Of a stretch of 36,439 nucleotides of DNA, positions 1-36,439 are shown piece after piece (positions within the stretch are counted from its first letter, which is position 1; every line of letters begins with the position of its first letter). The notes beneath the pieces are model-generated. The model saw nothing but the letters and a program-made list of their open reading frames with translations. It ran no database searches and was not told the origin of the DNA. The translations under genes were made by a program, and so were the position numbers. The DNA is taken from NCBI GenBank assembly GCA_020627905.1, contig JAHDFZ010000004.1:1-36439 (forward strand), given 5' to 3'. The DNA is from Verrucomicrobiota bacterium. GTDB lineage: Bacteria > Verrucomicrobiota > Verrucomicrobiia > Verrucomicrobiales > DEV007.

Positions 1-528
1 ATGTCAGCGGATCTTTTCACCCGGGGGGATGATCTCGTGCTTAACGTGTTCCGCGTCTGCACTTCCACCTTCAATCCCGTCACTTCAAAACGGGAAATCG
101 AGCGGATCGAAAATCTCCTGAAAGAGGAATTCGGCGTTGGAGATGAGGAGGTTCATTTCCAGACACTCATCGAGAAGCAGATGGCGCCGTCCATCACCGA
201 TCCTGAGCCGCTGGGGATTCAAATCCCGCAGCATGTGGAGATCTTCAAGAGTCCAAAAGAAGAGGCGACTGTCGTCGAGATCCAGGCTGAGGATCGGATC
301 GGGCTGCTCTACGATCTCTTCACCTGCTTCGGAGATCGCGATGCGGAGGTCCTCAGTGCGCGGATCAGCACCCAGGCGGGGGCGGCCATTGACCGCTTCT
401 TCCTCGTCGATACCGGGAGCGGACGCCCGATCGAAGACGAGGAACGATTGGCTGAGTTGCGGCAGGATATTTACCGCATCCTCCACGTCGGCCACTCCAC
501 CGAAATCGCCGAAATGGTCGAAGGGTAA
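1..528 (+). CDS. glnD: [Protein-PII] uridylyltransferase C-terminal region with ACT domain (partial, 5' end outside window)
   Basis: Two ACT-like stretches; 'VVEIQAEDRIGLLYDLFTCFGDRDAEVLSARISTQAGAAIDRFFLVD' is typical of the GlnD C-terminus. The ORF is open at the window edge. Confidence 0.85.
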   Translation: MSADLFTRGDDLVLNVFRVCTSTFNPVTSKREIERIENLLKEEFGVGDEEVHFQTLIEKQMAPSITDPEPLGIQIPQHVEIFKSPKEEATVVEIQAEDRIGLLYDLFTCFGDRDAEVLSARISTQAGAAIDRFFLVDTGSGRPIEDEERLAELRQDIYRILHVGHSTEIAEMVEG

Positions 529-667
529 TCGATCAGTCGCGAGCATCAGCCAGGCTGGAAGGCGGGGTTTTCTTACCCCGCTGCTGGAATGGCGCAGAGG
601 GCTAAAGAAACAGCGGCAAGAAAACCGCTGATTCTGAGGAAACGCTCCCGCGGCCATTCCTCCACAC

Positions 668-1633
668 CTACGATTTTTTCCTAGCCGTCTTCTTTTTCGC
701 AGCCTTCTTCTTTGGATTGGCGTGCCTGCCGGGAAAGGTCAGCTCAGCGATACCGGACTTGTCCAGATCTCCCAGTCCCTCCTTCACCATCGTTTTGTAT
801 TGCGACACGGTGGCGTCATTGATGGGTAGCTTCAGCTTCTTCTCTTTCCCCAGCTTCTGCGCGATCCCGCTGTCCTTCGCTGCATGTTCTGCGGAGAACC
901 AGCATTCGTGATCGCGGTCGATCATGTCTTCGGCATCGGTCTCCAGCACGCGGCTGTTGGCCCCGGTTTGGGAGAACACTTCACAGATCATCTTCAGATC
1001 GTGTCCGAGAGCTTTGGCGAGACCGAGGCCCTCTGCGAGTGCTGCCGTGTTCATATTCATAACCATGTTGACGAGGGCCTTCACCTCAGCGGCACGGCCG
1101 ACTTTGCCGATGTGCTGCAGGTTTACAGAGAGGTCTTCCAGGAGCTGTCGGTTGGCCTCGAAGACCGCTTCGTCGGCACCGATCATCAGGTAGAGCTGCC
1201 CGGAGCGGGCATGGCTGATGCTGCTGGCCATGCAGGCCTCGATGCAGCTGGCTTTGCGGCGCTTGGCGCGTGAGGCGATATCTTTCTGGATGTCCGGGCT
1301 GAGAGTTGCGCAGTTAATGAAGGTCTTCCCGGCAGCGTCTGTGAAAAGGCTATCCTTTTTCCCGAGGAAGATTTTCTTCATGGCTGCATCGTTCGTGACA
1401 ACGGTGAAGATGACATCAGCGCTGGCCGTCAGCTCAGCGAGTTTCGTGTAGGCGGTGCTGCCGATCTCCTCGGCTAAATCAGCGGCCGCTGGCTTGTAAA
1501 CATCATAGACCCCGGTGACCTGGTATCCGATATCATTGAGATGGCGGGCCATGTTTGCCCCCATTTTGCCGACTCCGACAAAGGCGACTGTTGGCTTTTT
1601 CTGAGACGACTTGGCACTCTTCTTCTTTGGCAT
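668..1633 (-). CDS. NAD(P)-dependent beta-hydroxyacid dehydrogenase (3-hydroxyisobutyrate dehydrogenase family) with Lys-rich tails
   Basis: Rossmann motif 'VAFVGVGKMGANMARHL'; 'FINCATLSPD' and 'VKALVNMVMNMNTAALAEGLGLAKALG' are beta-HAD motifs. Start set at internal Met 'MPKKKSAKSSQ'. Confidence 0.88.
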   Translation of the reverse strand: MPKKKSAKSSQKKPTVAFVGVGKMGANMARHLNDIGYQVTGVYDVYKPAAADLAEEIGSTAYTKLAELTASADVIFTVVTNDAAMKKIFLGKKDSLFTDAAGKTFINCATLSPDIQKDIASRAKRRKASCIEACMASSISHARSGQLYLMIGADEAVFEANRQLLEDLSVNLQHIGKVGRAAEVKALVNMVMNMNTAALAEGLGLAKALGHDLKMICEVFSQTGANSRVLETDAEDMIDRDHECWFSAEHAAKDSGIAQKLGKEKKLKLPINDATVSQYKTMVKEGLGDLDKSGIAELTFPGRHANPKKKAAKKKTARKKS

Positions 1634-1765
1634 AACACCAAAAGCTAAAGGGGAGAAGGCGCACGAGGCAAGGGCTTTTCCGCGTGAGGGCGATTGCTCA
1701 GAATTCCCCTGTTTCTGCAGTGGCACGAACTCGGAAACTGGCTAGGATGCGGCCTCGATTTTTAT

Positions 1766-4564
1766 ATGAAAGCCACACGTCACAGGACGGATCATGTAAA
1801 CCCTTCTCAGTTCGCTCCCGGGCAGAGGTGGATCAGCGAAACTCAGGCAGAATACGGCCTGGCACTGATCCTCAGTGCGACTGAGTCCACCATCCAGGTG
1901 CTCTATCCGGCGGTCAATGAGACCATCACCTACGCGGCGCGGAACGCTCCGCTCCGCCGCATCGTTTTCGAGGTGGGAGATACGGTGAAGACGAATGAAG
2001 GGAAAGACTTTCTCATCGCCGATCGCAAAGTGGAAGACAAGCGGGTGACCTATGTCTCTGCCGAGGGCGAGGAGCTGCCGGAGAGCCAGCTCTCAGATAC
2101 CATGAATGTCCAGCGCCCTGAGCAGCGGCTGCTCTCCGGCGGGAATGACGATCCACGGCTCTGGGGCATTCGCCAGTCCGCCCTGCGGCATCGCCTGGAG
2201 AATCAGAGTCGCGGTGTGCGCGGTCTGGTCGGTGGACGCGTTTCCCTCATCCCGCATCAGCTCTACATCGCATCTGAGGTGGCCAGTCGGCGGAATCCTC
2301 GTGTCCTGCTTGCCGATGAGGTGGGCCTAGGCAAGACGATCGAGGCATGCCTCATCCTCCAGCGCATGCATCTCAGCGGGCGCGCGAATCGCGTGCTCAT
2401 TCTCCTGCCGGATGCTCTTGTGAATCAGTGGTTCGTCGAGCTTTATCGTCGCTTCGCCATGTCGTTCTCCATCTTTGACGAAGAGCGCGCTCTCAGCATC
2501 GAGAACAACCCGGAGGCGGAAGCGGGTAAAAACCCGTTTTTCGACGATCAGCACCTCATTGTCGCTACCTCATGGCTGGAGGGGAATCCCCAGCGTGCGG
2601 AGCAGGCGGCTGCTGGTGACTGGGATCTCGTCATCGTCGATGAGGCGCACCATCTGGAGTGGTCGCCTGACGAGGAGAGCCGTGCCTACCAGGTGGTCAA
2701 AGCAATCGCCAACGAAAGCCGTGGCCTGCTGCTGCTGACGGCTACACCTGAGCAGCTCGGGCAGGAGGGGCACTACGCTCGCCTCCATCTGCTTGATCCG
2801 GGGCGCTTCTCAGACCTGAATGAATTCATCGAGGAATCGAAAAGCTACCAGCGGGTCTCGCAGCTGGCTGATCGGCTCTCGGGGATCGAGCCTCTGTCGA
2901 AGGCAGACATGAAAGAGCTGGAGGATCTGCTCGGGGCAGAAAGTATCAAAGAGCTGAAAGAGGACGACGAAGACCTGGCCGTGCGGGATCAGGTCTGCCG
3001 TTCCCTAACGGATTTGCACGGAACGGGGCGCGTTCTCTTCCGCAACCGCCGCCTCGTGCTCGATACCTTCCCCAAACGAGTCGCCCACCTGGTGCCGATG
3101 TCAGCCGATGAAGGCGATGGCTTTGACGAAAAGATCGACTGGCTGGCAGGTCTCCTGCGCGAAATGGAGACAGAGAAGATCCTGCTCATCGTGCATGAGC
3201 GGGACACTGCCATCGCTATCGAGGCTGCCATCGCCGAGCATATTCATGGTAAAGCAGCTCTCTTTCACGAAGACCTCACACTTCTTCAGCGTGACAAAAA
3301 CGCCGCCTGGTTCGCTGATCCCGATGGAGCTCGCTTGCTGATCTGTTCGGAAATCGGCTCAGAGGGTCGGAACTTCCAGTTCGCGCATCACCTGGTGCTC
3401 TTCGACATCCCGCGAGAAGCGGGCCTGCTGGAGCAGCGGATCGGCCGTCTCGACCGCATCGGCCAGACGGAGGACATCCATATCCATGTGCCCTTCATCG
3501 AAGAAACGGCCCAGGAAGCGCTCGTCCTCTGGTATCACCGAGGTCTGGGCGCGTTTGAAAATACCCTGCATGGTGCCGGCGCTATCGAGCGTCGACTGGG
3601 CGATTCGCTCAAGGGAATCCTTGCCAGCGACATCGTCGATCGCGAGTCGAAGCTGGCAGACTTCCTCGAGACCTCCCAGAAGGTGAAGGACGAAGTAGAC
3701 GCTGAGCTGGAAGCCGGGCGGGACCATCTGTTAGAGCTTACCTCCTACGACCCTGACAAAGGGGCCGAGCTGGTCGCGCAGATTGAGTCGCTCGACGAGG
3801 ACGATCGTTTAGAGCATCTCATGATGAAGCTCTTCGATCACTTTGGCGTGACGGTCGAGGATACCGATGAACGCTCCTACGTCCTCCTACCGGAGCACCT
3901 CTTTTCTGCAGATGCTTTCCCGGGTCTGCCTGAGGAAGGGCTGTCCATTACCTTCTCTCGGGAGACGGCATTGGCTCGGGAGGATCTGACTTTCCTCACC
4001 GTCGATCACCCGCTCGTCACCAGCGCGATTGAGAGCCTGCTGGCCACAGATCATGGCAACGCCGCCTTTTTCCGTCTGGAAAAGTGTGGAGAGCAGCTGC
4101 TGATGGTTGAAGTAGTGAGTGTATTAGAAAGTGTCGCGCCTGTCAGCCTGCACGCCGAGCGCTTCCTCCCCTCGACACCGATCCGGGAGATCGCGGATCA
4201 GAAAGGCCGTTCGCAGACGGATCGTTTTCCAGTTGAGAAAATCCGCGCTGACGGCCGTCCGGGCCCATCGAGTTTCCTACGGGAAAAGGGCAAGGCCCTG
4301 CGGGCAACGGTGCCGAAAATCCTCCAACACGCGCAGAACAACGCGGAGGACCATGCTGACCTCGTGCGTGAGCAATCAGTGGCAGCCATGCAGGCTGAGT
4401 ATGATCGGGAGCTGGAACGCCTCCTCAGCCTGCGGGAGATGGGTCACCCCATCCGCGATGAGGAAATCGAAAGCACAAAAGCCGATCGCGAGCAGCTGGA
4501 GAAGTTTCTCAAAGCAGCCCCGCTCCGCGTCGACTCCGTGCGCTTGATCCTCGGGACCTCGTAG
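1766..4564 (+). CDS. rapA: RapA-like SNF2 family RNA polymerase-associated helicase
   Basis: 'PGQRWISETQAEYGLALIL', Walker A 'LLADEVGLGKTIEACLIL', 'VIVDEAHHLEWS', 'LLLTATPEQLGQEGHYARLHLLDPGRF', 'EGRNFQFAHHLVLFDIPREAGLLEQRIGRLDRIGQ' resemble E. coli RapA throughout. Start codon is uncertain. Confidence 0.93.
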   Translation: MKATRHRTDHVNPSQFAPGQRWISETQAEYGLALILSATESTIQVLYPAVNETITYAARNAPLRRIVFEVGDTVKTNEGKDFLIADRKVEDKRVTYVSAEGEELPESQLSDTMNVQRPEQRLLSGGNDDPRLWGIRQSALRHRLENQSRGVRGLVGGRVSLIPHQLYIASEVASRRNPRVLLADEVGLGKTIEACLILQRMHLSGRANRVLILLPDALVNQWFVELYRRFAMSFSIFDEERALSIENNPEAEAGKNPFFDDQHLIVATSWLEGNPQRAEQAAAGDWDLVIVDEAHHLEWSPDEESRAYQVVKAIANESRGLLLLTATPEQLGQEGHYARLHLLDPGRFSDLNEFIEESKSYQRVSQLADRLSGIEPLSKADMKELEDLLGAESIKELKEDDEDLAVRDQVCRSLTDLHGTGRVLFRNRRLVLDTFPKRVAHLVPMSADEGDGFDEKIDWLAGLLREMETEKILLIVHERDTAIAIEAAIAEHIHGKAALFHEDLTLLQRDKNAAWFADPDGARLLICSEIGSEGRNFQFAHHLVLFDIPREAGLLEQRIGRLDRIGQTEDIHIHVPFIEETAQEALVLWYHRGLGAFENTLHGAGAIERRLGDSLKGILASDIVDRESKLADFLETSQKVKDEVDAELEAGRDHLLELTSYDPDKGAELVAQIESLDEDDRLEHLMMKLFDHFGVTVEDTDERSYVLLPEHLFSADAFPGLPEEGLSITFSRETALAREDLTFLTVDHPLVTSAIESLLATDHGNAAFFRLEKCGEQLLMVEVVSVLESVAPVSLHAERFLPSTPIREIADQKGRSQTDRFPVEKIRADGRPGPSSFLREKGKALRATVPKILQHAQNNAEDHADLVREQSVAAMQAEYDRELERLLSLREMGHPIRDEEIESTKADREQLEKFLKAAPLRVDSVRLILGTS

Positions 4565-4586
4565 CGAGCTGCTGCAAAAGAAACCG

Positions 4587-6662
4587 ATGGATCAGGAATT
4601 CGAAGAAGACGTCGAAGGGCGCGGCTCTCTGCGCCGACGGATCCTTCGGTGGTTCCTGAAAGTCTGTGTGATTTGTGCTGTTCTCAGTGGTCTGGTTGCT
4701 GCGGGAGTTCTCGCTTACTACGATAAGCTAGCGGATGACTTTGACATTGTGGAGGTCGGACGGACACCAAGCCCGAGTTCTGTGCTTGATGCGCGCGGTG
4801 ACCTGATTGGCTACATTCACACCACCAATGTAGGCCTGCCCGTGGAGGCGAGTCAGATGGCCGATGTCCTGAAGCAGGCTGTCGTCGCACGGGAGGATTC
4901 CCGCTTTTATCGGCATCGAGGGGTCGACTACCGGGGAGTGCTGCGTGCGTGGGTGCGGAATGCTCAGGCAGGGCGCTATGCGGAGGGGGCCAGCACCATC
5001 ACCATGCAGCTGGCTCGCATGAGCTTTCAGCTGAAAGGCAAAACGCTGCATCGCAAGGTTCTGGAATGCCGCATCGCTCGCAAGATTGAGCGTAATTTCA
5101 CGAAAGACGAGATCCTCACCTTTTACATGAATCGGGTCTTTCTGGGCACTGGCATGAAAGGGGTAGAGCAGGCAGCCAAGGGTTATTTCGGTAAAGCTGC
5201 TGCCGACCTCAGTCTCCCTGAGGCAGCAATGATCGCTGGCATCATTCGAGCGCCTAACGGGTTCTCGCCATTCAGGAATGAAGAGCGCGCTCTTCGCGAG
5301 ATGCGGATGACGCTGCAGAGGATGCAGGAGCTGGGGATGATCAGTGATGAAAGTGCCGCCACTGCTGTGGAGCAGCGTCCCGCCGTGCAGTCAGAGGAGC
5401 TGTGGCGTGCCTGGTTGCGAGATCGGACGAAGCAGCGTCGCGCCAGCTATCTCCTGACAGCGGTGGAGCTGGAGCTGGATCGCGTGCTCCCATCGCGTCG
5501 CGGGAGTGGCGGGCTGACCATTCATACCAGTTTCGATCTGGCTCTGCAGAATGACGTCCAGAGCATTGTCAGGGAAGAGCTGTCGGAGTGGGAGGAGAAT
5601 AATACGGGTGGTCCTGCCCTCGAGAGCGGTATCGCCGTCACCGAGGCCTCGACCGGCGCCATCCGTGCTCTCGTCGGAGGAAGAGACCCTTCTCGTTCGT
5701 CATTCAATCGCGCTACCTCGATTGATCGCTCGATCGGCTCGGTTGTGAAACCCTTCGTCTACGTCGCCGCCCTTGCCTCCGGACTCCTGCCCGGCACGCA
5801 CGTTTCCGGCAGTGAGATTTCTTCTGATGACATCCCCTGGTTTGCTGGAGAGTGGTCGCCGGTCAATTCTGACAACCAGTATCCCTCGCTCGTTCCGGCG
5901 ATCGAGGGACTGACAGAGTCAAAAAATACGGTCGCTGTGCGAGTCGGTGAGGCGGCCGGCTATGAAAGAGTGCGCGGGATCCTCGATGCGATGGGCTTCG
6001 GTCGATCGGACTCATCCAGCGGCGAAGGAGAGACGCGCCACCCTTCACTCTATCTCGGTGCCATCGGGGGGAGTCCTCTGGCGACAGCTGCAGCTTACGG
6101 CTCCTTTCTTACAGATGGAGGCAGGCAGGAATCTTATTTTATCGAGAAAGTCGTCGATGCCGACGATGCGCTGCTCATGACTCGGCAGGAATCATTGCTT
6201 GCCGCTCAAGCCCTGCGTGCTCCTGAGACCTGGATGATGCGGCAGTCCCTGTTGTCAGTTTACCGGAGCCAGGTGGAGACCAGCGGGCTGAGCAGCGAGC
6301 ATGATCGATGGTTCGGCGGGAAAAGCGGCACTACTAATGACTTCCGCGATGCCTGGTATGCCGGCTTCAGCGAGCGGCTTTCCTGCGCCGTATGGGTAGG
6401 CAATGACGAGGGAGAGCCCATCGCAGGGCCTGCCTACGGGGGGCGGCTGGCCTTTCCCATCTGGTTCCGCAGCATGACGCGTGCATCAGAGCTAGGGTAT
6501 GTGTCGGACCCTCCGCAATCACCGGAAAATTCCCTGCCCGTAAAGCTGTGTCGGGAATCCGGCAACTTGGCGACTGCAGCCTGTGAGGCAGCCGGACTCT
6601 CCTACATCGAGATGGTCCCTGAGAGCCTCATCCCCCGTGAGCTTTGCCGGACGAAAAAATGA
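4587..6662 (+). CDS. Class A penicillin-binding protein (transglycosylase/transpeptidase)
   Basis: N-terminal TM; GT51 motifs 'AVVAREDSRFYRHRGVDYRGVLRA' and 'EGASTITMQLAR'; transpeptidase SxxK 'SIGSVVKPFVYVAAL' and KTG-box 'GGKSGTTNDFRDAW'. Confidence 0.95.
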   Translation: MDQEFEEDVEGRGSLRRRILRWFLKVCVICAVLSGLVAAGVLAYYDKLADDFDIVEVGRTPSPSSVLDARGDLIGYIHTTNVGLPVEASQMADVLKQAVVAREDSRFYRHRGVDYRGVLRAWVRNAQAGRYAEGASTITMQLARMSFQLKGKTLHRKVLECRIARKIERNFTKDEILTFYMNRVFLGTGMKGVEQAAKGYFGKAAADLSLPEAAMIAGIIRAPNGFSPFRNEERALREMRMTLQRMQELGMISDESAATAVEQRPAVQSEELWRAWLRDRTKQRRASYLLTAVELELDRVLPSRRGSGGLTIHTSFDLALQNDVQSIVREELSEWEENNTGGPALESGIAVTEASTGAIRALVGGRDPSRSSFNRATSIDRSIGSVVKPFVYVAALASGLLPGTHVSGSEISSDDIPWFAGEWSPVNSDNQYPSLVPAIEGLTESKNTVAVRVGEAAGYERVRGILDAMGFGRSDSSSGEGETRHPSLYLGAIGGSPLATAAAYGSFLTDGGRQESYFIEKVVDADDALLMTRQESLLAAQALRAPETWMMRQSLLSVYRSQVETSGLSSEHDRWFGGKSGTTNDFRDAWYAGFSERLSCAVWVGNDEGEPIAGPAYGGRLAFPIWFRSMTRASELGYVSDPPQSPENSLPVKLCRESGNLATAACEAAGLSYIEMVPESLIPRELCRTKK

Positions 6663-6677
6663 TGCTATAGCTATCAC

Positions 6678-8315
6678 ATGGAGGGAGCCACGAAAAATCA
6701 GGACGGGGCCGATGCCGGTTTCCCGTTGTTCGCCTTTTTCTGGGCTGCTGCGACCTTGATCCATCAGCTGGCTTTCACCTTCTGGGCCTCCAGCTGGCAA
6801 GGTTGGGTGCTCGTGGTTTTTGCTTCGGCGGTGATTGTCGTTCCCGGCTGCGGTCTGCGCTTTCTTGGGTTGGTGATCGCATCTCTCCTCAACTGGCTGC
6901 ACAAGATGCCCTTTGTGCCGAACCACATTCTTTTCGAAGCCTTTCTGCACATCGGTCTCCTTTTCGGGGCGGCGACTGCGTTCACGAAACGAGAAGTGCG
7001 TGCAGCGGTCGCGTCGTCCCTGCGTCAGGTCGGTCGGGGGTCATGGATTCTGCTTCTTACCGGAGTGATCGGGAAAATTGGTTATCTCGCCCTGTTCCAC
7101 TCGCTGGGGGAAGGGCTCTGGGGTGCCGTGACGACGCTGCTGATGCTGGGTGCGATCATCAACTTTCTCTCCCGTCTGCCTGCCAGTGGGGTCGGCGGAG
7201 CATGGTTTCCTGGTGCTGCTCCCTTCCTGCGCTGGGCCGTTCTCATCGTCTACTGGTGGGCAGTCCTGCAGAAGCTGAACGTAGGCTACTGGGATCCTGA
7301 GGTTTCCTGTGCCTATGTTCTGCATAAAGAAATAGCCGTCTACTTTGGCGGTCTCGTCCCGACAGCTCCCTGGACAGCCTGGTGTGCCATCATCGGATCC
7401 CTGCTGCTGGAGCTGAGTATTCCCGTTCTGCTGATGGTGCGACGCACCCGGTGGTTCGGTGTATTCGTCGCTTTTGCCTTTCATCTCTGGCTGGCCATTC
7501 ATCCCGCTGCCGGGATCTACAGTTTCACAGCTTTGGTCATTGCTGTTCTACCCGCCTTTTTCGCTCAGGATGAACGGGAGAGAATAGCGCAGTGGCTCCT
7601 GGTAGATCACTCACGGCACAAAAGACGTGCCTGGACCATGGTTGCATTGTTCCTCGCTGCGCTCACTCTGCAGGGCTTCTTTTACATCAAGTCTGGGCGC
7701 AACTATGAAACCTTCGGCATGGCGAACCGAGTCGGGTTCTGGTGTTGTGTCAGCCTCGGTGTCTGGGCAGTGGCCAGGTATGTTCCATTTGGCCGACGGC
7801 TGTCTTTTGCCAGCTCTGCCTACCGATTCACCCTTCCTGCTCCGCTCTATGTCTTGCCGCTGGCCATTATCTTCATCAACGGATGCTGGACCTGGGTGGG
7901 GGGCAAGACGCAGACCTCCTTCTCTATGTATAGCAATCTGCGGAGTGAAGGCGAGAGCAATCACTGGTTTCTCAAGCGTATTGATCTTTTTCCCTATCAG
8001 ACTGATTTAGTGACAGTGCTGGATTCCAGTCCCTCCATCCTCGACCCTGACAATCGTCCCGGCAGTATTGAGCAGTTTGCCAATCCCAGTCATAATATTC
8101 TGCCAGCTTTCGAGCTGCAGAGGCTCGTCAGCCGCATGACGGGAGAGTTTATGGTGCGCTACGAGCGGGGCGGAGAAGTCCTGACGATCGGGCATCGGAA
8201 CGGTGCAGATTTCGGTGATGCAGAACTTCATCAGGAGCATCCCTGGCTGCAGAAGAAGTTTCTGTGGTTTCGACGCCTCAAGTCGATCGAAGGCAAAATG
8301 GTCTGCACCCATTGA
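6678..8315 (+). CDS. HTTM-like multi-pass membrane protein
   Basis: Many hydrophobic helices; 'VLQKLNVGYWDPEVSCAYVL' resembles HTTM (VKGC-like) proteins. Confidence 0.6.
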   Translation: MEGATKNQDGADAGFPLFAFFWAAATLIHQLAFTFWASSWQGWVLVVFASAVIVVPGCGLRFLGLVIASLLNWLHKMPFVPNHILFEAFLHIGLLFGAATAFTKREVRAAVASSLRQVGRGSWILLLTGVIGKIGYLALFHSLGEGLWGAVTTLLMLGAIINFLSRLPASGVGGAWFPGAAPFLRWAVLIVYWWAVLQKLNVGYWDPEVSCAYVLHKEIAVYFGGLVPTAPWTAWCAIIGSLLLELSIPVLLMVRRTRWFGVFVAFAFHLWLAIHPAAGIYSFTALVIAVLPAFFAQDERERIAQWLLVDHSRHKRRAWTMVALFLAALTLQGFFYIKSGRNYETFGMANRVGFWCCVSLGVWAVARYVPFGRRLSFASSAYRFTLPAPLYVLPLAIIFINGCWTWVGGKTQTSFSMYSNLRSEGESNHWFLKRIDLFPYQTDLVTVLDSSPSILDPDNRPGSIEQFANPSHNILPAFELQRLVSRMTGEFMVRYERGGEVLTIGHRNGADFGDAELHQEHPWLQKKFLWFRRLKSIEGKMVCTH

Positions 8316-8391
8316 ACAACGCCCCCGTAGCCGCCGCTGTGAATCGGTGGACACAAGGGAGCCTTCTGCCCCAAAATTAGCCCTTCGCCGC

Positions 8392-10220
8392 TTAAGCTTT
8401 CGCCTTCCCCTCAGGCAAAAACAGAAACCCCTCGTCATCCAGCTCCGTCCCCTCAGGAAAGGCGGTCCAGCTTTCCTCGGCAACCTGTTTCCAGGGCACC
8501 AGATACAACAGCTCGCTGCCTTCCCGTTTGAGAGCCGTCCCCGGTAGCGCCCGGCCGATACTCCCGTTCTTCGCGCCCGCCTGGGGCTGATGATTGACCC
8601 CGCCTTCGAGATCCGGTGCCGTGCGACTGAGCGCAAGAACTCCGCCGCTATCTGACCATCCCCCTACCACAGGACAGGGAGCGATTCCATCACCCGTCAG
8701 ATCAAGGAAGGCGGGTCCTTTTGGACTGAAGAGAATCCCGTAGGAAATACCTGCCAGCGCCTCATGAGAACCAAGCTTGGCGAAGTCATCATCCGACCCC
8801 ACTACGAGAGTTGGATTCAGCGCCTCGACCGCCGTCACCAGCGACTCCTCTCGACCGCGAGAGGCAGTCTTGCGGCTGGCACTGGTCGCCGAGGCAAAGA
8901 GTGGCCCCCACAACCCGAGAAACTGAGCCTGAATACTGGGAGCTGCGCTTTCACACAAAATGCGCTCGTCGGGCAGGAAGAAGTGGGAGCTGGTGACTTG
9001 CAGGGCATTGGCGATGATCTGGCGCTCCGACAGCTCCTGAAATTCTCCCGGATTCTCTACGTCCCATAGCCGCAGGGCGATCCAGTCCAGCGGGCGCACC
9101 AACCCTTTGCGAGTCAGCATATGCACCGGAGACAGACGGGCGGCGAGAGACGAGGTCAGCTGGCTGATCGGTCCCTGACGCTTTATCAAATCCTCCACCG
9201 TATAAACCTGCAGCTGCGGCGCTTGGGCATATTCCCCGACAAAGGCTTCATGAGCCGAGTCTGTGATGACTGTCTGAATGTTGGCGCGGCCGATGGCGAT
9301 CCCGATCTGCCGCAGCACTGACTGATCCTCGGAGTCGGCAAAAAACGTCACTCTGCGATTCGCCAGGCAGCAGGCCAGCTGGAGCGCCTGCGATTCCGGC
9401 GATCTCGGCAGGACGAGGGCGAGGTCCTCCTGCTTTGCAATCTTCTCGATTTGAGGGCGGAATCGCAGGGCCAGCTCAAGAATCTCGCGGCGGGAATAGC
9501 TCCTGGTGATCTTGTGATCGACTTCCGCATAAAATGGGTGCCCGCCCTTTCGGCGAAGATTGCCGATGATATGACGGGACAGCGAGCGAGTCAGTGGACG
9601 ACGTGCTGCGAACGCCCGGTGCGAAGCCATCAGGATACCCTCGCGCACTGTGGCAGTCGTCGCCTGCTTCGGATCGGTGATTGGTTCTCCGAAAGCTACC
9701 TGCAGGGGGCAGGTCAGGCCGCGCGGGAGTTTCTTGAAATAAGCACCTCGCTCGAAGGAGAAGATGGAACTCCACAGTCCATCCATGTAGACAGGAACGG
9801 TCGTGCATCCGGATTTCCGGACGATGATCTCGAAGCCTTTCTTCAGCTCGCCAAGCACGCCGGTGCGCGTCAGGCCGCCTTCAGGGAAGAGGCAAACGAC
9901 CGTTTCCTCCTTCAGCGCCTGCACCGTCCGATCGATTGCCTCCCGTGCCCGCTTAGGATGGATGGGGATGCAGCCGAAAAGCCGGAGAAACCAGGCGATA
10001 GGTTTTACCTTCATGTAGTTGTCGAGGATGACAACCGCACTGGCCGCGGGCAGCTCAGGTAGATGATAAAGGCATCGATATAGCTGACATGGTTGCTCAG
10101 CAGCAGGACCCCGCCTTCTTTCGGCACATGGTGGCGATCCAGTTTCTGCACCCGATAGAGCAGCTGCACCCACGGGAGCAGGAGCACCTGGAAAAAACCA
10201 CGGACAAGAGAGGCAATCAT
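8392..10220 (-). pseudogene. Lysophospholipid acyltransferase fused to a degenerate acyl-ACP synthetase (Aas-like); interrupted by an apparent 1-bp frameshift near 10033
   Basis: ORF 10011-10220 carries the N-terminus with 'LLLSNHVSYIDAF' (HX4D); ORF 8392-10173 in another frame continues with 'ILDNYMKVKPIAWFLRLFGCIPIHPKR' and 'CLFPEGGLTRTG'. Adding one T in minus-strand 'cgg-ttg-tca' gives 'PVRFVILDNYMKV'. Confidence 0.8.
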
Positions 10221-11515
10221 AGAGAGGAAGCAGACGACTGACGGAGTTTCCGAGGCAGCAGGAGACTGACGATCACCGTCGCGAGGATGAAGGGCGTGAG
10301 ATGCAGGAAGGGCGGAAGCCCGGACGTAGCCATGACATTCGAGATGCCGATGGCGATGATCCCGGAGCCAGCCGTCATCACATTCAGCGCAGAAAGGATA
10401 CGGGCACGCTCGTGATCACTGGCGAGCGCCTGCAGGTGCGCATTGAGCGGCACGATGAAAAAGCCGCTGCTCAAGCCGATGAACGCCAGGCTGGCATTCC
10501 AGAGCGGAGAGGAGATGGGAAACACGCAGAGCCCGACCATCCCGAGCGCCATTGCCAGCCCACCCGGCACACAATAGCTGAGGTGATAAGCCTGTCGGGA
10601 GAGAAAGGAAACAATCAGGCTGCCGACGATGAGGCCTCCACCGACCCACCAGAGCATGGCCGCCGTCGCCGACAGGCGGCCGGCTGCTGTCGCGTCGGGA
10701 TTGAGCACCTCAGCGAACTGGAAAAAGAGGATGCCCAGAAAGTTCACCACCAGCCAGTAGAAGGTGACAAAGAGCGCACACTTACGGATGTCATCCTTCT
10801 GCCAGAGTCGCTTGAGGTCGATGAAGTGCTGATAGAAGACCGAGCTGCGAAACGGCACCTCCGGGTGAGCTGGGGTTTTCAGCAGCAGAAATCCCAGGGC
10901 GAGGGCTAACAGGCAGCCCAGGGTGGCAGCGATGATCGGTAGCGAAGCCGCCTCCCAGCCATTCGGGTTGGCCATGCTCACCTCATTGAGCGCTGCCAGT
11001 CGACCGTCAAACCAGATGCCTGCTACCCACATGCCGAGCAGGATGCCCGCCATCGTCAGCATGGACGCCAGGCCATTGGCGAAACCCAGTTTCTGCGTGC
11101 CCACCAGCTCTTTGAGAATTCCCTGTTTGGCAGGCGAGAACACGGTCGACTGCACCGCCAGCAGGAAGTAGCCGACTATGGCCAGCGGCACGTTTTTGAG
11201 AAAGATCGCCCCGAGGATGGTAGCGAAAAGAATCAGCTGTCCCAGCAGGCAGGCATTGATCACCGATCGCTTGGAGAAACGGTCAGAAACAAAACCTGCC
11301 ACCGGGGCCAGCAGGATGAAGGGCAGGGGGATCATCGCGGCGAGGATGAACTCGATCTGCTCACCCAGTTTCGACTGAGCCGCCACATTCATCACCAAAC
11401 CGATTAGCACGAACTTCACGAAGTTATCGTTGAAGGCATTCTGCATCTGCACCCACAGGATGACAAAAAGGGAGCGTTGCCCCCGGTCCGGAGCGGGCGT
11501 GTCAGCGGCTGTCAT
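10217..11515 (-). CDS. MFS transporter, LplT-like (lysophospholipid transporter family)
   Basis: 12-TM MFS-like protein 'FVILWVQMQNAFNDNFVKFVLIGLVMN', 'FSPAKQGILKEL'; overlaps the acyltransferase start as in lplT-aas pairs. Start set at 'MTAADTPAPDRGQ'. Confidence 0.85.
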   Translation of the reverse strand: MTAADTPAPDRGQRSLFVILWVQMQNAFNDNFVKFVLIGLVMNVAAQSKLGEQIEFILAAMIPLPFILLAPVAGFVSDRFSKRSVINACLLGQLILFATILGAIFLKNVPLAIVGYFLLAVQSTVFSPAKQGILKELVGTQKLGFANGLASMLTMAGILLGMWVAGIWFDGRLAALNEVSMANPNGWEAASLPIIAATLGCLLALALGFLLLKTPAHPEVPFRSSVFYQHFIDLKRLWQKDDIRKCALFVTFYWLVVNFLGILFFQFAEVLNPDATAAGRLSATAAMLWWVGGGLIVGSLIVSFLSRQAYHLSYCVPGGLAMALGMVGLCVFPISSPLWNASLAFIGLSSGFFIVPLNAHLQALASDHERARILSALNVMTAGSGIIAIGISNVMATSGLPPFLHLTPFILATVIVSLLLPRKLRQSSASSL

Positions 11516-11736
11516 ATCAGCGTAATAGACGAATAAGCAGTGGGGGCTTGCAAGAAGTTTCCCTGCGTTGGAGAGGCCTGACATGTCGGGCCAGAAACTC
11601 AAGCTATGGAATCGCGACTTCCGTTGCGAGCCGGAAGCCCTGCGCGCCTGCCTCGATTCGCACGATGCCCTGCTCCATCCAGCCTGAGACCAGCTTTCCA
11701 CTGGCGAAACGGCCAGATTAGAGTCCCTTTTCAGAT

Positions 11737-13137
11737 ATGCAGACCATCGCCGAAACCCCGAAGATCGACTGGATCTCCCTGCTCACGGAAGCTCTTGATA
11801 CGGACCGTGTCGTCACAGACGAGGCCGTCCGCGAGGAGATGGGCACCGACCGCTGGTATGCCTCGGCCTGCCCGGACGTCGTCGTCCATGCTCAGTCGGC
11901 TGAGGATGTGCAGACCGTCATGCGCATCGCTCATCAGCACAGAATCCCCGTCACTACCCGCGGGGCCGGTGTTGGCTACGTCGGTGGGGCCGTTCCCGTC
12001 GAGGGCGGGATCCTCCTCTCCGTTCGGGGCATGGACCAGATCCTCGAGGTCAATCCTGGCGATGGCGTGGCAGTTGTTCAGCCTGGGGTCATTCTCAAAG
12101 ACCTGCAGGACGCCGCAGCGGAGCGCGGCTGGTATTACCCGCCGGATCCCGCCAGTCTCAAGGAGTGCTCCGTCGGCGGGACTCTCGCTACCAACGCGGG
12201 CGGGCCTCGTTGCGTGAAATACGGCGTCACCCGGCACTACGTCCTTGGCTTGCAGGTAGTGCTCGCCGATGGACGCCTCATCGAACTCGGCGGTCGCTGC
12301 CACAAAAATAAAACCGGATTCGACCTCATCGGCATGTTCATCGGCTCCGAGGGCATGCTGGGCGTCATTACCCAGGCCACCCTCCGCCTCATCCCTCATC
12401 CGCAGGCGCGCGCCATGCTGACGGCTACCTTTCCGGAATTCTCCGATGCCGCCAGGACCGTCCAGGCGATCCTCGATGAAGGCTGGCAGCCCTCCGGCCT
12501 GGAAATTACCGATGCGTTTACTCTGCGTGCGGCTCGAGCTTACTTGGGGTCTGATGCTTTGCCCGAGGGGAATGCTCACCTGATTGTCGAGCTGGATGGA
12601 CGCACGGAGTCCGTCCAGCGCGAAATCGCCGAGCTGGCCGACTGGATGCGGCAGGGGAGCGCCCTGCAGGTTGACCGGGCGCAGGATGCTGAAGCCTGCG
12701 AAGCGGTCTGGCAGCTACGGCGCGAGTTTTCTTATTCGCTGCGCGCTACCGGACTGCACAAGCTGAATGAAGACGTCGTCGTCCCCCGGTCGAAGCTGGT
12801 CGATCTCGTGCGCTTCGCCGAGGGCCTGCAGCAGCGGACAGGCATTGATGTCGCCTGCTTCGGCCATGCCGGGGATGGGAATATTCACACCAACCTCATG
12901 GTCGCCGATTACGACAGCGATCCCGAAAAGAAGGCCCAGGCTGACGCCGCGCTCGATGAGCTGTTTACCTGGGTCCTCGCGCAGGGAGGCAAGATCACCG
13001 GCGAGCACGGGGTCGGATTAGCGAAAAAGCGCTGGTTCGCCGATGCCGTGACCGAGGATACTCTGGCCGTGCATCGCGAGCTGAAGGCCGCTCTCGATGC
13101 TGAGGGAATTCTGAATCCGGGGAAGTTTCTCGGGTGA
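11737..13137 (+). CDS. FAD-binding oxidase (GlcD/D-lactate dehydrogenase family)
   Basis: 'VTTRGAGVGYVGGAVPVEGGILLSVRGMDQILEV', 'SVGGTLATNAGG', C-terminal 'GHAGDGNIHTNLM' and 'GEHGVGLAKKRW' are diagnostic for the GlcD family. Confidence 0.95.
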   Translation: MQTIAETPKIDWISLLTEALDTDRVVTDEAVREEMGTDRWYASACPDVVVHAQSAEDVQTVMRIAHQHRIPVTTRGAGVGYVGGAVPVEGGILLSVRGMDQILEVNPGDGVAVVQPGVILKDLQDAAAERGWYYPPDPASLKECSVGGTLATNAGGPRCVKYGVTRHYVLGLQVVLADGRLIELGGRCHKNKTGFDLIGMFIGSEGMLGVITQATLRLIPHPQARAMLTATFPEFSDAARTVQAILDEGWQPSGLEITDAFTLRAARAYLGSDALPEGNAHLIVELDGRTESVQREIAELADWMRQGSALQVDRAQDAEACEAVWQLRREFSYSLRATGLHKLNEDVVVPRSKLVDLVRFAEGLQQRTGIDVACFGHAGDGNIHTNLMVADYDSDPEKKAQADAALDELFTWVLAQGGKITGEHGVGLAKKRWFADAVTEDTLAVHRELKAALDAEGILNPGKFLG

Positions 13138-13222
13138 GAGGTGCGGCTTTTCTTCTGACTTTGTCATTGATCGTATTTGGGGGTCGTTGAATTGACCATT
13201 TGACCTAGATCACTCCCCCTAC

Positions 13223-13828
13223 TTAAAGATGGTGGGCTAGCTGAGTATCTTTCAGAAGGCAGCATCTTTTGTATTTCAATCCGCTTCCGCAGGGACATCT
13301 GACGTTCCGGCTACTCGCCTTTCTTGCCCTCTGGGGAGACATCGCCATTTCGTTCAGTATGCCGATGGCGCCATGAGCGTGGCCATCCCACGGTGGGGCT
13401 CCTTTGTTTCTGCGATAAGTCTGCCAGTAAAAGAAAGGGATGACGTAGTCATAAATAAACGCTGAGACCGACTTCCAACGGAAGCCAGGAAAGATTCCGA
13501 GACAGCAGCTGAACTCGTCACTCATATTGACATGCAGGTCTTGTGGGGAGATTCCCTCCTCTTTCGCCCAAATCAGGATGCGGGAAGAGTCCTCAAACAC
13601 TTTGGGACAACCGAAGGAATCCAGAGACGTGAGTTCTATCCTGATCTCAAAGGACTCCTCCAGATAATTCGAACGCGTATCATCGAAGTGGATCCGACCG
13701 CTTCCTATCTCGTGAGAGCACGCTATCGAAAGAGTGCCGCGCACGGAGCCCAACCGCCGATTGTAAATCAATTCGGGGAAACAGCTTTTGAGTTCCCGAA
13801 TGTCTCCTGCTGTCAACTCCGGGACCAT
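13223..13828 (-). CDS. Prokaryotic E2-like (UBC fold) protein with C-terminal SEC-C motif; CBASS-associated
   Basis: Start overlaps the CD-NTase 3' end by 16 nt. 'DLHVNMSDEFSCCLGIF' resembles the E2 His...Cys-Leu active-site region; 'PPWDGHAHGAIGILNEM' resembles the HG-x-x-G motif of bacterial E2 proteins. C-terminus 'VRCPCGSGLKYKRCC' is a textbook SEC-C motif. Confidence 0.7.
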   Translation of the reverse strand: MVPELTAGDIRELKSCFPELIYNRRLGSVRGTLSIACSHEIGSGRIHFDDTRSNYLEESFEIRIELTSLDSFGCPKVFEDSSRILIWAKEEGISPQDLHVNMSDEFSCCLGIFPGFRWKSVSAFIYDYVIPFFYWQTYRRNKGAPPWDGHAHGAIGILNEMAMSPQRARKASSRNVRCPCGSGLKYKRCCLLKDTQLAHHL

Positions 13829-14787
13829 GGTTTATGAGCAGGGGCTGTCCTGTCTTCTGACTCACCAGGGTCTGATTTTACGCTCGACCCTGCCGGGAAT
13901 CTGTCACCAAAGACCTCTCGCCATTTTTCGCACGCGGACTTTTCCGTTATGGCATTTTCGGCTTCCTCGGCCGTTTTGACGAGATCATCCAGCTCCTGCA
14001 GAACATGAGATTGGCAGAAGTCCTTCAGCATGTCCTCACCAGTCGGCGTTGTTGGGCGTGTGCAAAAGAAATTGGTGGACAGGGCATCTCGCATACCTTT
14101 GCAGGTCAGCCGAAAGGACTCGTCATCACGATCGCTTTCGACATAATGCTTGCAGGCAAGTATCGTAAGCGTGACCCCGGGTGGGAGGTCAACCGAACGG
14201 TCCTCGGTTTCCCTGAAGTTCTTCCACGCTTTCAGATACCGAATATTCCTGCGCAGCTGGCCTACTTGAGCAGTTGAGCCAATTTCTGCCTCCACCCAAT
14301 TCTGAAAAGACTTCGGATCACTTTCGCTGTAACCTGAGCCAGGACGCCCGAGTTCGGGAATGCTGTTTTCATCGGCCATCCAGTAAACTGGGAGGTCCAC
14401 ATGATGGCCATCGCTGTAGTAGACCCGAACACAGGATGTTTTGCTTTCTGCGGATTTTGTATGGCCGGTCACGGCGGCGAGCAATCTCTCGTGATACGTC
14501 TCTGCCGCTTCTCGATCCGCCTCATCGCAGAAAAAGTAGACTCCGTCGTCCAAATCATATTCTTCAATGGTTTCACCATCCTCATCTTTTGTGCGTATGG
14601 GGTTGACATTGGTCTGCAGTGGGAAGGAGCCTTGAGAGTGAAATTTCGGCACTGGTAACCCTTCTTCGTTGAGTCTCCGCTTCACGCGCTCTCTGAGTGC
14701 GGACCGATTCGTTTTCAATTTATCCCTCTTGGCCGGGTTCAGTCTGACCTTCGTATTGAATTCTGAGAATTTGGTGTGGGTATTCAT
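13813..14787 (-). CDS. CBASS CD-NTase (DncV-like cyclic oligonucleotide synthase)
   Basis: 'FHSQGSFPLQTNVNPIRT...EEYDLDDGVYFF' (GS...DxD active site), third acidic residue in 'HVDLPVYWM', and 'SDPKSFQNWVEAEI...LRRNIRYLKAWKNF' closely parallel V. cholerae DncV. Confidence 0.92.
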   Translation of the reverse strand: MNTHTKFSEFNTKVRLNPAKRDKLKTNRSALRERVKRRLNEEGLPVPKFHSQGSFPLQTNVNPIRTKDEDGETIEEYDLDDGVYFFCDEADREAAETYHERLLAAVTGHTKSAESKTSCVRVYYSDGHHVDLPVYWMADENSIPELGRPGSGYSESDPKSFQNWVEAEIGSTAQVGQLRRNIRYLKAWKNFRETEDRSVDLPPGVTLTILACKHYVESDRDDESFRLTCKGMRDALSTNFFCTRPTTPTGEDMLKDFCQSHVLQELDDLVKTAEEAENAITEKSACEKWREVFGDRFPAGSSVKSDPGESEDRTAPAHKPWSRS

Positions 14788-15377
14788 GCTTTCGGGAGTC
14801 GGCGGACTTCAATCCTGCCTTTGGTTTGTGGTTCGCGGTTGGTGTAGTAAAAGCCTCTGAGGCGGATCCCGTCGAGTGCGCGTATGACGGTCAGGACGTT
14901 TGTTCCCTGGTGCTCACCCAGGCTGTCTCCAGAGAGGTTCGAGCCTTCGTTGCGGTAGATGAAAATCAATTGATGGTCCCCGTGGTCATCAAATCGCAGG
15001 AGGGCTTCCTCGCTGACCGAGGTCGTATCCGGATCACCCGCTTTCGTGAAATCACATGTTACCTTAATGCGGGAAAGGGACTGCTTGATGTGCATCCGGC
15101 ACTGTTTCGCCGTAGTTTGGTCATTCCTGGTGAAGTGAATATGTCCCTCGTAGACGCCTGCAAGATCTGTGGCTGTAGTCAGCAGGGAGAAGATCGGCCA
15201 TCGCCAGGCCCATTTGTCGTAGGCGATCAGAACAGCGAAAACAATCGCGGTCGGTCCAACTCCATGGAAGGCGCCGTGGCCCCACAGTTTTGAAAGCACT
15301 GCTGAAGCTCCTGCCCAGAGAGCGCCTACGGCCATGACAAAAAGGCGTGGCTTATAGTTAGAAAAATCGAGATTCAT
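14784..15377 (-). CDS. Cap15-like CBASS effector (two TM helices plus SMODS-associated beta-barrel)
   Basis: Two N-terminal hydrophobic helices then a beta-rich domain 'DLAGVYEGHIHFTRN...'; ATGA overlap with the downstream CD-NTase. Confidence 0.78.
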   Translation of the reverse strand: MNLDFSNYKPRLFVMAVGALWAGASAVLSKLWGHGAFHGVGPTAIVFAVLIAYDKWAWRWPIFSLLTTATDLAGVYEGHIHFTRNDQTTAKQCRMHIKQSLSRIKVTCDFTKAGDPDTTSVSEEALLRFDDHGDHQLIFIYRNEGSNLSGDSLGEHQGTNVLTVIRALDGIRLRGFYYTNREPQTKGRIEVRRLPKA

Positions 15378-15392
15378 CAGAAGATCCTCGAG

Positions 15393-16175
15393 TCATTTGC
15401 GGAACTGTCTCGAATGAACTGTGTATCGGTCTCCCACAAATTGCAGAACTTCATTCAGGAAGGTCAGACAATCCGGTCTCGTGGATGAGTGATTGCTGTG
15501 AATGACTTCGCTGCCCTGACGGTAGAGCCTTTTGAAACGATCTCTCCGCGGTCCGCTGGCCCCAAAAAGGTCGTCCGCGCGTTTCGACGGAGGGTAATCC
15601 CAGAAGGGGTTGTCAGCCTCTCCTTCGGAAGAAAACAGCGCTGTCCGCTGACCAATATCATTCATCGCGCACTCGAGGATCATGCGACCAAGGGCGATGA
15701 CGGAGAGCGTCTGCTCCATAGCATAGCAGCGACGAGCCTCTTCCACCATTTCATGAAGGGCGGGAGGCAGTGAGGTGATGGAAACAATGGGCTTGGAAAG
15801 TTGATACCGTAGATAGGTTTCTTTCGGGCTGACCCAGGGTCGCGAATAATGGTCAGCCTCGCTTGATAAAACATCCCAGGGACCTTCGTCACTGGACGAG
15901 AGTTTCTGAAGCTCTTCAGCCGCAGCAGCTGCATTCTCAGAAAAGAGCTTCTCGACTTTCGCTTTCCGTATGGGGTCGGCTAGATTTTCAATAACGACCG
16001 CACCTGAATAGTTCTCCTTCAGAGCATCCATGGCCATGCCGACTGCGACCCCTGCTCGGACAAATTTGATGTTTTGTTCTCTCGACGATAGAGGCCCCGC
16101 CTTTTTGATAACTGCCGTGGCGGCTGAATAGTCTGCTTCTAACTGTTCCAGTTTCGCGAAAGTCATCTCACTCAT
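15393..16175 (-). CDS. Putative HEPN-like / DUF4145-like protein linked to the CBASS operon
   Basis: Helical protein; 'EARRCYAMEQTLSVIALGRMILECAMNDI ... RFKRLYRQGSEVIHSNHSS' resembles the DUF4145/HEPN core with an R-x6-H motif (RQGSEVIH). Ends 15 bp before the cap15-like start. Confidence 0.5.
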   Translation of the reverse strand: MSEMTFAKLEQLEADYSAATAVIKKAGPLSSREQNIKFVRAGVAVGMAMDALKENYSGAVVIENLADPIRKAKVEKLFSENAAAAAEELQKLSSSDEGPWDVLSSEADHYSRPWVSPKETYLRYQLSKPIVSITSLPPALHEMVEEARRCYAMEQTLSVIALGRMILECAMNDIGQRTALFSSEGEADNPFWDYPPSKRADDLFGASGPRRDRFKRLYRQGSEVIHSNHSSTRPDCLTFLNEVLQFVGDRYTVHSRQFRK

Positions 16176-16227
16176 GAAAACATCCTACCTGTTTTCGGAT
16201 ATTCTGAAAGCATGAGATTCGCATTGG

Positions 16228-16274
16228 ACATGACTGGAAAGTCATGTTAAAAAAACGGAAAGCCGTTGTGTAAA
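16228..16274 (-). promoter_or_regulatory. Candidate promoter with operator-like palindrome upstream of the HEPN-cap15-CD-NTase-E2 operon
   Basis: Perfect 8-bp inverted repeat ACATGACT-ggaa-AGTCATGT (16228-16247); minus-strand TTTACA (16269-16274)-17 nt-TTTAAC (16246-16251); a second dyad AACGG-aaag-CCGTT (16254-16267) lies in the spacer. Confidence 0.45.
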
Positions 16275-16362
16275 GAATGTGTAAGCGTGCCCTTACTGAC
16301 GATCTTTTCCGGACAGTGGTAGGCAGGAGCAGTCCCCCCTCTCTTTCCGCGTCGCTAGAGCA

Positions 16363-18420
16363 CTAGGTCCGGACGTAATTGATCTCGCACCCTTTCAGGA
16401 GTCGATCCTCCTGGCTTAATCCGGCTAGTGAGAGGCTTCCGAGGTCGCATTTCTGAAAAATATCAAGCCCTCGATCCAGTGTGATTTTCCATCCATGGTC
16501 AGTCGAAATGCTTCTCGCGTGGAAATTTGGATTCGAATCATATTCATACGAGAATGCAACCCGACTTCCTTCACAGCTCTCCTGCAGTTTGCGGAGGTTT
16601 TCGTCCTGCTTCTGGCAAAGATCGGGGTCAGACTGAGTCACGAGATGAACGGCTACCTCTTCTCCCATCGGGGTGAAGGAATTTACGAGCTGGACAAGCT
16701 CAAGACAGTTGCGGATCTGCCAGAAGGTTCGGATGTAAGGATCATGAATTGTGATGCGGGTCGCGCCTTCCAGATATTCAGAAAACAATTTGTCGTAGGA
16801 GTATCCTTTGACATTCTCCGGAACAACGAAGTGGGCAGCTTTAGGCTCTTCATGCTGGGTCGCATTTTCTCCGGTTTTCGCATCGTTTTCAGGCAATGCT
16901 GGAGCGCCCTTGGAGTCCTGAGGCGGATCGGCGTCGGTCTGCATCTCTTCGTAGGCGAACAGTGATGGATATTGCACTTCCTCAGCACATTTGACAAGCT
17001 GAGGGGCCTTGTCCTTCTGATGGATGCTGAACTGCTTTTCCTCGAAAGTGGCATCGATCCTCAGGATGTGATCTTTGACTCGCTTCCGGGATTCCATCGC
17101 AAAATGGAGGATCTCGTGCATCTCCTCCTCACTTGCCTCCTGATGGGGATAGATGATTTTCATTAGCCCTGCGAAGGTCTTCTGCACGCCCGTCCGATCA
17201 CGTGTCGTGATCTCTGGATTGATCTCGAAAAACTTCTGGTATTGATCTGAGAAGTCGAGAGTTCGCAGATGGCTGAGAATCTCCGCCAGATAATCGACGA
17301 TCAGTCCATACCCTTTGGTAAAGAGTTCGTTCTGGATCGGGCCGACCTCCCAGCCGGGGATGTAGGCATGGAGTCGGTCAAGAAAAGCTGAGTCGATGTA
17401 TTTGTCTGGCAGCTGATCGAAGAAATGAGAATTCTTCAGCATGTAGGTGACGGACTTCTTGGTATTTCCCATGAAGACCATTGATGCCTCGGCACCGATC
17501 GACTCGATCCCTCGGGAGAAGGACTTATTCGCCATGTAGTTCTTCATGATGTCGACCAGGTTTTTATCCACGCGCTTGTCCTTCCCGGCGAATTCATCGA
17601 AGCAGATGCAATCCCAATGACCCACGAGGCCGATTTTACCTCCTCCCGTGTTACTCACGAAGAGTTTCGGTGTCGTTACTTCGCCCCCGGACAAGAGAAT
17701 CCCGTGAGGGGAAAACTCGGAATAGATGTGAGACTTTCCGGTCCCTTTGGGTCCGAGTTCGATCATGTTGTAATTCCGCTCACAGAAGGGAATGAGGCGG
17801 GAGAGCTGCAGCAGCGTGCCTCTTCGCGAAAACATTTCAGGATCGAAGCCGATCGTCTGCAGGAGCACGCCGAGCCACTCGTCTGTGGAAAACTGACGTC
17901 GCGCTTCCTGAAAAGCCTCGAAATCAAATTTCGAGACCTGGATGGGCTTCAGGAGGTCGATACCCCAGGGAGATGATTTCGGATCATCCGGCACTTCATA
18001 AGTGACATCGACGATGCTCCAGACTCCGCCGACCAGCAATTTCGGATGTTTGCGCACGTAGTCCTTTGCCAGGGGAACCTTTTTAATATCGAGGTTGGTG
18101 AATCTCGCTTCGTAAAATCCGCCGGCATCGTTCAGTTCCACCGTCACTTTATCGATCACCTTATGGCGGCCTTTATCCTCTATCTTTGATTTAATGAGGG
18201 GAGCAGCGTTGCGTTGGACAAAATGAGAGGCGAGGATCTCCCTCACCCTGCTGACGCCGGCATCGATCGTATCAGGATCATCAGTCGAGCAGTGCTGACC
18301 CAGCAGGTATTCTAGCACGTAGCTTGGCACTACGGCGTTTCCTTTGACGTCGGCTACCAGATCTTTCCGGACAGCCAGTCCTGCAAAATGTTCGTTTATC
18401 AGTTCATCGAGCTTATTCAT
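16363..18420 (-). CDS. brxL: BREX AAA+ protein BrxL with MIT_C-like C-terminal domain
   Basis: 'MNKLDELINEHFAGLAVRKDLV', Walker A 'ELGPKGTGKSHIY', 'WDCICFDEFAGKDK', 'IESIGAEASMVFMGNT' are BrxL signatures. C-terminus 'GYSYDKLFSEYLEGATRITIHDPYIRTFWQIRNCLEL...WKITLDRGLDIFQK' resembles MIT C-terminal (PLD-like) domain. Confidence 0.92.
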   Translation of the reverse strand: MNKLDELINEHFAGLAVRKDLVADVKGNAVVPSYVLEYLLGQHCSTDDPDTIDAGVSRVREILASHFVQRNAAPLIKSKIEDKGRHKVIDKVTVELNDAGGFYEARFTNLDIKKVPLAKDYVRKHPKLLVGGVWSIVDVTYEVPDDPKSSPWGIDLLKPIQVSKFDFEAFQEARRQFSTDEWLGVLLQTIGFDPEMFSRRGTLLQLSRLIPFCERNYNMIELGPKGTGKSHIYSEFSPHGILLSGGEVTTPKLFVSNTGGGKIGLVGHWDCICFDEFAGKDKRVDKNLVDIMKNYMANKSFSRGIESIGAEASMVFMGNTKKSVTYMLKNSHFFDQLPDKYIDSAFLDRLHAYIPGWEVGPIQNELFTKGYGLIVDYLAEILSHLRTLDFSDQYQKFFEINPEITTRDRTGVQKTFAGLMKIIYPHQEASEEEMHEILHFAMESRKRVKDHILRIDATFEEKQFSIHQKDKAPQLVKCAEEVQYPSLFAYEEMQTDADPPQDSKGAPALPENDAKTGENATQHEEPKAAHFVVPENVKGYSYDKLFSEYLEGATRITIHDPYIRTFWQIRNCLELVQLVNSFTPMGEEVAVHLVTQSDPDLCQKQDENLRKLQESCEGSRVAFSYEYDSNPNFHARSISTDHGWKITLDRGLDIFQKCDLGSLSLAGLSQEDRLLKGCEINYVRT

Positions 18421-18428
18421 GGCAGTCT

Positions 18429-20957
18429 CTAGAATTCGTCGATCTCGGTTTCGAAAGGTTTTACGAATTTCGCAATTGCTGTCTCGTAGGTTTTGCGGTG
18501 GCTGGTTCCGGGAATTTGTTCCATAAGCCGTAGCTCCAGATCCTGATTGTTAAAATCGGTGACCCGGTGTCCCAGCGTCAGGGTGAGGACGGTTTCTCGA
18601 TTGCGGGGTTCTGCATCAGTGCTTTCGAATCTAACAGTCTTCTGATCAGAGAGCAGTTCGTCGTCCGGGCTGAAAAGGCCCACCTCCAGCTCACGCTCCA
18701 GCATCTTGTCGGGTTCGGACACCACCTGTTTCTGGAACAGCCGGATGGCCACCTGCAGGGTCGTGATCTTTGCGGGGAAGCTCTGGACCTCGACATCTAC
18801 CTGCCTGCGGGAGCTTACCCTGGTTTTGCTGATGCTCACTACCGGGACGATCGTCTCCTGCGGTATCGCACCACCGTGCACGTAGCGTTTACCGGCTCCT
18901 TTTGCCCTGATGCGCTGAATTCCCTTGGCGATACCCACCTGGAAGTCGCCCTCCAGCCCCAGCTCCTCAGTAGAGAATACGCGAATCGACGAGTCAGACG
19001 AGAGCCCGTGTCCTAAGACCCAGCGCCGATGAGGGTTGCCCAGAAGTCCACTTTTCGGCGCGTCCGGGCAGTCGACATCCTCCACCTGGCTCTGCCGGAA
19101 GAGGAATCCGTGATCCGCCGTGACGACAATTTTGGTAGCATTGATATTAGCCGCCTTCTTCACCATTTTGACGATTGTCTCGATAGCGTCATCGCAGGCT
19201 GTCGTTGTTCGCTCCTCTGTGGCGAGGCTGTCACCGGTGTCATCGATCTCGTTGTGATAGATATACACCACGTCATAATCCCTCATCAAAGGGCGGCCCT
19301 CATTCTTGGTATGAAGATTGAGGAACTCCTCTGACTTCAGGATCTTTACTTTCGTTTCGGGGGCCTGATTGAGGATCTTTTCGCGGGCTTCCGATCCCGT
19401 GGTCTTGACTCCATCTGCATAAGCGATTTTTGAGTCCTCGGACAGGGCGAGCGTTTCATTCGGCAGGTGCGAGGCCATTCCCAGTTGGGTGAAAGAAGGC
19501 AGGGAGGTGAGGCGGGTGCTGATCTCGGCAGAAAACTTGTCCTCTCTCCCGATCCGCCGCTGCAGGTCAGCGGCACATTCATAGCGCAGACCGTCGGAGA
19601 TGATGACGAAGAGCTTCTGCTGACTCTGTGTGATCGGCTTCACCACCTGTTTGAAAAAGTCACGCAGACGTGACTGCGCCGACGGGGGCCATGTCGGGTG
19701 CTGGTCGAGCAGGATCTCCCAGCGGGTGGACAGCGGGGCGAGATAGCTGTTGAGATAGCTTTTTTCGACAAGGCCCTCGATTTCATCCAGCAGGGCAGGT
19801 TGCGCTGATTCTCGACGTGAAGCATGGAATTTCCGATAATGGTAGTCGATCTTCCACCAGGACGATTCGTATCGACTGATGGCCTGATCGAGGTTTTCCA
19901 CATCGAACCCGACGGCCTCTACGAGATCGAGCAACCGGGCACCATGGCGTAGGGATTGGTAAAGTGCTTCATACTTGTTAAACCATACCGAGCGTGAGCG
20001 TTTCTGGATGATCGACTTCCATTCCTCCGGCTTCCAGCGCTGTTGAGTGATCCCGTCACGAAGCCAGCAGACGAGCCGGCGCTCGATCAGTTCATAGGCA
20101 TCGACCTCCGCATCCGCTATCGACTGCAGCTCCTTGTCAGTGAGCTGATTCAGCTTTTCCGTGACATTGAGGTCTGCAGCAGTCCGGCTGGACAGGACTT
20201 CGAAACTCTGCCGAAAGCGGTTGCTGTCTTTCCAGCGGCTGAGGAATACGATCGCCTGGCTCCGCAGCTGCACCTTGGAGGAAGAGCCCAGCGGCGCATT
20301 GTTCTGAAACAGCACGATGATGAAATCGAGCAGAGAGGCGTCTGCAGATTGATAGCCGTATTGCGCCTCGACCTCCTGCCAGAAGGCGGACACCAGATTG
20401 AACTCTTCCAGCTTCGCAGTGACGGGGTCGAACATTTCGGCACCGGCCAGCTCCTCGCAGAGCTGCAGCAGGATGGCATCCAGCGAGTGATCCTGCGCCT
20501 TCAGGACGATCGCGATCATCCGCCGCCGGATCGTCCGGTGCGTTTCATCCTGCTGGATATGGCTTCTAAGAGCTTCGCGCCGTTCTTTCCGACTGAAAAA
20601 CGTGGCGTGCTCAGCCGCGAGATTTCGATACTCCGGCGGCAGTCCCGTTTCCTGCAGGTGCAGGGACGCGCGGTCAGCGTGAAACTCAGCGTTCGATAGC
20701 AGGATATCCAGCAGCCAGTTGTCCTCGTCTCTCGGACGTTCTACCGGCACGTAGAGAAGAAACTTCTGCTCAGGCTCGTCGAGAAGCACGCGGAACTTCA
20801 CACCGATCTCGTTGTTCTCGACCCGGATCGTTTCCACATCCGGCAGCTTCAAGTGATCGAGATCCTTCGACCACTCGTTCTTGCCATCATACCAGAAGAC
20901 CACGCGGTGGCGGGAGAACTGTCGTTCAAGACTACGCTGGATGTGGGGGGATGACAT
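18429..20957 (-). CDS. pglZ: BREX-1 phosphatase-like protein PglZ (type A)
   Basis: Alkaline-phosphatase-superfamily motifs 'KLFVIISDGLRYECAADLQRRI' and 'TKIVVTADHGFLFRQ'; N-terminus 'FSRHRVVFWYDGKNEW'; lies between pglX and brxL. Confidence 0.95.
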   Translation of the reverse strand: MSSPHIQRSLERQFSRHRVVFWYDGKNEWSKDLDHLKLPDVETIRVENNEIGVKFRVLLDEPEQKFLLYVPVERPRDEDNWLLDILLSNAEFHADRASLHLQETGLPPEYRNLAAEHATFFSRKERREALRSHIQQDETHRTIRRRMIAIVLKAQDHSLDAILLQLCEELAGAEMFDPVTAKLEEFNLVSAFWQEVEAQYGYQSADASLLDFIIVLFQNNAPLGSSSKVQLRSQAIVFLSRWKDSNRFRQSFEVLSSRTAADLNVTEKLNQLTDKELQSIADAEVDAYELIERRLVCWLRDGITQQRWKPEEWKSIIQKRSRSVWFNKYEALYQSLRHGARLLDLVEAVGFDVENLDQAISRYESSWWKIDYHYRKFHASRRESAQPALLDEIEGLVEKSYLNSYLAPLSTRWEILLDQHPTWPPSAQSRLRDFFKQVVKPITQSQQKLFVIISDGLRYECAADLQRRIGREDKFSAEISTRLTSLPSFTQLGMASHLPNETLALSEDSKIAYADGVKTTGSEAREKILNQAPETKVKILKSEEFLNLHTKNEGRPLMRDYDVVYIYHNEIDDTGDSLATEERTTTACDDAIETIVKMVKKAANINATKIVVTADHGFLFRQSQVEDVDCPDAPKSGLLGNPHRRWVLGHGLSSDSSIRVFSTEELGLEGDFQVGIAKGIQRIRAKGAGKRYVHGGAIPQETIVPVVSISKTRVSSRRQVDVEVQSFPAKITTLQVAIRLFQKQVVSEPDKMLERELEVGLFSPDDELLSDQKTVRFESTDAEPRNRETVLTLTLGHRVTDFNNQDLELRLMEQIPGTSHRKTYETAIAKFVKPFETEIDEF

Positions 20958-20985
20958 CTGGATTAGGGAGCTGCGGGGAGGTGCC

Positions 20986-21423
20986 TCAGGCTTCGATCTT
21001 GCTGCTTCCGGACCGGATCCTTCTGCCTGCCTGCTTCCGGCTGGTAGCGCGGGAGTGCAGGCCGATCTGGGGTTCGTTCACAAGCACCTCCGCAGGGATC
21101 TGGAGATGACGATGCAGCTGCCGGATCATCGTGAGACTGAGGCTCCGCTTCCGATTGAGCACCTCCGAAACCTTGCTCTTCCCGGAGATGAATTCCGCCA
21201 GGTCCTTCTGCTTCAGGCCCATCTGATCCATGCGGAACTTAATCGCCTCGATCGGATCAGGAGGGCCGATCGGGATATGCTCTTTCTCATATTGCTCGAC
21301 GAGCAGGGACCACAGCTCCAGCTGATTCTCTTCCGGCGAGCCAGGTTCCGCGTCCATCAGACCCTCCAGGTGCTCGAGCGCTGACTGGTATTCTGCTTTC
21401 GTCTTGATGATTTTGGGATCCAT
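20986..21423 (-). CDS. higA: HigA-type antitoxin, HTH/XRE family
   Basis: 'IKFRMDQMGLKQKDLAEFISGKSKVSEVLNRKRSLSLTMIRQLHRHLQIPAEVLV' is the HigA HTH region; it follows the toxin gene. Confidence 0.9.
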   Translation of the reverse strand: MDPKIIKTKAEYQSALEHLEGLMDAEPGSPEENQLELWSLLVEQYEKEHIPIGPPDPIEAIKFRMDQMGLKQKDLAEFISGKSKVSEVLNRKRSLSLTMIRQLHRHLQIPAEVLVNEPQIGLHSRATSRKQAGRRIRSGSSKIEA

Positions 21424-21437
21424 GGCTGATCGGTTCG

Positions 21438-21731
21438 TTAGATGGTTTCGGCATTCACCTTGTCGTATTCAGCGTGAGTTCCGACGAAGCGGATATAGAC
21501 GACGCCGGTGTTGTAGTGGATTTTTACGATGAGGCGGTAGGTGTTTCCTTTGATGTTAAAGACGATGCGGTTTCCACGGATGATGTCGGCAGAGGGGTAG
21601 CGGAGCTTGATGTCATTCGGTTCGGCCCATCGGGAATGCAGCGCTTCCTGATACCAGGCTTTCAGGGCCTGTTCAGCGTCTTCATGCGCTTCCCAGAAGT
21701 CCCGCAGAGTTTTCAGGGCGATCACTCTCAT
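21438..21731 (-). CDS. higB: HigB-type mRNA interferase toxin (RelE superfamily)
   Basis: 'MRVIALKTLRDFWEAHEDAEQALKAWYQEAL...RIVFNIKGNTYRLIVKIHYNTGVVYIRFVGTHAEYDKV' is a full-length HigB. Confidence 0.93.
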   Translation of the reverse strand: MRVIALKTLRDFWEAHEDAEQALKAWYQEALHSRWAEPNDIKLRYPSADIIRGNRIVFNIKGNTYRLIVKIHYNTGVVYIRFVGTHAEYDKVNAETI

Positions 21732-21765
21732 AACAGTCTGCCCTGCTTTCTCCTGCTGAACAAGT

Positions 21766-21787
21766 AAAAAGTTCCCTTGATGGGAAC
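21766..21787 (-). terminator. Hairpin with T-tract between pglX and higB (intrinsic terminator, or HigA operator)
   Basis: Minus strand GTTCCC-ATCAA-GGGAAC followed directly by TTTTT. Confidence 0.5.
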
Positions 21788-21819
21788 ATTCTCCCGATAT
21801 GGGGGGGCGGATTTCACCA

Positions 21820-24800
21820 TCACGAGAGTCCGGTGACTTTAGCGAGAGCCTTGCCGAATTTTGGATAGTTTGCCTTTACCCCATCATCGAGATCGATTTC
21901 GAGACGCTGCTGAGCGAGGGGAAGGAGGGTATCGCGTTCGTATTGTTCGACATCGAGGATCGCTTCCCGCGTCTTCTTGAGCTTTTTGCGGTCGGCAGCG
22001 GTGGCGGTTTCGGCTTCGACTTTGGCCTGCAGCTCGCTCTCCTGATGGACTAGCTTGTGGCGGAACTCGCGAAGGTAACCGGTGAGCAGGATGTTCACGG
22101 TGTCCTTGGTGTAGCGATGCAGATAGACCAGGGCGCGAAAGTGTTTCTTCGGGCTTTGGAAGAGCCAGTAGATGGGACGCTTTTTGTAAGTCTTGACGTG
22201 ATCGGCGTAGAAGCCGCCGGTGTTGGCGGTGAAGTATTTCCGCAGCGGCTTGCCGAGACTGTCTTCGAGGAAGGTCAGGTTCTGCTCCAGCGTCTCGGGA
22301 CCGAAGGTGGCGCGGAGAAAATCACGGACGCGGCTGGCGGCATCGTCGGGGAACCACTCGTCTTCGGTGATGGGGACGATGGCGTCGTCATCGGGGGCGA
22401 AGGTGAGTTCGTCGGCGGACTTGCCGACTTTTTCGAGATAGTCCTCCACGGTGTCTCCGGCATCGGCGAGGATGAGGCCGGACTTGTCGAGACTGTATCG
22501 GCCCATCATGCAACCAACCGCGTAGGAGACGAAAGCGGCCATGTCGTCGCGAGCATCGGCTCGGGCGAGAGTGATTTCGTCCTCGGGGACCTCGGGTGTC
22601 AGTTCATCTTGCAGTCCGTAGACGTCGATCCAGAGACGGTTGTTCTCGGTCTCCAGTTCCTGCATGCGCCGGATAGCGGCGGTGCAGTAGGCGGCGTAGT
22701 TGGCCCACGACTCGGCGAGGGTGCGGCCTTTCCACGCGCCGCTGGGTTGGCCGGGCTCGACTTCCCAATCGCCAGTGCGCAGTAGTGGCAGATCGCGGAA
22801 GTCCCAGCTGGTTTCGAAGTTGTCCCAGTCGGCGCGGGCGACCTCAATCGCCCCTCTGACTGTTTTGACTATATCCTTTTTACTATTGCCGGGGAGTTCT
22901 GCCTCAAATGGCAGTGTCGCCATGTTGCCGACTTGAAACTCCGACGTCGGATTTAGGAAGTCCATCATCGTGGACACCAACGGTGAAACCAGAAAACCTA
23001 GGACAAGCTCCCTGCTGGTTTCTGGAAACATCGATGAACCCTTAACGTCAAACAGGAATCCCTTCGGTGTCTCCCTTGCGCTAAGCCTAGCCGTTGTCGT
23101 TGTAGTCCAAGTGATGCCTGGACGGAAATAGAATGACGGATTACGGACGGCGGAGCGGACCTTCCCTCGGTCATCCAAAAAGTTACGAATCTCGTATCCG
23201 TCGTTCTCCCAGTTCACGACATAATAACAATTTCCATACCAATTCCTAACAGGACCACCCTTGTTATATGGAAACCACTTTCTTTGTGATGAATTCGCTG
23301 CTTCGGCATCGTCGCAGTCGTAAGAACTCAAACGATCTGAAACCTCGTGCCAATGTCTGAGGAATCGATCGTTGTCTGCTGTCGCCATACCCTGTCTTGG
23401 CCTACAAAACTCAGACAAAGAAGGCAGGTGCTCGAAGTGAGCCTGCATCTTTCTGGAAGCCCAGTAGGCAACAGGAGACCCAGGTATTCTGCGAAAGTTC
23501 TCAACAGAGGCGGTCTTTAGCCTCTCATTCTCAACTGGAAATTCATGCGGAACACCGCGCCCATCAGTCTCGAAATATCGAACGCACATGAATCTTCCTT
23601 TGTAGTTTTCGTTGTGCGATAGACTGAAGATAGTCGCAGCCGTCCCGAAGCTAATTCCCATGCTCGTTCCGCCTTTTCCTAGATACGGCATATGCAGCAT
23701 CGATTCGATAGTGCTCTTGGAATACAAGCTCACTCTCAGTTCCTCAAACGTAGGAAGGAACATCCAGGATTCGAGGGTGACCATTGCCATGAATCCTTTC
23801 GCCCGTCCAGATGTCGCACCTTTCTCTAAAAACATTGCGAAGAAATCAGCAGCGGAATCAGGATAGTATTGATCTGCAAAGTTCTTCGCGAGATTGTTCA
23901 TTTGTTTTCGCCCCATATATGGCGGATTCGCCACGACGACCTGATACCGCTGGCTTAGCATCTCCGCCTGATTGACAACGAGCCGGAACCTGCGTTGAGT
24001 GTCCTGCACGAGAAGGTCGCCCGTAGCCGATTTGTCACCAATCTTTGTCATGAGGGCGTCCAATTCCCCGACATCAAGAACTGGCTGAATGAGCGAGCCG
24101 AAGGTCTCTGTGTGTTCTCGGAACTGGTGGATTTGGGCAAGTTCGTCCTGGCTGAACTCTTCGCCTGAGGCCTTGCTCCAGGCGTGAATCTCCTCCGGAG
24201 AGATCACCACATCCTGCAGCCGCATCACTTCCGGTTGAACCGCACGACGAAATGCAGATCGACTCTGCTCTCGCGCTTTGCATACAAGCGCAAACTGCGC
24301 GAGCTGCGCGGCACGAGGGCAGATCTCAAGCCCATGCAGATTGTTTTCCAAGATTAGCGCCGGAATCTCACTGGGAGTGTAGCCTTCCTCCTCGTAGATC
24401 TTCACAAGCAAATCGAAAGCATAGGTCAACATGTGGCCGGAACCACAAGCCGGATCGAGTAGCCGGATCTCCTCTGGAGTCTCTATCGTAAGGCTGTCGG
24501 CAGGCTCCTGTCCCTCGGGTTCTTCCACGTAGTAGGGCATGTGCTCCCGAAGCCGAGAATCCGGTCGTGACCGCAGCCACAGGCGACCGAGAGAGTTCTC
24601 CACGAGATAGCGCACAATCCAGTGCGGGGTGAAAAGCTGGGTGACGGCGGGAATATCCTCCGAAGGCACGGCTTTTTTCCGCGCCATCACTTCATCCTTT
24701 TTTTCCGAGATGTAGAACTGGTAAAGCCAGCCGAGAATTTCGACCTCGGCGCAATCTTCGTCGGTGATCTCACTCACGAAACCATGGACGACGGAATGTT

Positions 24801-25332
24801 CGGTCAGCAAGTCGTCTGGGAGCAGCAACTCGGTGAAGGCGTCGATCTTGTCGAAGAGATTCGGCAACAGGTCGGCGTAGTATTGGCTGACGCCGATCAC
24901 GAGGAGCCGCTGCACTTCGGCTTGGGGATTTGGGCTTGGCAGGTTGCCGTCCAGCAAATCATTGATGCGGGAGGCCGAAACGAATTCTTTCAATTCCTCG
25001 GGCACGACTCCTTTGCGAACTTGCTGGAGCAGCTCGGGCAGCACATCGCCCTCACTCGGCGCGGTGATGACGCGGACGCGAAAGGGATGCCACCCGTGCG
25101 CATCGAGATACCGGAACGCGGCGAACCGGTTGAACCAGGTGTAGGCGACCCGCTCGATCAGTGCCGCGCGCCCTTCATGCTCAAGCACGCGCCGGAGGTC
25201 GCTTAGAAGCTTCTCCTGCGCCGCGAGGTCAGGCGTTTTCGCCGTGAGCACGTAGTCGAGCTTCACCTCGACCTGCTTCATCAGTTTCGTGCGGCATTCC
25301 GGGGCGAAACGTTTCAGTCTACTGGTATCCAT
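21820..25332 (-). CDS. pglX: BREX-1 adenine-specific DNA methyltransferase PglX
   Basis: Motif I 'LLDPACGSGHMLTYAFDLLVKIY', motif IV 'YQVVVANPPYMGRKQMNNL'; size and position fit BREX-1 PglX. Confidence 0.96.
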   Translation of the reverse strand: MDTSRLKRFAPECRTKLMKQVEVKLDYVLTAKTPDLAAQEKLLSDLRRVLEHEGRAALIERVAYTWFNRFAAFRYLDAHGWHPFRVRVITAPSEGDVLPELLQQVRKGVVPEELKEFVSASRINDLLDGNLPSPNPQAEVQRLLVIGVSQYYADLLPNLFDKIDAFTELLLPDDLLTEHSVVHGFVSEITDEDCAEVEILGWLYQFYISEKKDEVMARKKAVPSEDIPAVTQLFTPHWIVRYLVENSLGRLWLRSRPDSRLREHMPYYVEEPEGQEPADSLTIETPEEIRLLDPACGSGHMLTYAFDLLVKIYEEEGYTPSEIPALILENNLHGLEICPRAAQLAQFALVCKAREQSRSAFRRAVQPEVMRLQDVVISPEEIHAWSKASGEEFSQDELAQIHQFREHTETFGSLIQPVLDVGELDALMTKIGDKSATGDLLVQDTQRRFRLVVNQAEMLSQRYQVVVANPPYMGRKQMNNLAKNFADQYYPDSAADFFAMFLEKGATSGRAKGFMAMVTLESWMFLPTFEELRVSLYSKSTIESMLHMPYLGKGGTSMGISFGTAATIFSLSHNENYKGRFMCVRYFETDGRGVPHEFPVENERLKTASVENFRRIPGSPVAYWASRKMQAHFEHLPSLSEFCRPRQGMATADNDRFLRHWHEVSDRLSSYDCDDAEAANSSQRKWFPYNKGGPVRNWYGNCYYVVNWENDGYEIRNFLDDRGKVRSAVRNPSFYFRPGITWTTTTTARLSARETPKGFLFDVKGSSMFPETSRELVLGFLVSPLVSTMMDFLNPTSEFQVGNMATLPFEAELPGNSKKDIVKTVRGAIEVARADWDNFETSWDFRDLPLLRTGDWEVEPGQPSGAWKGRTLAESWANYAAYCTAAIRRMQELETENNRLWIDVYGLQDELTPEVPEDEITLARADARDDMAAFVSYAVGCMMGRYSLDKSGLILADAGDTVEDYLEKVGKSADELTFAPDDDAIVPITEDEWFPDDAASRVRDFLRATFGPETLEQNLTFLEDSLGKPLRKYFTANTGGFYADHVKTYKKRPIYWLFQSPKKHFRALVYLHRYTKDTVNILLTGYLREFRHKLVHQESELQAKVEAETATAADRKKLKKTREAILDVEQYERDTLLPLAQQRLEIDLDDGVKANYPKFGKALAKVTGLS

Positions 25333-25366
25333 GGGAAAGAAGGGGGCTGAAAGATGAATGCCGGCC

Positions 25367-28300
25367 TTACAAAGTCACGCCCCTGCCCTCGCCGACATGC
25401 TTGCGCATCTCCGACTCCAGTGTGGCGAGGAATGAGTCAAGAGTAGCGTCATCAGAAATGACGACATGATCTCCGGCGGCTTTGGTGATGAGCGTCCGAA
25501 TATTTGTGTAGGCAGGAGCTGCCCCACTCGGCTCGGCGGCAGCAGGCGTTTTTGCGCCTTCGTCCGCTCCGGAAATGCCTTTCGTATAGTCGGCAGCTGG
25601 TTTCGAGATCTCGTCAAGCTGAGCCGAAAACTGGTGTTCCGTATACTGGCGCAGCTTATCGCCGATCATCGGGATGAGTGTTTCTCTGGAGATCTCTTCC
25701 TTAGCATATCGAGATTTGCTGAGGATGCTCTCTCTGCGCTCGGGATCCAGTTTGGCGAAGTCCGGATGGGATTTCAGTTTTTCCTCACGCTCCTCGATCG
25801 CAGCGATCGCCTCGCTCTGCCGGGCTGCTACTCTTTTCTCTACTTCTGTCTTAACGCTTTCGTAAGCAGTGATGGCGCTCTTCATCGCGCCCCCCCGGAA
25901 GGGGGCAGTCCCCTGCACGACTGCCTGCATCTCCTTCAGCTTAGCATCGCCCGAAGGAAGATTGCCCGACTGCTCCCGGAGAAAGGAGGTTATCCTGCGG
26001 AAGGTAGCTCCATTCGGTCCGTTCAGGAAGGCTTTGATAGGATCGATGAGGTCCTCCTTCGCTGTCAGGAGATCGTCATCGAACTCACGCAGTGATTTCA
26101 GCGGGTAGGTGTAGTCGCGGGCCGAGAGCTTCTGCAAGCGGTCGCGAATGGGTTCGAGAGAGGCGACAAAAGGGAAGGCTTCCTTCTTTGCGATGATCGT
26201 GTTCAGCTGATTTGTTTCCTCATTGAGAGCTGCGAGCAGGGCTTTCGACACGGATTTGGCATCATTGCCGGGATTCGACTGATTGAAAAAGTCGTGATGG
26301 AAATTCTTCAGCGCGGTGACGGTCGTGGCATCGAATTCCTCCTGCATCTGCACGATGACGCTGCCATGCTGAGCGGAATTGCCGAGGGCTGCTGAGGCAT
26401 CCTCCTGATCGAGGACCTCGGCCCCCCGTTTCAGCTCGATCTTGTGCCGACGAAACAGGCGCGCCATCAGGCAGAGAGTGGCAGCATCCGGCCAGCCATA
26501 ACTGCCTTTGCGGAAATTGCCCAGAGTGTCCTGCACGGTCACCCGTTTATCGGATATCTTCTGACGATTGAGGTAGGTCAGGACTTCCTGCTCTGCTTCG
26601 GTAAGCTGCTCGCTGATGAGGTCATTCTTTTCCTCCAGAATGGCAGGGATCATCGCCTCTTTGTATTCCGTTTTGAGCATTTTCAGGTTCGGATAGACGA
26701 AGCGGATCAACTCCTGAAATGCCTTGCCGCTGCGCACCCTGGGGTCTGCTCCTGTGACCTCGATCTCCGAGCCGTTGACGACGAAGGTAGCCTGCGATAT
26801 GAGATCCCGGCCCTGCTCGATAAGCTTTCTCCGCCGGTCACTATTCTGGTTCTGCCGTCCCAGGAGAATGGCCCGCTTCGAGTCGGAGAGGTTCGACGAG
26901 GTCTGCTGACGCACGTAAGTGGAGGTCTGCTCATACAGCTCCACCTCATCTACGAGGGAGCGGTCATCCGGGAGGATGACAAGCAGCTCACGCTTGCCGG
27001 TATTCTGCGATTTGAGTGTCGGGAGGTCCCCTGCATTATCGTGACCTGCCGTGACCATGTGGATGGAGAGATCCTGCGCCCGCCCGTAGTCGCTGCCATC
27101 GATCTGTTTCCCGAAAGGGTAGTCCTGGCCGTTATCGTCGAACCGCAGTTTGGTATCTTTGATGACATCGCCGAAAAGCACCTTATCGAGCAGTTTGTTG
27201 ACCACATCACTGCCTATCTGAGTGTTTTTGAGATCCACCTCGATGTCTTTTTCCTCATCTGTGAGGAACTCGTAGGCATCACCGTTTTTCTGCAGGTAGT
27301 GCTGATGGTAGAGGAAGTTAAGCTCTTCTTTCACAGCCTGGTCGTGTGCCGCGATATCGATATCTGCGCGGTCGATCAGCAGGATAGCGACATTTCGAGG
27401 AGTGGAAACAAACTCGGAAACATACTTCAGCAGAAAGAGAGATTTGAGGATACGCACTGCCAGAGGGTGGTCGGCCTGCAGATTCTTTTCTGCTGTTCTT
27501 ACGCTGCGCTGGAAGTCTCCGCGCAGGACATTCGAAAGGCCCTCGAACATCAGATCGAAGGTGGCAAAGGTATTGATCGGAAGATCGGCGATGTGCTTGG
27601 CGACTTCCTGAAACACGGAGAGCATGGAGCGCTCGCCAACGGATGCGTGCTTCCCGGTGAAGGCATCGTGCTGCGAAAGGCGCTCAATCGCCGTCTGGAA
27701 CAGGTCGAACTGATACGGGTGGAAGGGGGCGAAGCGGCAAAAGTGGTCAGCACTGTCGAATCCCCGGAACTCTCTCGAGCCATCTGCAAACGAGAAAAGC
27801 GTGCGGAGATTCTCCTTCTCCTGCAGGTAGAGTTCCTCCAGATCGGGCACTCCGGCTTCCGTCTTTGTCAGAAGGCGCTTCTGGATTACTTCTGACACGT
27901 TTGCGCTGGTGAGGGTGGGACGAATGGCAAAACGGCCCATGATCTTGGTGAAGTCGTTCCCGTCGATCTCATCCAGCTCTCCAACGACCTTCTCAATGTC
28001 GCCCTGGGATGTCACAAAAATCCATGCTCTGCCATCACAGGTGACGGCCAGAACCTCGGCGATCGTCTGAAGGTTCAACATCAGTCGTGAGCGCCGACCG
28101 ATGAACTGGCCAGCCTCGTCGACAAAGAAATTGATGCGTGTCCCGGCTGGCAGGGAATCGAGATATTCTTTCACCCGGCTCGCAAGCGCCTCTACGGAAA
28201 TGCGGTGCTTCTCACGAAGCCGGTCGAAGAGTCTTAGCCCTTCCTCTTCCGATTTATTGAAGAACTTCGCATACACACGGGCGAAGGTTTCATTCTCAAG

Positions 28301-28900
28301 GACGTCTATATCATCGAGGTGTTCCTCCCAGGTGGAGCCGCTCTCCTCCTTGTAGGCGGCTTTAAACTCATCCAGCTTGCCATCCTTCCAGAGACCACGC
28401 TCGAACTGAGCGATGTAATCGAGCTTTGCATAGAAGCCCTGCTCCTCATTGAGAACCTTTGCGAAGACTTCCAGAAGCTGGGCATCCGGGTCAACGCCGA
28501 TGGCATCTGCTTTCTGATCAACGTTGAAGAGGATGCTCCGTGATGGAATCTTCGCTGCGTCTTCGAGAGTGGTGCGGAAGAATGCGTCATCGGAAATTTC
28601 TTTCTTGGCAAGGAAGCGATCACAGACCGATGAACCATCAATGTCCTGATTCTCCAGCAGAACGGCGAGCATCTTCAGGAGGTGTGATTTACCCGATCCG
28701 AAGAAGCCGGAGATCCAGACGCCGTTGGCAGATCCCGGGTCTTTGTATTGCTCAAACAGGCTCTCCAGCTTCGGTTTCAGCTCGCGAGTGATGACATACT
28801 CCTCGACCTCGGTTTTGAGCCGTCTATCGTCATCCGCTTTGATGACGCCGTCGATGTCGCGGCTGACGTCATTTTCAAGGATGTCTCTGATCGTTGCCAT
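25367..28900 (-). CDS. brxC: BREX P-loop ATPase BrxC
   Basis: 'MATIRDILENDVSRDIDGVIKADD', Walker A 'GFFGSGKSHLLKMLAVLLEN', 'RINFFVDEAGQFIG'; about 1177 aa, matching BrxC. Confidence 0.96.
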   Translation of the reverse strand: MATIRDILENDVSRDIDGVIKADDDRRLKTEVEEYVITRELKPKLESLFEQYKDPGSANGVWISGFFGSGKSHLLKMLAVLLENQDIDGSSVCDRFLAKKEISDDAFFRTTLEDAAKIPSRSILFNVDQKADAIGVDPDAQLLEVFAKVLNEEQGFYAKLDYIAQFERGLWKDGKLDEFKAAYKEESGSTWEEHLDDIDVLENETFARVYAKFFNKSEEEGLRLFDRLREKHRISVEALASRVKEYLDSLPAGTRINFFVDEAGQFIGRRSRLMLNLQTIAEVLAVTCDGRAWIFVTSQGDIEKVVGELDEIDGNDFTKIMGRFAIRPTLTSANVSEVIQKRLLTKTEAGVPDLEELYLQEKENLRTLFSFADGSREFRGFDSADHFCRFAPFHPYQFDLFQTAIERLSQHDAFTGKHASVGERSMLSVFQEVAKHIADLPINTFATFDLMFEGLSNVLRGDFQRSVRTAEKNLQADHPLAVRILKSLFLLKYVSEFVSTPRNVAILLIDRADIDIAAHDQAVKEELNFLYHQHYLQKNGDAYEFLTDEEKDIEVDLKNTQIGSDVVNKLLDKVLFGDVIKDTKLRFDDNGQDYPFGKQIDGSDYGRAQDLSIHMVTAGHDNAGDLPTLKSQNTGKRELLVILPDDRSLVDEVELYEQTSTYVRQQTSSNLSDSKRAILLGRQNQNSDRRRKLIEQGRDLISQATFVVNGSEIEVTGADPRVRSGKAFQELIRFVYPNLKMLKTEYKEAMIPAILEEKNDLISEQLTEAEQEVLTYLNRQKISDKRVTVQDTLGNFRKGSYGWPDAATLCLMARLFRRHKIELKRGAEVLDQEDASAALGNSAQHGSVIVQMQEEFDATTVTALKNFHHDFFNQSNPGNDAKSVSKALLAALNEETNQLNTIIAKKEAFPFVASLEPIRDRLQKLSARDYTYPLKSLREFDDDLLTAKEDLIDPIKAFLNGPNGATFRRITSFLREQSGNLPSGDAKLKEMQAVVQGTAPFRGGAMKSAITAYESVKTEVEKRVAARQSEAIAAIEEREEKLKSHPDFAKLDPERRESILSKSRYAKEEISRETLIPMIGDKLRQYTEHQFSAQLDEISKPAADYTKGISGADEGAKTPAAAEPSGAAPAYTNIRTLITKAAGDHVVISDDATLDSFLATLESEMRKHVGEGRGVTL

Positions 28901-28912
28901 AGGTGGGGAAAA

Positions 28913-29527
28913 TTAAAGGTGATAGTGATCAAGATTGAAGGCGCGGTAGTAGCCTTTGTGAGAAAGTTTTCCGAACAGGCGGAGGTCAGAACCGGCGGCT
29001 TCGCGATGCTGGTATTCACCGGGGAAAAAGAACACCACCGGGCGCTGGTCCATACTGGACTGCAGGCCCTCGAGAATCGTGTGAGTCCTCAAAAACGGGA
29101 ACACCGCTCCGCATCCCTTAATGAGGGTGATCTCCCAGTCCTCGGAATCGAATTTCGATTTCATGGCCGGTATCAGATGGTCTTTCGCATCGGTCCAGCG
29201 GGCCATGGTGGACAGCATCTTTTCCCGGGTGAATGTGGGCTCTCTCTCGAGCAGCCGCTTCAGGCGGTCGTCGCGGGATGTGATCTCTTCGACGAGTTCG
29301 AGCAGATGGATGCTCAGGACACCGACCCCGTTCGACGATAGTCTGCTATGAAGGGCTCTGATCCGTTTTTCGACCGCCTCCTGCGCACCAATCTCATACG
29401 GCTGGATGAAGAGGGACACCTCATTCCCGATCCCGCTCGAGCCACGGAAGCGATCTGACTGCATAACTGCGAATAGTCGCTCAAATGTATTATCGAGCAG
29501 TGCCTCAGGTGATGGAGTCGGTGTCAT
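28913..29527 (-). CDS. brxB: BREX protein BrxB (DUF1788)
   Basis: 'LFIQPYEIGAQEAVEKRIRALHSRLSSNGVGVLSIHLLELV...GCGAVFPFLRTHTILEGLQ...RPVVFFFPGEY' is typical of DUF1788; 4-bp overlap with brxA. Confidence 0.93.
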   Translation of the reverse strand: MTPTPSPEALLDNTFERLFAVMQSDRFRGSSGIGNEVSLFIQPYEIGAQEAVEKRIRALHSRLSSNGVGVLSIHLLELVEEITSRDDRLKRLLEREPTFTREKMLSTMARWTDAKDHLIPAMKSKFDSEDWEITLIKGCGAVFPFLRTHTILEGLQSSMDQRPVVFFFPGEYQHREAAGSDLRLFGKLSHKGYYRAFNLDHYHL

Positions 29528-30132
29528 GGAGTCGGCTGGAGGAAGGCGGGCAACAGGCTCAGGTCTTCATCCCGAATCACAGCGATCACCTGCTGGGACA
29601 GAACAGCGGGTGCGATGCGTTGTGGAACTGTGTCGGAGAGGATTTCCCCCTCCGTGAGAATTCGATGGGTAATCTGTCTGATCTTTTTGGCTGTTGAATC
29701 GCTTAGCTCTGCCAGTTCGGGGTGCGCTGGTTCCTGCTGCTCAACGAAACTGGAATAGTCGGATGGCCTGACCTCAAAATCAAAAACCTCTGCTTTCTCC
29801 CTGAGCACTCCTTCAGCGTAGTCCCGGACAAAGCGATAGCGCTTAAAAACAGCAAGCAGCGCGATTGGCACTCTGGCCTCAGACGGGCTTTCTACCAGTA
29901 ATGCCGTCTGATTGGCCGTGAGCGTCTCGAGACGGAGTCTGAACTCCCGCTCGAGTCGAATCAGGGAACTCTCTTTTGACTGACGGAAGATATTGTCCCG
30001 AATCGCCGCCTTTCTCACCTCCTGCCAATCTTCATTGAGTTCCACAAAAAGAGTGGCCAGCTCGAGTAGTTGAGAGGAGCCCAAACCGAAGGCGGTAAAC
30101 CCGAGATTGTATCTACAGTCGGCTAACGGCAT
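29524..30132 (-). CDS. brxA: BREX protein BrxA (DUF1819)
   Basis: 'YNLGFTAFGLGSSQLLELATLFVELNEDWQEVRKAAIRDNIFRQ' resembles the BrxA/DUF1819 N-terminus; first gene of the BREX operon. Start set at 'MPLADCRYN'; the ORF track extends to 30222. Confidence 0.88.
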   Translation of the reverse strand: MPLADCRYNLGFTAFGLGSSQLLELATLFVELNEDWQEVRKAAIRDNIFRQSKESSLIRLEREFRLRLETLTANQTALLVESPSEARVPIALLAVFKRYRFVRDYAEGVLREKAEVFDFEVRPSDYSSFVEQQEPAHPELAELSDSTAKKIRQITHRILTEGEILSDTVPQRIAPAVLSQQVIAVIRDEDLSLLPAFLQPTP

Positions 30133-30157
30133 TCCCTGAATAATCGAAGGCTTAGCT

Positions 30158-30163
30158 ATTATA
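30158..30163 (-). promoter_or_regulatory. brxA: Candidate -10 element for brxA (TATAAT)
   Basis: Minus-strand TATAAT 26 nt upstream of the likely brxA ATG; no good -35 seen at 17 nt. Confidence 0.35.
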
Positions 30164-30257
30164 GACGACGGCCTTTCAGCGAGTGGGGCGATCCGGCGCG
30201 GTTGGCGGTGGCTATCGAGCAAAGGTTCGGGATTGGGAATTCAGGGAGCATTGCAGA

Positions 30258-30287
30258 GGATGCTTGCACAAATTTGCCTTGGCATCC
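30258..30287. promoter_or_regulatory. Nested dyad between brxA and the LysR-type regulator (candidate operator)
   Basis: GGATGC-N5-CAAATTTG-N5-GCATCC; both dyads share the same centre (30272/30273). Confidence 0.45.
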
Positions 30288-30298
30288 ACGCAAATCAC

Positions 30299-31216
30299 AT
30301 GATAGATGCTTCCAAAATCATGTTCGAAGACCTCTTTTCTTCTGGCGGACTCTCCCTCGAACGCTTACAGACTCTCTGCGAAATTGCGGAAGCCGGGAGT
30401 ATAGGGGAAGCAACGCGAGGCAACAAAAATCGCCAGAGCCTTTTCAGTCGCCAGGTAGGCGAGCTGGAACAGTTTTTCGGGGTCGAGCTGCTGGATCGGA
30501 GGACTCGACCCTATGTTCTGAATTGTGAGGGGAAAGCCCTGGTCAAGCTTAGTCGCGATTATTTAAGCGGCCTGGCGGATTTTCGGGCCCGCTGTCTCAA
30601 TCAACCGCTTCGGCTGCGAATCGGGGCTGGCGAAAGCACGATTCAATGGTTGCTGACGCCGAGGCTCAATCGGCTCTCGGATGAATTGCCGCGAGCCGTG
30701 GTCTCAATGGATAATCTCCGGACAATGGATATCGTTAGTCGGCTGGAGAGCGGGGAAGTCGACCTCGGCGTCATCCGAAAAACGGCTCTCACTCCTAAGT
30801 TGGAGTCTCTCGGTAGCTTGAATTACGGTTACCGTCTTTTTGTCCCGAATCGAAAGCGCCGGAAGTTAAAGGAAAAGCTGAGTGTTGACCAGCTTTCACA
30901 GCTGCCGCTCGCAATTATCAGCGGGAAAGGCGAGTTTCGAAGCCAGCTTGAGCAGCTGGCCTCCGAGGCCGACGCTGAGCTGGATATCCGTCTCGAATGC
31001 AGTTCCTATGCGCAGGTGGCAACGGCGATCCTGGGAGGCGAGTATGTGGGGTTCCTACCTGATTATGCCGACACAATGCTCTCCTCTCAGCGGGTCACCA
31101 GCTTTGGAGTCGACGGCTTTGGCGGGCTGAAACGAGAGCTTGTTTTTGCCTGGAGTCCCAAACAGGCAAGCCTGAGGCCGCTGATCGAAAAAGCGGCGAA
31201 ACTTTTGGCTCTGTGA
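30299..31216 (+). CDS. LysR-type transcriptional regulator divergent from BREX
   Basis: N-terminal wHTH 'LSLERLQTLCEIAEAGSIGEATRGNKNRQSLFSRQVGELEQFFGVELLDRRTRPYVLNCEGKAL', then a substrate-binding-like domain. Start codon uncertain (TTG 30233, ATG 30260, ATG 30299 possible). Confidence 0.85.
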   Translation: MIDASKIMFEDLFSSGGLSLERLQTLCEIAEAGSIGEATRGNKNRQSLFSRQVGELEQFFGVELLDRRTRPYVLNCEGKALVKLSRDYLSGLADFRARCLNQPLRLRIGAGESTIQWLLTPRLNRLSDELPRAVVSMDNLRTMDIVSRLESGEVDLGVIRKTALTPKLESLGSLNYGYRLFVPNRKRRKLKEKLSVDQLSQLPLAIISGKGEFRSQLEQLASEADAELDIRLECSSYAQVATAILGGEYVGFLPDYADTMLSSQRVTSFGVDGFGGLKRELVFAWSPKQASLRPLIEKAAKLLAL

Positions 31217-31360
31217 AACGTGGAGATCCGGAGGCTGCGTGCCTGATGTAGAGCCGCTGGATGAGGGATGATGCCAAGAGTTCACCTGGAAGAGCTTTGG
31301 GTAGGCTCAGCTCACGGGGGGGGCATTTTACTTTCGCTTGCATGGCAGTAGGCTGACCGC

Positions 31361-31702
31361 ATGCAGACTGAAAACCTCCTGACCGCAGAATCCCTGACCG
31401 CAGCGAACTATAACGGCACGGATGGGTTTTTCTTCAGGGGCCAGAACAACAACGTCATTTTTGTGCCGACTGACTGTCTCTTGATAAGCGACCACGAGAT
31501 TTCAGGATACCACCAAACGAAGTATGTCCTCAACAAATGGGCGTCGCTGAATATCCTGTTTTCCGACGGGCATCAGGCGGCACTTGGTTCGCACGCCTTT
31601 CCTAGGGAGCCGCTCAGCCCGCATTCGAAGTTAAGTGGTGAGACACTAAGAAGAGTCGAAACAAGCGGATACTTCGACCAATTCTGCCCAGCCATGAATT
31701 AG
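31361..31702 (+). CDS. Hypothetical protein; short H-x9-DG-like 'LNILFSDGHQA' segment
   Basis: 113-aa ORF; 'ASLNILFSDGHQAAL' resembles the 'NVLFADGHV' tail of pseudopilin-like PVC proteins. Could be a fragment. Confidence 0.4.
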   Translation: MQTENLLTAESLTAANYNGTDGFFFRGQNNNVIFVPTDCLLISDHEISGYHQTKYVLNKWASLNILFSDGHQAALGSHAFPREPLSPHSKLSGETLRRVETSGYFDQFCPAMN

Positions 31703-31730
31703 AAACTCATTGGCGCAAGCTGAACTCCCT

Positions 31731-32828
31731 ATGAGGCTTATTTCCCCAATCTTTTTTTGCGCTTTCCTGACGTCAGCGGTCCTTTCAGGAGAAGAGCAAG
31801 CCGTCACTGTAAAAACCGCCACCTCATCACCCTCCGCCAATCGCCCGGAAACAATCTCTCTCACAGGCACCGTCGTATCCCAACGTCGGGCCTCCCTCTC
31901 CGTGCGCATGACCGGCCTCGTCAAAGACGTCATCGTTGACGCGGGCACGCAGGTCACCAAAGGCGACAAACTCCTGGTCCTCGACTCAGAACTCGCCGAG
32001 ATCGACCTCGAATTAATCCGCGCGCAGATCCGAACCGCTGGGGTAACGCTTGCCGATGCCATCCGCCGACGCGACGAGGTGACGGACCTTGCCAGGGAAG
32101 GAGCCTTCGCCATCTCGGAGGAACGGACGCTCAAAGCAGCCGTGGAAACGCAGCGGGCAGAGATTGCCGCCCTCAAGGTAGAAGAAAAGCGTCAGGCAGA
32201 AATGGTTGCGCGGCATCGGCTGCACGCTCCCTTTTCCGGCTTGATCACGCGCAAAGAAACGGAAGCCGGGGAATGGGTAGCCACCGGCGACTCGGTGCTC
32301 GAATTGGTGGAGAGCGACTCGCTCTGGTTCGATGTGCAGATCGCGCAGGAATATCTCCCGGCGCTGCAGGCTTCGCCCTCGGCCAGCCTGCTGCTCGATG
32401 CCTATCCCGATCGGTCCTTCCCTTCCAGGGTAGACGTGCAGGTGCCGGTGAAAGATCCCGTCTCGCGCACGTTTCTGACGCGGCTGACCTTTGATGATCC
32501 TGAGCAGCTGGCCAAACCAGGGATGTCAGGAAGGTTGACCCTGGGTCTCGCTGCACCTGAGGACGCTGGCGTCAGTGTCCCTCGTGATGCTGTGGTGCGT
32601 GGCCCGGATGGTGATCTCGTCGTTTGGATAGCGGTGGAGGAGGAAGGCCGCCACGTGGCGCGACGAAGGCCGGTGACGGTAAAAAATCGACTGGGGGAGT
32701 TCGTCACGGTGGAGAAAGGAATCGAGCAGGGGGTGGAGGTGATCGTCCGAGGGAATGAAAGCCTCGAAGATGGTCAGGTCATCGCCCCGGAACCGATGCT
32801 TTCGACCAGCAAGATCAACGCTCTGTGA
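31731..32828 (+). CDS. RND efflux periplasmic adaptor (HlyD/MFP family)
   Basis: Signal peptide; 'VKDVIVDAGTQVTKGDKLLVLDSELAEIDLELIRAQI' and 'RHRLHAPFSGLITRKETEAGEWVATGDSVLELV' lipoyl/barrel halves. Confidence 0.93.
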   Translation: MRLISPIFFCAFLTSAVLSGEEQAVTVKTATSSPSANRPETISLTGTVVSQRRASLSVRMTGLVKDVIVDAGTQVTKGDKLLVLDSELAEIDLELIRAQIRTAGVTLADAIRRRDEVTDLAREGAFAISEERTLKAAVETQRAEIAALKVEEKRQAEMVARHRLHAPFSGLITRKETEAGEWVATGDSVLELVESDSLWFDVQIAQEYLPALQASPSASLLLDAYPDRSFPSRVDVQVPVKDPVSRTFLTRLTFDDPEQLAKPGMSGRLTLGLAAPEDAGVSVPRDAVVRGPDGDLVVWIAVEEEGRHVARRRPVTVKNRLGEFVTVEKGIEQGVEVIVRGNESLEDGQVIAPEPMLSTSKINAL

Positions 32829-35800
32829 TGTTCGAGAAACTGCTCCAGCGAGGCACACTTGTCGCCGTCCTCGTGGCGATGACGCTGCTGCTTGGAATCG
32901 TCGCCGCGTTGCGGGTGCCGGTGCAGATGATCCCGGACCTGGAGACGCGCATCATATCCGTAGAAACGAACTGGCCGGGAGCAACGCCTCAGGATGTAGA
33001 GAAAGACATCCTCATCGAGCAGGAACTCTATCTGCGCACCCTGCCGAATCTGCAGCGGATGACCTCGCAGGCGACCACCGGTGGGGCGACAGTGGAGCTG
33101 GAGTTCCCCTTCGGGATCGATACGCAGGAAGCCCTCATCGAGGTCAATAACGCCCTCACGCAAGTGCCCTCCTACCCGGAGAACGTCGATGAGCCGGTGA
33201 TCCGAACGGACTCCTTTTCCTATAACCCATTTTTATATTTCCGCACCGTGCCGCTACCGGGGAATCCGAAGGGGCACGATCTGGATATGCTGCGCGATTT
33301 CGTCGATGACGAGATCCGCCCTCGCATGGAGCGGGTGCCGGGAGTGTCCCGCGTCAATCTGAGCGGGGGAGCGCCTCGTCAGATCCGTATCGAGGTAGAC
33401 CCGGCTCAGTTGGCCGAGCGCGGTCTCTCGCTAGGGGCTGTGCGCGATGCCATTCGCACGAGGAATGTCGATGTGTCAGCAGGCGACCTTGATAGTGGGA
33501 AGCGGCGTTATCTGATGCGGACGGTGGGGCGTTTCAATGATTTAGAATCTTTGCGGCAAATGATCATTGTGCGACGCGGCGATGCCGTCGTTCGGCTGGG
33601 GGACCTGGCAACGGTGAAGCTGGATCACGCGGAGCTGCGGAGTCGCAATTACTCGAACGGTGTCCCGAACATTGTCGTGTCGGTGGTTCGGCAGACCGGC
33701 TCCAATGTCATTGAGATTCGCGACCAGATCATGCCGCTGGTGGAGCAGATGAACGAGGACATCCTGCGCCCCAATGGTCTGGAGATGTCCCTCAGCAGTG
33801 AGGATGTGAGCTACGTGGAGGATTCGGTCGCGAATGTCGTGAAGAACATTATTATCGGCGCGCTGCTGGCAGCATTGGTCCTGTTTATCTTTCTGCGATC
33901 CGCCTCGACGACGCTCATCGGCATGCTGGGGATGCCGATCTGTATCGTTGCAGGATTCATCGGGCTGCTCCTCTTAGGACGAACGATCAATGTCATTTCT
34001 CTGGCCGGTATCGCCTTTGCCATCGGCATGACAATAGATAACACCATCGTCGTGCTTGAGAGCATCGCTCAGGAGCGCAAGTCCGGGAAAAAGCGTTTTG
34101 CGGCAGCGCGTGACGGAGTGGACAAAGTCTGGTCGGCCGTGCTCTCCGGCACCATGACGACGGTGCTGGTTTTCCTCCCGGTCCTGTTCATTCAGGAGGA
34201 AGCGGGTCAGCTCTTCTCGGATATCGGCATTGCCATGTCAGCGTCGATCATTGTCTCCATGCTGGTGGCGGTCGCCGTCGTCCCCGTCACCTACGCGAAC
34301 TTTCCGGGCAGGGGGCCAGATGCTGGGTCATCTGCGGATGCGGTAGAGAAACGTGTCCGTCGACTGCTGCCCTTCGTCGAACGGATCATCGTTTCTCCGT
34401 GGAAGCGCATGTTCTGTCTCGGAGCGACCATCTCGGCCATCGCCGCTGTTTTCATCTGGCTGACTCCTCCTGCCGAATATCTGCCCGAGGGCGAGGAGGC
34501 GAAGGCGTTCTCCGCCATGATCGCTCCACCGGGATATAACCTCTCAGAGATGGACCGCATCGCTCGCGAGATTGAGGAGCAGCTTCTCCCTGCTCTCAAG
34601 GAAGACCCCGCAGCATTTGACCGGGGAGAAACGGAAATCCCGGCGCTCGACCGCATCGACATCATCGTCTCACCAGGTCAGATTTTCACCATCGCGGTGA
34701 CAAAGGATTTCGATCACATTGACGAATACATCGAGCGGATCAACGCGATCTATCGCTCCTACCCTGGCATGCGAGCCTTCTCTTCGCGAGGGTCGATCAT
34801 ATCAAGCAATGACGGCGGCACGCGAGCTGTCGCCCTCGATATCAGCGGGCGAGAACTCGCTGATATCTATGCAACGGCCCAGGAAATTTACGCTTCTGCC
34901 GAGAAGCTCATCGCCGATGCACAGATCGACTCCGACCCCGGTTCCCTCGTGCTCGGGCAGCCGCTGCTCGAAATCAGGCCCCACTGGGAGCGACTGGCAG
35001 AGCTGGAGTTCTCAGCGGGTGATTTCGGCTTCGCCGCTGCGGCGCTGAGCGATGGAGCCTTCGTCGATGAGTTTTATACTCGCGATGACAAGATTGACAT
35101 TTTCCTCTACAGCAAAGCCGGGAATGAGCAGAGCCTCGGGGCTATTGAGACCCTGCCTCTCTACACGCCGCAGGGGTCAATCGTGCCCCTGGGATCTCTG
35201 GCGACGATCGAGGAGTCATTCGATGCCGCCGATATTCGCCGGGTAGACGGGAGGCGGACAGTGACGCTCTATATCATCCCGCCGCGTTCGCTCGCTCTCG
35301 AGTCAGCCGTGCAGCAGCTGCGCGCAGAAATCATCCGGCCTATGCGATCTGGTGGAAAACTGCCTGACGGCGTCACTCTCAGCATCACTGGGGCGAGCGA
35401 TCAGCTCGACGCCACTCGTTCATCGCTCGGGCAGAACCTCTGGATCGCGGTGGCTCTCTGCTACCTGCAGCTCGTGATTATTTACCGTCACTGGGGCTAT
35501 CCCATCTTCATTCTCATCACAGTGCCATTGGGGATCGGGGGCGGCATTGTCGGGCTATGGCTGCTGAATTTCTTCGGAGGTATGCTGCCGCGCTTCGGGC
35601 TGGATGCCATCCAGCAGCCCTTCGACATGATCACGATGTTAGGATTTCTGATTCTGCTGGGAACCTCCGTAAACAATCCGATTCTCATTGTGGATCGCGC
35701 AATGAAGAACTTTCGAGAAGAGGGGCTGGATGCTCTAGAGTCGGTGAAAGACGCGGTGAGTTCGCGGCTTCGGCCTGTGCTCATGACGACGATGACCAGT

Positions 35801-35983
35801 CTGATGGGATTGTCGCCGCTCGTCTTCCTACCGGGTGCCGGGACCGAGCTTTACCGCGGCCTCGGAGCGGTTGTCCTGTTTGGCCTGGCGTTTTCGGCCG
35901 TGGTGACGCTGACCTTTCTACCGTCCTTGCTAGCGGTTTGGTTGCGTTTCCTGGAGCGGCCTAGATTTCGCCAAAGCTGTTGA
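32825..35983 (+). CDS. RND efflux transporter permease (AcrB/HAE1 superfamily)
   Basis: About 1052 aa; 'VSLAGIAFAIGMTIDNTIVVLESIAQERKSGKKR'-type RND motif and 'SVNNPILIVDRAMKNFREEG'; 4-bp overlap with the adaptor gene. Confidence 0.95.
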   Translation: MMFEKLLQRGTLVAVLVAMTLLLGIVAALRVPVQMIPDLETRIISVETNWPGATPQDVEKDILIEQELYLRTLPNLQRMTSQATTGGATVELEFPFGIDTQEALIEVNNALTQVPSYPENVDEPVIRTDSFSYNPFLYFRTVPLPGNPKGHDLDMLRDFVDDEIRPRMERVPGVSRVNLSGGAPRQIRIEVDPAQLAERGLSLGAVRDAIRTRNVDVSAGDLDSGKRRYLMRTVGRFNDLESLRQMIIVRRGDAVVRLGDLATVKLDHAELRSRNYSNGVPNIVVSVVRQTGSNVIEIRDQIMPLVEQMNEDILRPNGLEMSLSSEDVSYVEDSVANVVKNIIIGALLAALVLFIFLRSASTTLIGMLGMPICIVAGFIGLLLLGRTINVISLAGIAFAIGMTIDNTIVVLESIAQERKSGKKRFAAARDGVDKVWSAVLSGTMTTVLVFLPVLFIQEEAGQLFSDIGIAMSASIIVSMLVAVAVVPVTYANFPGRGPDAGSSADAVEKRVRRLLPFVERIIVSPWKRMFCLGATISAIAAVFIWLTPPAEYLPEGEEAKAFSAMIAPPGYNLSEMDRIAREIEEQLLPALKEDPAAFDRGETEIPALDRIDIIVSPGQIFTIAVTKDFDHIDEYIERINAIYRSYPGMRAFSSRGSIISSNDGGTRAVALDISGRELADIYATAQEIYASAEKLIADAQIDSDPGSLVLGQPLLEIRPHWERLAELEFSAGDFGFAAAALSDGAFVDEFYTRDDKIDIFLYSKAGNEQSLGAIETLPLYTPQGSIVPLGSLATIEESFDAADIRRVDGRRTVTLYIIPPRSLALESAVQQLRAEIIRPMRSGGKLPDGVTLSITGASDQLDATRSSLGQNLWIAVALCYLQLVIIYRHWGYPIFILITVPLGIGGGIVGLWLLNFFGGMLPRFGLDAIQQPFDMITMLGFLILLGTSVNNPILIVDRAMKNFREEGLDALESVKDAVSSRLRPVLMTTMTSLMGLSPLVFLPGAGTELYRGLGAVVLFGLAFSAVVTLTFLPSLLAVWLRFLERPRFRQSC

Positions 35984-35991
35984 GGGCGGAG

Positions 35992-36255
35992 CTAGGCGGG
36001 AACTGAGCGGAGACGTTTACGAGCGAAGGCAATTCCTGAAGAGCTTTTCAGATAGCGTTCGAACTCTCGAGCCTTCTTTTCGTCAGAGAACGCGAGGTAG
36101 GTCTCAACGATCCATGGGCGATATTTGGACGTGTGTTTCGATTTTCCTGCGTTGTGGTCTGCGAGTCGTTGCTTCAGGTCTGACGTGAAGCCGACGTAGG
36201 TGCGCTCTGGATCGGTTTCGCTTCGAAGTAGATAGACGTAGTGAAAGCGGTTCAT
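35992..36255 (-). CDS. GIY-YIG nuclease family protein
   Basis: 'HYVYLLRSETDPERTYVGFTSDLKQRLADHNAGKSKHTSKYRPWIVETYLAFSDEKKAREFERYLKS' is the single-domain GIY-YIG pattern. Confidence 0.93.
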   Translation of the reverse strand: MNRFHYVYLLRSETDPERTYVGFTSDLKQRLADHNAGKSKHTSKYRPWIVETYLAFSDEKKAREFERYLKSSSGIAFARKRLRSVPA

Positions 36256-36265
36256 CGCAAAACTG

Positions 36266-36439
36266 TCACGTGGTGGTAACTCATTCTTCGCTCTGTCGAG
36301 CGAAGTAGGCAAGAAGAGGTTCACTGAAAAAGAGTGAATGGCGCAGCCGTTCGTAGCTCGACCGTGCGAAATAGATCACGTGGCAATAGCCCGTTCTTCG
36401 CTAAAGCTACGAAGGGCATTCTTCGCTCTGTCGAGCGAA
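36266..36439. repeat. Imperfect direct repeats with hairpins next to the GIY-YIG gene (continue past window end)
   Basis: CATTCTTCGCTCTGTCGAGCGAA occurs at 36282-36304 and 36417-36439; TCACGTGG at 36266 and 36376 begins two aligned copies; stems CTTCGCT-N6-AGCGAAG (36286-36305) and CTTCG-N9-CGAAG (36396-36414). Confidence 0.8.

Follow-up and report, generated by a model that had tools for sequence, protein, structure and literature searches.

A BrxL protein of a complete type I BREX operon in Verrucomicrobiota with an MITD1-type, PLD-fold domain in place of the Lon-like C-terminus

Introduction

BrxL of Acinetobacter encloses double-stranded DNA and assembles on it in an ATP-dependent manner, and its Lon-like tail is a dead enzyme that pairs two BrxL rings tail to tail (PMC10164562). 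In this solved BrxL, the Lon-like tail is located far from the bound DNA, which counts against a DNase at this end of the protein (PMC10164562). Another type of tail has been reported for 1030 of 2913 type I BrxLs (counted as taxa; about a third), where it was named 'HKD-endoDNase', was noted to have an HRD motif and was taken to be an active DNase (PMC12839542). The proposal in that paper that HRD keeps the domain active may hold but is unproven; Lys-to-Arg at that position (K758R) is a standard dead mutant of PLD2 (PMC10942622). Human MITD1, which belongs to the comparison for reasons of homology given below, has been described as a membrane tether (PMC6015221).

Here we analyzed a BrxL encoded in a 36,439-nucleotide stretch of contig JAHDFZ010000004.1 from a Verrucomicrobiota bacterium (the window). 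What we add to the published variant is the assignment of its tail to the MITD1 family, a division into classes A and B, an invariant pocket, and fusions of the same domain to dynamin-like GTPases.

Results

The brxL gene (16363..18420, minus strand) encodes 685 amino acids and is the final gene of a type I BREX operon (TIGR02688, 573.9 bits). The 698-aa PADLOC profile PDLC02508 spans its product end to end (residues 1-685, 979.5 bits). BrxL_N (residues 10-141; 17998..18393, minus strand; Pfam PF20442, 8.7e-42) and the BrxL AAA+ ATPase domain (BrxL_ATPase, residues 154-465; 17026..17961, minus strand; Pfam PF13337, 5.3e-123) are both above the curated cut-offs, and the translation of the latter contains Walker A GPKGTGKS and Walker B FDE. 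The sequence-only reading of this DNA had the open reading frame, its strand, its coordinates and its identity right. An open reading frame on the plus strand over the C-terminal domain (16495-16965) is merely antisense to brxL.

The AAA+ core is followed by an acidic, Pro/Ala/Glu-rich linker (residues 466-528; 16837..17025, minus strand) with a net charge of −7 and abundant A, E, P, Q and K, whose sequence is variable among relatives; the flexible low-complexity linker described in the earlier reading is indeed present. Among 95 class A proteins, the class of the window's BrxL, the gap between the core and the C-terminal domain has a median of 64 residues and ranges from 49 to 92. AlphaFold prediction of full-length BrxL from the single sequence reached a pLDDT of only 36.

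The operon is a complete type I BREX of six genes in the order brxA-brxB-brxC-pglX-pglZ-brxL, which all lie on the minus strand, brxL being last. Upstream of brxL are pglZ, the BREX-1 type A phosphatase/nuclease gene (18429..20957; TIGR02687, 2.3e-200), the methyltransferase gene pglX (21820..25332; NF033452, 1244 bits), brxC (25367..28900; NF033441, 1001 bits), brxB (28913..29527; PF08747, 6e-30) and brxA (29524..30222; PF08849, 3.2e-40). We also observed a HigBA-type toxin-antitoxin pair (20986-21731, minus strand) inside the operon between pglX and pglZ, composed of a HigB_toxin gene (21438-21731, minus strand; 5.9e-34) and an HTH_3 antitoxin gene (20986-21423, minus strand), the N-terminus of whose product is covered by a PADLOC match to PD-Lambda-2_B. 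A short CBASS module (13223-15377, minus strand) follows downstream of brxL and shares its strand; it has a Cap15-type 2TM effector (14784-15377), a cGAS-like cyclase (13813-14787) and an E2-like protein with a SEC-C motif (13223-13828). A 260-aa open reading frame between brxL and the CBASS effector (15393-16175, minus strand) had no matches in Pfam, NCBIfam or PADLOC.

The canonical Lon-like tail was ruled out by three comparisons. A search with an HMM from ten C-termini of the Lon type gave no match in BrxL, although filters were switched off and E=100 was allowed; the match to TIGR02653, a 675-aa model of the Lon type, was confined to its first 470 positions; and a phmmer search of the PDB matched the cryo-EM BrxL 8emc with residues 3-470 only, ending before the Lon-like domain of 8emc. 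The C-terminus therefore does not align with the ordinary Lon-like domain, as the earlier reading had proposed in placing an MIT_C domain there instead.

The tail itself contains an MIT_C domain with a PLD fold (residues 539-683; 16372..16806, minus strand; PF16565, 1.7e-35, or 1.7e-36 in the genome match). The match covers profile positions 1-141 of 142 and scores 122.5 bits, the cut-off being 25. Residues 530-658 matched human MITD1 (4a5z) at 1.8e-16 in a single-sequence phmmer search of the PDB, and a profile built from 45 tails found MITD1 at 2e-41. These values are far beyond chance and bear out the MITD1-like C-terminal domain of the earlier reading. With 45 related tails as input, two rows from plasmid records being left out, AlphaFold modeled the tail with a pLDDT of 96.4 and a pTM of 0.90. 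A Foldseek search with this model placed MITD1 chains on top (TM 0.83-0.87, E down to 2.7e-14), followed by mouse Zucchini, H. pylori NucT, human PLD2 and Salmonella Nuc (TM ~0.5, E ~1e-4 to 1e-3). The tail thus has the PLD fold of HKD nucleases, as seen from the matches to 4ggk, 6ehi and 1byr. At the level of profiles, hhalign gave a probability of 0.1% and no alignment between the tail and ordinary HKD domains, a weak negative because the HKD profile holds only five domains, all from the window's own genome; PLDc_2 matched weakly (0.039) in 1 of 45 tail members. The tail is a member of the MITD1 family by homology and a relative of PLD by fold.

Alignment of 76 nonredundant BrxL tails from many phyla revealed 14 residues invariant in 76/76: Y562, R564, Q568, N571, T595, H634, R636, G643, W644, R650, G651, L652, D653 and Q656. 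Because W644 and RGLD, and Q656 in the case of viral contigs, belonged to the search pattern, the invariance of these residues is partly circular; Y562, R564, Q568, N571, T595, H634, R636 and G643 were outside the pattern and recur in matches from unbiased Pfam HMM searches. The motif HARSISTD (16498..16521, minus strand), H634-x-R636-x4-D641, presumably occupies the place of HxKx4D in PLD enzymes, judging from the topology. Position 641 is Asp in 68 and Asn in 8 of the 76 tails, and Ser in two further members. Position 636 is Arg in all BrxL tails, in both dynamin fusions described below and in MITD1, and never Lys. Hence, in place of the catalytic-Lys HxKx4D and the GSxN of HKD nucleases, the tail has HxRx4(D/N), with Arg in 76/76, and RGLD; the absence of GSxN also speaks against a DNase. 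Human MITD1 retains 13 of the 14 invariant residues, with Lys at Q656, and has Asn at D641. Compared with close relatives, the tail evolves under purifying selection (dN 0.14-0.19, dS saturated), at roughly double the rate of the core (dN 0.07-0.10).

The tails fall into two classes that differ in both tail and core: class A, that of the window, has the motif HARxIxTDxGWKIxLDRGLD, and class B has HDREIRxDNGWxIxIGRGLD. Human MITD1 grouped with class B tails (support 100/99; 48% identity over 123 columns), as a descent of MITD1 from a BrxL might produce, but the tree is unrooted, and with the dynamin fusions added, the branching among these, MITD1 and class B was not fixed. In the maximum-likelihood core tree, Lon-type BrxLs lay between classes A and B, as two separate acquisitions of MIT_C by BrxL might produce, but a single MIT_C clade was not rejected by the AU test (p 0.34 and 0.20). 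Lon-like and MIT_C tails interchange on one conserved BrxL core.

A match to the BrxL ATPase was present in 23 of the 289 genomes that made up an even sample of the phylum; MIT_C was found on 8 of 18 full-length BrxLs and the Lon-like tail on 10 of 18, and 4 more were short or without such a tail. MIT_C occurred in 19 of 384 genomes of the class: on BrxL in 15, on a dynamin-like protein in 1 and in fragmentary form in 3. A scan of genome contigs found more than 500 stretches coding for relatives, and the 80 loci retrieved were all BrxL, from Verrucomicrobiota, Cyanobacteria, Pseudomonadota, Spirochaetota, Bacteroidota, Planctomycetota, Gemmatimonadota and others, including one Woesearchaeota bin. 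The nearest named relatives of the window's BrxL are from Verrucomicrobiota MAGs (L041-L043). Full-length BrxL of the MIT_C type is also present on plasmids of Sphingobium, Sinorhizobium, Rhodococcus and others, and phage records gave no match. Thirty-three IMG/VR viral contigs (L121-L153) carry the BrxL-type MIT_C. An apparent PglZ::MIT_C fusion on one 4.5-kb viral contig (L136) looks like a chimera or an internal deletion across pglZ-brxL and was dropped. In one family of the phylum, open reading frames of ~370-420 aa (L034-L040) matched MIT_C weakly, with 21-25 bits over profile positions 57-125.

The sole non-BrxL prokaryotic carriers of MIT_C that we saw are two dynamin-like proteins. One, from the same class (genome G357, L174:7409-10123), is a 904-aa protein with a Dynamin_N GTPase domain (2.8e-21) and a C-terminal MIT_C (1.2e-46). 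The other, on a plasmid of Thiodictyon syntrophicum (L176:9857-12700), is a 947-aa dynamin-like GTPase with a C-terminal MIT_C, and mprF is among the nearby genes. Both fusions have weak similarity to LeoA.

Discussion

There is hardly any doubt that the protein studied here is the BrxL of a complete type I BREX whose Lon-like C-terminus is swapped for an MIT_C domain of the MITD1 type with a PLD fold. In this respect the sequence-only reading was correct, but the novelty that it implied did not hold and it overlooked both the nuclease alternative and the HxRx4D triplet. PADLOC has a dedicated profile for this architecture, NCBI labels fragments of such proteins 'MIT C-terminal domain-containing protein', and roughly one type I BrxL in three shows the swap (PMC12839542). 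The architecture is thus known and common, and the window copy is ordinary.

As a whole, we lean slightly toward a restriction factor of type I BREX whose MIT_C tail engages DNA; for the tail taken separately, we consider the chances evenly balanced that it acts on DNA, by cleavage or by a catalytic-type engagement of the phosphodiester. A PLD-fold module on a flexible linker in place of the Lon-like tail makes a mobile effector on DNA phosphodiesters the likeliest function. The N-domain and AAA+ ring would load on DNA with ATP as in Acinetobacter BrxL, and six or seven MIT_C domains would hang off the ring on flexible linkers of ~60 residues. These domains may pair up like other single-motif PLD domains, so that the invariant His/Arg/(Asp or Asn) pocket could grip a phosphodiester of the DNA held in the ring and would most probably nick or cleave it, adding an effector to PglZ. 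The domain calls, the PADLOC match over the entire protein, the complete operon, the enclosure of DNA by BrxL (PMC10164562), the fold ranking with MITD1 and then HKD nucleases, the invariant pocket and the purifying selection on the tail all favor this explanation, and PMC12839542 independently reads what is apparently the same variant as an HKD-type DNase. Nuclease activity of the tail is nevertheless unproven, because Arg always stands at the place of Lys and a K-to-R substitution inactivates PLD2. The negative profile comparison with ordinary HKD domains also counts against it. Moreover, the pocket is equally kept in MITD1, a human membrane tether, so that conservation alone cannot separate catalysis from binding.

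The same observations lend themselves to a dead PLD-fold module that took over ring pairing from the Lon-like tail or docks a BREX partner, its pocket merely binding a phosphate or nucleotide ligand. We regard this as somewhat unlikely. The Lon-like tail is after all itself a dead enzyme for ring dimerization (PMC10164562), the two tail types replace each other on one core, the K-to-R change is uniform, D641 is Asn or Ser in some members, and MITD1 keeps the same residues with no known enzymatic role; however, an invariant His at the nucleophile position together with 13 other invariant residues exceeds what a dimer interface needs, and a flexible linker of 49-96 residues fits a mobile effector better than a rigid contact between rings. 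Less probable still, and in our judgment improbable, is that the tail binds anionic lipid and keeps BrxL at the envelope where phage DNA enters. This idea rests mainly on one eukaryotic relative, the membrane-binding MITD1 being the closest solved structure (PMC6015221), and it stays alive because MIT_C is also fused to dynamin-like GTPases, presumed membrane remodelers. The conserved residues, however, form a polar set and not a surface patch of basic or hydrophobic character. Two further points count against a membrane tether: BrxL works on DNA in the cytosol, and bacteria generally have no phosphoinositides. The net charge of the tail (−7) is uninformative on this point, since that of MITD1 is also negative (−3).

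What is at stake is whether the tail is regarded as an 'HKD-DNase' or as a member of the MITD1 family with Arg for Lys. Were it a nuclease, roughly one in three type I BREX systems would have a second such enzyme. Its function also bears on what the conserved pocket may do in MITD1, a factor of human cytokinesis. We put forward, as a tentative and on balance doubtful generalization, that what a third of type I BrxLs carry at the C-terminus is an MITD1-family domain and not an HKD nuclease. It would have one non-classical function, be it Arg-based catalysis or the binding of membranes or of a phosphate ligand, in bacterial BREX, in dynamin-like proteins of bacteria and in MITD1, an ESCRT-III factor of animals; the domain of MITD1 would be nearest in ancestry to class B tails.

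Among the known systems, the closest is the BrxL-HKD variant (PMC12839542; PDLC02508), defined by replacement of LonP with a PLD-fold tail bearing HRD. The window's BrxL shows this replacement and has the same core, with H-R-D in the tail, in the same operon with pglZ. As HARSISTD is the HRD motif and its position and the frequency of the swap agree, we take the two to be identical; nothing essential differs, and MIT and MITD1 are unnamed in PMC12839542 (0 occurrences of the word MIT). Acinetobacter BrxL (8EMC/8EMH) shares the N-domain and AAA+ core over residues 3-470 (462 bits), whereas its Lon-like C-terminal domain is missing here. The HKD/PLD nucleases Nuc, NucT and Zucchini share the PLD fold, with HxRx4D in the presumed place of HxKx4D, but the window's tail differs from them in having Arg for Lys, no GSxN and no detectable profile similarity. 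The MITD1 C-terminal domain (2YMB/4A5Z) is closer to class B tails than to the window's class A, and its partner, the N-terminal MIT domain, is absent from the window's protein in the Pfam scan; the homology to it is nevertheless clear, with a TM of 0.87 and 13/14 invariant residues in common.
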